Shown one piece after another: positions 1 to 49,296 of a DNA stretch of 49,296 nt; the stretch's first letter is position 1; each line of letters starts with the position of its first letter. Source of the DNA: Armatimonadota bacterium (lineage in GTDB: Bacteria; Armatimonadota; UBA5829; JAUSEB01); contig JAUSGG010000137.1 in assembly GCA_030649165.1 (NCBI GenBank), positions 1 through 49,296 on the forward strand, given 5' to 3'. The notes under the pieces were generated by a model, which saw only the letters and a program-made list of their open reading frames with translations, did no database searches and was not told the DNA's origin. Made by a program: the position numbers and the translations under genes.

Positions 1-48
1 GGCACGCCGCAAGCGTTCGTCCTGAGCCAGGATCAAACTCTCCATAAG
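1..48 (-). rRNA. rrs: 16S ribosomal RNA, 5' end only
   Basis: Read on the minus strand, positions 31-41 are AGAGTTTGATC, followed by the conserved GGCTCAGGACGAACGC region. This is the universal 5' end of bacterial 16S rRNA (27F primer site). By comparison with E. coli the mature 5' end should lie about seven bases upstream, near position 48. The rest of the gene is outside the window. About 40 diagnostic bases are too few for a taxonomic call. Confidence 0.97.
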
Positions 49-124
49 AAATCTGAAACCGGAAACCATAAGCCTCCGGCGTCTTGACTCTTAGTTGGAA
101 CTTTCAGCGGAGCGGCATAAAACC

Positions 125-156
125 AAAAAAGAACCCGAAGGCCTTTTCAGGTTCTT
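125..156 (-). terminator. Terminator-like hairpin inside the rRNA leader
   Basis: On the minus strand AAGAACCTGAA pairs with TTCGGGTTCTT (11 pairs including one T-G wobble) around a six-base loop and is followed by six T residues. This has the form of an intrinsic terminator, yet it lies between the rRNA promoter (273-301) and the 16S gene. rRNA transcription must read through it, so it is either an attenuator overcome by antitermination or a processing stem. Confidence 0.6.
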
Positions 157-215
157 AAGCCTCTCCACTTTGTTGAAACTCACCTGACCTTACATTTCGC
201 ACGCTCACACTATCT

Positions 216-229
216 GGTTTTCAAGGTTC
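216..229 (-). promoter_or_regulatory. boxA-like antitermination site of the rRNA leader
   Basis: The minus-strand sequence ACCTTGAAAACC resembles the boxA element of Bacillus-type rRNA leaders (TTTGAAAACT-like), where NusB/NusE load to make RNA polymerase terminator-resistant. It lies downstream of the promoter and upstream of the terminator-like hairpin, which is the position expected for this role. The call rests on motif and position only. Confidence 0.45.
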
Positions 230-272
230 AGAAATTCTGCTCCCGAGGGCTTTTCCCTCAGGCGCAAATTAG

Positions 273-301
273 ATTATACCGCGATGCGAAAGGGATGTCA
301 A
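273..301 (-). promoter_or_regulatory. Strong sigma70-type rRNA promoter
   Basis: On the minus strand a consensus -35 TTGACA (296-301) and a consensus -10 TATAAT (273-278) are separated by exactly 17 bases. Transcription should start near 266 and run through a leader of about 220 nt into 16S rRNA. Confidence 0.9.
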
Positions 302-487
302 CATCTTTTTTGAAAATATTTTGTGACCCTCGCGTCCCGCGCAAACCAAGTTATATTACCAGCCGCCTGCCGGGACGTCAAGAGGATTTCAGCCCGATGA
401 AACAGAAATTTCCGGTAGTAACGATATTCCCTCTTGAATGCGCGTTGACGCGGCTCGGATGATGGGCGGCCGTCGGAGGAGTAACAC

Positions 488-2878
488 GTGGAGAATATGG
501 TCCTCAGTGAAGGTCGGAAATATGAGTTCACGACTATCGTGTCCCAGATCGTGAATCACTCGTTCGAGACACCGAAGCTTGTGAGCGAGATCAGCGATGT
601 CCTGAATGAGTATTTGTCGATTGTGGCCGTGTGCCTGTACGATCTGGACGGCGGCAACTGCCGGTTGTCGTGGGCGAGAGGCGTCAGCGCAGAGTTCCTC
701 AACGAGCCGGATATACAGACACTTCACTATTCGTCCGCGTCCGCCAGGCGGGCGATCCGCCATAGATCGATCACTTTCGTCGCGGATGCGGAGCACGAGC
801 CGACCTCATTCGCTTCTCTTATCGCCCAGGAGGGTATGCGTTCTATAGCTTGGATTCCTTTGCAGGCCAGAGGACGCATCCTCGGGCTATTGGCGGTCGC
901 AAGGGAGGCCGGCGCGCTGCCGTTTCTGAAAGCCAACAATGACATTCTCGAGTTCCTCGGCCGCGAACTGGGTATTAGCTTAGCCGCGTCTATCTCTGAC
1001 GCCGACCTCTACGCCAGGCTGAGAGACCTGGAAGCGAAACACAGGTTCCTGCATGACGACTCGCCATCTATGTACGTCGCTTTGGACGCCGATGGCACGA
1101 TTACGCACTGCAACTCGACAGTCCTTCGCGCGTTGGGATACGGGGGCGAGGAGTTGATTGGACGAGAGATCAACGTTCTGCTCCGAGACTATGATGAAAA
1201 ACTGCGGGAGGCGAAAGGACTCAAGCCCGGAAGTCTGCTTACCTTTTTCGAAACAGTGGCCGCTGACAAGCGGGGGGACGAACACGATCTGCGAGTGACG
1301 TCCAAGTCTTTGATGGACCCCGACGACAAGGTGATCGGGGCGGTTCTAATATTGGAAGATGTCACCGAGCGGAATCGCCTCGAATCGGAGAACCAGTACA
1401 AATCTCTGCTTGTCGACAGCTCGACCGACACTATGTTTGTTCGCTCCGTGGACGACGGCAGTATTCTGTACGCCAATGAGGCGGCCTGGAAGATCCGAGG
1501 TTACACTCGAGAAGAGTTCCTGCGGCTGAAACCCGCCGACATGGCTCCAAAGGAGTTTGAGGGAGTCACACGCCGGCTGCACGAGAAGGTCGTGCAGAAC
1601 GGTGGATTCACCGCAATGTGTCCGCAATTATGCAAGAACGGTTCGGTCAGGGAGATGGAAGTCACTGCTAATCGGCTCGATCACAGGGGCAGGACTTATG
1701 CTACAGTCATTATGCGCGACCTGACCGAGCGAAACCGCTTACAGCGGGAGCTGGAGCGCGTCTCGCGCATCGAATCGCTCGGCCGCCTCGCAGCCGGACT
1801 GGCCCACGATTTCAACAATATGCTCGCCGGCATTATAGGGCACGCTTCTTTGCTAAGGGCGCAGTCGGCGCCGGACGGCCCGATTCACAAGAGCGCGGAC
1901 ACTATCGAGAAGACAGCGTCCCACGCGGCCGAGATCGTCTCCCGGCTTATGGTCTTTGCCCGAGGCGAAGACCCGAAGCTGGAAGTCATAAACTTAAACG
2001 AGACCGCGGAGGACGTCATCAGTCTGTTGTCAGGCTCCCTGCCCTCCAGCATAAAGGTGACCAAGGTCCTATCTCCTGATGTCCCTCACATCCAGGCCGA
2101 CAGGACGCAGCTTATGCAGTGCGCCCTGAACCTCTGCCTGAACGCCCGTGACGCCATGCCCCAGGGCGGCATCCTCGGCATAAAGACCTTCAACCAGCGC
2201 GTAGACAAGCCCGCGCACGCTATTGTCGGGAATCAATTGCTGCCCGAAGGTCTCTATGCGGGCTTCACTGTTCGCGATACCGGCGTGGGAATGGACGATG
2301 AGACGCAGCGCAAGGTGTTCGAACCCTATTTCACCACCAAGGATGCGAGCGAGGGGCACGGATTCGGGCTTGCAACGACCTATGGCATCGTCCGTCGGCA
2401 CAAAGGTTACATCAATGTCCGAAGCGTCCCGGGCGTCGGGGCGCGTTTCACGATGCTCTTCCCGGCGGTCGAGACCCCGCGGGACGCGAGAGTTGAAAAG
2501 CCGGGCGACGCTCTCCCTGGAGATGGTACCATCCTGGTTGTGGAAGACGACGACACCGTCAGGGACTTTCTCAAGATCGCGCTGAGCAAATCCGGGTACG
2601 CGGTCATCCTCGCCGAGAATGGAAAGGCCGCCCTCAAGGAGTTTTCCGACCGCGTCGCGGAGATCGACGCGGTGATACTCGACCTGAAGATGCCCGGTAT
2701 GTCCGGCGAAAAGGTGTGCGAGGAACTGAAGAAGATCGACCCCGACGTGCGCATACTGATCAGCAGTGGTTATTCGGAAACCGAGCAACAGTTGAAAGGG
2801 ACTTGCGGCTATCTGCGGAAACCTTATCGGCTTCACGAGCTGCTGAACGCGGTGCGGTCGGCCATTGGACGGGAATGA
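488..2878 (+). CDS. Hybrid sensor histidine kinase (GAF-PAS-PAS-HisKA-HATPase-REC)
   Basis: This 796-residue soluble two-component kinase carries its own receiver. A GAF-like domain spans about 20-170, PAS domains about 185-295 and 303-415, and the dimerisation/phosphoacceptor helix has His440 in GLAHDFNN. The ATPase domain shows an N box with Asn552 (LNARDAMPQGG), a G1 box with Asp597 (DTGVGM) and a G2 box (GHGFGLA). The receiver (about 680-796) has acidic residues 686-688, phosphoacceptor Asp732 (LDLKMPGMSG) and Lys778. No transmembrane segment is visible, so sensing is probably cytoplasmic. The GTG start at 488 is preceded by GGAGG eight bases upstream. No partner regulator is adjacent, so the output is unknown. 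It is divergent from the rRNA promoter. Confidence 0.92.
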   Translation: MENMVLSEGRKYEFTTIVSQIVNHSFETPKLVSEISDVLNEYLSIVAVCLYDLDGGNCRLSWARGVSAEFLNEPDIQTLHYSSASARRAIRHRSITFVADAEHEPTSFASLIAQEGMRSIAWIPLQARGRILGLLAVAREAGALPFLKANNDILEFLGRELGISLAASISDADLYARLRDLEAKHRFLHDDSPSMYVALDADGTITHCNSTVLRALGYGGEELIGREINVLLRDYDEKLREAKGLKPGSLLTFFETVAADKRGDEHDLRVTSKSLMDPDDKVIGAVLILEDVTERNRLESENQYKSLLVDSSTDTMFVRSVDDGSILYANEAAWKIRGYTREEFLRLKPADMAPKEFEGVTRRLHEKVVQNGGFTAMCPQLCKNGSVREMEVTANRLDHRGRTYATVIMRDLTERNRLQRELERVSRIESLGRLAAGLAHDFNNMLAGIIGHASLLRAQSAPDGPIHKSADTIEKTASHAAEIVSRLMVFARGEDPKLEVINLNETAEDVISLLSGSLPSSIKVTKVLSPDVPHIQADRTQLMQCALNLCLNARDAMPQGGILGIKTFNQRVDKPAHAIVGNQLLPEGLYAGFTVRDTGVGMDDETQRKVFEPYFTTKDASEGHGFGLATTYGIVRRHKGYINVRSVPGVGARFTMLFPAVETPRDARVEKPGDALPGDGTILVVEDDDTVRDFLKIALSKSGYAVILAENGKAALKEFSDRVAEIDAVILDLKMPGMSGEKVCEELKKIDPDVRILISSGYSETEQQLKGTCGYLRKPYRLHELLNAVRSAIGRE

Positions 2879-2885
2879 TCCGCCT

Positions 2886-2921
2886 GCCCCCTCCCCATTC
2901 AGGGGAGGGTTGGGGTGGGGT
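2886..2921. repeat. Hairpin plus G-rich tail repeat, copy 1
   Basis: CCCTCCCC and GGGGAGGG form an eight-pair stem with a five-base loop (2889-2909), followed by TTGGGGTGGGG. The same design recurs at 44085-44123 and 45740-45773, and a variant at 30043-30063. Here it lies between the converging ends of the kinase and the radical SAM gene. The G-runs also fit a G-quadruplex pattern. Confidence 0.8.
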
Positions 2922-2946
2922 TCTCCGGCCACTGCCAGCCATTCGT

Positions 2947-4089
2947 TCAAGTAACTCCCTTCAACCGCAAGGCATCGTGCAGGAGCGAGTTGCCGTCACA
3001 CCGGTAGCAGTGGTTGGCCGTGCCGCTCGGCGTTCCGCTCTCACATACGATCTCCGCGGCTTCCAGTATAGTATCTACGTACCACTCAGCCGTTGGCGCG
3101 CGGTGTCCCTCAAGCATCGATCCGGGGTTCGGACTCCAGACGAACGGCACGACGTTCGCGCCGATGGCGGACAACGTGCGCACCCCCTCGATGAAGCTCT
3201 TTCGGGGTTCCAGTCCCATCACAAACACGCCGTACACGTTCCCCGGCCCGAATATCCGCACGGCTTTCCCGATCGCGTTGAAGAAGGCGTCATGGGAGGT
3301 GTTCATCGCCTTGCCGGGGCAGAACGCCTTGTATATGGCTTCGTCCCATATCTCCATACTGTAGCCCAGCGCCCCTATCCCGGTGTCGCGGTATCGTCGC
3401 ATGTCGTCCTCGTTGGTCGTAGCCGAGGGCAATATCGTGCCCGGAACGGCAGCCGTGCCCAGGGCCGATCTGATGCTCTGGACGATGTCCGCCACCAGCG
3501 CGGTCTCCTTTTGCCGGCTGAAACAACCTCCGGTCAGAAGAATGTGCTCGCACATCCCCTCCGAGAACGCTGCCGCCGCGACCTCCCCGATGTCATTGAC
3601 GTCCTTGCGTGTAAGGACCGAATCGTAAGTCTTCTTAGTGGAGACCAGGTTGCAGAAGGCGCACTCCTCGCCTTTGGCGAAATGCGAGCAGTAGTTCTGG
3701 TAGCAGACGAAGAAACAGTCCTCTCCTCCGATTTGCGCGATCTGCCGCATCACCGCGCCGCTTTCGGTGACGGAGTCATAGTACTTCGGCCTTGGGATCA
3801 GCGACACGCTGTCCAACGTTTCGCCGGATCTTTCTACCACGAGCTCTCCGTCGCGCACGAGCATAGTGTAAGACGAGGACGGGTTAAAGCGGAACTGGGT
3901 GACGGTCCCGTCAGAGAGCATGAAATCGTCGGGCAGGTCTATGCCCTTATGGTTCGCGAAGTCCCAGCCGAAGAGGCCGTGGTTTTGCTCCTTGAAGAGA
4001 GTTCCCACTTCGTCCAATGCGCCAGGCTCGAAGTTGACTCCATCCACCAGAAGGTTTGCTTTCAAGCGCAGGGAGTGGAGTTCAGCCAT
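2947..4089 (-). CDS. Radical SAM protein with atypical cysteine spacing
   Basis: This 380-residue protein probably binds a [4Fe-4S] cluster and S-adenosylmethionine. The cysteines are C125, C129, C134, C143 and C146, with CAFC at 143-146. The spacing ahead of it (C134-x8-C143-x2-C146) departs from canonical Cx3Cx2C. A TGGC segment downstream resembles the SAM-binding GGE loop, and the later beta-strand/helix pattern (LGYSMEIWDE, FVMGLEP) fits a radical SAM barrel. The C-terminal CYRC pair may bind a second metal centre. The ATG at 4089 follows an AAGGAGG site. Its neighbours give no pathway clue and I cannot assign a substrate. Confidence 0.75.
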   Translation of the reverse strand: MAELHSLRLKANLLVDGVNFEPGALDEVGTLFKEQNHGLFGWDFANHKGIDLPDDFMLSDGTVTQFRFNPSSSYTMLVRDGELVVERSGETLDSVSLIPRPKYYDSVTESGAVMRQIAQIGGEDCFFVCYQNYCSHFAKGEECAFCNLVSTKKTYDSVLTRKDVNDIGEVAAAAFSEGMCEHILLTGGCFSRQKETALVADIVQSIRSALGTAAVPGTILPSATTNEDDMRRYRDTGIGALGYSMEIWDEAIYKAFCPGKAMNTSHDAFFNAIGKAVRIFGPGNVYGVFVMGLEPRKSFIEGVRTLSAIGANVVPFVWSPNPGSMLEGHRAPTAEWYVDTILEAAEIVCESGTPSGTANHCYRCDGNSLLHDALRLKGVT

Positions 4090-4298
4090 CCGGTCCTCCT
4101 TACTGATTAGATATTACGCGGTGGCTTGCCACAATCCTTCCCCAGCAGCCGGCGCAGGAATACAGGCAGCGAAACACAAAAGCATCTTCAGTATAGCAAA
4201 GCGCGATTCATGGTCGGCGACAGCTTGAACCGTGGAACAATTGTACGGGTGGCGACAGTCAACTGACAACCCATTGACGACCTGGGAGCTTGCTTGCA

Positions 4299-5411
4299 TT
4301 GAGAATCCTCCACATGGCGGACGTGCACCTGGACGCGCCGTATAGATTTCTGGGAACCGGCGGTGAGGCCCAGAGACAGCAGGTCAGGAATACTTTCCAG
4401 CGGACTTGCCGGCTGGCGGTCGAAGACAAGTATGACCTGATGCTGATCTCGGGTGACCTTTTCGACTCCAATATCGTCTCCGAATCGACGGCTGACTGGG
4501 TCGTCTCGCGCCTGAAGGACACGGCAATTCCCGTCTGTATATGCCCCGGCACGCACGATTGCCTCGACTCGAGGTCGGTCTACCGAGACGGGCGCATCAA
4601 GTGGCCTTCCAACACGCGGCTGTTTAACGACCCCGACCAGCAGACGTTGTCGCTGCCGGAGCTCGACATCACGATTCACGCAAGGCCGAACACCTCGACA
4701 AGGTCCTCGGAAAGTCCGATCCGAGGCATAAGGCGCGCGGGCGCTACTCGCTGGGAGGTGGCTATGGCGCACGGTTCGGCCGTGATACCGGGCAAGGTCG
4801 AGAACGCGGACTTCCCGATCGAACCTGAGGAAGTCAAATCGACCGGGCTGGACTATATCGCGCTTGGCCACTGGCATACGTGGGGCGATTATTCCGCTGG
4901 CGCCGTGAAGGCCATATATCCCGGCTCATTGGAAAAGATGGAGTTCGGCGGTGGGGGTGGAACGGTTGCGAGCCTTACGCTCTCGCCGGAGGGCGCCGCG
5001 GTCGAGAAGCGGGAGGTCGGGGCGCGCCGAATGGAGGAAGCCGCGATCTCCGTGGCCGGGATGCGCGAAGTGGGGGATTTGCCGCGGGAAATCCTGTCGC
5101 TCGCCGATCCGAACCTGGCCCTGCGCGTTACGCTTACCGGCCTATCCGATATGTCTCTGCAGATAGACCCAGCGGCGCTGGAGACCGAACTGGCGCCGGG
5201 ATTCTTCTTCCTTCAGATTCTGGACTCATCGCATCCTTTGCTTAAGGACATTCCGGACGAGTTGTTCCCGGAGCGACTGGTGATAGGCAAATACGTGCGC
5301 CTTATGGCCGAGCGCATAGAGCAGGCGCGTCACGATCCCGAATCCCTCAGCCTGCTGGAAGACGCTCTGCGGGTTGGCGTGGCCGCCCTGCAGGGCCGGA
5401 AGGTGTTTTAG
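4299..5411 (+). CDS. YhaO/SbcD-type metallophosphoesterase (DNA repair nuclease family)
   Basis: A calcineurin-like phosphoesterase of about 370 residues resembling Mre11/SbcD and Bacillus YhaO. Metal-binding motifs appear in order: ADVHLDAP (Asp8, His10), SGDLFDSN, PGTHD, AMAHGS and LGHWHTW. I prefer the TTG start at 4299, giving MRILHMADVHLD, because GGGAG lies ten bases upstream; a TTG at 4290 is in frame but has no room for a ribosome site. It abuts the ATPase gene (stop at 5411, next start at 5412), the usual nuclease-ATPase arrangement. Inferred role: an Mn-dependent nuclease acting with its ATPase partner on DNA ends or structures. Confidence 0.85.
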   Translation: MRILHMADVHLDAPYRFLGTGGEAQRQQVRNTFQRTCRLAVEDKYDLMLISGDLFDSNIVSESTADWVVSRLKDTAIPVCICPGTHDCLDSRSVYRDGRIKWPSNTRLFNDPDQQTLSLPELDITIHARPNTSTRSSESPIRGIRRAGATRWEVAMAHGSAVIPGKVENADFPIEPEEVKSTGLDYIALGHWHTWGDYSAGAVKAIYPGSLEKMEFGGGGGTVASLTLSPEGAAVEKREVGARRMEEAAISVAGMREVGDLPREILSLADPNLALRVTLTGLSDMSLQIDPAALETELAPGFFFLQILDSSHPLLKDIPDELFPERLVIGKYVRLMAERIEQARHDPESLSLLEDALRVGVAALQGRKVF

Positions 5412-7556
5412 TTGATTATCCGCAGCCTCACGCTTACCAACTATAGACGTTTCGAACGGCTCGCGCTTGAGTTTCGCGGCGGTCTGACCGTCGTCAAGGG
5501 TCCCAATGAGGCAGGAAAATCGACTGTTCTCTCGGCTCTGCTGCTGGCTCTGTTCGAAGACCCAAGGAGCCGGAAGTCCGAGTTGGACCATCGCCGCCGC
5601 TGGGGCCAGGACCGATACTTCCGCGTTGAGACGGGATTCGACTGCGACGGCCACGCTTATGCGCTCGACAAGGATTTCGAGGCGAAGACCGAGCGGCTGA
5701 CGGACATTACCACGGGAGAGGAATTGAGCGAGCGCGGCGCTGTTTCGGCGAAGTTGTCGGAGATGCTGGGCATAGGGAGTGAAGAGTTGTTCCGCTCGAC
5801 GGCCTGCGTTGCGCAGAACAGCATCGCGCTGATCACCGACAAAGGCAAACGACAGATAAGCGATCAGCTACAGGCGATAATGACGGGAGGCGCCGAGGAC
5901 ACGGCGGCCACTCAGGCTGTGGCGGCGCTCCAGGCGGAAGCGGCGAACCTGAGGCGCGGGTTCGACAGGCCGGCGTCCAATCCCGGAGCTGTGAGATTGG
6001 CCCAGGATACGGTCGCCCGGCTTCGTGAGGATCTTGCCGCGAAGGAATCAGAGATGGAGAGGGTCCGGGAGTCCGCGGACGTGTCGGAGGAGGCGGGCAG
6101 GGAGATCGCGGCCAAGTCAGAGCGGCTGTCGGCCATCCGTGCGCTCTTGTCGAACAATGAAAAACGGGCCAGGCTGTGCGCGGAGCGGGACCAGGCCGCG
6201 GCCGCGGAGGATTCGCTGCAGAAACAGATCGAGTCTGCCGAACAGCTTCGGAAATCCATCGGCGAGAAGAAGCGAGCCATCCGTGAGTTCGACAAGTTCT
6301 CGGACATGTCGGCGGACACGCCGCAGATGCTGGCCACGCTTGAGGCCACACTTAGGGTGCACGTGTCGGCAGAGGAGACCGCGGAAGAGGAACTGGAGCG
6401 CGCGGAGGCCGGAGCCAGGGCCGCGCGGACGCCGATGCGGCGCCTGCTGCTGGCGGGGTTCATCTGCTCGCTGATAATCGCTGTCGTCTTGTTCACGTCT
6501 GCCAGGTATCCGGGATTTGCCTTTTCGCTGTTGGCGGCGGGCGTGTTTTTCTACTTCCATCAATCCACGGCATCGACGGGCAAGGACGCCTCCAGAAAAG
6601 CCGACGAAGCAGAGGAGCGGCTGGACCGTATCCGCAAACAGATTCAGGTTACCTACGAGGAACAGCAGACGCTCGTAAAGTCTTCCGGCTGCGCATCCGC
6701 GGAGGAGATGCGGAAACGGTGGTCCGAATGGTCGCAATTGAAACTGGAAACTGCCCGATCGGAGGCCGAGCTTTCGGGAAAACTGGCGGGCCTGGGTTTG
6801 GACGAAATGGAGCGCGAGCGAAAGAAGCTTGCAAAGACCCGGCGCGACGCGGAGGAACGGCTGGATACCGAGGAAATGCGGACCGCCGATCTGGACGCGG
6901 TCGAGCGTCAGCAGATCGCGATCGAGGCCCAACGTCTGGAAGATGAGCTGGCTGAGCTGGAGGGACGGCGCGCGTTGGCGCAGGCGGTGATACGGACGGT
7001 CTCGCTCGATCCTGCTGAAATACACCGCGTCGAAGAGGCTCTGGCGGCGGAGGACGGGCGGCTGGCGCGCGTGGAACGACTGGCCCGGGTCTATACGATC
7101 GCGGCGGAAGGCGTAAAAGAAGCGATCGGGCGGACCTTGAGCGGCGCAAAGCCGCAATTGGAGGCCGACACTGGACGGCTGCTTGCCTCCGTCACAGGCG
7201 GCAGGTACAGCCGTGTGGAAGTGGACGAACAGTCTCTCGATTTCGCCATATACAGTAACGAAAAGGGCGCGCTCGTGGAAGCCGGCGATACGGACCTGAG
7301 CCGCGGCGCGCTCGATCAGTTCTACCTTGCCGCCCGAATTGCCCTGCTCGACCTCGTCAGCGGCGATGCTAAGCCTCCGGTTCTGCTGGACGACCCGTTC
7401 GGCGCCTTCGATGACGAGCGAGCCGGTAGGGCTATGGAAATGCTCAAGCAGATATCCCGCGAGCGACAGGCGGTCCTGTTCACCTGTTCGGACAGGTACG
7501 ACGCGTACGCGGACACCGTCATCCACCTCGGAGCGTCAGACCTCTCTGGAGGTTGA
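5412..7556 (+). CDS. YhaN/SbcC-type coiled-coil ATPase with central membrane segments
   Basis: This 714-residue SMC/Rad50-like ATPase is the partner of the preceding phosphoesterase. The Walker A motif is GPNEAGKST (residues 30-38). Long charged coiled-coil stretches flank two hydrophobic segments at about 345-382. The C-terminal half carries an LSRGALDQFYLAARIAL signature-like motif and a Walker B motif (VLLDDPFGAFDDE). It is shorter than SbcC and lacks an obvious zinc hook; the membrane segments sit where the coil apex would be, as I recall for YhaN relatives. The TTG start directly follows the upstream stop, with GGAAGG in the preceding gene as its ribosome site. It probably forms a membrane-tethered nuclease complex. 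Confidence 0.85.
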   Translation: MIIRSLTLTNYRRFERLALEFRGGLTVVKGPNEAGKSTVLSALLLALFEDPRSRKSELDHRRRWGQDRYFRVETGFDCDGHAYALDKDFEAKTERLTDITTGEELSERGAVSAKLSEMLGIGSEELFRSTACVAQNSIALITDKGKRQISDQLQAIMTGGAEDTAATQAVAALQAEAANLRRGFDRPASNPGAVRLAQDTVARLREDLAAKESEMERVRESADVSEEAGREIAAKSERLSAIRALLSNNEKRARLCAERDQAAAAEDSLQKQIESAEQLRKSIGEKKRAIREFDKFSDMSADTPQMLATLEATLRVHVSAEETAEEELERAEAGARAARTPMRRLLLAGFICSLIIAVVLFTSARYPGFAFSLLAAGVFFYFHQSTASTGKDASRKADEAEERLDRIRKQIQVTYEEQQTLVKSSGCASAEEMRKRWSEWSQLKLETARSEAELSGKLAGLGLDEMERERKKLAKTRRDAEERLDTEEMRTADLDAVERQQIAIEAQRLEDELAELEGRRALAQAVIRTVSLDPAEIHRVEEALAAEDGRLARVERLARVYTIAAEGVKEAIGRTLSGAKPQLEADTGRLLASVTGGRYSRVEVDEQSLDFAIYSNEKGALVEAGDTDLSRGALDQFYLAARIALLDLVSGDAKPPVLLDDPFGAFDDERAGRAMEMLKQISRERQAVLFTCSDRYDAYADTVIHLGASDLSGG

Positions 7557-7683
7557 GCCGTCGGCTTAAAGCGGGCAATGAACTGCCGCACTCTACGCGC
7601 GCGATTGGACTGAGCCAAACTGGCCTAAGATTTGCGCCACTTGCAGCACGATTTCGATCTCCAGAAAGCCATTTGAGCACAAA

Positions 7684-7703
7684 AACTGGTATTATTACCA
7701 GTT
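7684..7703. promoter_or_regulatory. 20-bp palindromic operator, copy 1
   Basis: AACTGGTATTATTACCAGTT is palindromic except for one pair. A perfect version lies at 13829-13848 upstream of the second PEP-CTERM gene, at the same distance from its promoter. The half-site CTGGTA/TACCAG resembles GntR/FadR-family operators (TGGT-N-ACCA type). No GntR gene is in the window. Confidence 0.8.
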
Positions 7704-7730
7704 GTCATCATGGTTGAAAAGCGCTACAAC
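7702..7730 (+). promoter_or_regulatory. Promoter of PEP-CTERM gene 1
   Basis: -35 TTGTCA (7702-7707) overlaps the last two bases of the palindrome and is 17 bases from -10 TACAAC (7725-7730). The weak -10 is supported by identical placement in the second copy (TTGCAT-17-TATAAA). From 7721 to the start codon the leader is highly similar in both copies, including ACAAGCATTCAGGAGGA. Confidence 0.6.
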
Positions 7731-7774
7731 TTGTAATACAAGCATTCAGGAGGAGGAGGAGAGGAGGTGTGTAC

Positions 7775-8551
7775 ATGAGAAAGACCTTTCTTCTCGTGTG
7801 TCTGCTGGCGACGGCGGCATTGATCGCTGCGCCGGCATGGTCCGTCATCTATAGCGATAACTTCGACGCCTACGATGACGGCAACACGGATCTGACTGAC
7901 CACGGTGAATGGCAAGGCCCCGCGCCCTGGGACGCCGATCTGGAATGGAGCGGCAGTACTTACCTCGGCTATATCAGCGTGGCCCAGCGCAACGACGGAG
8001 CCACCGGAACGTCGAGCAGCTATTGGAGCCTGAACAGCGACAGCGATCCCAGCCTCGCTTATCTGACCGGTGGCGTTTATTGGGTCAGTCTCAACATCAA
8101 GGCCGGCACGGGCGTTGGCGGCAACACGTGGCAGTTCAATATGTATGACCGCGCCGTCAGCGGCGTACGAAGGAATGTCGCCCGACTCTATGGCGGCAAC
8201 GGCAACGTTCAGTACCGAGGTGGTGACGGTGGAAGCTTGGCTGGGGCCAGTACCCTGACGGGAACCGAAAGCTGGGACCACGTGCTGATCAAGATCGACA
8301 GTACGGCCAATACCGACACATTCTGGTTCAATGGTGGCCTTGTCGGGTCCATTGCTCAGAGCAACGCAGGTACGGCGAACGAGGACCTGCAGAGGGTCGA
8401 GTTTGCAACCTGGAGCGGAACCAGCCCGAATATCATCTACTTCGACAATCTGAATTTCGGGACCGAACCGGTTCCGGAGCCGGCGAGTTTAGCGGCCTTC
8501 GGTATGTTCGGACTCGGCGCGCTTGGTTTCATCAGGCGGCGCAGAGGCTGA
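7775..8551 (+). CDS. PEP-CTERM sorted surface protein 1
   Basis: This 258-residue exported protein has an N-terminal signal peptide (MRKTFLLVCLL...AAPAWS), a beta-rich body that may be a concanavalin/LamG-like fold (FDAYDDGN near the start), and a C-terminal PEP-CTERM tripartite signal: VPEP, a hydrophobic helix, and RRRRG. In PEP-CTERM bacteria this tail is recognised by exosortase for attachment or release at the cell surface, often with exopolysaccharide. The ATG at 7775 is chosen over an in-frame GTG at 7769 because the GAGGAGG site and the signal peptide fit the ATG. No exosortase is in the window. It shares its control region with the gene at 13916. Its binding partner is unknown. Confidence 0.9.
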   Translation: MRKTFLLVCLLATAALIAAPAWSVIYSDNFDAYDDGNTDLTDHGEWQGPAPWDADLEWSGSTYLGYISVAQRNDGATGTSSSYWSLNSDSDPSLAYLTGGVYWVSLNIKAGTGVGGNTWQFNMYDRAVSGVRRNVARLYGGNGNVQYRGGDGGSLAGASTLTGTESWDHVLIKIDSTANTDTFWFNGGLVGSIAQSNAGTANEDLQRVEFATWSGTSPNIIYFDNLNFGTEPVPEPASLAAFGMFGLGALGFIRRRRG

Positions 8552-8583
8552 TTCGAACGCTTAAGCAAGAAACAGGATCCTGT

Positions 8584-8617
8584 GGGCGTCGCGCCTAAGG
8601 CGGCGTCCATTCTTTTT
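8584..8617 (+). terminator. Intrinsic terminator after PEP-CTERM gene 1
   Basis: GGGCGTCGC pairs with GCGGCGTCC across a short loop and is followed by ATTCTTTTT. It lies just before the converging end of the amidohydrolase gene. Confidence 0.65.
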
Positions 8618-8623
8618 GTATGG

Positions 8624-9889
8624 CTATCGGTCCAGGCGAAAAAGCTCTCGAGCGTTGAGACGAAGTATCCTCTCAGCAATCTCGTGCGCCTCATCCAGCG
8701 TCTGATCGCCGCGTTCGACTCTATCCGCCAGCACACGCGCCACGTTCTCTCTGGCGATTACGGAATGACCGTAGACCCCCTCGACCATCCTGTAATCGCC
8801 ACCGAACGCGAGTATCTTGTTGGCCGGAATCAGGTCGAGCCACTCGTCAAGGATGTTTCTGGCAGGCGCCGCGCCGATAACGTGCATCCAGCACATATCG
8901 GGGTAGACGTTCGGGAAGTTCTTCGCTATAACCCCAAGCTCGCGAGAGTAGGGGAAACCCGCGTGGAATATGTCGAATCGGGCATTTCGGTACATCATGA
9001 ACAGGTTCGTGAGCCGCGTGGGATTAGTGTCCGCCACGTAATTGCCGTTTCCCTCTTGTATGCCCGTATGGAACTGCATGGCCAGCCCGTGCGCCTCGGC
9101 CCTTCGCACGATCTGATGGATCATGAAGTCCTGCAGCGGCTTGCACTCGTCCCACGACGCTCCTTCGCCGCGCCGGCGAAACGCCCGGTTGAAGACCTGT
9201 TCGGCCTCGTGCTGCGTCGCGTTCTCGAAGAAGATAGGCCGCGAATAGGCGAGGCCGCACTTGATGGCCACCGCGCCGTCCGCCACGAGTTTCTCGAATG
9301 TGACGTCGAGAGCGGAGACAAGGTCCTGCAGTGAATAGATGCTCTTGCCCGTTCGCTCGGCCAGCGCGTTGGCGCTCGGCCGGTTGGACACCGTCGCGAA
9401 CTCGTCGAGGTTGATGGATTGGACAAAGAAATCGGGATCGAGTCCCGGGTCCCATTTGACTATCACGCTGATCTCGATGTTGGCCTTGTCCTTCAAGACC
9501 TCGCGATACCAACCCGGACGGCGGGACTCGTCCATCTTCTTCATTACGGAGCCGTAAGTCTCGCGGCTCAAGCCTGGCAAGCCGTAAAGGTCGCGAATGG
9601 CGATATCGAGCGCCCGGCAGTACGTGGTATTGCGCGCCTTGATCCAGTAAGGCTCCAGAAGCTCCCACTTCGTCTCGGAATCCACCTGCTCGCTGCGAAC
9701 CTGGGCCAGGTCGGCGGGTGGCATGCCTGCTGAGACCAAATCGCAGGAGGCATAATGCCGAAACAAGTGCGAAATATCAGCCTTCTGGCTCAGCCAGGAC
9801 TCTTCGGAGTCGAGGTGCTCGTGCGTGTCCACCAGCGGAACCTGGCGGATGAAATCCCTTAACGATTCGAGCGCGGAACTCTGGCACAT
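8624..9889 (-). CDS. Amidohydrolase-superfamily protein (amidohydrolase 2/uronate isomerase-like)
   Basis: A 421-residue predicted TIM-barrel metal-dependent hydrolase or isomerase. The first strand ends in VDTHEHL with His23 and His25 as probable metal ligands. Later strands give candidate ligands or catalytic residues: Lys in AIKCGLAY, His in MQFHTGI, His in IFHAGFPY and Asp in FGGDYRM. This matches the amidohydrolase-2/uronate-isomerase branch; 421 residues is a usual length. The ATG at 9889 has AGGAGG about ten bases upstream. It is transcribed alone, towards the PEP-CTERM gene. The substrate cannot be read from sequence; given the glycan genes nearby, a sugar-acid or lactone role is possible. 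Confidence 0.75.
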   Translation of the reverse strand: MCQSSALESLRDFIRQVPLVDTHEHLDSEESWLSQKADISHLFRHYASCDLVSAGMPPADLAQVRSEQVDSETKWELLEPYWIKARNTTYCRALDIAIRDLYGLPGLSRETYGSVMKKMDESRRPGWYREVLKDKANIEISVIVKWDPGLDPDFFVQSINLDEFATVSNRPSANALAERTGKSIYSLQDLVSALDVTFEKLVADGAVAIKCGLAYSRPIFFENATQHEAEQVFNRAFRRRGEGASWDECKPLQDFMIHQIVRRAEAHGLAMQFHTGIQEGNGNYVADTNPTRLTNLFMMYRNARFDIFHAGFPYSRELGVIAKNFPNVYPDMCWMHVIGAAPARNILDEWLDLIPANKILAFGGDYRMVEGVYGHSVIARENVARVLADRVERGDQTLDEAHEIAERILRLNARELFRLDR

Positions 9890-9956
9890 TTATTGACTAC
9901 CTCCTGTCGAGCTTTGACCTGAGTCTAGTTTGCGGCAGGCAGGCCGTATTCGTCAA

Positions 9957-10020
9957 GCATGGGAAAAGGAGCATGGGAAAAGGAGTCGAAGGAGTCGGAC
10001 GAGTCCGACACGTCCGACAA
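9957..10020. repeat. 9-bp tandem repeat (GAGTCGGAC type), copy 1, with a 14-bp duplication
   Basis: GCATGGGAAAAGGA is repeated twice in tandem (from 9958), followed by 9-bp units GGAGTCGAA, GGAGTCGGA, CGAGTCCGA and CACGTCCGA. The same 9-bp family occurs at 19951-20020 and 42374-42412. It lies just upstream of the promoter of the TMTC-like pair. A heptamer-like CAACTAT pair follows it (10022-10036). Confidence 0.8.
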
Positions 10021-10058
10021 CAGCTATCAACTATCCACCTCAGCCATCACGTTGCGTA

Positions 10059-10087
10059 TTGGACGAGGCGTATATGTATGCTATTAT
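10059..10087 (+). promoter_or_regulatory. Promoter of the TMTC-like gene pair
   Basis: -35 TTGGAC (10059-10064) and -10 TATTAT (10082-10087) are separated by 17 bases. Transcription would start near 10094, close to the first start codon at 10109. Confidence 0.6.
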
Positions 10088-10108
10088 TGACCTGGTTGTA
10101 CTTTTCGG

Positions 10109-12109
10109 ATGGCAACAAGATCGCCGTGCGTGACAATGGCAGACTTCATACGCTCCCACCCTAAGTTGTGCGTGGGCTTCCTGTTGCTCGCGCTGACACT
10201 TGCGGCGTACTGGCGCGCGCCGATGAACGAATTCGTCGATCTGGACGACGGGCTCTATGTATATCAGAATCCGCATGTCCAGGCCGGCCTTACCACCGGC
10301 AGCGTGATCTGGGCGTTCACCGCATATCACGCGGGCAACTGGCATCCTCTGACATGGCTGTCGCACATGGTGGACTGGCAGATCTTCGGGCCCAAACCTT
10401 GGGGACCCCATCTCACGAACGTTCTTCTTCACGCGATCAACGTTCTGCTCCTTTTCCTCATACTCAGCCGGATGACGGGCTTTCTATGGCGCAGCGCGTT
10501 CGTGGCCGCGCTGTTCGCTGTACACCCCCTGCACGTGGAATCGGTTGCGTGGGTAGCGGAGCGGAAGGACGTGTTGAGCGGCCTTTTCTGGATGCTCACG
10601 ACGCTCGCGTACATTCGCTGCGTCGAGCGTCCCGGCGTCTCGCGGTACTTGCTGGTCGTCCTTCTCTTCGCTTTGGGACTGATGGCGAAACCGATGCTCG
10701 TCACTCTTCCTCTCGTTTTCCTGCTGCTGGATTACTGGCCCCTTGCGCGGTTCTCCCGGAAGGCCAAGCGCGGCGCCGCGACGGCATGGAGGCTTATCCT
10801 GGAGAAGTCTCCACTGTTCGCGTTGGCCGCCGCGTCGTGCGCACTGACCTTCCTCGCGCAGCAGAGTGGAGGGGCCGTGCAGTCGTTAGAGACATACTCT
10901 CTTGCCGTAAGAGTTGGCAACGCCCTTGCATCGTACGTTCGTTATTTGTCTATGACCGTATGGCCCGCCGGCCTTGCAGGGTTCTATCCCCATCCGGGAG
11001 ATTCCCTGCCGGTATGGCACGCGTTCGGAGCCGGATTCCTTATTCTGGTGGTTTCGATTCTTGTATTGCGAGCGTGTAAGAGCGGGTACATGACAGTCGG
11101 CTGGCTGTGGTATCTGGGGACGCTCGTCCCCGTGATAGGCGTCTTCCAAGTCGGCGGTCAGGCAATGGCCGATCGGTATACGTATATCCCCTCGATCGGT
11201 CTCTTTGTCATTGCGGCGTGGGGCGCGCCGGAGTTGCTTCAGCGGATGAAATGGCGCGAGACGCGAGCGATGTCCTTCACCGCGGCAGCGATCATCCTTG
11301 CCCTCGCAATAGCCACCTCGTATCAGGTAGGCTATTGGAGAAACACCATTACGCTGTTCCAGCGCGCTCTGGCGAAAGGCCAGGATAGCTGGATCGCGCA
11401 CAATAACCTGGGCCGCGCTCTTGCGAACCAGGGACACGTGGCCGAGGCGATGGACCATTACAATGCCGCGCTCCGCATCGCGCCGAACAACATCGGTACT
11501 CTCAATAACGTCTCCATAGCTCTGGTTGCCCAGGGAGATCTCAGCAGCGCGGTCAGTATTCTCAGGAAGGCGGAGGCCATCGACCCGGGCAGCGCCGATA
11601 CCCATTTCAACCTGGGTCATGTGCTGGCCGCGCAAGGTGACGCGCGCGCGGCAGTTCAGCAACTGATCCGTGCGGTGAACATCAACCCCGAGAACGCGGA
11701 GACACATTTTGAACTGGGCCGCCTGCTCATGAAGGCAGGCGACAAGCCGGAAGCCGCGGCCCGTTTTCGGCGGGCGATAAGCCTTCAGCCATCGCACATT
11801 GACGCCCACTACGAACTTGGCAATGTTCTCGGCCAACTGGGCAGGTTCGACGACGCCATTGCCCAGTATCGCCGGGTCCTGCGGTTGAAACCGGACAGCG
11901 GGTTTGCTCACCGGAAACTGGCGGTAGCTTTTTACTTCTCGCATCGATATGAGAATGCCTGGAGAGAGGCGCGTCTTGCCGCTCATTATGGGTGCAAGCC
12001 GCAAGAGAGCTTCCTCGCGGCGTTGTCCGCCGCGGCGCCTGATCCGGGCAGTACAAGCGCTCTGCCGGAGCGACGAATGCGGACGGACGGCGGAAAGGCG
12101 AGGCAATAG
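10109..12109 (+). CDS. TMTC-like membrane glycosyltransferase with TPR tail, paralog 1
   Basis: A 666-residue polytopic membrane protein. The first 400 residues or so contain many hydrophobic segments and GT-C-like loops: FVDLDDGLYV with an acidic motif near the N-terminus, NWHPLTWLSHM, and HPLHVESVAWVAERKDV. From about residue 430 to 635 there are about six tetratricopeptide repeats (WIAHNNLGRAL, THFNLGHVLAAQG, HYELGNVLGQLG). This is the architecture of TMTC O-mannosyltransferases and their bacterial relatives. The start at 10109 is provisional; an ATG at 10136 is also possible and neither has a clear ribosome site. It overlaps the next gene by one base (TAGTG). Inferred role: lipid-linked-sugar transfer to exported proteins. 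Confidence 0.8.
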   Translation: MATRSPCVTMADFIRSHPKLCVGFLLLALTLAAYWRAPMNEFVDLDDGLYVYQNPHVQAGLTTGSVIWAFTAYHAGNWHPLTWLSHMVDWQIFGPKPWGPHLTNVLLHAINVLLLFLILSRMTGFLWRSAFVAALFAVHPLHVESVAWVAERKDVLSGLFWMLTTLAYIRCVERPGVSRYLLVVLLFALGLMAKPMLVTLPLVFLLLDYWPLARFSRKAKRGAATAWRLILEKSPLFALAAASCALTFLAQQSGGAVQSLETYSLAVRVGNALASYVRYLSMTVWPAGLAGFYPHPGDSLPVWHAFGAGFLILVVSILVLRACKSGYMTVGWLWYLGTLVPVIGVFQVGGQAMADRYTYIPSIGLFVIAAWGAPELLQRMKWRETRAMSFTAAAIILALAIATSYQVGYWRNTITLFQRALAKGQDSWIAHNNLGRALANQGHVAEAMDHYNAALRIAPNNIGTLNNVSIALVAQGDLSSAVSILRKAEAIDPGSADTHFNLGHVLAAQGDARAAVQQLIRAVNINPENAETHFELGRLLMKAGDKPEAAARFRRAISLQPSHIDAHYELGNVLGQLGRFDDAIAQYRRVLRLKPDSGFAHRKLAVAFYFSHRYENAWREARLAAHYGCKPQESFLAALSAAAPDPGSTSALPERRMRTDGGKARQ

Positions 12110-13767
12110 TGCGCAAAGCCGGCGGAAACCTGCGACCGTGGATTGGGGCCGCAATCGCGGCTCTGACTCTTCTCTCTTACTGGCAAATCCGTGGTCACGG
12201 GTTTGTGGATTTCGATGACCCCGAATACGTCACCGAGAATCGCAACATTCGAGCAGGGCTGACTGCGAAAAGCGTGATATGGGCATTTAGCGCGACGCGC
12301 GCCGGAAACTGGCATCCTCTCACCTGGCTGTCACACATGCTCGACTACCGGATTTTCGAGCTGAATCCCGGGGGCCACCATACAACAAGCCTGATCATCC
12401 ACACGCTGAACGCCGTCCTGCTTTTCCTGCTCCTGAGCAGAATCACCGGCTTTGTCTGGCGGAGCGGGTTTGTCGCCGCCCTTTTCGCCATTCACCCGCT
12501 GCACGTCGAATCGGTGGCATGGATTTCGGAGCGAAAAGATGTCCTGAGCGCGCTTTTCTTGATACTTACGATATGGGCGTATAGCTCCTACGCCGAAAAG
12601 CCGGGCCTGCGAAGATATCTGCTCGTCGTCCTGTTCTTCGTGCTCGGCCTTATGGCTAAACCCATGCTGGTGACCCTGCCTTTCGCACTGCTCCTGCTGG
12701 ATTACTGGCCGCTGGGACGTACTCGCTCGGTGTCCGCAAGGTCCGGTTTCCGCGCTCTCGTCGTCCTGGTCCGCGAGAAGATCCCGCTTTTCGCAATTGC
12801 GGCGGCATCGTGCGCAGTCACTCTCGTTGCACAGAGGGGCGGCGAAGCCGTGGCCACATTTCAGGAGCTTTCTATCGGTGTACGTCTGGCGAACGCTGTG
12901 TCCGCGTACACGTGGTATCTGTATCGGACGCTGCTTCCGGTCCGTCTCGCGGTTCTCTACCCGCATCCCGGCCCCACACTACCGGTCTGGCGCGTCTTAG
13001 GATCAGCGCTTTTCATGGTGTTGGCAACTGTGGCGGTCCTACGCTGCGCCGCGCGGCGGCCATACCTGGCGGTAGGATGGTTATGGTACGTGGTGACTCT
13101 TATCCCGGTCATAGGTATCATACAGGTAGGCTCCCAGTCGATGGCAGACCGTTATTCCTACTTGCCTTTGATCGGCATATTCATCATGATCGCCTGGGGA
13201 ATTCCGGAACTGCTGCGCCGCGGCGGGACGTCGCGTGAAGCCGCTGTTTCAACGCCCCGCCCGTTTGTCCTGCAGCCCGCCGGCAAGCTGATCACCGCGG
13301 CAGCGCTGCTCGGCATTTTGTTGTTGTCGGTTGTCACCTACGTCCAGGCGGGTTACTGGCACAATACCATATCCCTTTTCGAACGAGCGGCGCGAGTCAC
13401 GTCCGGAAACGCGCGCGCCTACTTCCTGCTGGCAAAGGCGTATCAGGAAACGGGAGACAGAGGCAGATCGATCGCCTGCTACAGACAGGCCATTCAAGCT
13501 TATCCCGATTACGCCGAGGCGCACAACAACCTGGGCAACGCTCTGGCTCTGCGGGGAGACATCAACGAAGCCGTTTCCCATTACCGAAGAGCTCTGAGAA
13601 TCAGGCCGAACTACGGGAGGGCGCACGGCAACCTGGCGGCGGCGCTTTACCTGACGACTGACTATGAGGGAGCATGGCGAGAAGTTCGCCTCGCGAAGAG
13701 GTATGGGTATGCTCCCCATCCGAGTTTCCTGAGAGAACTCTCTAAACGGATGAGGGCGCCCGACTGA
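12109..13767 (+). CDS. TMTC-like membrane glycosyltransferase with TPR tail, paralog 2
   Basis: A 552-residue paralog of the preceding protein with the same membrane half (FVDFDDPEYV, NWHPLTWLSHM, HPLHVESVAWISERKDV). Its C-terminal part has only about three TPR units (residues about 432-535). The GTG start overlaps the upstream stop by one base, implying translational coupling and co-transcription. Tandem duplication followed by gain or loss of TPR units explains the difference. The TPR tails probably recognise acceptor proteins, so the two copies may differ in acceptor choice. Its stop codon lies in ACTGACAATCGG, a 12-bp string found again at 14870-14881. Confidence 0.8.
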   Translation: MRKAGGNLRPWIGAAIAALTLLSYWQIRGHGFVDFDDPEYVTENRNIRAGLTAKSVIWAFSATRAGNWHPLTWLSHMLDYRIFELNPGGHHTTSLIIHTLNAVLLFLLLSRITGFVWRSGFVAALFAIHPLHVESVAWISERKDVLSALFLILTIWAYSSYAEKPGLRRYLLVVLFFVLGLMAKPMLVTLPFALLLLDYWPLGRTRSVSARSGFRALVVLVREKIPLFAIAAASCAVTLVAQRGGEAVATFQELSIGVRLANAVSAYTWYLYRTLLPVRLAVLYPHPGPTLPVWRVLGSALFMVLATVAVLRCAARRPYLAVGWLWYVVTLIPVIGIIQVGSQSMADRYSYLPLIGIFIMIAWGIPELLRRGGTSREAAVSTPRPFVLQPAGKLITAAALLGILLLSVVTYVQAGYWHNTISLFERAARVTSGNARAYFLLAKAYQETGDRGRSIACYRQAIQAYPDYAEAHNNLGNALALRGDINEAVSHYRRALRIRPNYGRAHGNLAAALYLTTDYEGAWREVRLAKRYGYAPHPSFLRELSKRMRAPD

Positions 13768-13828
13768 CAATCGGACCGAGAGAATATCTTGCCTGCGATT
13801 GGCTGCAAAACAATACCACTTTCCTGAA

Positions 13829-13848
13829 AACTGGTAATATTACCAGTT
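13829..13848. promoter_or_regulatory. 20-bp palindromic operator, copy 2 (perfect)
   Basis: AACTGGTAATATTACCAGTT is a perfect 20-bp palindrome. The copy at 7684-7703 differs by one base. In both places exactly 17 bases separate the palindrome from GCGCTA of the conserved -10/leader block. Confidence 0.85.
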
Positions 13849-13875
13849 GCATTCGACTTGCGTCGGCGCTATAAA
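13847..13875 (+). promoter_or_regulatory. Promoter of PEP-CTERM gene 2
   Basis: -35 TTGCAT (13847-13852) overlaps the palindrome end, followed by a 17-base spacer and -10 TATAAA (13870-13875). The downstream leader, including ACAAGCATTCAGGAGGA and GAGAGGAGGTGTGT, matches that of PEP-CTERM gene 1. Confidence 0.7.
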
Positions 13876-13915
13876 TGGTATACAAGCATTCAGGAGGAAG
13901 GAGAGGAGGTGTGTC

Positions 13916-14662
13916 ATGAAAAGAGCGATTCTAATCGCCATTCTGTTGATTGCCATCGCGGCCCCGACTGTCTTCGCGGCGACCCCCGCCGGGATGACCA
14001 CAGTCTGGTTTGGCGATGACTTCGAGAGCCAGGCGCTCACCAGGCTCCGGTTGTTGGTCGGCTGGACCGGCGCAGGGCCGGAGAACAAGAACGGCCTCTG
14101 GACAGTCGACGGGACCAAGTCGATCAGGATGAACGGAGCTTCCGGCACGACCACGTCGTCGGAAGGCTACAACGCCGTTGGAATCGGAGGATTGTCGGCC
14201 GGCAATCTCCAGTGGGTAAGCTTTATGCTGCAGACCTCGCAGCAACTTGGCCAGACGGCAAGTGCCAGTGGGAGGGTTGTACTCACGAATTCCGCGGGCG
14301 TCGAAATGACGAGGTACCTGTTGAACAGCTCGTGGGTAGGCACTGCCGCGGCCTACACGTTTGAAGCAGCCCCGGTCGTCCCGGCGTGGCATAAGTTCGA
14401 CCTGCTGTACGATCCGACGAGTGGCGTTTTCAACTCGTATGTCGACGGTGTGTTCAACAAGACCTTCGCGGGCGCAACTGGTCAAGCGATCAACCTTGTA
14501 AAGGTCTACGACTACGGGTTCGGGCCTCAGGACCAAGTGTATTTCGACAACGTCTACGTAGGGACGGGAACGTTCACTCCGATACCTGAGCCATCCAGCC
14601 TGTTGGCGTTCGCCACGTTCGGCATTGCCGGACTCGGCTTTATCAGACGACGCAGAGCGTAA
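13916..14662 (+). CDS. PEP-CTERM sorted surface protein 2
   Basis: A 248-residue exported protein with an N-terminal signal peptide (MKRAILIAILLIA...VFA), a beta-rich body starting near DDFESQ, and a C-terminal sorting signal: IPEPSSLL, a hydrophobic helix and IRRRRA. The body resembles that of PEP-CTERM protein 1 in layout (a DNF/DFES-type start, a YFDN motif shortly before the tail), so both may be lectin-like jelly rolls. The ATG at 13916 follows GGAGG; the frame is open further upstream but that part is the promoter. It lies downstream of the TMTC-like pair but has its own promoter and operator shared with the gene at 7775, indicating a common regulon. Confidence 0.9.
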   Translation: MKRAILIAILLIAIAAPTVFAATPAGMTTVWFGDDFESQALTRLRLLVGWTGAGPENKNGLWTVDGTKSIRMNGASGTTTSSEGYNAVGIGGLSAGNLQWVSFMLQTSQQLGQTASASGRVVLTNSAGVEMTRYLLNSSWVGTAAAYTFEAAPVVPAWHKFDLLYDPTSGVFNSYVDGVFNKTFAGATGQAINLVKVYDYGFGPQDQVYFDNVYVGTGTFTPIPEPSSLLAFATFGIAGLGFIRRRRA

Positions 14663-14698
14663 CCACTACGTTTCTCATCGCGATGAGTAAGTTTCTCG

Positions 14699-14724
14699 GG
14701 CGGCCCGCCAGGGCCGCCTATTTT
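14699..14724 (+). terminator. Intrinsic terminator after PEP-CTERM gene 2
   Basis: GGCGGCCC pairs perfectly with GGGCCGCC around a four-base loop, followed by TATTTT. Confidence 0.8.
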
Positions 14725-14738
14725 AACGTGTCAGCGTA

Positions 14739-14829
14739 GGGGCGATCCTTGTGATCGCCCCAGGGCGGATACGAGCCCCAGGGCGAATACAAGATCTATC
14801 CCTCCAGGCATCTTACCTGGAGGGATAGA
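14739..14829. repeat. Two consecutive perfect hairpins in the intergenic region
   Basis: GGGGCGATC/GATCGCCCC (14739-14761, five-base loop) is followed by a 14-pair stem whose arms are TCTATCCCTCCAGG (14795-14808) and its exact complement (14816-14829), with a seven-base loop. Neither has a T-run, so they are not standard terminators. Between them CCCAGGGCG occurs twice (14759-14767 and 14778-14786). Confidence 0.75.
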
Positions 14830-14849
14830 AGATCAGTGAACGGTGAGCC

Positions 14850-14880
14850 GTCAATCGACAACTGACAATCGGTAACCCTC
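14850..14880. repeat. Heptamer-type repeat (ACAACTG/ACAATCG)
   Basis: GTCAATCG, ACAACTG and ACAATCG follow one another in about 7-bp phase just upstream of the transporter promoter. Related short strings occur at 4256-4274 and 13763-13774. The tract is short, so membership of the heptamer class is tentative. Confidence 0.5.
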
Positions 14881-14909
14881 TTTACACTCCGGCTCGCTTT
14901 GTTTATAGT
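14881..14909 (+). promoter_or_regulatory. Promoter of the carbohydrate operon, probably leaderless
   Basis: -35 TTTACA (14881-14886), a 17-base spacer, and -10 TATAGT (14904-14909). The expected transcription start is at about 14916-14917, which is the ATG itself. The ATG lacks a Shine-Dalgarno site, consistent with leaderless translation. Confidence 0.65.
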
Positions 14910-14916
14910 AGAGCCA

Positions 14917-17217
14917 ATGAGGAGAATAACGACCGTTGTCGGGTTCACTATAGTGATGATGTGTCTCGCGACCGGCAGCCTCCGAGCGTCCCGCGAGACC
15001 ATAGTCTTCTGGTACGGAGCCACCCAGGACGAACGCGCCGTCTACGAGCGCATGATCGCGGAGTTCGAGCGGGCCAATCCCGATATTCACGTCAACGCGC
15101 TTCTTGTGCCTCAAAGCTACATCGAAAGGAAACTTATCCTCTCGATTGCCGGAAAGGCGCCGCCCGACGTAGTACGCTTCTACACGCATCTCGGCGGAGA
15201 GTTGATGGCGCGGTACGGCCTGGAACCGCTGGATGACCTGGTCCGCCGGGACGGAGTTGAGCTGAAAGACTTCTATCCAGTCGCAATCCGGCAGAACTCG
15301 TTCCGCGAACGGCTCTACGGTATGCCCTGGCTTCTCAGTCCAAATGCGCTGCTTTACAATATTGACCTGTTCCGAAAAGCCGGGCTGGACCCCCGAAAGC
15401 CGCCGCGAAACTGGGATGAGCTCGTCCGCTACTCGCTGCGGCTCACAAAGCGCGACAAGCAGGGGACCATCCAGCAGCTCGGCTTCGCGGACCTGCTGAG
15501 CTTCAACCTGTTCCTCTGGCAGAACGGCGGCAGCCTGTTGTCGAAGGACATGAGAGACCCGGCCTTCGACAGCGCCGAAGGGAAAGAGACGCTCATCTGG
15601 ATGCGGTCGTTCCTCGACCGCGAGGTCGGCGATTTCACGACGCTGCAGGCTTTCAATTCCAGCTTCAAGGGAGCAGCGCAGGACGCTTTCGGTATGGGCA
15701 AGGTGGCTATGCGCATCGACAGCCCGTTCCGCATTCCCGACCTGAGAAAGTACTATCCCGATCTGCATTTCGCCGTGGCCCCGGCCCCATGGAAGAAACT
15801 CCACACGGCGGAGGTTGTCGGCAACTCGCTCGTAATCCCGCGCGGCAGCAGGCATCGGGAGGCTGCGTGGAGGTTCATCAAGTTCGTGACGAGTGGGGAG
15901 CAGATGATAAGGGTCTGCCGCGCCGCCAGTCGCATTCCCGCGCGCCGCGCCGCGGCGATGTCGCCGGCCTTCTATTCCGACCCGATCATGCGTCCGTTTG
16001 TGGATGAAATCCCGTACGGCCGCAGCGTGCCGGTGGTTCCGGGGTATCAGCAATTCGCCGAAGCCCTGGGCAGGAACCTGGAGCCCGCGCTCAAGGGGCA
16101 GTCCTCTGCCGGGCAAGCTCTTGCGAAGGCCGATTCGGAATGCAGCGCAGTCCTGGACAGGGCAATGGAGGATTTGTCCCGGCTTCCGCTCGTGCCCTGG
16201 AAATGGCTTGGGGCAGCCGCCGCCGGTCTTCTCGCCGCGCTCGTAGCTCTTGCAGGCTGGCAAGTTTCACGCCGGACCAGCGGCAGCCGGGCGGCCAGGC
16301 GTGAGGCGGCGGCGTTCTACCTTTTCATCTCGCCGTGGCTGATCGGGTTCGTCGTCTTCACTTTCGGGGCAAGTCTGGCCTCGCTGGTGTTCAGCTTCTG
16401 CAAGTGGGACGTGCTCACGCCCGCGAGGTTCGTGGGATTTCGGAACTACGCCGAGCTGCTCGGTCAAGACCCGCGATTCGTCAAGACGCTTGGGAACACC
16501 GCTTACTACACGCTGTTTTCCGTGCCGCTCGGTATAATCACCGGTCTTGCGCTCTCGATGCTGATGAACCAGAAGGTCAGGGCCATCGGCGTATTCCGCA
16601 CGATCTATTATCTGCCCGTAGTAGTATCGGGCGTGGCTACGGTGATCGTCTGGCGGTGGCTGTTCGACGCAAACACCGGAATGATCAACCGGCTGCTGTC
16701 AACAAATATGCCCTGGGCTTCGCTTACGGACGGACTTCATTTCATGTGGGTTCCGTTGATAGCTAATCCCCCCAAATGGCTCGTCGATCCGCTTTTCGCC
16801 AAACCCGCGTTCATAATCATGAGCCTGTGGGGCATAGGCGGGACGATGATCATATTCCTTGCCGCCTTGCAGAGCGTGCCCGAGGAACTGCACGAAGCGG
16901 CGAAGCTGGACGGCGCGGGCGCGTGGCAGGCGTTCCGTCACGTCACGCTGCCGCTGCTAACGCCCGCGATCTTCTACCAGTTGATCATCGGGACAATTGC
17001 GTCATTTCAGGTGTTCACGCAGGCCTATCTGATGACCGGCGGCGGGCCGTCGGACAGCACGCTGTTCTACGTCCTCTATCTGTACTTCAACGCCTTCCAG
17101 TGGATGAGGATGGGCTACGGCGCGGCAATGGCGTGGGGCCTGTTCTTGATAATAATGCTGGTCACGCTCGTGCATTTTAGGCTGGCCGGGCGGTGGGTGT
17201 ATTATGAAGGTTCTTAG
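14917..17217 (+). CDS. Fusion of ABC sugar solute-binding protein and MalF-type permease
   Basis: A 766-residue fusion. Residues 1-30 are a signal/anchor segment (MRRITTVVGFTIVMM...). Residues about 35-425 are an extracellular family-1 solute-binding protein (FWYGATQDERAVYERMIAEF at its start, PDVVRFYTH, YGMPWLLSPNALLYN). A hydrophobic helix at about 430-450 crosses the membrane, and residues about 463-766 are a permease with the cytoplasmic EAA loop (EELHEAAKLDGAG at about 656). These parts are normally separate proteins. The upstream in-frame TTG at 14899 is unlikely because it precedes the transcription start. The partner permease is at 19969; no ATPase is nearby, so a shared MsmK-like ATPase is likely. 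The last codons and stop lie in an 8-bp repeat. Confidence 0.9.
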   Translation: MRRITTVVGFTIVMMCLATGSLRASRETIVFWYGATQDERAVYERMIAEFERANPDIHVNALLVPQSYIERKLILSIAGKAPPDVVRFYTHLGGELMARYGLEPLDDLVRRDGVELKDFYPVAIRQNSFRERLYGMPWLLSPNALLYNIDLFRKAGLDPRKPPRNWDELVRYSLRLTKRDKQGTIQQLGFADLLSFNLFLWQNGGSLLSKDMRDPAFDSAEGKETLIWMRSFLDREVGDFTTLQAFNSSFKGAAQDAFGMGKVAMRIDSPFRIPDLRKYYPDLHFAVAPAPWKKLHTAEVVGNSLVIPRGSRHREAAWRFIKFVTSGEQMIRVCRAASRIPARRAAAMSPAFYSDPIMRPFVDEIPYGRSVPVVPGYQQFAEALGRNLEPALKGQSSAGQALAKADSECSAVLDRAMEDLSRLPLVPWKWLGAAAAGLLAALVALAGWQVSRRTSGSRAARREAAAFYLFISPWLIGFVVFTFGASLASLVFSFCKWDVLTPARFVGFRNYAELLGQDPRFVKTLGNTAYYTLFSVPLGIITGLALSMLMNQKVRAIGVFRTIYYLPVVVSGVATVIVWRWLFDANTGMINRLLSTNMPWASLTDGLHFMWVPLIANPPKWLVDPLFAKPAFIIMSLWGIGGTMIIFLAALQSVPEELHEAAKLDGAGAWQAFRHVTLPLLTPAIFYQLIIGTIASFQVFTQAYLMTGGGPSDSTLFYVLYLYFNAFQWMRMGYGAAMAWGLFLIIMLVTLVHFRLAGRWVYYEGS

Positions 17218-17248
17218 GTTCTTAGGTTCTTAGGTTTGTAGGGTTTAG
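17209..17248. repeat. 8-bp tandem repeat GGTTCTTA, five units
   Basis: Three exact GGTTCTTA units followed by GGTTTGTA and GGGTTTAG fill the whole space from the last codons of the transporter fusion to the ATG at 17249. The stop codon TAG (17215-17217) spans the first unit junction. Confidence 0.9.
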
Positions 17249-18679
17249 ATGATTGCTAAAGCGTTAGACGATGGGCAGATACAGCGGATTCGACGGGCTT
17301 CGCTTGAGATACTGGAGCGGGTAGGTGTCGTCGTGCCGCACGAGGAGACTCTGCGGCGATTTGCCGACTCCGGAGCGAAGGTCGATTTCGGCGCTCAACG
17401 GGTCAGGCTTTCGGCCGATCTCGTAATGCGGCTGGTGGAAACGGCGGGCAAGCGCTTTACGATTTTCGGTAGGGACCTCTCCCAAAAGGCCGAGTTTGGC
17501 TGCGGAAAGCGGAACTACAACAGCACTGCCGGCCAGGCGCATTGGGTTGAGTCTCCCGGCGCCCAACGGCGTTACGCGACTCTGGCGGACGTGGCGACCG
17601 CAACCCGGCTTGGCGACGCCTTGGACGGAGTCACGATCCCCGGCGCGATGGCCGACCCGCACGAGGTTCTCGTGGAGTATCGCTGCGTGGATGTCATGCT
17701 GGAGATGCTCCGCAATACGACAAAGCCGATCACGTTCTGGTTTTACGACAGGGCCTCCGCAAGGTTCCTGGTCGAGATGATGATCGCGCTGCGCGGCGAC
17801 GAGAAGTCGGCCGCGGAGTATCCGGTCTGCTACCCGCTCTTAGAGCCGATTAGCCCGTTGAGGTTCCCGTTCCAGGGGATCGACCTGCTGTTCGAGACGG
17901 CCCGGGTGAATCTGCCCGCGCACATCGGCCCGATGGCGCAAATGGGGCTGTCCGCCCCCGCGACGCTGGCGGGAACGATGGCGCAGCAGAACGCCGAGGT
18001 ATTGGCCGGGATATGCGTCACGCAGGTCATAAAGCCGGGCCTGCCGGTCTGCTACGGCGGAATCTGCCATGCGTTCGATATGCGCACGACCCAGCTCATA
18101 TTCGCGGGACCGGAACAAGCGATATTCGGCGTGGCGATGACGCAGGTCGGCAAATCATACGGGCTGCCTGTGTACGTCAACGTCGGGATGACGGACTCGG
18201 AGCGGCCTGACGCACAGGCGGGGCTTGAGTCCGGCGTCACGATGGCCCTCGCGGCGGCGGCGGGGGCCGACATATTCGGGCACCTGGGGATCGCCGGCGC
18301 CGATCAAGGGGCTTCGCCGGATATGCTTGTCCTGCAGGACGAGATCATTTCCTACATCGAAAGCGCAATGCGCGAGATCGACTTCACCGACGACGCTTTC
18401 GCGCTGGATGAGATAGAGGCGGTGGGTCCCGGCGGCGCTTTTATCGACCGCCTTCACACCGCCGAGAATTACCGCCGGGAGCTGTGGTTTCCGAAGATGC
18501 TCAACCGCGATTACTACCAGGCTTGGCGCGATGGCGGGGCAATGAGTCTGGAACAGCGGTGTGTTGAGCGACGAAAAGGACTGCCGCGAAAGCGCGAGAC
18601 GCTGCCGATGTCGGAGGATATCGACCGCGCGCTCGAAGAGATCGCCTCGGCGGCGCGAAAGGAGTTGGCAAATGCGTAA
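17249..18679 (+). CDS. MttB-family (trimethylamine methyltransferase-like) protein, non-pyrrolysine
   Basis: A 476-residue TIM-barrel methyltransferase of the MttB superfamily. The N-terminal segment (IRRASLEILERVGVVV), the central GMADPHEV-like and PLRF regions and glycine-rich GADIFGHLGIAGADQG fit the family. There is no internal amber codon, so this is the pyrrolysine-free branch; characterised members demethylate quaternary amines such as glycine betaine or carnitine to a corrinoid protein. No corrinoid protein or reactivase is in the window. It sits inside a sugar-uptake operon between a permease fusion and a GH4 glycosidase, overlapping the latter by 8 bp, which suggests a methylated or betaine-like decoration on the sugar. 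The ribosome site is weak. Confidence 0.82.
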   Translation: MIAKALDDGQIQRIRRASLEILERVGVVVPHEETLRRFADSGAKVDFGAQRVRLSADLVMRLVETAGKRFTIFGRDLSQKAEFGCGKRNYNSTAGQAHWVESPGAQRRYATLADVATATRLGDALDGVTIPGAMADPHEVLVEYRCVDVMLEMLRNTTKPITFWFYDRASARFLVEMMIALRGDEKSAAEYPVCYPLLEPISPLRFPFQGIDLLFETARVNLPAHIGPMAQMGLSAPATLAGTMAQQNAEVLAGICVTQVIKPGLPVCYGGICHAFDMRTTQLIFAGPEQAIFGVAMTQVGKSYGLPVYVNVGMTDSERPDAQAGLESGVTMALAAAAGADIFGHLGIAGADQGASPDMLVLQDEIISYIESAMREIDFTDDAFALDEIEAVGPGGAFIDRLHTAENYRRELWFPKMLNRDYYQAWRDGGAMSLEQRCVERRKGLPRKRETLPMSEDIDRALEEIASAARKELANA

Positions 18680-19952
18680 CGCGAAGATTGTCATGATCGG
18701 CGCGGGGAGCGCGGAGTTTGGTCCGGGATGTCTGAGGGACGCCGTGAACTGCACAGGGCTGGCGGGCAGCACGATGGCTCTCGTGGATATAGACCGTGAC
18801 GCGCTTGAGGTAATGGCCGGATTTGCGCGTAAACTCAACGAGGTTTCGGGCGCGAACCTCAAGATCGAGCACACGACCGACCGGCGGGAGGCGCTTCCCG
18901 ACGCGGATTTCGTGATCACCTCGTTCGCAATGGAACGGAACGAGCTTTGGAAGCTCGACTGGAAGATTCCTCTCAAGCACGGGATCAAGCAGGTCCTGGG
19001 CGAGAATGGCGGCCCCGGAGGGCTTTCTCACTCTTTGAGGAATATCCACGTGCTGCTCGCGATGTGCCGGGACATGGAGGAGCTTTGTCCGAACGCCTGG
19101 CTCCTGAACTTCTCGAACCCTGAAAGCCGGCTGTGCCTCGCGGTGAGCAATTACTCCTCGATCAAGGCCGTTGGGCTATGTCACGGCATCGCAATGGGCA
19201 TCGACAGCGTGAGTCATCTCCTGGGTCTCGATCCGGCGCAGGTGGATGTGAAGGCCGCCGGTCTGAACCACTTCACCTGGATGCTCTCCGTTCATCACAA
19301 GGAAACCGGCGAAGATCTCTATCCGGCGCTTCGGGAGAAATCGAGAAAAGCCGACCCGAGTTTCCTCCCGTTGACCAGGCAGCTTTTCGAGGATTTCGGA
19401 CTCTTCCCGTCCCCCAGCGACGATCATATCGGCGAGTATATCGGCTGGGCGTGGGACAAGTGCATCCACCACGGCTACGACTTCGATGCGGCGGACGAGA
19501 GGCGCGCGACGCAGTGGGACATGATCGTTCGCATGGCAAATGGCGAGGAGCCGATGGAGGAGTACTCCAAACAGAAGTCCGGCGAGTTGGAGTTCAACGT
19601 GATCCGCGGGATACTCGCCGACACAAACGAGCTATTGGGCGCGGTGAATATGGTGAACAACGGCTGCGTTACCAATCTGCCGGACGACGCCGTGGTCGAG
19701 GTTCCGGCGATAGTGAGCGGAAACGGTATAGACGGCCTGCGCGTGGGCGAGCTTCCGACCGGGATTGCCGCCATGTGCAACACACAGATAGGGGTTCAGA
19801 AGCTAACCGTGGAAGCGGCGGCGACGGGATCGAGGGACCTCGCGCTTCAGGCGATGCTGGCCGACCCCGTCGTGCAGGATTACGACGCGGCGGAGAAGTG
19901 CCTGAATGAGCTTCTAAGCGTTCACAAGGCGTACCTGCCGCAGTTTGAGTAA
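18672..19952 (+). CDS. GH4-family NAD/Mn-dependent glycosidase
   Basis: A 426-residue cytoplasmic glycosidase of family GH4, which works by NAD-assisted oxidation-elimination. The N-terminal Rossmann motif is GAGSAEFGPG (10-19). Metal and substrate residues are visible: NPE (149-151), CHG with Cys170 and His171, and GLNHF with Asn199 and His200. SDDHIGEY lies further on. These fit the alpha-galactosidase/alpha-glucosidase/alpha-galacturonidase branch rather than the 6-phospho enzymes, but the sugar cannot be fixed. The ATG at 18672 lies within the end of the upstream gene and follows AAAGGAG; the open frame further upstream overlaps the MttB-family gene and is not used. Its position supports intracellular hydrolysis of the transported sugar. 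Confidence 0.9.
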   Translation: MRNAKIVMIGAGSAEFGPGCLRDAVNCTGLAGSTMALVDIDRDALEVMAGFARKLNEVSGANLKIEHTTDRREALPDADFVITSFAMERNELWKLDWKIPLKHGIKQVLGENGGPGGLSHSLRNIHVLLAMCRDMEELCPNAWLLNFSNPESRLCLAVSNYSSIKAVGLCHGIAMGIDSVSHLLGLDPAQVDVKAAGLNHFTWMLSVHHKETGEDLYPALREKSRKADPSFLPLTRQLFEDFGLFPSPSDDHIGEYIGWAWDKCIHHGYDFDAADERRATQWDMIVRMANGEEPMEEYSKQKSGELEFNVIRGILADTNELLGAVNMVNNGCVTNLPDDAVVEVPAIVSGNGIDGLRVGELPTGIAAMCNTQIGVQKLTVEAAATGSRDLALQAMLADPVVQDYDAAEKCLNELLSVHKAYLPQFE

Positions 19953-20020
19953 AGGAGTCGGAGGAAACTTGAGCAAGTCAGACGGGTCCGACATGTCCGA
20001 CAAGTCAGACGTGTCCGCAG
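19951..20020. repeat. 9-bp tandem repeat (GAGTCGGAC/TCCGACAAG type), copy 2
   Basis: Units such as TCCGACATG, TCCGACAAG and TCAGACGTG follow AAAGGAGTCGGAGGA. The tract covers the ribosome-binding region and the first codons of the permease and is translated as an SDxSDxSD-type stretch. Confidence 0.85.
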
Positions 20021-20868
20021 CCAACAACAAGGGCGCAGTCACGGCTCCGCGCCTTAGGCGGGCGCTCGCGTACATCGTTCTAATCACGGGTGGACTGCTG
20101 ATGCTGGTCCCGTTCCTTTGGATGCTCTCACGATCTGTGGAACTGCCAAGTGAGGTCGCATCGCCCGGACTGGGACTCATCCCCAAACACTTCCGTCTCG
20201 CCAACTACGCGGACGCGCTGAAGCTGATGAAGTATCCCCAGCTTTATCTCTACAACACGCTCAAAGTGACTGCTTTGACCGTTGTCGGCGGCCTCTTTTC
20301 GAGCTCGCTCGTCGCGTTCGCATTTGCGCGGCTAAGGGCCCCGGGTCGAGACCTCCTGTTCATACTCGTGATCTCCACCATAATGCTGCCGGCGCAGGTC
20401 ACGATGATCCCGATGTTCATGATCTTCCGCGGGCTTGGCTGGTACGACACGCTTCTGCCGTTGATCGTACCCGCTTTCTTCGGCAGCGCGTTCTCCATCT
20501 TCCTCATAAGGCAGTTCTTCCTGACGATTCCCAAGGACTTGGAGGAAGCGGCCAGGATCGACGGCTGCTCGACCTTCCGTATTTACTGGCAAATCTTCCT
20601 GCCGCTCTCGAAGCCGGTCCTGGCGACAGTCGCCTTCTTCTCGTTCACGGCCCATTGGAACGATTTCATGACGCCACTCATCTATCTGAATTCCATCGAA
20701 AAGCGTACGCTCGCGCTTGCGCTGGCGACCTTCCAGGACGTGTGGGGTGTGGATATTGTCTCGCTTATGGCGGCCTCCACCCTGGTGCTCTTGCCGGTTC
20801 TGCTTATGTTTTTCATCGGCCAGCGTTACATCGTGCAGGGAAATGTGATGAGTGGGAGTAAGGGATAA
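19969..20868 (+). CDS. ABC sugar permease, MalG type
   Basis: A roughly 299-residue inner-membrane permease, partner of the fusion permease at 14917. It has six hydrophobic segments starting at LAYIVLITGGLLMLVPFLWML, and the conserved EAA loop EEAARIDGCSTF. The preferred start is TTG at 19969, with AAAGGAG and GGAGG just upstream; an ATG at 19993 is also in frame. The first 20 or so residues are a Ser/Asp-rich extension encoded by the 9-bp repeat and are absent from normal MalG proteins. It lies 16 bases after the GH4 gene. Confidence 0.88.
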   Translation: MSKSDGSDMSDKSDVSAANNKGAVTAPRLRRALAYIVLITGGLLMLVPFLWMLSRSVELPSEVASPGLGLIPKHFRLANYADALKLMKYPQLYLYNTLKVTALTVVGGLFSSSLVAFAFARLRAPGRDLLFILVISTIMLPAQVTMIPMFMIFRGLGWYDTLLPLIVPAFFGSAFSIFLIRQFFLTIPKDLEEAARIDGCSTFRIYWQIFLPLSKPVLATVAFFSFTAHWNDFMTPLIYLNSIEKRTLALALATFQDVWGVDIVSLMAASTLVLLPVLLMFFIGQRYIVQGNVMSGSKG

Positions 20869-20870
20869 TA

Positions 20871-21872
20871 GTGAAAGTTGGCAAGCTGCCCGCAAGGACG
20901 CTTGGCGATCTGTTATCTAAGATCACTCTCGACGACCGCGTGATAGTCGGTCCGAACGTTGGAGTGGACGCCGCGGTTATCGACTATGGCGACACACTCC
21001 TCGTCGCCAAGACCGATCCCATCACGTTCGCAACCGACGAGATCGGCTGGTACGCTGTCAACGTAAACGCGAACGACATCGCCGTGATGGGAGCGGACCC
21101 GAAGTGGTTTCTCGCCACGATGCTGCTTCCTCCCAGCGCGTCTGAAGATTCGGTCGAACGCATCTTCGAGCAGATGCTGGATGCGTGCAAGGCGCTTGGA
21201 GTGAGCCTGGTCGGCGGCCACACCGAGACCACGTACGATTTGGAAAGAGAGATCGTGGTCGGCTGTATGCTGGGCGAAACGCCGCGCGAGCGGCTCGTCA
21301 AACCCGGCGGAGCGAAACCGGGTCACAGCGTCATTTTGACAAAAGGAATAGCGATAGAAGGAACGACGGTCCTCGCGCGAGAAGTAGAACCGAGATTGTC
21401 CGAGGCGGATGTGCCCGAAGAAACGCTCAGACGGGCCAGGGACTTCATCCGTAAGCCGGGCATCAGCGTGGTTGCCGAGGCGCGGGCGATTGTATCGGCC
21501 GTGAAGCCCTCAGCGATGCACGACCCGACCGAGGGCGGACTGGCGACGGGCTTGTGGGAATTGGCCGCGGCGTCCGGAGTCGGGCTCGAAGTCTGGGCGG
21601 ACCGGATTCCGGTCTTGCCGGAAAGCCGGGTGATCTGCGACGCGCTTGGATTGGATCCGCTCGGTGTGATCGCATCCGGGAGCCTGCTGTTTACGGTGGC
21701 CCCGGAAGACGAAGCCAAGGCGCTGGACGCGGTCGCCTCCGTCGGTGTCGATGCGGCGGTCATAGGACGCATAGTTGAACAAGAAAAGGGATTGACGATT
21801 CTCGACTCGGCGGGCGCGCGCGCTCTGCCGGCGTTCGAGAGAGATGAAATAGCAAGGATATTCGAGGCTTAG
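20871..21872 (+). CDS. AIR-synthase/HypE-like ATP-binding protein
   Basis: A 333-residue protein of the PurM/HypE/ThiL/SelD superfamily. An early GPNVGVDAAVIDYGD segment, the metal/ATP loop NVNANDIAVMGADP and VGGHTETT, and the C-domain motif MHDPTEGGLATGLWE match HypE-type proteins. HypE proper ends in a reactive cysteine tail (PRIC), which is missing here (ends RIFEA), so hydrogenase maturation is unlikely. The GTG start has a purine-rich ribosome site and follows the permease by two bases. The family activates carboxyl, carbamoyl or amide oxygens with ATP; the substrate in this operon is unknown. Confidence 0.78.
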   Translation: MKVGKLPARTLGDLLSKITLDDRVIVGPNVGVDAAVIDYGDTLLVAKTDPITFATDEIGWYAVNVNANDIAVMGADPKWFLATMLLPPSASEDSVERIFEQMLDACKALGVSLVGGHTETTYDLEREIVVGCMLGETPRERLVKPGGAKPGHSVILTKGIAIEGTTVLAREVEPRLSEADVPEETLRRARDFIRKPGISVVAEARAIVSAVKPSAMHDPTEGGLATGLWELAAASGVGLEVWADRIPVLPESRVICDALGLDPLGVIASGSLLFTVAPEDEAKALDAVASVGVDAAVIGRIVEQEKGLTILDSAGARALPAFERDEIARIFEA

Positions 21873-21886
21873 TGGCCGATTCCGGA

Positions 21887-21910
21887 CTAACCACTAATCA
21901 CTAACCACTG
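21887..21910. repeat. Heptamer tandem repeat ACTAACC
   Basis: ACTAACC, ACTAATC, ACTAACC and a partial ACTG unit lie between the AIR-synthase-like gene and the first alpha-mannosidase. The pattern is the same type as heptanucleotide STRR sequences known from cyanobacteria. Confidence 0.8.
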
Positions 21911-21927
21911 TATGGAGGTCGGAAGGT

Positions 21928-24900
21928 TTGTTATCTTTGAGTTTTGTTTGGTCTGATTCCTCACTACTGTTGCTGTTTGCCGCGGTGTCGGCGTCCCTGT
22001 GCGCTTTGGCCGACGGGGCGTCCAAAAGGATCCTCCGATTGGACCGGCTCATCAACCCGTTTGTCAAGAGCTGGCGGTACGCCGTGGGTGAAGCTCCGGG
22101 CGCCGAGCGCGCCGATTTCGACGACTCGAAATGGGCGAAATGCGAGCCCGGGGTCAAATGGGAAGGTGAGCACATCGCCTGGTTCCGGGGCAGGATCACC
22201 ATCCCGGAGACCGTGGTCGGCATTCCCACGAAAGGTTCTTTGGTCCAATTCCGGGCCGGCGTGGACCAGGATGGGCAGGCATTCGTAAACGGCCAACTCA
22301 GGCAGCACTTCTGGCGCGATCACTGCTCGGTCGTGCTTGCCGAGGAGTCGGAGCCCGGCCAGAGTTTCCTCGTGGCTCTGAGAGGGTCGAGACACCAGGA
22401 ACAGGGCGAATTCCTGTGGTCACTGCTTCACATAGGCGCGGTGGAGGCGGCCATACCGGACGTGCAGGACTATATCCTGGACTTCCGGTTCGGTGAGCAG
22501 CTTCTAACGGTAGCCAAAGCCGACGTGCGAGGGAAGCTGGAGCGCGCGCTGACAGCGTCCACAGAGCATCTGGACATCGACGCGCTCGAATCGGGTGACA
22601 TCGACGCTTTCCGTAAGTCACTGGCGCCGGCGCAGGCGGCGCTCAAGCCGGTAGCGGATTTCTCCAAGAAGTTTGCCTGTCATCTGGTCGGGCACGCTCA
22701 CATCGACATGAACTGGCTGTGGCTCTGGCCTGAGACGGTTGAGGTCTGTCAGAACACGTTCACTGCCATGACGGATCTGATGGAGGAGTATCCGGGCTTC
22801 AGTTTCTCGCAGAGTCAGCCCACGACCTACATCGCCGTTCAGGATACGATGCCGGACCTGTTCGCCAAGATGAAAATGCGCATCAAGGATGGCAGGTGGG
22901 AGATAACCGGCGGCACCTGGGTAGAGGGCGATATGAACATGGCTTCCGGCGAATCGATCGTCCGCCAAATCCTCTATGCCAAACGCTATTTCCGCGAGAC
23001 CTTTGGCAAGGAGCCGGAGGTCTGCTGGGAGCCGGATACTTTCGGCCACGCGTGGACGCTGCCCCAGATCTTGAAGAAGAGCGGACTCAAGTACTACTAT
23101 CACATGAGGTGCGGCAAAGGCGAACCGCTGTACTGGTGGGAAGGGCCGGAAGGATCGAGGGTTCTCGTGTACAACGATCCCTCATACGCGGACAACATAA
23201 GGCATCAAGCCGGGCTTGAAGCTATAGAAATGAACAAGCGATGCGGTGTGAATGATGCGATGATCGTGTACGGTGTCGGCGACCACGGCGGCGGCCCGAC
23301 CAGGCACGACTTGGAGAGCATCACAAAGCTGCGGAAGCGCATGGTTTACCCTGACTTCAAGTACAGCACGTTTTACGAATATATGCGCGCAGTCGAAGCG
23401 CAATCGCCGAAAATCCCCGTTATCCGCGACGAGCTCAACTTCGTTTTCGACGGCTGCTATACGACGCATGCCGACATCAAACGGATGAACAGGACTTCTG
23501 AAAACACTCTGCCCGCGGTTGAGGCGTTCAGCGTGATCGCCAGGACCCGAAAACGACGCTATCCGTCCACGGCGTTCCGGGAGGCGTGGCAGATAACCTG
23601 TTTCAACCAGTTCCACGACATATTCGACGGATCAGGGATCCACGGAACTTATGACTACTCCCGCGAGGTATATGAGAAAGCCGCGTCGGCTTGGACCTCG
23701 GCTATGACAGGCGCGCTTTCGGCAATAGCGGGCGACATAAACACGGAAGCAGTGGAAGGCGTTCCGGTTGTCGTTTTCAACCCCTTGTCCTGGGAGCGGA
23801 CCGAGATAGTCGAAGTCGAAGCCTCCAGGGTGGGGAAGCGCGGCCGCTTGAGCGCGGTCGATGAAGACGGCAATGCGACGCCGATTCAGAAGGTTGGCAA
23901 CAAATTGATCTTCCTGGCCGCGGGCGTGCCGTCACTAGGCTACAAGGTCTTCTGGATCGACAAGAAGAAGGCCGGCGAGGCCGCGACTGTAAAGGCGGAC
24001 GGGACGACTCTCGAGAACGAGTATCTGCGAGTGAAGGTCCATCCGAAGAAAGGTCTCATCACCAGCATCTACGACAAAGTCTATTGCCGCGAGATCGTGC
24101 CCAAGGGCTCATTTGCGGACCAACTGCAGATTCTTATGGAGAAGCCTCACGGTATGACGGCGTGGACGATTGGCCCGATATCGAGCAGCAAGGACCTCAA
24201 GACCGCGGAGTCGGTGGAACTGGTTAGCGAAGGACCAAACTATGCCGCGGTAAAGACGACGCACAAGTTCCGCAAGTCCCGATTCACGCAGCAGATCGGG
24301 TTGAAGGCGGGGGCACGGCAGGTCGAGGTCCGCTTGACCGCGGATTGGTACGAGCAGGGCGCTCCGAAGAAGGACGCCGCGATGCTGAAAGTCGCCTTCC
24401 CCGTGGACGTCGACGCGAAGAAGACAACTTACGAAATACCGTTTGGCTTCATCCAAAGGGACAACACCGGCGACGAGTATCCCGGGTTGAAATGGATCGA
24501 CCAGTCCGAGGACGGCTACGGCGTGAGTCTCATGAACGACAATAAGTACGGCCACGATACCTCCGACGGCAGGATGCGGCTGACACTGCTGCGCAGCTCT
24601 TACGACCCCGATCCGGAGCCTGACCAGGGCGTTCACGACATGACGTACGTACTCTACCCGCACGCCGGCGACTGGCGACAGGGCCATACGGTGCGGCGGG
24701 CGTGGGAGCTGAACAACCCATTGATAGCGACGGTGGCGGAGAGTCACAAGGGCGCGCTTGCGACGAGCCGGTCATTTGTCTCCATTGAACCCGGCAACCT
24801 GGTCGTTACCGCCCTCAAGATGGCCGAGGATTCGGACGACATAGTACTCCGCTTCTTTGAGGCGTTTGGCGAACCCGCCGAGGCGCGAATACAGATCGAT

Positions 24901-25032
24901 CTACCCGTCCAGAACTGGGTGGAGTCCGATCTGATGGAGCGCGAATTGCCAAAAACCGGAGGCAAGATAACAAAGGGCGCCATCACCCTGCCGGTGGGCA
25001 AGCACGAGATAAAGACTCTGTTGCTGCGGTAG
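21928..25032 (+). CDS. Secreted GH38 alpha-mannosidase 1
   Basis: A 1034-residue glycoside hydrolase family 38 enzyme, exported by an N-terminal signal (LLLLFAAVSASLCALADG). Residues about 40-160 form a jelly-roll sugar-binding-like domain (FDDSKWAKCEPGVKW). The catalytic (alpha/beta) barrel begins at CHLVGHAHIDMNWLWLWPE (zinc ligands His258 and Asp260 likely) and carries the nucleophile Asp370 in EPDTFGHAW. The C-terminal half is the beta-sandwich region of the family (YDPDPEPDQGVHD). The proposed TTG start follows GGAAGG. It follows the transport operon by 55 bases and ends with its own terminator. Expected action: retaining hydrolysis of alpha-mannosides outside the cytoplasm. Confidence 0.92.
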   Translation: MLSLSFVWSDSSLLLLFAAVSASLCALADGASKRILRLDRLINPFVKSWRYAVGEAPGAERADFDDSKWAKCEPGVKWEGEHIAWFRGRITIPETVVGIPTKGSLVQFRAGVDQDGQAFVNGQLRQHFWRDHCSVVLAEESEPGQSFLVALRGSRHQEQGEFLWSLLHIGAVEAAIPDVQDYILDFRFGEQLLTVAKADVRGKLERALTASTEHLDIDALESGDIDAFRKSLAPAQAALKPVADFSKKFACHLVGHAHIDMNWLWLWPETVEVCQNTFTAMTDLMEEYPGFSFSQSQPTTYIAVQDTMPDLFAKMKMRIKDGRWEITGGTWVEGDMNMASGESIVRQILYAKRYFRETFGKEPEVCWEPDTFGHAWTLPQILKKSGLKYYYHMRCGKGEPLYWWEGPEGSRVLVYNDPSYADNIRHQAGLEAIEMNKRCGVNDAMIVYGVGDHGGGPTRHDLESITKLRKRMVYPDFKYSTFYEYMRAVEAQSPKIPVIRDELNFVFDGCYTTHADIKRMNRTSENTLPAVEAFSVIARTRKRRYPSTAFREAWQITCFNQFHDIFDGSGIHGTYDYSREVYEKAASAWTSAMTGALSAIAGDINTEAVEGVPVVVFNPLSWERTEIVEVEASRVGKRGRLSAVDEDGNATPIQKVGNKLIFLAAGVPSLGYKVFWIDKKKAGEAATVKADGTTLENEYLRVKVHPKKGLITSIYDKVYCREIVPKGSFADQLQILMEKPHGMTAWTIGPISSSKDLKTAESVELVSEGPNYAAVKTTHKFRKSRFTQQIGLKAGARQVEVRLTADWYEQGAPKKDAAMLKVAFPVDVDAKKTTYEIPFGFIQRDNTGDEYPGLKWIDQSEDGYGVSLMNDNKYGHDTSDGRMRLTLLRSSYDPDPEPDQGVHDMTYVLYPHAGDWRQGHTVRRAWELNNPLIATVAESHKGALATSRSFVSIEPGNLVVTALKMAEDSDDIVLRFFEAFGEPAEARIQIDLPVQNWVESDLMERELPKTGGKITKGAITLPVGKHEIKTLLLR

Positions 25033-25058
25033 GACAGGGGAAACATCAAACAACTCAC

Positions 25059-25085
25059 GGGCAGGTCGAAAGGCCTGCCCTTTTT
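25059..25085 (+). terminator. Intrinsic terminator after alpha-mannosidase 1
   Basis: GGGCAGG pairs with CCTGCCC across an eight-base loop and is followed by TTTTT. Confidence 0.88.
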
Positions 25086-25166
25086 CTACTCCGATATTCC
25101 GAGGATAACCCGCCGCGTTTTCTTCCATTCCACGGGGTACTACTTATCGCGAGAAACATGTCTTAA

Positions 25167-25358
25167 GCCGGGGAGATTATTGGAGAGACGTCGTACTCCA
25201 ACACTGAGCTGGACGAATCAACGACATACTACTACCGTGTGCTCGCCATCAACAGGGAGGGAAACTCCGGTCGTTCGAACGTTGCGTCGGCCACCACGCC
25301 TGAGCCATCGTCAGGCGATAAGGACGATGAAGATCGTGACGAAGAGCCGGACGATTAA
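25167..25358 (+). pseudogene. 3' remnant of a fibronectin type III domain gene
   Basis: One reading frame from an upstream stop to TAA at 25356-25358 encodes SNTELDESTTYYYRVLAINR, then an EGNSGRSNVASATT segment, ending in an acidic tail (GDKDDEDRDEEPDD). The TTYYYRVLAIN strand and closing SATT are typical of the last strands of an FnIII domain. There is no start codon and the first half of the domain is missing, so this is a decayed gene end. It resembles the TTYYYKAYAHD segments of the giant protein at 31938-40715 without being a direct copy. Confidence 0.75.
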
Positions 25359-25410
25359 CCCCGTATAGGAGTATCGCCCGATAGTGGCCGTGATCTCGCT
25401 ACTCGTCGCA

Positions 25411-25448
25411 CAGTAGCTCGCCGGTGTTCCAACATCAGCGAGCTACTG
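25411..25448. repeat. Perfect 11-bp inverted repeat
   Basis: CAGTAGCTCGC (25411-25421) and GCGAGCTACTG (25438-25448) are exact complements across 16 bases. No T-run follows. It lies in the 232-base gap between the FnIII remnant and the second mannosidase, otherwise without recognisable content; it could be an operator or part of an old hairpin element. Confidence 0.6.
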
Positions 25449-25590
25449 ATGTACACGGCAAAACTTATCGCCAGGTAGGAAGGGACTTGGGCGCTTTATA
25501 TCGAACTCATCACTAAATACCTCGTACTACTGGGACAGATCACCTTTCGAATACCCCAATGGCGTGCGAGAACATCGTGAGGCTTTACCA

Positions 25591-28500
25591 ATGCGCATTT
25601 CCAGAATTTTCTTGCTGCTCATTGCTGTGGCGCTGCTTTTTCCCGCCGTTTCGCAAAGCGACTCGGACCCACAGGCGTTCCTGACCAAGATCGGAAGTTA
25701 CAGCAGCGAACCGATCGGAGAGTGGAGACACACCGATCAGAATCCGCCGGCGGCGGAACAGCCCGGCTTCGATGACAGCGGCTGGAAAACCGGAAAAGCC
25801 GAGTTCGAGTGGGGCAACACCAAGATCGGCTGGGCGAGAACCAGGATTACCCTGCCCAAGCAGCTAAGCGGATTCGCCATAGACGGAGCCAAGGTCGTCT
25901 TGCGCATGTCGGTAGACGATGACGGCGAGGTGTACGTGGACGGCAAGTTGGTTCAGAAGTTCCATTGGGACGAAGGCTACGCCACGCTGACCGAGGACGC
26001 CAGGCCGGGGCAGACTATGCTTGTCGCGGTGAAGATTCTGAACACCGGGGGGCCCGGTAGGGTTATGTCCGCGGGGTTGCAGATCGACAACGGGATCGTC
26101 AGCACGGCGCGGCGGTTGTCCGAAGACTACAAGCTCTCGGAAAGGCTGCTCAACTCCAATCTGCTTCCCGCGGGACCGGACTACCGTAAAGCTCTTGCTG
26201 CGTGCAACCAGGCGATCGATCAGGCAGCCGCCGGACGCGGCGATGCGCAAGCCTTTCTGGCCTCGCTTCACCAGGCGGAGTTGCAGCTAAAGCCTTTCGC
26301 GGAAGCCGCGGACGATTACACCTGCCACCTGATCGGGCACGCTCACATCGATATGAACTGGCTTTGGCTCTGGCCCGAGACAGTGGAAATTTGCCAGAAC
26401 ACTTTCACATCGGTCACCGATTTCATGGACCAGTATCCGGATTTCACGTATTCACAGAGCCAGGCCGCGGCATACTTAGCGGTACAGAATACCAAACCTG
26501 AACTCTTTGCCAAGATGCGCAAGTACATCAAGGAGGGAAGGTGGGAGATTACGGGCGGCACCTGGGTCGAGGGCGATGTGAATATGGCCTCGGGCGAAGC
26601 GATAGTGCGGCAGATCCTCTACGCCAAGCAGTACTTCCGTGAGGCTTTTGGCAAAGAGTCGGAGATCTGTTGGTTGCCTGACAGTTTCGGCCATCCTTGG
26701 ACGGTCCCTCAGATCGTCAAGAAGAGCGGTCTGAAGTATTACTTTTTCATGAGGTGTGGCGTCGGGAAACCGGTATTCTGGTGGCAGGGGATCGACGGGT
26801 CCCGCGTCCTTGCTCTAAATCTCCCTTACAGTTCGGCGGTCGCCGATTGGCTTCCGTTCCGCACCATAGAACTGGCCAATGAGATTGGCACGAAGGATAT
26901 CGCTCACGTCTATGGAGTAGGCGACCACGGAGGAGGCCCAACCCGGGCTGATATCGAGCAGACCATAGATCTTGGTAAGCGCATGGTAAAGCCAAACATC
27001 AAGTTCAGCACGGCGGGCGACTTCTTTGAGTCCGCCCTGCGGCAGAAGAAGGACTACCCGGTCCACAACAGCGAGCTGAACTTCACGTTCCCCGGGTGCT
27101 ACACTACCCACGGCGACGCGAAGCTGATCAACCGTAGGAGCGAGAACGGGCTTCCGACCGCGGAGGCGTTTTCGGCCATTGCCGGCTTGTACGGAAAAGC
27201 TTATCCGTTGGAGGGCTTCCGCGAGTCGTGGCGGCGCACCTGCTTCAACCAGTTTCACGACATCCTTCCCGGGAGCGCAATACACGGCTCCTACGAATAT
27301 TCGCGTCATCTCTTCGACAAGACCGAGAAGCAGATGTCGTCGGCGCTGAACGGCGCGCTCCAGCATATCGCCAAAAAAGCTGACACGCGCGCCCGCGGGA
27401 TACCCGTTGTAGTTTTTAACCCGCTGTCCTGGACGCGCACGGACCTCGTCGAGATAGCCTGCCCGTTTTCCGAGAAGGAGAGCAAGTTCCACGTGGTCGA
27501 TTCGAAAGGGCGCGCCTATCCGGCGCAGCGGATAGGCAACAGCCTGGCTTTTGCCGCGCGCGACGTGCCTTCCCTCGGCTATTCGGTCTATTGGGTGAGG
27601 TCCGGGGCCACCCGACCCGTCGCCGGGGCGACCCGCGCGTCCTCTACACCTGATAATTGTGTCATTGAGAACGAGTTTTTGCGCGTGACGGTGAGCCGCC
27701 GGACCGGGGCGATAACGAGCATCTATGATAAATCAGCTCGCCGCGAAGCTCTGGAAAGTGAGCAAGGCGGAGACGTGCTCCAGGCCCTTACCGAGGCGCC
27801 TGCTGGTATGTCCGCCTGGGAGATTGGCAAGATAACAGACACGCAGAGCTTCGACAAGGCAAGGTCGGTCGAGGTCTTGCAATCCGGACCCGTTGTATCT
27901 TCCGTAAGAGTGGACCACTGGTTCAGGACTTCGCTGTTTGCGCAGGACATCAAGCTCGTGGCAGGGTCGCCAAGGCTGGACATTCGTATGACCGCGGACT
28001 GGAAAGAGGTCGGAAACGGGGAGAAGGGCTCCACTATGCTGAAGACGGCGTTTACCGTTAATGTCGAGAACGGCAAAGCGAGGTTTGAGATACCGTTCGG
28101 CTCAATCGAGCGCAAAGCTAACGGCGATGAAGTTCCGGCGCAGAAGTGGATCGACCTGTCGAATGGCTCTTACGGCGTCAGTCTGTTGAATAACTGCAAG
28201 TACGGGCACGATATCAACGGCAGTACGATGCGCCTGACTCTTCTCAGAAGTTCGTACGATCCCGACCCGCAGCCCGACGTCGGCATTCACGACATAACGT
28301 ATTCGCTATACCCCCACGCCGGTGATTGGCGCAAAGCAGGAACCGTCCGGCGCGGATACGAGCTTAACAATCCTCTGATCGCGCTCCGTACCACCGCCCA
28401 CCGGGGATCGCTCGGCTCATCTCACTCGTTCGTGAGTATCGCGCAGCCGAACTTGATCGTCACGGCGTTCAAGAAATCCGAAGACGGAAAGAACCTGGTT

Positions 28501-28680
28501 TTGCGCTTCTACGAATCATCCGGCGTCCCGACTCAGGCGCGCGTGCGGGTAAGTGGCGCGAAGACGTGGGGCCAGGCGAACCTGATGGAGATTCCCGAGG
28601 AAAAGGCCAAGGCGGTAGGAAAGTCCGGAATCGTCCTGCCGGTCGGCAAATACGAGATCAAGACACTGCTTCTGAAGTAG
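25591..28680 (+). CDS. Secreted GH38 alpha-mannosidase 2
   Basis: A 1029-residue paralog of the enzyme at 21928 with the same layout: signal peptide (MRISRIFLLLIAVALLF), jelly-roll N-domain (FDDSGWKTGKAEFEW), GH38 barrel starting CHLIGHAHIDMNW with likely zinc ligand Asp254, nucleophile Asp364 in LPDSFGHPW, and C-terminal beta domains. The ATG at 25591 is chosen because the signal peptide begins there and GTGAGG is upstream; an in-frame GTG at 25564 is less likely. The paralogs differ around the active-site motif (EPDTFGHAWTL against LPDSFGHPWTV), which may reflect different linkage preference. The terminator and remnant between them indicate separate transcription. Confidence 0.92.
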   Translation: MRISRIFLLLIAVALLFPAVSQSDSDPQAFLTKIGSYSSEPIGEWRHTDQNPPAAEQPGFDDSGWKTGKAEFEWGNTKIGWARTRITLPKQLSGFAIDGAKVVLRMSVDDDGEVYVDGKLVQKFHWDEGYATLTEDARPGQTMLVAVKILNTGGPGRVMSAGLQIDNGIVSTARRLSEDYKLSERLLNSNLLPAGPDYRKALAACNQAIDQAAAGRGDAQAFLASLHQAELQLKPFAEAADDYTCHLIGHAHIDMNWLWLWPETVEICQNTFTSVTDFMDQYPDFTYSQSQAAAYLAVQNTKPELFAKMRKYIKEGRWEITGGTWVEGDVNMASGEAIVRQILYAKQYFREAFGKESEICWLPDSFGHPWTVPQIVKKSGLKYYFFMRCGVGKPVFWWQGIDGSRVLALNLPYSSAVADWLPFRTIELANEIGTKDIAHVYGVGDHGGGPTRADIEQTIDLGKRMVKPNIKFSTAGDFFESALRQKKDYPVHNSELNFTFPGCYTTHGDAKLINRRSENGLPTAEAFSAIAGLYGKAYPLEGFRESWRRTCFNQFHDILPGSAIHGSYEYSRHLFDKTEKQMSSALNGALQHIAKKADTRARGIPVVVFNPLSWTRTDLVEIACPFSEKESKFHVVDSKGRAYPAQRIGNSLAFAARDVPSLGYSVYWVRSGATRPVAGATRASSTPDNCVIENEFLRVTVSRRTGAITSIYDKSARREALESEQGGDVLQALTEAPAGMSAWEIGKITDTQSFDKARSVEVLQSGPVVSSVRVDHWFRTSLFAQDIKLVAGSPRLDIRMTADWKEVGNGEKGSTMLKTAFTVNVENGKARFEIPFGSIERKANGDEVPAQKWIDLSNGSYGVSLLNNCKYGHDINGSTMRLTLLRSSYDPDPQPDVGIHDITYSLYPHAGDWRKAGTVRRGYELNNPLIALRTTAHRGSLGSSHSFVSIAQPNLIVTAFKKSEDGKNLVLRFYESSGVPTQARVRVSGAKTWGQANLMEIPEEKAKAVGKSGIVLPVGKYEIKTLLLK

Positions 28681-28695
28681 TCGGCGCTTGAAACC

Positions 28696-28723
28696 GCCGA
28701 TAAACGCAGATAAACACAGATAG
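28696..28723. repeat. 10-bp tandem repeat (CAGATAAACA), copy 1
   Basis: CGATAAACG, CAGATAAACA and CAGATAGG form a 10-bp period directly after mannosidase 2. The same family is found in reverse orientation at 42464-42500. Confidence 0.75.
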
Positions 28724-28750
28724 GTGGCGATTTCCGAATCGCCACCTATC
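28719..28750. repeat. Perfect 14-pair hairpin with TCCG tetraloop
   Basis: GATAGGTGGCGATT (28719-28732) and AATCGCCACCTATC (28737-28750) are exact complements around TCCG. It has no T-run, but as the first strong structure after the mannosidase it may stabilise or end the transcript. Confidence 0.75.
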
Positions 28751-28757
28751 ACACTAA

Positions 28758-28943
28758 CCCGGTTTATTCACGGAACGCTTGTTTTGCGGACGCCCCGCGG
28801 ATGTCATCCTGAGCTTGCGAAGGATCTTCTCCCGGATAGCCGCAACGTCCGACTGCGAAGCCGAACCTGGCGCTTGTGCGATAGGAGATTCTTCACTGCG
28901 TTCAGAATGACGACCCCCGAGCGTTGTTCACGAATAATCCGGG
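28758..28943. mobile_element. MITE-like element, copy 1, carrying a nested repeat
   Basis: The left end CCCGGTTTATTCACGGAACG (28758-28777) is an imperfect inverted match to the right end (28922-28943, reverse complement CCCGGATTATTCGTGAAC...). The same ends bound the element at 41464-41670. The interior holds the GTCATCCTGAGC repeat (28803-28911). There is no coding capacity. Confidence 0.6.
28803..28911. repeat. GTCATCCTGAGC...GTTCAGAATGAC inverted-end repeat
   Basis: The segment opens GTCATCCTGAGCTTGCGAAG and closes GCGTTCAGAATGAC, its near inverse, with GATCTTCTC and GGAGATTCTTC forming inner complementary arms. A relative with ends GTCATTCCGAGC/GCTCGAAATGAC is at 31356-31588. Confidence 0.7.
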
Positions 28944-28964
28944 CTTGGGCTAACCACTTCCCCG

Positions 28965-29915
28965 CTACTCCAATGGCGTTCCATCCACCATCCTGTCGTA
29001 GAACTCCCGGAAGTCGTCGCGCTTGTCGGTTTCCATTATCTTCAGCGCGCTGCGCGGGTGTTCGTTCAGGATGCCGGTGATCACGTAGGGGATGAAGTAG
29101 CCCCACTCGATTTCCTTGCTCAAGGGCAGTAGGTGCGCCTGGATTGCGTCGAGTATCGGCCCGAGTTTGAACTTGGGATTCTTGAGGAACGCGAGAAGCA
29201 GCTCGAGCGGGCAGTTGCCGGCGCCCCGGCCTATACCGAAGATGGTCGCGTCGAGCCTGTTGCAGCCGCAGATGATGGCTTCGATCGTATTCGCAAACGC
29301 AAGCTGCTGGTTGTTGTGGGCGTGAAATCCGACCTGTTTGCCTTCCAGCGCCCACAGGTACTTCCTGGCCAGATACTGGACCTGCTCCGAATACATGGCG
29401 CCGAAGCTGTCTACGAGGTAGATCACGGGGATATCGCTTTTCGCCAAATCGCCCAGGGCCTCGTCGAGGTCGCGCTCGATGACCTTGGATACTGCCATCA
29501 AGTTGACCGTGGTCTCGTAGCCCTTCTCCATGCATCGATGCGCCAGGTCTATTGCTTTGTCCACCTGGTTCACGTAGCAGGCCACGCGGATCATACTCAG
29601 CGCGCACTCGCTCTTCGGTAGGATGTCATCGTGCTCGATCCTCCCGATGTCGGCCATTGCCGCGAGCTTCATGTCTGTCTCCGAGATGTCGCAGACCCGT
29701 TTCAGGTCGTCGTCGGCGCAGAACTTCCACGGACCGTTCTCATCTCGGGAATATGACTGTTCCGAACTCTTGTAGCCGATCTCCATGTAATCGACTCCGG
29801 CGGCGGCGCAGGCTTTGAACACCGCGCAGACGAAGTCGTCGCTGAACTGCCAGTTATTCATCAGTCCGCCATCGCGGACGGTGCAGTCAAGCACCTTTAT
29901 CTCGGGTCTGAACAA
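28965..29915 (-). CDS. DRE-TIM metallolyase (HMG-CoA lyase/4-hydroxy-2-oxovalerate aldolase-like)
   Basis: A 316-residue TIM-barrel aldolase. The N-terminal LDCTVRDGG segment carries the DRE-TIM signature (Arg14, Asp15), and HAHNNQQLAFAN supplies the metal ligands His198 and His200. GIGRGAGNCPLELLL is the conserved C-terminal segment. The family performs retro-aldol or Claisen-type cleavage with a divalent metal. No CoA-specific or dehydrogenase partner is adjacent, so the substrate is open. The TTG start at 29915 is preceded by AGGAGG eight bases upstream. It lies downstream of the radical SAM gene on the same strand, with 177 bases of repeat-rich spacer, and may be co-transcribed with it. 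Confidence 0.82.
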   Translation of the reverse strand: MFRPEIKVLDCTVRDGGLMNNWQFSDDFVCAVFKACAAAGVDYMEIGYKSSEQSYSRDENGPWKFCADDDLKRVCDISETDMKLAAMADIGRIEHDDILPKSECALSMIRVACYVNQVDKAIDLAHRCMEKGYETTVNLMAVSKVIERDLDEALGDLAKSDIPVIYLVDSFGAMYSEQVQYLARKYLWALEGKQVGFHAHNNQQLAFANTIEAIICGCNRLDATIFGIGRGAGNCPLELLLAFLKNPKFKLGPILDAIQAHLLPLSKEIEWGYFIPYVITGILNEHPRSALKIMETDKRDDFREFYDRMVDGTPLE

Positions 29916-30042
29916 GGGAAATACCTCCTGATGAGCCGGCGCCTGCCTGTTATGAGGGGTCTCCGCGACAGCGCCGCACAGCCAGTGTTGTGTACTTATT
30001 CACGATCCGGCGCCGGGGTTCCTTCGTTAAATCCCCGTAATC

Positions 30043-30063
30043 CCCCCTCCTTCTAGGAGGGGG
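30043..30063. repeat. Hairpin repeat variant CCCCCTCC-TTCTA-GGAGGGGG
   Basis: An eight-pair stem with TTCTA loop, flanked by GTAATCC and TTAAGGGGAGG. It belongs to the same C-rich/G-rich hairpin class as 2886-2921, 44085-44123 and 45740-45773, with a different tail. Confidence 0.7.
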
Positions 30064-30077
30064 TTAAGGGGAGGTCA

Positions 30078-30112
30078 CTCATACCTCATACCTCAGTCCG
30101 CAGTCCCCAGTC
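30078..30112. repeat. Heptamer tandem repeats CTCATAC and CCCAGTC
   Basis: Units CTCATAC, CTCATAC, CTCAGTC, CGCAGTC and CCCAGTC run in strict 7-bp phase. The last 20 bases lie inside the radical SAM gene and encode its final residues (GLGTAD) and stop codon. Confidence 0.88.
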
Positions 30113-31163
30113 CTACGCCCTGTGGCGCCGCGGGATCGACACCCTCCGGAGTAGGACGGCACTCGGCTATCTTCATATCGGCGTCGTACACTACGGCCGG
30201 GTTGATTGCGCACTGGTAATCCGGATAGGAAAGCTTATTGCGCAGAACCCAGCGCAGAATGCTCCATTTCCGCTGTTTGATGGCCGGAGCGACGCTTCCG
30301 ATCATCCAGCAGTTCATGCCGCAGTTCCTGGCCTTTTCGCGAATTGTCTTCGCCGTTTCGCTGTTCCAGATCGTCTCGAAATCCGAGTTCTTGATGTTGC
30401 CCATGCTGTCCTTCAACACATTGCACGGGTAGATCTCGCCCCACGGGTCGAGCATGAAGATGTTCGATCCCATTTCGCAGGGGAGCAGCCTGGCTCCGCC
30501 GTTGACGTAGTTTATGATGCCGTGGTTGAAGTACGCGCGGAACCAGTTCTTTGGCCGGCGCGTCTTGAAAAGCTCCATTATCAGCTCACGGAACGATTCC
30601 GACACTTCCTGGCGTTTCTCGATTGCGTTATCGAACTTGTGGAAGTAGAAAGCATTGTGGACTATCGCGGTGGCGAATTCCACCTTCAGATGCTTGGCCA
30701 GCTCGTACAGCTCCAACACGTCGCGGGCGTTTCTGTCGGAAACCGTGCAGCCGAAGCCTATGTCTTTCATTCCCATGCGCTTGAGCTGCAGCAGAGTGCG
30801 CAGGCCGTGGTCGAACCCATCCTTGATGCCCCGCAATTCGTCGTTTGCGGCGGGCAGGCCCTCAAGGCTGATGCGGATGCCGATGTCGGGGAACCTCTTT
30901 GCCAGCTTGGTGACACGCTCCGTGTAGTACCCATTGGTGCTTATGCAGATGCGCTTCATCCTGGGCTTGACAATGGCGACTATCTCCTCGAGTTCCTCCC
31001 GCAGGAACGGCTCGCCTCCAGTAATGTTGAGGAATTCCAGGCTGGGCATGCGCTCATAGTACTTTATGTCCAGCTCTTCCCGCGGATCGGTGGGATATTG
31101 CCACACGTTGCACATGTGGCACTTCGCATTGCATCGAAAGGTGGCTACAAGTATGCCTTCCAT
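30093..31163 (-). CDS. Radical SAM/SPASM-type protein
   Basis: A 356-residue radical SAM enzyme. The canonical cluster motif CNAKCHMC (Cys11, Cys15, Cys18) is followed by NITGGEPFLREEL, and the C-terminal part has SPASM-like cysteines (LPCEMGSN, IYPCNV, NCGMNC) with DPWGEIYPC typical of this class. Such proteins modify peptides or act on sugars and lipids as activating or maturation enzymes. I start it at the ATG at 31163 with GGAGAGG upstream; the open frame continues 25 codons further but that part is Arg-rich and has no ribosome site. The final residues come from a heptamer repeat. The promoter is an extended -10 at 31287. Confidence 0.85.
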   Translation of the reverse strand: MEGILVATFRCNAKCHMCNVWQYPTDPREELDIKYYERMPSLEFLNITGGEPFLREELEEIVAIVKPRMKRICISTNGYYTERVTKLAKRFPDIGIRISLEGLPAANDELRGIKDGFDHGLRTLLQLKRMGMKDIGFGCTVSDRNARDVLELYELAKHLKVEFATAIVHNAFYFHKFDNAIEKRQEVSESFRELIMELFKTRRPKNWFRAYFNHGIINYVNGGARLLPCEMGSNIFMLDPWGEIYPCNVLKDSMGNIKNSDFETIWNSETAKTIREKARNCGMNCWMIGSVAPAIKQRKWSILRWVLRNKLSYPDYQCAINPAVVYDADMKIAECRPTPEGVDPAAPQGVGLGTAD

Positions 31164-31286
31164 ACTGCCTCTCCTGCGCCGACGCGTGACTCGTGAGGCT
31201 AAAGTCTCACGCTGGGTCTTGAAAGCAAGCTGAAGCAAGCTCCGTGTGTAAAGCGAACCGCGTCGGGGTCGATCCCATCTATCTGC

Positions 31287-31295
31287 ATTATAACA
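31287..31295 (-). promoter_or_regulatory. Extended -10 promoter of the radical SAM gene
   Basis: On the minus strand TGT directly precedes a consensus TATAAT (31287-31292), an extended -10 element. No good -35 is seen at the proper distance. It would give a leader of about 115 nt. Confidence 0.55.
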
Positions 31296-31355
31296 CAGTC
31301 AGGCAAAAGGAAGGGATGGTAACAGTTCAGGAATGGTGAGTACCTGCCGGGCAAC

Positions 31356-31588
31356 GTCATTCCGAGCAACCGACCCCGATGTATCGGGGTTATTTCGGAA
31401 AGGAACCACCCCGTTGTTTCGGGATTTGAGGGTTGGGCGGCATACGCATGCTATAGCGGACAACTTCGGATCCCAACCCGGAAATCCCGAAACGGGGCGC
31501 TTCCTTAGGAGGAACGAGGAATCTGCTTTTTCCGGGCACTTTACAGAAGCAGATTTCTCGACTACGCTGGCGCTCCGCTCGAAATGAC
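31356..31588. repeat. GTCATTCCGAGC...GCTCGAAATGAC inverted-end element hosting a second repeat
   Basis: The ends GTCATTCCGAGC and GCTCGAAATGAC are near inverses, and GAATCTGCTTT/GAAGCAGATTTC form inner arms. The left half is interrupted by the TTTCGGGATTT element at 31416-31493, so one repeat family has inserted into another. Confidence 0.7.
31416..31493. mobile_element. TTTCGGGATTT inverted-repeat element, copy 1
   Basis: 22-base arms (31416-31437 and 31472-31493) are inverse complements except for two positions, around 34 bases of unique sequence. The second copy (43423-43502) has the same arms and a different centre, as expected of a non-coding hairpin element moved in trans. Confidence 0.78.
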
Positions 31589-31710
31589 ATTCAGCGCCAC
31601 GTACTTCCTATTCCTGAACTGTTACATGAAGACGAGCCGGTTTTCTCATATCACCTATGTACAGCGTGTATGGTTGAACGTCGCGTTCGCGCGCGGATGC
31701 CCGACCACAG

Positions 31711-31741
31711 AAAAAGCGGGAGGGGCATCAGCCCCTCCCGC
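31711..31741 (-). terminator. Intrinsic terminator on the minus strand
   Basis: Read on the minus strand, a perfect ten-pair stem GCGGGAGGGG/CCCCTCCCGC with a six-base loop is followed by TTTTT. It lies directly after the remnant ending at 31753 and would also stop transcription from the giant gene. Confidence 0.88.
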
Positions 31742-31752
31742 CGCGGTACATC

Positions 31753-31866
31753 TCAAGTCCGCCAGTCAGTGATGATCTTTATATTGTCCAGGTTTCCCCA
31801 ATCCTCACTGGCGCTGAACAGCGCCTGAACCTCATCGCCGTTTAGGTTGCTGTCGCTTGATCGGAG
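31753..31866 (-). pseudogene. 3' remnant related to the giant protein's repeated domain
   Basis: A minus-strand frame ending in TGA at 31753-31755 encodes SSDSNLNGDEVQALFSASED followed by WGNLDNIKIITDWRT. GNLDNIKI is the closing strand of a domain present twice in the neighbouring giant protein (DQGNLDNIKII at about 2022 and DLCDLDNITV at about 2597). No start codon is present and the frame is stopped upstream, so this is the leftover end of a gene or an earlier C-terminus of the giant gene. It keeps its own terminator. Confidence 0.7.
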
Positions 31867-31867
31867 G

Positions 31868-31898
31868 AAAAGTAGGAGGAGCGAAACGCTCCTCCTAC
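31868..31898 (-). terminator. Terminator-like hairpin just after the giant gene
   Basis: Twelve perfect pairs (GTAGGAGGAGCG with CGCTCCTCCTAC) around a three-base loop, followed on the minus strand by TTTT. It lies 39 bases beyond the stop of the giant gene. Confidence 0.78.
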
Positions 31899-31937
31899 TC
31901 GTTTAGCCGATAAGTATAGACAATCGCGCCGCTCGGC

Positions 31938-34900
31938 CTAAGGCGCGGTGTAGTTGACAGTCAGGTAGGGCCTATTGGCTACCGTGGGATCTTCGCAGAC
32001 ACCCATGAACCAGTATGTAGCGCCATTGCCGGCGTCGTTGCCGCCGTGCAGCAGCATACCGTTGTTAGTCAAGCCTCCGTTGATCCAGCCGTTGACAAAG
32101 CTGGCTACGTCGACTGTTCTGAACCCGTCGGTTCCGCCGGTCAGGCCATAGGTCTTCGAAGTCGAAGTGTCTATGTCGCCTGAGCCGGTGGCGCCTGCCG
32201 TACCCCAGTTAGTTGCGCCGTACTCTCGCTGGTTCCACGTTGGCCACGGGTTGACCGTCGTCGACGTGTCACCGCCGCCCTCAACCCAGCTAGCGCTGGA
32301 CTGCACGCGCGAGAGCTTCAGGTCGGTGATGTCCGGCCTGCCGGTGCCATACCAGTAATACTCGCCGAATGTGGCGGAGTTGATCGTCGATCCGGATGGG
32401 ATGAACGACAGGTCGAACCGGACAAGCAAATGCCGCGGTCCTTTTGTCCCATAGCCGGTGTCAGCGTACAGTCGCAGCGTCGTCGGACCAACCGGGGCGC
32501 CATAGTTGATGTCGCCCGTGCTGCTGTCCTGGCGGAGATAGGCGTCGATGACGGTTCCGTAGGTCCCGCGCTGGACGGTCACCTGCTGGGGAGTACCGGC
32601 CGGTGTGCCGCTGGCTTGCGCGCCTGAAGCGTAGTTCGGGCCTGCGTCGTGCGCATACGCCTTGTAGTAGTATGTCACACCGTTTGTAAGACCGGTGTGG
32701 GTCGTGCTCGTTCCCATTGCGTCGTAGCACTGGGTTCCATCAGTCGGACCAGTCGGATAACCCGTCGTCTTGAACACGATCTTAACGCCCGTGAGGTCGG
32801 GATCAGTCGGATTGGTCCAGGACAGACTGTTCTGATGGTTGCCGGGAGTGGCCGAGAAGCCGGTCACGTTTCCGGGAGGAGTCGTGTCGGAACCTGTGCC
32901 GGTCACCGTGATATTGTCCAGATCACAGAGGTCGGCGGAGGTATTCACCTGCCAGCGGAACTTCAACGCGAAGTTAGCGTTGTTGTTGCAGGCGGTGACC
33001 GAAGTCAGATCGATAGTGCGTCTGCCGTAAGACTGGTAAGTCGCCAGCAGAGCGGCCCTCTGGAGACTCTCCACCTCGGTCCAGTTGGTTCCGCCGTTGG
33101 TGGAGTAGTAGACGGTCAACTGCTCGTCGACCAGGCCATGATCCACAGCGCAGCCTCCGGTTCCAGCTCCCGTGTAGTCTCCTCCAAGGGTGTTAACTCT
33201 CAGATCATACGCGACGCTGATGCCGCTGCGATTGACGGTGGAGATGGTCTTGGTCATGTCAGCGCCCTCGCGGGTGCACTTGTCATAGCTGTCGGTGGCG
33301 CCGACTCCGCTGGCGCGTACTGCGCCTCCGGGATTACCGGCTCCGCTAGTCCAACCCATGGCGCCGTAGGACTCGCCGTTCTTCCACAGAGTGACGGTCC
33401 AACCGTTCGCATCAGCGTCGAACGTGCTGTTGCTGATGGTCCCGGCGCCGGTAGGCGTTGCCAGAGCCTGCGCCGCAACAGAGTAGTTGGGAACCTCGTC
33501 GTGGGCGTAGGCCGAGTAGTAGTAGGTCGTGTTATTGGTAAGACCGGTGTGAGTTGTGCTCGTGCCGTTGCTGTCATAGCACTGAGTTCCATCCGAAGGA
33601 CTGGTTGGATAGCCGGTCGTCTTGAACACGATTTTCGTGCCGGTGAAGTCGCCGCCCGGGTTGGCCCAGGACAAGCTGTTCTGCATGTTTCCGCCCGTGA
33701 CCGCGAAGTTGGTCACAGCGCCGGGAGGAATAGTGTCCGCGGGAACAGCGCTTGACTGAGACGCCGTCGAGTAGTTGGGAACCTCGTCATGCGCATACGC
33801 CGCGTAGTAGTAGGTTACACCATTGGTGAGACTGGTGTGAGTCGTGCTCGCCCCCGCGCCATCGTAGATCTGGGTCCCGTCGGTTGGACCAGTCGGATAG
33901 CCGGTGGTTTTGAACAGGACCTTCGTGCCGGTGAAGTCACCGGTCGGATTGACCCACGACAGAGTGTTCTGCATGTCGCCTGACGCCGCGTCGAACCCGG
34001 TCACAGGACCAGGAGGTGTCACGTCGGCAGGGACCGCGCTGGACTGCGCGCCTGACGAGTAGTTAGGAACCTCATCATAGCAGAACGCCTTGTAATAGTA
34101 GGTCGTTCCGTTAGTCAGGGCGGTGTGAGTCGTGCTCGTGCCGGTTCCATTGTAGACCTGAGTCCCGTCAGTGGCGCTTGTTGGATAGCCGGTGGTCTTG
34201 AACATTATCTTGACGCCGGCCAAGTCCGTGTCGCCCGGATTCGTCCAGGACAGGCTGTTTTGAGTGTCACCTGATGTGGCGATGAAGCCGGTCACGTTTC
34301 CAGGAGCCGTGGTATCCCCGGGGGTTCCGCTTCCCTGAGCTCCCGTGGAGTAGTTGGGCACCTCATCGTACGCGTAAGCCGCGTAGTAGTAGGTCGTCCC
34401 ATTAGTCAGGCCGGTGTGGACGGTACTGGTTCCAGTGCCGTCGTACATCTGCGTGCCATCGGTCGGTCCGGTCGGGTAACCGGTCGTCTTGAACATAATC
34501 CTGATGCCGTGAAGGTCATTATCAGTCGGATTCGTCCAAGACAGACTGTTCTGGCTATCTCCAGGAGTGACCGCGAAACCGGTCACCGGACCCGGGGCTG
34601 TCGTGTCGGCCGTGCCGTTGGCGATGATCTTGATGTTGTCCAGATTCCCTTGGTCGCTTGTCTGGTTGAACTGCCAGCGGAACCTCACCACGAAGCTCGC
34701 GTTGTTGTCGCAGGCCGTGACCGACGAGAGATCAATGGTGCGCGTGCCGTAGGTCTGGTAGCTCGCGAGCAGGGCGCTTCGGAGCAGATACTCCGCCTCG
34801 GTCCAGCTTGAGCCGCCGTTTGTGGAGTAGAACACGGTTAGCTGCTCGTCGATCAGGTTATGGTCGACCGTGCAGCTCCCGGAGCCTGCTCCCGTCTTGG

Positions 34901-37900
34901 CTGTGCCAAGAGAGTTGACCTTGAGGTCATACTGCACCTTGATGTCCTCGTACCCTACGGTCGAGATGGTCTTCTTGATCTCTCCGCCTTCTCTCGTGCA
35001 GCGGTCGGTGCTGTCGGTGCTTCCGCTTCCGGTACTGCGCATTCCGCCTCCGGAGGGATTGCCTGCTCCACTGTTCCAGGCCATCGTGCCGTAGGAGTAA
35101 GCTGTGCTTGCTCTCCACGTGGTGATCGTCCACCCTTGCGCATCAGAGTTGAATGTGCTGTCGCTGATGGTATAGGTGTTGTAGACGGTACCGCTTGCGG
35201 TGACACCGGATGAGTAGTTGGGCGCTTCATCACGGGTGAAGGCCTTATAGTAGTAGGTTTGCCCCTCGGTAAGGCCGGCGTGATTGTAGCTCGTGCCGGT
35301 CCCGTAGTAGCACTGGGTCCCGTCGGTCGGACTTGTCGGGAACGCGTCGGTTCGGAACCTGACCATAGTTCCGGCGAAGTCCACGTCGGTCGGATTCGTC
35401 CAGCTCAGGTTCACCTGCAGGCTGCCAGGAGTAGCCGTGAAACCGGTGACGTTTGCGGGAGCATTCAGGTCCGTCGGAGTGCTACTGACCTGCGCCGCTG
35501 CCGCATAGTTCGGGACCTCATCATACGAGTAGGCCGCATAGTAGTAGTTAACGTTCTCCGACAGGCTGGGATGAGTGTAGCTCGTTCCAGTTCCGTTGTA
35601 GATCTGGGTTCCATCTGTCGGACCGGTCGGATAGCCGGTGGTCTTGAAGCGAACCTGGGAGCCGGCCCAGTCGGCCGTGGCCGGGTTGGTCCATGACAGA
35701 GCTATCTGTCCGATGCCCGGTGTGGCTATCAAGCCGGTAACCGGCGCCGGGGCTGTCGTGTCGGCCGCCAGGGTGACGAGGGAAGCGTCGCCCCAGTTGT
35801 CAGGGATCTTGCTCGCCCCGTTTCCGATATCCCTCCACGAATACATCGTGGAGAACGCCGGATCGCCGTAGATCGGATCGCCGTCGTAGCCGTCGACATC
35901 GCGGAAGAGGAAGTCCACGCCGAAAGCGCCGCTTGCGGGCAGATCGGGGTCGATAGCTGACTTCAGTATCTTTGCTTCCAGCCACCATCCCGTGCTGTCT
36001 CTTACGACCGCCGACGTGACGCCGTTCAGAACCTGAGTGGCGTAACCGGCGGTTGTCATGTAGACGTTCTTCTGGTTGTTGCAGTCGAAGACAAGCTGCA
36101 TGTCGCTTGTCGAGTTGTTGATCGATGTCGAGCCATGGTCGTGGCCCGGATCGATGTATATCTCAATGCAGTCGTTGGCCCAGTTGAGGTCAACGCTGTT
36201 CGGGTAGTTCATCTCGCTGTCGTCGCAGCGGACCAGGAAGTACATGTACTGCTGGTCGTGGCGCGTGTAGACTTTGGCCGTGTGATCGGCGGCGTCCGCT
36301 GGCAACACGTTGCCGTTCCAGTAACCGCCGTAGTAGAGACTCGCGCCATCCCAACCGATTAGCGCGTAGTCGCCGGTTGTGTTCTGGCCGCCCCTTGTCT
36401 TGGTGGTGAAGTCGGTCGCCAGGTTCCAATCGCTGGAGTTGGCGTCTATCACCAGGTTCAGGTTGGCTGCTGACTTGACGTTTATCGTGGACACCACCAA
36501 CTGCGGCATTCCGCTTGCCTGCGCCCCTGACGCGTAGTTAGGAACGGCGTCGTGAGAGTACGCCTTGTAGTAGTAGGTTGTGCCATTCGTCAGGCCGCTG
36601 TGACTGTAGCTCGTAGCGTTTCCGTCATAGCACTGGGTTCCATCAGTCGGACCAGTCGGATAGCCGGTGGTCTTGAACATGATCTTCACACCAGTGAAAT
36701 CGGGATCAGTCGGATTGGTCCAGGCCAGAGCGTTCACGGCGTTGCCCGGTGTAACCGTGAATCCGGTCACGTTTCCGGGAGCTGTCGTGTCGGCTATTCC
36801 GTCGTAGACCACTACCGTGTCTATGCCCCACTCTTGCTGGGTGTTCACCCAAAGTCGGAAGTCCGCGCCGCCATTCTGTCTATTGCCGAAGTAGGCATTA
36901 GAGACGCTGAAAGTGTAAGTCTTCCACGTCAGGGTGTTAGTAAGGGTCGGGCCGGTAACGGCCGTGTAGGCGGCGCTTGTCGAGTCATAGTCCATGCCCA
37001 ATGTGCCCGTGCCTACATCATAGTAGTCGAAGGTGATCTTCAGGTTCTGCCTGTTGCCGTTGAACGCGTAGCTATCGGCGACACCGAAGTACATATAGAC
37101 GTCGGGATAGTCTAAGTTCTCTCGGCAATAGTGACCGGCGGAAACCCACTGAAGCGTATCTCCGTCGGCGACCTGAATGTGGGACATGCCGTCGCTGACC
37201 TCAGAACCGCCGAGGTCCATAGACACGGCATCAGCCCCGCGGCTGGCGACATCGATCCAGTTGACGTTGAAATCTCCCGTCTCACAGCAGAACCGCAAGA
37301 TGTGCTGTCCGGCAGTCAGGTAGCAGGAGGGGGCGACTATCGTGGTCCAGTTCTGCCAGTCGCCGGTGCTTGGGAAGCTCTTGGTCGAAAGCGCTACGTC
37401 AGCGCCGTCAATCTGGATCTTGAAGGCGGAGTCCGCGGATGGGCTGGCCACACGGGTGTTGATCGAATAGTCGCCCGTGCTTGCCACGCTCACCGTGTAC
37501 TCAAGCCACTCTCCAGCGACAATCCAGCCGACGCAGTAGCCTCCGCCCGTATCCGTGGTTGTCGAAATATCGACGCCATCGGAGCGATACTGGCCTCCGT
37601 CGTTCGTCGTGTCCGTGTCGCCGTAGGATATGTTCCGGCCGCCTACGTCGTAGTTCTCGGCCTGAATGGTTCCGGGCAGCGAGATTACGCCGGAGTATGG
37701 AGTCTGTGTGGCATCCAGGAAGCAGTCACCCCAGTTGTTCGGGATCTTGCTCGGGAAGCCGCTGTAGCTTGGGTCATTCCAGGCGTAGACACTCGTCAGG
37801 GCAGCGTCGTTGTTGTTATCGTTGTCCCTGAAGTTGAAGTCAAGGCCTATTGTGTTCCCGGCGCCGGGTATATCGGCGTCAAGAGCGCTCTTGGTTATCC

Positions 37901-40715
37901 TCGTCTCAAGCCACCAACCAGTGCCGTCTCTTACGACAGCGGATGTTACGCCGTTCAATACCTGAGTGGCGTAACCGCTTGTCGTGCAGTAGACGTTCTT
38001 CTGGTTGTTGGCATCGATGACGAGTTGGATGTCGGTTGTAGAGTTACTTATCGCGGTCGAGCCGCCATCGTTCTCCGGATCGATATAGAACTCTACGCAG
38101 TCATTCGCCCAGTTGGAGCCAACAGGGTTGCCGTACTGCATGTCGTTGTCGTCGCAACGGACGAGGAAGTAGAGATAGGTCGAGCTGTTGCGGCTGTAGA
38201 TCGTCGCCGTGTGGTCGGATGCGCTGGTCGGCAGGACCGTCCCAGGAGCGTAGGACCCGTAATAGCAAGTGGAGCCGTCGAATCCCACAATACCCGTATC
38301 GCCTGCTCCGCTCTGTCCACCTCTTATCTTGGTTGTGAAGTCAGACAGGTTCCAGTCGCTGGTGGCGCCATCGATTGTGATCGTCGTGGATCCCCTGGAG
38401 TTGAGAGTCTTGGAGCCTCCGCCGCCACCGGCGCCTGGAGGAGCGGGCAACTGTGTCCCGTATGCGCCCCAGACGATGTAGGTGTTAGGCGAGCCGCTAA
38501 GTGCGATCTGGTCTCCCGGGTTCTTCGTGACGGTGTCCATCACGACGCCGCCGGTCATGGGGTTGAAGACCTTGAAGGTCAACTGCGCGCGAGCTTCGAG
38601 CGTCAGCCCGCCGCCGAGAATGCCCTGCGGCATGCAGAGGAACTCATTGCCCTTGCGGGCGCCTATGTTCCTGTGGCAGCCGCTTGTCGCGCCGCCTATG
38701 TCGGTCCAGTACTTGTTGGCCTGGCCGTTGCTGTAGACCGTGAACGGAGCCGCCGACTCTTTACCGTCGTTCCTTATCCAGCTAGCCACGTCCCCTGAAA
38801 TGATACTCGCCAGATACTGGAACGAGCCAAAGCCGGGAGTGTCGCGCATGTAGATGTCGTGGCCATCGTACTTGTCGATGCCGGAGGTTCCGAACCGACC
38901 GTGATAGACATACATGGGCGCGCCGGATATGAAGGTGAAAGCCGCCGCGGCCATTAGCCTTGTCGGGTCGTTTTCTTCAGCGACGGAGGACTGAGGTCCC
39001 ATGGGCTCGTTGCTGTTGCCCGGAGGAATGTTCGGATACATCTCGCCGAACCTCCAGGAGTCTCTGACATGAGCCCATCCGCTTTCACTTGTGTCACGAG
39101 CCGTGTGGACGTTGGTGATGTCAGCCGCGCTTCCCGAGTACATGTTCAGGACTCCATTGTTGCTGGTGTCCACGGGGGAAGTTATTGAGACCGGCAGGCT
39201 CGTGCGATCGGCGAGATACTGAGCGAATATCTTCGTCACGTTCTCATCCGGGAACCCATTCTGCCAACCCTCGTTGACCACTTCCAACTGGATTACCTTG
39301 TGTTCCCTGCCGGCGAGATTGGCTATGACGTTGTCGCAATGAGCGTAGCGGTCGGCGTCGTTCGCCATGCACTTCTGCGCGTCCGCGAAGATCGTGACTT
39401 CAGTGCGGATGCCATAGTTGTCGTAGGCTATGTCGATGGCATCACGGAACTGCTGCCAGTAGTCGGGCCAGGCAGGAGTCCAGACCCAGTTGGCGTCGTA
39501 ACCGTCTATGGGCATGATCTCCAGGCCGTCCCAACTAACCATCGAGAGGATTCTCTGGAACTTGAATCCTTTGCTCGACATGTCGTTCAGGTCGCTCATG
39601 TACCTGCCTCGGTCGTACTTGCAGCGATGTAGACCTCTCATGTGCGAGAAGCCAACGGCGAGGAACGGGCCGTTGTTGTCCCGCAGGCTTTGACCATTGA
39701 CCAGAACGTTGTTCGATCCCACATAGCCGGTGTTTACAGTGAACGAGTAGCCCGTAGCGCTCCAAGCGCTCCATCCGTTGACGTTGCCAAGCCTCACGAA
39801 CACGTAGTAAGTGGCGTTATTGAGCTGGCCTGTCCAAGCCCAGTCTCTCCCGGACATCGTCTCTCCGGAGTCATAGGCTATGCCCGTGCTTGCATCGTTG
39901 GCCGTGTTGCAGCGCACCTGGTAGCGGTCGTGGCTGCTGCCCGACCACTTTATGAAAGCCAGGTTGCTCTTCACCGACGACCCACTTGAGGGTGTGTTGA
40001 CGGTGGGAGCAGTCGGGACACCGCCCGCGGTGTTCCACACCTTCATGTAACTGTAGACAGCGTTGATCTGGGCTCCTTCGCCCATTCCTCTGCACTTGGC
40101 GATGCGGACGCTGTGTCCGCCGGGATTCCAGGTTCCGGCGACGGACGTGTTCATAATGTTGACGCCGTCTCTGTAGATCATGAGACGGCTGTTACTGCCT
40201 TCCTGGAACCACTCCACGCGGAACAGGTAGTTGGTCGAAGAGTTCCACGAGAGCACGGAGGTATCCGGTTCCGTGTAGTTGGGACTGATCTGCCAGAGAC
40301 ACTCCATGGAGTTGTTCTTCGCGGCGTCGAGAGTCCCACTCTTCCTGATGAACATCTTGTGCGGACTTTCCCTGTAACCCGGACTATAGCTATAGTCCGC
40401 GTTGTTGTACGTGTAGTCGTACATGTGGAAATGTTCGTTCTTCTCGGGTTGGTTGGGGTTGATCCCCTTGACGTAGAATTCCGCAGCTCCGTTGCTGACA
40501 GAATATGGCAGGTGCCAGAATATCCAGTCTTCGGTTCCTGTTACCTGCCAGCCTCCATTGGCGAACGTTCCGCCGTTCCGGGTCCCACTTGTGGAACTCT
40601 GCAGCGAATCGTCGATCAGGAGTTGGGCCGCAACCGGCGCTGCAATGAAGACCGCGACAATTGCGACGGTCATCATCAACAGGGTTGCTTTGGCCCGGCG
40701 TTTGCCTGTTAACAT
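31938..40715 (-). CDS. Giant secreted glycosidase-like protein with CBM9, CBM6, FnIII and DNRLRE modules
   Basis: 2925 residues. In order: signal peptide 1-30; a beta-sandwich (31-230); an FnIII-like domain (234-328); a probable TIM-barrel glycosidase domain (335-700) with candidate acid/base Glu482 (VVNEGW) and candidate nucleophile Glu570 (SNEPMGP); CBM9-like (773-1001); CBM6 (1015-1158); a beta domain (1160-1306); FnIII (1309-1404); second CBM9-like (1408-1650); FnIII x2 (1651-1844); an LDNI domain (1847-2035); FnIII x4 (2037-2421); second LDNI domain (2424-2607); FnIII (2608-2706); and a DNRLRE domain (2711-2922). The FnIII copies are strongly alike (FKTTGYPTGPTDGTQ). There is no PEP-CTERM tail or membrane anchor, so it is probably secreted. 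AGGAAGGG precedes the ATG. Likely a polysaccharide-binding hydrolase; the substrate is unknown. Confidence 0.88.
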   Translation of the reverse strand: MLTGKRRAKATLLMMTVAIVAVFIAAPVAAQLLIDDSLQSSTSGTRNGGTFANGGWQVTGTEDWIFWHLPYSVSNGAAEFYVKGINPNQPEKNEHFHMYDYTYNNADYSYSPGYRESPHKMFIRKSGTLDAAKNNSMECLWQISPNYTEPDTSVLSWNSSTNYLFRVEWFQEGSNSRLMIYRDGVNIMNTSVAGTWNPGGHSVRIAKCRGMGEGAQINAVYSYMKVWNTAGGVPTAPTVNTPSSGSSVKSNLAFIKWSGSSHDRYQVRCNTANDASTGIAYDSGETMSGRDWAWTGQLNNATYYVFVRLGNVNGWSAWSATGYSFTVNTGYVGSNNVLVNGQSLRDNNGPFLAVGFSHMRGLHRCKYDRGRYMSDLNDMSSKGFKFQRILSMVSWDGLEIMPIDGYDANWVWTPAWPDYWQQFRDAIDIAYDNYGIRTEVTIFADAQKCMANDADRYAHCDNVIANLAGREHKVIQLEVVNEGWQNGFPDENVTKIFAQYLADRTSLPVSITSPVDTSNNGVLNMYSGSAADITNVHTARDTSESGWAHVRDSWRFGEMYPNIPPGNSNEPMGPQSSVAEENDPTRLMAAAAFTFISGAPMYVYHGRFGTSGIDKYDGHDIYMRDTPGFGSFQYLASIISGDVASWIRNDGKESAAPFTVYSNGQANKYWTDIGGATSGCHRNIGARKGNEFLCMPQGILGGGLTLEARAQLTFKVFNPMTGGVVMDTVTKNPGDQIALSGSPNTYIVWGAYGTQLPAPPGAGGGGGSKTLNSRGSTTITIDGATSDWNLSDFTTKIRGGQSGAGDTGIVGFDGSTCYYGSYAPGTVLPTSASDHTATIYSRNSSTYLYFLVRCDDNDMQYGNPVGSNWANDCVEFYIDPENDGGSTAISNSTTDIQLVIDANNQKNVYCTTSGYATQVLNGVTSAVVRDGTGWWLETRITKSALDADIPGAGNTIGLDFNFRDNDNNNDAALTSVYAWNDPSYSGFPSKIPNNWGDCFLDATQTPYSGVISLPGTIQAENYDVGGRNISYGDTDTTNDGGQYRSDGVDISTTTDTGGGYCVGWIVAGEWLEYTVSVASTGDYSINTRVASPSADSAFKIQIDGADVALSTKSFPSTGDWQNWTTIVAPSCYLTAGQHILRFCCETGDFNVNWIDVASRGADAVSMDLGGSEVSDGMSHIQVADGDTLQWVSAGHYCRENLDYPDVYMYFGVADSYAFNGNRQNLKITFDYYDVGTGTLGMDYDSTSAAYTAVTGPTLTNTLTWKTYTFSVSNAYFGNRQNGGADFRLWVNTQQEWGIDTVVVYDGIADTTAPGNVTGFTVTPGNAVNALAWTNPTDPDFTGVKIMFKTTGYPTGPTDGTQCYDGNATSYSHSGLTNGTTYYYKAYSHDAVPNYASGAQASGMPQLVVSTINVKSAANLNLVIDANSSDWNLATDFTTKTRGGQNTTGDYALIGWDGASLYYGGYWNGNVLPADAADHTAKVYTRHDQQYMYFLVRCDDSEMNYPNSVDLNWANDCIEIYIDPGHDHGSTSINNSTSDMQLVFDCNNQKNVYMTTAGYATQVLNGVTSAVVRDSTGWWLEAKILKSAIDPDLPASGAFGVDFLFRDVDGYDGDPIYGDPAFSTMYSWRDIGNGASKIPDNWGDASLVTLAADTTAPAPVTGLIATPGIGQIALSWTNPATADWAGSQVRFKTTGYPTGPTDGTQIYNGTGTSYTHPSLSENVNYYYAAYSYDEVPNYAAAAQVSSTPTDLNAPANVTGFTATPGSLQVNLSWTNPTDVDFAGTMVRFRTDAFPTSPTDGTQCYYGTGTSYNHAGLTEGQTYYYKAFTRDEAPNYSSGVTASGTVYNTYTISDSTFNSDAQGWTITTWRASTAYSYGTMAWNSGAGNPSGGGMRSTGSGSTDSTDRCTREGGEIKKTISTVGYEDIKVQYDLKVNSLGTAKTGAGSGSCTVDHNLIDEQLTVFYSTNGGSSWTEAEYLLRSALLASYQTYGTRTIDLSSVTACDNNASFVVRFRWQFNQTSDQGNLDNIKIIANGTADTTAPGPVTGFAVTPGDSQNSLSWTNPTDNDLHGIRIMFKTTGYPTGPTDGTQMYDGTGTSTVHTGLTNGTTYYYAAYAYDEVPNYSTGAQGSGTPGDTTAPGNVTGFIATSGDTQNSLSWTNPGDTDLAGVKIMFKTTGYPTSATDGTQVYNGTGTSTTHTALTNGTTYYYKAFCYDEVPNYSSGAQSSAVPADVTPPGPVTGFDAASGDMQNTLSWVNPTGDFTGTKVLFKTTGYPTGPTDGTQIYDGAGASTTHTSLTNGVTYYYAAYAHDEVPNYSTASQSSAVPADTIPPGAVTNFAVTGGNMQNSLSWANPGGDFTGTKIVFKTTGYPTSPSDGTQCYDSNGTSTTHTGLTNNTTYYYSAYAHDEVPNYSVAAQALATPTGAGTISNSTFDADANGWTVTLWKNGESYGAMGWTSGAGNPGGAVRASGVGATDSYDKCTREGADMTKTISTVNRSGISVAYDLRVNTLGGDYTGAGTGGCAVDHGLVDEQLTVYYSTNGGTNWTEVESLQRAALLATYQSYGRRTIDLTSVTACNNNANFALKFRWQVNTSADLCDLDNITVTGTGSDTTPPGNVTGFSATPGNHQNSLSWTNPTDPDLTGVKIVFKTTGYPTGPTDGTQCYDAMGTSTTHTGLTNGVTYYYKAYAHDAGPNYASGAQASGTPAGTPQQVTVQRGTYGTVIDAYLRQDSSTGDINYGAPVGPTTLRLYADTGYGTKGPRHLLVRFDLSFIPSGSTINSATFGEYYWYGTGRPDITDLKLSRVQSSASWVEGGGDTSTTVNPWPTWNQREYGATNWGTAGATGSGDIDTSTSKTYGLTGGTDGFRTVDVASFVNGWINGGLTNNGMLLHGGNDAGNGATYWFMGVCEDPTVANRPYLTVNYTAP

Positions 40716-41343
40716 TTGTTATCCCTTCCTCGTTCTTGGATTTGGCGGCTCTGCCAGTGGCCGCTCTCGAAAACGATGTGGCCTGAGCGATTTCTAAGCT
40801 AAAGCGTCACCTCCTTATCGCCTGTGCTCGTCGCCGGGCCAGTTCCCATAGGAACAAACGGGTTCTCGCCTCCGTACGATCCGGGGACGTGCACAAGGCC
40901 TGTTTCAGTCTAAGACCTGCGTCTATATTCAGTTATCCGGGATAATGTGGATTATGGGACGATGAGGGGCCGTGAAGACCGACCAACCTTACCACCGACA
41001 GCCACACGCATTTACACATAACGGCGCTGCGGGATCTGGCTTGGTGCAATCAACGGCGTCTGGGCTTCCTTGCCCTGTAACTGCGGTCCGTTCCAGGTCC
41101 GTCCTACTACTAACGAACTACAGAATGCCTTCCATGACGTTAAGACCAGTCGGCGGGATTCGATTGCCGGCCTGACCTGTTGCTCCCACATCCCAGCTTG
41201 CGGGTATAACCTGGCTGGACGTGGGAAAGAGCTAACAGAGTTGCGGTTGCATCGGTTCGGACGAGGGGTTCCGAACCAGGGGCAGTGATGACATCTTCTT
41301 CCGCTCCCAGGGATCTAGAATACAGACTGCCAACTGCGCCCAG
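40716..41343 (-). other. Long structured 5' leader of the giant gene
   Basis: From the promoter at 41351-41379 to the ATG lie about 630 nt without a convincing ORF. Strong hairpins can be seen: GGTTCGGA/TCCGAACC (41254-41277) and a composite stem at 41179-41237 (CTGTT, CCCAC and CCAGC segments pairing with GCTGG, GTGGG and AACAG). An isolated AAGGAGGTGA string lies near 40808-40817 far from the start codon. I could not match it to a known riboswitch class. Confidence 0.55.
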
Positions 41344-41350
41344 TGAGCCA

Positions 41351-41379
41351 TTTATATCATACGTAGTTGCCTTTGTCAA
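41351..41379 (-). promoter_or_regulatory. Strong promoter of the giant gene
   Basis: On the minus strand consensus -35 TTGACA (41374-41379), 17-base spacer, and -10 TATAAA (41351-41356). The region upstream of the -35 is A/T-rich, like an UP element. Confidence 0.85.
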
Positions 41380-41397
41380 GCCAATTCCGGTTGTTCT

Positions 41398-41423
41398 GAA
41401 AAAATTCTGGTTAGGATTTTTTC
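41398..41423. promoter_or_regulatory. A-tract palindrome upstream of the giant-gene promoter
   Basis: GAAAAAAT and ATTTTTTC are exact inverted arms separated by ten bases, 18 bases upstream of the -35. It could be an activator site or a bent UP-like element. Confidence 0.5.
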
Positions 41424-41463
41424 AAGACAAGCCCTTCCGGGCCCGTTTGGGCGACGGGGGACT

Positions 41464-41670
41464 CTAGCCCGGATTATTCACGAAACGTCTGAAGACACTA
41501 CAGTCTGCCATAGGCTGTACTGTCCCTCGATACGCCGCCGGAGCGGCTACTCGGGAACGCGGAGTTATACTTTCCCAGCACGAAAACAACAAGTCCGTGT
41601 CCCCGAGTAGGTCCTCTGGGACCGTATCGAGGGGCTGTACAACGCGGTATTCGTGAATAATGCGGGCTAG
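41464..41670. mobile_element. MITE-like element, copy 2, with a nested inverted repeat
   Basis: 21-base terminal inverted repeats containing AGCCCGGATTATTCACGAA (20 of 21 positions match) bound 207 bases. Inside, GTACTGTCCCTCGATACG (41517-41534) faces its imperfect inverse (41623-41640), with CTACTCGGG/CCCGAGTAG as a further inner arm. No ORF. Copy 1 is at 28758-28943. Confidence 0.72.
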
Positions 41671-42033
41671 CGGGTTTGGGAATCCCATCGGTCGCGCATG
41701 GCTCGTATGAGGGATTCAAAGCCAAGGGTCCAACTCATCAATTAGCTCTGTGACGGAGCGCGTGGACGAATTCTCCTGGTTCAGGCCAGAAGACCGACAA
41801 CAAGCGGTTATATGCCACTCAGGTATCGAGTGGTGTAGTGTCAGCGGTCGTAAGAGACGCACGGACGGTGGTGTGAACTCCGGATACGGAAGGGCGCTCG
41901 CGAGGCCGATATCCCCACGGCCGGAATGATTGAGGTAGGTTTCCGGTGTTTTAGGAATTCTGTTTCCGCAACGTCCGGTTCTCGGGAGGCGAGCGATGAA
42001 CCCGCTTCTACCGGCGGCGCGGACATTGCGGTC
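41671..42033. other. Intergenic stretch without recognised content
   Basis: About 360 bases between the MITE-like element and the small membrane ORF. Short ORFs here lack ribosome sites and recognisable composition. I see no RNA gene or clear inverted repeat. Confidence 0.5.
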
Positions 42034-42243
42034 CTAGGCGGCCTTCGGCAAATCGCGGAGGAAATCGCGCGTGTCGGAGGTCCGGCCGGCCAAACTGTCT
42101 GAGCGAGGAGTGACGATGTCCAGGTCGTCGGTCTTGCGGTCCTCTATTCTTGACGCGAACGCCGCCACCGCGCAGTAGGCGCTGAGCAGCACAGCCGGAG
42201 CTATCACTAATGCGCAGACCGTTATCTTTATCGTTTCCAGCAA
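42034..42243 (-). CDS. Small single-pass membrane protein, hypothetical
   Basis: A roughly 69-residue ORF read from TTG at 42243, preceded by GGAGAGGTGAG. It has one hydrophobic helix (KITVCALVIAPAVLLSAYC) followed by a charged cytoplasmic-type tail (RIEDRKTDDLD). A longer version from GTG at 42285 is possible. I recognise no family. Support is the ribosome site, the single clean membrane segment and its isolation in an otherwise empty region. Confidence 0.45.
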   Translation of the reverse strand: MLETIKITVCALVIAPAVLLSAYCAVAAFASRIEDRKTDDLDIVTPRSDSLAGRTSDTRDFLRDLPKAA

Positions 42244-42373
42244 GTCTCTCACCTCTCCGTGATACCCGATGATAATATTCCGCACTGACGCGCCGATACA
42301 GCGCCAAAATCGGCCGGTGCGGATGGTACTCTGGTAGAGTTATCGGTTTCCTACACATAATTCCTTACCCGGA

Positions 42374-42412
42374 CTGAGTCGGACGAGTCGAAGGAGTCGG
42401 CAGAGTCGAAGG
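42374..42412. repeat. 9-bp tandem repeat (GAGTCGGAC type), copy 3
   Basis: TGAGTCGGA, CGAGTCGAA, GGAGTCGGC and AGAGTCGAA run in 9-bp phase upstream of the inositol-monophosphatase-family gene. See 9957-10020 and 19951-20020 for the other copies. Confidence 0.85.
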
Positions 42413-42463
42413 TTACGCTTGCGCCGCCCCCGACACGGTAGGGCAAAGTCGAAACCCCCCATC

Positions 42464-42500
42464 CGCATTCATCTGTGTTTATCTGTGTTCATCTGTGGAT
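42464..42500. repeat. 10-bp tandem repeat (ATCTGTGTTT), copy 2
   Basis: ATCTGTGTTT, ATCTGTGTTC and ATCTGTGGAT run in 10-bp phase. This is the reverse complement of the CAGATAAACA family at 28696-28723. Confidence 0.8.
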
Positions 42501-42516
42501 AAGCCTGAACCGTGCC

Positions 42517-42545
42517 TTTACACGACCGCTCGCTTGCCTTAGACT
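42517..42545 (+). promoter_or_regulatory. Probable promoter of the IMPase-family gene
   Basis: -35 TTTACA (42517-42522), 17-base spacer, -10 TAGACT (42540-42545). It gives a leader of about 28 nt to the ATG at 42580. Confidence 0.5.
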
Positions 42546-42579
42546 ATAAGCGCTGGGCATAAGAGCAGTGGAGCGAGAG

Positions 42580-43362
42580 ATGACCCAAAAACTTTTGGAT
42601 TTCGCGACGGACACCGCCCTTGGAGCCGGGGAGATCATCAGAGGCAAGTACGGTCGCCTGAAGACGTGGAGGACCAAAGAGGGCAGGGGAGATATCGTAA
42701 CGGAAGCGGATACGGAAGCAGAGTATCTGATAATCCAACGCATACAAAGAGCGTTTCCGTCGCACAACATACTTACCGAGGAGTCGGGTTCGCTTCCTGG
42801 CGATGCCGAGGATCTCACGTGGTACGTCGATCCGCTCGACGGGACCGGCAATTACGCCCGCGGCATACCATTCTTCTGCACCACGCTGGCCGTCGCTCGC
42901 GGGGCTGAGCTATTGGCCGCCGCGACCTACGATCCCCTCCGAATGGAAATGTTCAAGGCGTCCGCCGGAAATGGCGCGTATCTGAACCGGAGGAGGCTGA
43001 GACTGACGCAGGACGCCAACTTGGAAGACGCGATGGTATCGATAAGCTGGTCTCGACGCCGGCCCGGCTCCGACAGGTTTCCGCTTTACATCCAGCGCCT
43101 TGCGCCGCGCACGTCGTATCTCCGGCGATTTGGCTCGGCGGCGCTCGCGATCGCCTACGCGGCCGCGGGCAGAATAGACGCGTACATCCAGGGGGCCATC
43201 ACGCCGTGGGACATAGCGGCGGGCGTCCTGCTGGTCTCGGAGGCCGGCGGGACCGTGACTGGCTTTGGCGGGGAGCCGGTTGATCTGTCGAGCACGTATT
43301 CAGCCATTGTGGCGGCGAACAGCGCCCTGCACGAGAGACTGCTGAAAGAGGTTCTTTCATAG
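42580..43362 (+). CDS. Inositol monophosphatase-family phosphatase
   Basis: A 260-residue Mg-dependent sugar-phosphate phosphatase of the IMPase/CysQ/FBPase superfamily. Metal-binding motifs appear in order: DIVTEADTEAE, TEESGS, DPLDGTGNYARG and, near the C-terminus, WDIAAGVLLVSEAGG. These complete the two-motif signature with all acidic ligands present. Typical substrates are myo-inositol-1-phosphate, histidinol phosphate or 3'-phosphoadenosine phosphate; sequence alone does not choose. The ATG at 42580 is preferred because GGAG lies six bases upstream; a GTG at 42568 is in frame. It appears monocistronic, with a hairpin after it. Confidence 0.9.
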   Translation: MTQKLLDFATDTALGAGEIIRGKYGRLKTWRTKEGRGDIVTEADTEAEYLIIQRIQRAFPSHNILTEESGSLPGDAEDLTWYVDPLDGTGNYARGIPFFCTTLAVARGAELLAAATYDPLRMEMFKASAGNGAYLNRRRLRLTQDANLEDAMVSISWSRRRPGSDRFPLYIQRLAPRTSYLRRFGSAALAIAYAAAGRIDAYIQGAITPWDIAAGVLLVSEAGGTVTGFGGEPVDLSSTYSAIVAANSALHERLLKEVLS

Positions 43363-43382
43363 AGAGGCAATGCGCTTCCGAT

Positions 43383-43410
43383 GCTTCGGCTTGTTCTTTG
43401 AAGCCGAAGC
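43383..43410 (+). other. Perfect 10-pair hairpin after the IMPase-family gene
   Basis: GCTTCGGCTT and AAGCCGAAGC are exact complements around an eight-base loop. No T-run follows, so it is more a transcript-end stem than a standard terminator. Confidence 0.55.
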
Positions 43411-43422
43411 CTGCGTACCGGT

Positions 43423-43502
43423 GTTTCGGGATTTGAGGGTTGGGGGCTAAACCTATGGGTTCGACAGGGTAACCTTGCAGCCCAACCCGGAAATCCCGAA
43501 AC
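43423..43502. mobile_element. TTTCGGGATTT inverted-repeat element, copy 2
   Basis: The arms 43423-43444 and 43481-43502 are the same 22-base sequences as in the copy at 31416-31493; the 36-base centre differs. The element ends two bases before the AAAGGA ribosome site of the next gene. Confidence 0.8.
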
Positions 43503-43517
43503 GAAAGGAATAAAGAT

Positions 43518-44021
43518 TTGCGCTTCAACTTTAGACCGGCAGAGTATACGCCGCTTTCGCCGCTTGAAAAGGCGCTGGAGATCATCGCCGCAGCGGGGGT
43601 AGTATTGAGCGTCCTGCTTCTCGCGCTTCGCTGGAGCGCGCTGCCCGCCGCAATCCCTTCGCACTTTGGGCTTTCGGGCGCTCCCGACGCCTCCGGCGGC
43701 AAGGGGATGCTCGCCGTCATGGCCGCGGTGAACGTGGTCCTTTACCTGTTGCTCACTGCGTTGTCCCGCATCCCCCGCCTGTTCAATTACCCCTGGCCCG
43801 TGACCGTGGAGAACGCCAGGCGCCAGTATCAGATCGGTCGCACCGCCCTCTCGACCATGAAAGCGGAGTTCGCGTGGGTCCTTCTCTACGTCGAGTGGCA
43901 GATCATACAGATCGGCCTTGGCAAATCGCAGGGGTTTTCGTTCGTGTTCCTGCCCGTCGTCATCTTTCTCCAGACCGTGCTGTTCGCGTATTTCATCCAC
44001 CTGGCTTACCGGGAGAGGTAA
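43518..44021 (+). CDS. DUF1648-type membrane protein
   Basis: A 167-residue inner-membrane protein with four hydrophobic segments (from about residues 21, 63, 117 and 141). The segment ALRWSALPAAIPSHFGLSGA, with GKGM shortly after, is the hallmark of DUF1648, seen in SdpI-like and transporter-associated membrane proteins. The biochemical role of this version is unknown. The TTG start follows AAAGGA at 43504-43509, directly adjoining a mobile hairpin element that may have replaced its original upstream region. It converges with the nuo genes. Confidence 0.75.
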   Translation: MRFNFRPAEYTPLSPLEKALEIIAAAGVVLSVLLLALRWSALPAAIPSHFGLSGAPDASGGKGMLAVMAAVNVVLYLLLTALSRIPRLFNYPWPVTVENARRQYQIGRTALSTMKAEFAWVLLYVEWQIIQIGLGKSQGFSFVFLPVVIFLQTVLFAYFIHLAYRER

Positions 44022-44084
44022 ATTCTAGAAACAGTTCAGTTTTGCGGGAACGCTATCCAGGTAATGGAGCATACGTCACATGCC

Positions 44085-44123
44085 CCCTCTCCCCCTGGGC
44101 GGGAGAGGGTTGGGGTGAGGGGG
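44085..44123. repeat. Hairpin plus G-rich tail repeat, copy 3
   Basis: CCCTCTCCC and GGGAGAGGG form a nine-pair stem (44085-44109), followed by TTGGGGTGAGGGGGG. It occupies the gap between the converging DUF1648 and nuoN genes, the same setting as the copy at 2886-2921. Confidence 0.78.
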
Positions 44124-44188
44124 GATCGGACCTGTTATCGTGGTGGATCTCATAGAATTCCCATAGAACTGAACTCCCACAAATTCTC

Positions 44189-45649
44189 TCAAGGCCGGGC
44201 GATCTGCGCGAGTCCTGCAAGCTGGAAGAGTTGCCCGGGCAGGACCCCCAGGTAGATTGTGGCGGCAGCGGTCACGGCCAGCGTGACGCCAAGCAGGCCC
44301 CGCGTCGAAATGGGTGCGGCGTCGGGCTCCGGATCGCGCATGAACATAACTACGGTCACCCGCGCGTAGTAGTAGACGGAGACCAGGCTCGTGAGCGCGC
44401 CGATGACGACCAGTCCCACCATGTTCGCCTGCAGCGCCGCGCTGAAAACGTAGAACTTGGCCATAAACCCACCCGTCGGCGGCAGGCCGGCCAGCGCGAA
44501 CATGAACACGCCCATCGCCGCCGCCGCCCCCGGATTTCGCCAGAACAGGCCGTTGTAGCTGTCGATCTCCGTGCCCGCTTCGCCCCGCCTGCCGGCCAGT
44601 ATGACGACCGCCCACGCGCCCAGGTTCATAAAGAGGTATGCGGCCAGGTAGAACACGAGAGCCGATACCCCTGCTTGATTTGCCGCCGCCAGGCCTACCA
44701 GAATATAGCCGGCGTGGGCGATGCTGGAGTATGCCAGCATTCGTTTTATGTCCGTCTGGGCGACCGCGACCACGTTCCCGACGATCATCGTCAGCGCGGC
44801 CACGGCCCACAGGGCGGGCATCCAATCCACCTTGATATCGCCAAAAGCCGTGAGGAAAACGCGAGCCAGGGCCGCGAATCCCGCCGCTTTCGCGCCGACC
44901 GACATGAACGCCGTCACCGACGACGGAGCGCCCTCGTAGACGTCCGGGGTCCACATTTGAAACGGCACGGCCGCCACCTTGAACCCCAGCCCCACCGCTA
45001 TCAGGCCGGCCCCCGCCAGCAACACGGGATTGCGCGCGGCGCCCTCAGAGGCGATGGCGTTCGCGATTCCAGCCAGACTGATCGTTCCCGCCCCGCCGTA
45101 TACCAACGCGATACCATACAACAGGAACGCCGAGGCGAACGATCCCAGCAGAAAGTACTTCAGCGAAGCCTCCTGAGACCTGGGTTGCGTTCGGGCAAAT
45201 CCCGACAGCACGTATAGGGAAATCGACAGTATCTCGAGACTCAGGAACACCATTATGAGATTGGCGCTCGACGCCATCAGCATCATCCCGGAGATTGCGA
45301 AGAGGACCAGAGCGTAGTATTCGGCGCGGTCAAGGTCCTCTCTCTTGATGTAGTGGGTCGAGAAGCCTATAGTCAGGAGACCGGTGACCGCCAGGACCGC
45401 CTTCATCAGAACGGCGAACCCGTCGGTCACAACCATTCCCGAGAAACCGGTCCTGACGCTGATCCCCGTCGTCGTCATCGGAATGAACGACGCGAGCAGC
45501 CCGAGGGCGGCTATCCACGGCGCGGCGGCCTTCGATATCCGCGCCGGCATCAGTTCCGCAAGCAGGATCAGCATGGCCGCCGCGGCCACGATGGTCTCCG
45601 GGCCGACGACCAGCATGTCCGCTGCTTTCGGGACGAAGGAGTGGTTCAT
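44189..45649 (-). CDS. nuoN: NADH-quinone oxidoreductase subunit N
   Basis: A 486-residue antiporter-like membrane subunit of Complex I, normal length for NuoN. About 14 hydrophobic segments run through the protein. It carries family motifs such as ASSANLIMVFLSLEILSISL (Glu and polar residues of the proton path), FKVAAVPFQMWTPDVYEGAP and the lysine-bearing KRMLAYSSIAHAGYILVGL. Its ATG overlaps the nuoM stop by four bases (ATGA), so translation is coupled. It is the last gene of the nuoL-M-N cluster. Role: proton pumping coupled to NADH or ferredoxin oxidation. Confidence 0.97.
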   Translation of the reverse strand: MNHSFVPKAADMLVVGPETIVAAAAMLILLAELMPARISKAAAPWIAALGLLASFIPMTTTGISVRTGFSGMVVTDGFAVLMKAVLAVTGLLTIGFSTHYIKREDLDRAEYYALVLFAISGMMLMASSANLIMVFLSLEILSISLYVLSGFARTQPRSQEASLKYFLLGSFASAFLLYGIALVYGGAGTISLAGIANAIASEGAARNPVLLAGAGLIAVGLGFKVAAVPFQMWTPDVYEGAPSSVTAFMSVGAKAAGFAALARVFLTAFGDIKVDWMPALWAVAALTMIVGNVVAVAQTDIKRMLAYSSIAHAGYILVGLAAANQAGVSALVFYLAAYLFMNLGAWAVVILAGRRGEAGTEIDSYNGLFWRNPGAAAAMGVFMFALAGLPPTGGFMAKFYVFSAALQANMVGLVVIGALTSLVSVYYYARVTVVMFMRDPEPDAAPISTRGLLGVTLAVTAAATIYLGVLPGQLFQLAGLAQIARP

Positions 45650-47442
45650 CGAACGTTTCCTACAGCGTCGTGACTGGCGCTGGTGAAATCTAAGAGGAGC
45701 CTATCTCCATCCACCTTTACGGGAGGATTGGGGCTAGCTCCCTCCCCCTTCAGGGGAGGGTTGGGGTGGGGTTGCATCCCGATGGCCTGTGACCCGACAG
45801 CCCCAAACCCGATGGCCCCGGACATCCATGTCCGGGGCCTGGCTCCGCGGACATCCATGTCCCAAGCCCCCGTACCGCGGCAACCAAGCCTGCCCACCGG
45901 CAATTCCGGAGACTCAGCCACCCGGCTCGGAAGGCCGTTCCGCCCCTCAACAAGCTCTATCGTTTGCCGGACGGAGGCGTCCATTTGGCGGAGCATTGTC
46001 GCCCTGGGGAAAACGCCGATCAGGAATATGAGCGCGACCACGGGCAGCAGCACGACTATCTCGCGGAACGAAAGGTCCGGCAGGTCCGCGTTCTCCGGGT
46101 TTTCGACCGGTCCCTGCATCATGCGCTGATACAGCCACAACATATAGACGGCAGCCAGGACCACTCCCGAAGCTGCCAGGGCGGCGTAAACCGCGCTGAC
46201 CTTGTACGCGCCCACGATGACCAGGAATTCGCCGACAAATCCGCTCAGGCCCGGCAGCCCGATAGACGCGAGCGTGACGATCAGGAAGAATGCGCCGAAG
46301 ACAGGCATTGCTTTCCAAATCCCTCCGAATTGCGACATGTCTCGCGTGTGGCGGCGCTCGTAGATCATCCCCACTATCAGGAACAACGCGCCCGTGCTCA
46401 GTCCGTGGCTGACCATTTGGACGATCCCGCCCTCGATCCCCTCGATGCTGAATGTGAATATCCCCAACGTGACAAATCCGAGATGAGCTACGCTGGAATA
46501 AGCGACCAGCCGTTTAATGTCCTGCTGCGCGTAAGCCACGAGCGCGCCGTAAATGATGCCTATGATGGCCAGCGCGGCGATAACCGGAACCAGCGCGGCC
46601 GAAGCTGACGGGAACAGTGGCAGGCAGAAGCGAAGGAAGCCGTAGGTCCCCATCTTCAGCAGTACTCCGGCCAGGATGACGCTTCCCGCGGTCGGGGCCT
46701 CAACGTGGGCGTCCGGGAGCCAGGTGTGCAGCGGCCAGAGCGGGACTTTGATCGCGAACGCCAGAGCAAACGCCCCGAACATGAGAAACTCGGCCCTTCC
46801 CGTCAGCGGCGTCCCATAGAGGCTGAACAGATCGAATGTGTAAACGCCCGTTGCTCTGTGGTGGACGAAGAACAGCGCGATGATCGCGACCAGCATCAGC
46901 AGGCTGCCGAACATCGTGAACAGGATGAACTTGATCGTCGCGTAAACACGGTTCGGGCCGCCCCACATGCCGATCAGGAAGTACATCGGGATGAGCATGG
47001 CCTCCCAGAAGATATAGAACAGGAACATGTCCAGCGCGGCGAAAACACCGATCATCCCGGTTTCCAGGATCAGGAGCGATGCGTAGAACTCCCGCTGTCT
47101 CGTCGTGATCGCGTTCCACGACGAGAGAATTGCGACCGGCGTCAGAAAAGTCGTCAACAAAACGAGGAATAGGCTTATACCGTCCACGCCGACTCTGTAC
47201 CATATCGCCTGTTGCCCGAACAGGCTGATCCACGGCGCTTGCTCGACGAACTGCGGACCGGCGATGCCCGACCGGAAGCCCGTGTACAGCGGCAGGGATA
47301 GACCGAAAACAACCACCCCGGTGACAAAAGAGAACCACTTGAAGAACCTGTTCGCTCCGGGCGGTGCGAGCAGGATAATGGCTCCGGCCGCGAGCGGCAG
47401 GAAGATTACTATGGACAGGATGTGTTCTGTAAGAGTTTGCAT
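45646..47442 (-). CDS. nuoM: NADH-quinone oxidoreductase subunit M with repeat-derived C-terminal tail
   Basis: A 598-residue Complex I antiporter-like subunit. The core (about residues 1-503) has 14 hydrophobic segments and family motifs FWEAMLIPMYFLIGMWGG, FAIKVPLWPLHTWLPDAHVE and KRLVAYSSVAHLGFVTLG. NuoM proteins normally end at about 500 residues; here about 95 more follow the last helix. The extension is Gly/Pro/Arg-rich with no membrane helix and is encoded largely by intergenic-type repeats (45719-45872), giving HPNPPLKGEG. The frame and the four-base overlap with nuoN are kept. It starts three bases after the nuoL stop. Confidence 0.95.
   Translation of the reverse strand: MQTLTEHILSIVIFLPLAAGAIILLAPPGANRFFKWFSFVTGVVVFGLSLPLYTGFRSGIAGPQFVEQAPWISLFGQQAIWYRVGVDGISLFLVLLTTFLTPVAILSSWNAITTRQREFYASLLILETGMIGVFAALDMFLFYIFWEAMLIPMYFLIGMWGGPNRVYATIKFILFTMFGSLLMLVAIIALFFVHHRATGVYTFDLFSLYGTPLTGRAEFLMFGAFALAFAIKVPLWPLHTWLPDAHVEAPTAGSVILAGVLLKMGTYGFLRFCLPLFPSASAALVPVIAALAIIGIIYGALVAYAQQDIKRLVAYSSVAHLGFVTLGIFTFSIEGIEGGIVQMVSHGLSTGALFLIVGMIYERRHTRDMSQFGGIWKAMPVFGAFFLIVTLASIGLPGLSGFVGEFLVIVGAYKVSAVYAALAASGVVLAAVYMLWLYQRMMQGPVENPENADLPDLSFREIVVLLPVVALIFLIGVFPRATMLRQMDASVRQTIELVEGRNGLPSRVAESPELPVGRLGCRGTGAWDMDVRGARPRTWMSGAIGFGAVGSQAIGMQPHPNPPLKGEGASPNPPVKVDGDRLLLDFTSASHDAVGNVR
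45719..45872. repeat. Composite repeat inside the nuoM 3' end (hairpin copy 2 plus palindrome)
   Basis: It contains the hairpin CCCTCCCC/GGGGAGGG with TTGGGGTGGGG tail (45740-45773), a near-perfect palindrome with arms GGCCCCGGACAT/ATGTCCGGGGCC (45814-45839), and a partial second copy GGACATCCATGTCC (45849-45862). The whole block is read through in frame as the tail of NuoM. Confidence 0.85.
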
Positions 47443-47445
47443 GAG

Positions 47446-49296
47446 TTATCGCACCGAAAGATATGCAATCAGGACGACCGCCCCGAGCAGTATCCCCAGG
47501 GCGTAATTGCGCACGTATCCGGTTTGAACAAGCCGGAGCTGCCGCGAGGCGTACGCGACCGCGGCGGCGGCCCCGTTTACCCCGCCGTCTATGACCCTAA
47601 CGTCAATCCACTTCCACAGCGCCAACGCCATCGCCTTGCCGGGCTGGACGAACAGGGCCTCATAAATCTCGTCAACGTAATACTTGTTCGCCAGCAGCCG
47701 GTACAAACCAGGAAGCCTTTGCGCCATCGCGGTGGCCGTGCCGGGCCGCCTGACGTAAAGGTAGTGAGCAGCAACGATTGCCGCAAGCGCAAGCGCTGTT
47801 GTCGCCAGCATGAGGACGATCTGCGCGTTGCCCGCGTGAGGCCCCAGCTCAACCGCGCCATGCGCCATCCGAGCTGAGGGCGCCAAGACCGGAGAGAGAA
47901 AATGCTCGACGCGATTTCCAACACCAAGAGCCCTCAAGGACTCGGGCGCGCCCAGAAATCCACCGCTCGCTGCCAGAACCGCCAGAACGATTAGAGGAAC
48001 CGTCATGACCGGCGGCGATTCGTGCGCCTGTTCCATGACCTCAGGACTTCCGGACTCGCCATAGAACGTCTTGAACACCAAACGGAAAACGTAGAACGCG
48101 GTCAACCCGGCGGTTGCAAATCCAAGCGCATAGAGCCAGACGCCGCCTTGACGTCCGCCGTAGGCTGCCCACAATATCTCATCCTTGCTGAAAAAGCCGG
48201 ACAACGGAAACACTCCCGCAAGCGCGAGCGCGCCGATCAGGAACGTCCACTTGGTAATGGGCATCTTCGCACCCAGTCCGCCAAGCTTCCTCAGATCGGT
48301 TTCGCCGTCAACGGCGTGCATAACGCTGCCCGCGCCCAAAAAGAGCAGCGCCTTGAAGAAAGCGTGGGTCATCAGGTGAAACATCGCCGCGACGAACGCC
48401 CCAACCCCTGCTCCCAGGAACATATAGCCGATTTGGCTGATGGTGGAGTAGGCGAGAACGCGCTTGAGGTCGTTGTGGACCAGGGCGATAGTCGCCGCGA
48501 AGAACGCCGTCACGGCTCCGATGACTGCCACAAGCGTCATAACCCCCGGGGCCGCTTCAAACAACGGATGGCATCTGCCAACCAGGTACACGCCCGCGGT
48601 CACCATCGTTGCCGCGTGTATCAAAGCGCTGACCGGTGTCGGTCCCTCCATCGCGTCCGGGAGCCAGACGTAGAGCGGTATCTGCGCGGATTTGCCGACC
48701 GCCCCGGCAAAGAGCAGCAGAGTTATTGCCGTCATTGTTCCGATTCCCACGGTATTCACCGCGGCGAACACGGACCTGTACTGCAGATCGCCGAACGTGA
48801 GGAAGATCAGGACTATTCCCAACGTGAAGCCAAGGTCGCCGATCCTCGTGACGATAAACGCCTTACGCCCGGCGTTGGCGGCCGAGGTCCGCTCAAACCA
48901 GAATCCGATCAGAAGATACGAGCACAATCCGACCAATTCCCAGCCAACGAACAGCAGCAGGAAGTTGCTCGCCAGCACGAGCAGCAGCATCGAGAACATG
49001 AAAAGGTTGAGAAACGTGAAGTATCGAGAAAACCTGGGGTCGTGTCCCATGTATCCCGCCGAATACACGTGAATGAGAAACCCGACGCCGCTTACGACCA
49101 GGACCATGAACACCGACAACGGATCGACCAGCGCCGAAACATCGGCACGGAAGCTCCCCGACGATATCCACGTGTACAGCGTGGAAACGTGCGACTGCTG
49201 CGCCGCCGGCAGGCGCGCGAGCGCCAGATAGGCCATTACTGACGCCACAAACGAGCCGGCCACAGCCGCGCAAGCGATGATCGCGACCACCGCCCG
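47446..49296 (-). CDS. nuoL: NADH-quinone oxidoreductase subunit L, N-terminus cut by window edge
   Basis: At least 616 residues of the largest antiporter-like subunit of Complex I. The frame runs off the right edge without a start; the first NuoL helix is missing, so the GTG at 49290 is not the true start. Family motifs are GWELVGLCSYLLIGFWFERT, IPLYVWLPDAMEGPTPVSAL and KRVLAYSTISQIGYMFLGAG. The long amphipathic lateral helix region and final membrane helix (YVRNYALGILLGAVVLIAYL) are at the C-terminus. It ends three bases before nuoM. The upstream nuo genes presumably continue beyond the window. Confidence 0.96.
   Translation of the reverse strand, partial: RAVVAIIACAAVAGSFVASVMAYLALARLPAAQQSHVSTLYTWISSGSFRADVSALVDPLSVFMVLVVSGVGFLIHVYSAGYMGHDPRFSRYFTFLNLFMFSMLLLVLASNFLLLFVGWELVGLCSYLLIGFWFERTSAANAGRKAFIVTRIGDLGFTLGIVLIFLTFGDLQYRSVFAAVNTVGIGTMTAITLLLFAGAVGKSAQIPLYVWLPDAMEGPTPVSALIHAATMVTAGVYLVGRCHPLFEAAPGVMTLVAVIGAVTAFFAATIALVHNDLKRVLAYSTISQIGYMFLGAGVGAFVAAMFHLMTHAFFKALLFLGAGSVMHAVDGETDLRKLGGLGAKMPITKWTFLIGALALAGVFPLSGFFSKDEILWAAYGGRQGGVWLYALGFATAGLTAFYVFRLVFKTFYGESGSPEVMEQAHESPPVMTVPLIVLAVLAASGGFLGAPESLRALGVGNRVEHFLSPVLAPSARMAHGAVELGPHAGNAQIVLMLATTALALAAIVAAHYLYVRRPGTATAMAQRLPGLYRLLANKYYVDEIYEALFVQPGKAMALALWKWIDVRVIDGGVNGAAAAVAYASRQLRLVQTGYVRNYALGILLGAVVLIAYLSVR

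Follow-up and report, generated by a model that had tools for sequence, protein, structure and literature searches.

A palindrome found upstream of two PEP-CTERM genes in the window, namely the whole 49,296-nucleotide stretch of Armatimonadota DNA analyzed here, is proposed to serve as operator for a positive regulon of exported surface proteins, comprising PEP-CTERM and other signal-peptide proteins, that extends across one class of Armatimonadota. The regulon would be controlled by GerE solos, stand-alone LuxR/GerE domains of ~85 residues, through class I and class II activation. A probability of about 0.6 is assigned to this reading, which builds on features seen directly in the sequences, namely the motif, its phasing relative to promoters, the genes that it precedes, its restriction to one class, its co-occurrence with GerE solos and its presence upstream of some solo genes. 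That there is a phased regulon rich in PEP-CTERM genes is, going by the sequences, close to certain.

Two PEP-CTERM Genes in the Window Are Preceded by the Same Palindrome

The first gene (7775..8551, + strand) encodes a 258-residue signal-peptide protein and the second (13916..14662, + strand) a 248-residue signal-peptide protein, with both products containing a PEP-CTERM domain (TIGR02595; in the second, PF07589 is also matched at a borderline level). The TIGR02595 scores of 17.4 and 19 bits, respectively, are above the curated cut-off of 16, and the C-termini of the two proteins, VPEPASLAAFGMFGLGALGFIRRRRG and IPEPSSLLAFATFGIAGLGFIRRRRA, each present the PEP motif, hydrophobic stretch and basic end that define PEP-CTERM sequences. 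As an earlier note on this DNA had remarked, coding similarity is otherwise slight, being confined to the C-terminal ~76 residues (39% identity). Directly upstream of the first gene, Mre11/SbcD-like and Rad50/SbcC-like genes (weak family matches) occupy positions 4290-7556 (+ strand), and between the two PEP-CTERM genes, positions 10109-13767 (+ strand) are taken up by two consecutive paralogous membrane-protein genes, each combining a PMT_2-type part with C-terminal TPR repeats.

The palindrome that precedes the second gene (13829..13848; AACTGGTAATATTACCAGTT) is perfect, and that preceding the first gene (7684..7703; AACTGGTATTATTACCAGTT) is one base off perfect symmetry, both lying where the earlier note had placed them. 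These unstranded putative operators score 30.6 and 29.3 bits, respectively, against a position weight matrix, and are the only matches in the window when up to three mismatches are allowed, as compared to 0.00 expected (100 shuffles). Each overlaps a -35-like element on the + strand, again as claimed, namely TTGTCA (7702..7707) at the first gene and TTGCAT (13847..13852) at the second, such that both are in class II placement. The former starts at an offset of -1, like exact TTGACA elements at other sites in the genome, and the latter was assigned because the first site and those other -1 sites show the same layout. Following a 17-bp spacer, predicted -10-like elements, TACAAC (7725..7730, + strand) and TATAAA (13870..13875, + strand), are encountered. 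Both -35 elements are weak, with their first two bases coming from the end of the palindrome.

The sequence GCGCTA begins at positions 7721 and 13866, in both cases exactly 17 bp from the palindrome, and both genes are preceded by a leader (7738..7774 and 13882..13915, both + strand) that comprises ACAAGCATTCAGGAGGA (7738-7754 and 13882-13898) and a ribosome-binding site. Although spacing and leader are thus precisely as the earlier note had reported, the idea that the leader and the GCGCTA block form part of a regulon found no support, since the leader is limited to the two window genes. Searching the 5.48-Mb genome for the leader returned only two exact copies, together with one match with 3 mismatches, and the leader was accordingly dropped as a mark of the regulon. 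Given that it appears twice in a genome of this size, the shared leader most likely arose when the promoter-proximal region was duplicated locally.

The Palindrome Recurs at Intergenic Sites throughout the Genome

Across the genome, 43 exact matches to CNGGTANWWNTACCNG were found, as compared to five for a reversed-pattern control. The palindrome is thus not private to the two window genes. In all, 45 genomic sites were inspected together with their flanks, and the ~45 copies of C-C(T/C)GGTA-ATAT-TACC(A/G)GT-TTT in the genome are nearly all intergenic. When a crude ORF caller was employed, four of 42 sites fell inside called ORFs, as opposed to 82% of random positions in the same genome; with the same type of caller, the corresponding values in G005, a genome from another family of the class, were 10 of 33 sites and 84%. 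In 50 phased sites, the flank that faces the promoter reads TTT (49/50, 40/50, and 41/50 for the three positions), and the outer flank is unconserved.

Several other elements were set apart from this group. Copies of the CAGGTATCCTTACCTG type (in C155 and C159) were excluded as a GC-centered and probably different element. A look-alike palindrome with a GC-richer center, CAGGTA(TCCT/AGGA/AGGG/AGAG)TACCTG, is found in the same genome at C155:15967, C155:16015, C159:5462, C159:6388, C222:12242, and C133:3439, and is probably a different element. A palindrome upstream of an rpoN-like gene (L038) is not accompanied by a phased promoter and was taken as a chance occurrence. A phage origin for the palindrome was likewise rejected, as the two IMG/VR matches obtained are, by estimate, at about chance level. 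Finally, at three palindrome promoters of this genome (L067:2499, L065:2483, and L065:3100; in C218 and C210), the -10 element is closely followed by another palindrome, TGGTTCAGTTAACTGAACCA. One of these three promoters precedes a gene encoding a GntR-type regulator, and TGGTTCAGTTAACTGAACCA may be the operator of that regulator itself.

Sites Are Positioned at Discrete Distances from the Promoter

Within 100 bp of the sites, 35 exact TTGACA elements were detected in the genome, as compared to 2.3 expected, with 30 of the 35 starting at one of eight offsets after the 18-mer, namely -1, 14, 15, 25, 26, 35, 37, or 38 bp. In G005, 11 of 15 TTGACA elements had offsets already established in the genome containing the window (p=7e-7). 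The promoters that follow the sites are TTGACA-N16/18-TATAAT-like, and the -24/-12 GG/GC promoter that characterizes the sigma-54/PrsR PEP-CTERM box was not found 3' of them. Assuming a 17-bp spacer and a transcription start 7 bp after the -10 element, dyads were computed to lie near -43, -59, -70, and -80 to -83. Such spacing, with roughly helical-turn steps, fits what would be expected of class II and class I activator geometry, the -35 overlap seen in the window being one of four permitted placements.

That the palindrome merely arose by chance or was spread as a mobile repeat would be in keeping with the leader shared by the two window copies, as expected from local duplication. Yet the discrete phasing, the excess over control, and the unrelated flanks and downstream genes in several genera all speak against this explanation, which the reproduction of the phasing in G005 contradicts, rendering it extremely improbable. 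Likewise, were the palindrome a repressor site that occludes the promoter until relieved under some condition, then overlap with the -35 element, as at the window genes, could serve to block polymerase. Most sites, however, are found 14-38 bp upstream of the -35 element, stepped by helical turns and separated from it by a conserved T-tract, and the -35 elements at both window sites are weak, as expected of activator-dependent promoters. As such, repression is considered very unlikely. Activation rather than repression, as well as the contacts to polymerase described next, is inferred.

According to the mechanism proposed, a homodimer of the stand-alone ~85-residue LuxR/GerE protein would bind the 6-4-6 inverted repeat CTGGTA-N4-TACCAG. 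At some promoters, those of both window genes included, the dimer would abut the -35 element with its dyad near -43, allowing for class II activation through sigma. At most other promoters, the dimer would be bound at a greater distance, with dyads spaced by about one helical turn (near -59, -70, and -80 to -83), from where RNA polymerase would be recruited via the alpha subunit in class I fashion. The conserved TTT between the site and the -35 element would fit such alpha contact.

The Sites Mostly Precede Genes Encoding Exported Proteins

In the genome containing the window, the palindrome lies directly upstream of at least 14 of 38 PEP-CTERM genes (TIGR02595 matches), and the other downstream genes mostly encode long signal-peptide proteins. 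The genome-wide search that the earlier note had put forward as a check thus came out in its favor, with sites that are intergenic and precede genes for PEP-CTERM proteins or other secreted proteins. Almost all phased sites in G005 are followed by signal-peptide genes as defined by a crude rule, ~11 of these being PEP-CTERM genes. The hypergeometric p values for the regulon are ~1e-16 and ~1e-13, calculated with estimated gene totals. Moreover, the weight matrix detected sites at the same offsets before PEP-CTERM genes outside its training set (L126, +15; L132, +38; and L141, -1). Upstream of roughly half of the PEP-CTERM genes inspected, no palindrome was found, and the palindrome is therefore not the sole means of control.

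One region of the window's genome (L069; C224:7300-27200) encodes three ~1000-residue proteins, each preceded by a near-identical class I promoter and all ending with NVRTIL(F/Y)P(S/T)YTTLYIPPPP, possibly an unrecognized C-terminal signal. A fourth and a fifth promoter of like kind come next.

The Motif Is Restricted to One Class of Armatimonadota

Among 201 Armatimonadota genomes, the strict class I form of the motif was found in 14 of the 28 genomes of the class to which the window belongs and in none of the 173 genomes from elsewhere in the phylum, with the reversed control of the class I pattern yielding no matches in the same scan. In the other genomes of the class, class I sites also precede PEP-CTERM or secreted-protein genes. 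When 84,980 named species genomes were searched for the class I pattern, 17 loci were obtained, nine in Armatimonadota and the others scattered.

GerE Solos Are the Preferred Candidate Regulators

GerE solos with the recognition helix SKRTVDFHLA were identified in 23 of the 28 class genomes. Of the 23 genomes with GerE solos, 22 show enrichment of the motif, as compared to none of the five without (Fisher p=6e-5), these five genomes representing about three lineages, with four of the five also being devoid of PEP-CTERM genes. G145 contains 14 PEP-CTERM genes and neither a GerE solo nor the motif. Four genomes (G005, G107, G125, and G154) have palindromes that precede GerE-solo genes; in G107 and G125, the gene in question encodes an 81-residue protein and the site is among the few present. 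In G005, two divergent GerE-solo genes share an intergenic region that contains paired palindromes and a TTGACA element (L290; C4:16009-16926), a layout that, as read from the sequence, can be described as a compact autoregulatory arrangement. As some GerE solos are preceded by a site, autoregulation of the system is probable. Upstream of the four GerE-solo paralogs of the genome containing the window (C147:18557, C13:11556, C110:270, and C15:10493), no palindrome was found. The co-occurrence with the motif, together with the sites upstream of solo genes, suggests that a GerE solo is the protein that would bind the palindrome as a dimer.

The solos inspected (~81-102 residues) match only GerE and weaker helix-turn-helix models, with no N-terminal autoinducer-binding domain, as found in LuxR quorum-sensing receptors. 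In three solos, the PF00196 GerE domain was recognized with E values of 5e-20, 2e-21, and 2e-16. The predicted fold of a solo matches the DNA-binding domains of GerE (1fse, at 0.8 A) and RhlR, and includes the four helices of a GerE domain. A broader proposal, namely that such sensor-less solos are master activators of a putative exosortase-sorted surface proteome in this class of Armatimonadota, that they replace the sigma-54/PrsR control seen in Proteobacteria and that their output is set by their own autoregulated level, is tentative and given somewhat less than even odds.

The main rival is a binder of the Crp/Fnr family, which would act on the same regulon with the same class I/II geometry, with CTGGTA-N4-TACCAG being a diverged FNR-type site. 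It was the geometry that first brought Crp/Fnr to mind, as the palindrome is placed much like the sites of CRP/FNR in class I and class II activation and its N4 inverted-repeat frame is similar to that of an FNR site. Only two clear Crp-type helix-turn-helix proteins are encoded in the genome. Of these, protein A was rejected, as strong conservation was seen in just a single further genome of the class and the protein is missing from most motif-bearing genomes. Protein B (C97:32266-32991; 242 residues) is more common where the motif is found, the latter being enriched in 15 of 16 genomes with protein B and in seven of 12 without it (p=0.057). In the seven motif-bearing genomes that lack protein B, however, the motif persists (42 sites vs. 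12 for the control), and all seven contain GerE solos. Phased sites precede PEP-CTERM genes in the protein B-lacking genomes G020, G034, G158, and G107, and no palindrome was found upstream of the protein B genes examined. Protein B was thus also rejected, and since neither of these two proteins is conserved wherever the motif occurs, control by a Crp/Fnr-type activator is considered quite unlikely, although another Crp paralog may conceivably play this part.

The same regulon could also be served by a binder from another family, such as GntR, TetR, or a family not considered here, although this, too, seems unlikely. The earlier note had predicted a dedicated factor, possibly of the GntR/FadR type, governing a PEP-CTERM regulon whose members could be predicted; the dedicated factor and the predictable regulon are supported, but the family is not. 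Two genes encoding GntR-type proteins do have a site upstream (L034 and L067), and GntR genes were encountered only as these two possible targets. In the FadR box, TGGT and ACCA are 3 bp apart, whereas in the sites described here they are separated by 6 bp, such that the operator spacing is wrong for a FadR-type protein. In addition, GntR regulators are not recurrent neighbors of the solos or of the sites in the other class genomes inspected.

Outside the class, where GerE solos are also found in Armatimonadota, the strict palindrome is absent. Several of these outside-class solos (L362-L380) have weaker inverted repeats ~100-130 bp upstream, one example of which, CCYCGTGACATTACCRGT, is shared by seven genomes within a single genus. 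Their relation to the motif is suggestive only.

Comparison with Known Systems

How PEP-CTERM genes are controlled outside Proteobacteria has been an open question since 2006, when a sigma-54 box and PrsR/PrsK were found to be common to PEP-CTERM genes only in Proteobacteria, with further regulatory proteins and DNA motifs said to be still awaiting discovery (Haft et al., 2006; PMC1569441). The RpoN dependence of pepA was demonstrated later (PMC9850573). The system described here follows the same logic as its proteobacterial counterpart, with a dedicated upstream motif at many otherwise unrelated PEP-CTERM genes and a candidate regulator pointed to by phylogenetic profile, but differs in terms of promoter class, candidate regulator and phylum. 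Instead of -24/-12 elements, sigma-70-type TTGACA/TATAAT promoters are seen in Armatimonadota, along with a 6-4-6 palindrome placed nearby at set distances, a small GerE solo as candidate regulator and the inclusion of secreted proteins other than PEP-CTERM proteins. The palindrome is most likely the docking site of small LuxR/GerE-type activators, in which case it would represent a second route, not described before, by which PEP-CTERM genes are activated. In the open-access literature on PEP-CTERM and Armatimonadota or on exosortase and LuxR, no paper on this motif was recognized by title or by the start of the abstract. The motif is well defined and obeys a strict positional grammar, the predicted regulon of exported proteins can be used in annotating a poorly cultured phylum, and the small and easily purified candidate regulator makes the question testable.

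A close parallel in terms of DNA recognition is offered by ComA of Bacillus subtilis (PDB 2krf and 3ulq), which is among the nearest solved sequences to the solo and which recognizes inverted hexamers with a 4-nt spacer in both type I and type II activation (PMC4797271). ComA shares with the solos a LuxR/GerE-type helix-turn-helix and the frame of CTGGTA-N4-TACCAG, and the recognition helices are alike (LSKRSIEY in ComA and VSKRTVDF in the solos). Whereas the solos consist of only the DNA-binding domain, ComA additionally has the receiver domain of a response regulator, and its hexamer is TTGCGG.

In being stand-alone GerE domains of ~75-90 residues, the solos resemble GerE of B. subtilis and PedR-type proteins, with PedR being among the best NCBIfam matches. 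They are not GerE or PedR orthologs, since all NCBIfam matches are far below the equivalog cut-offs. EpsA, the XrtB/PEP-CTERM-associated regulator (TIGR03020), ranks first among NCBIfam matches for the C13 solo and near the top for two others, and is itself tied to an exosortase/PEP-CTERM system. Only the DNA-binding domain of EpsA, which has an additional ~180 residues at its N-terminus, aligns with the solos, at 48-53 bits as compared to a cut-off of 170.
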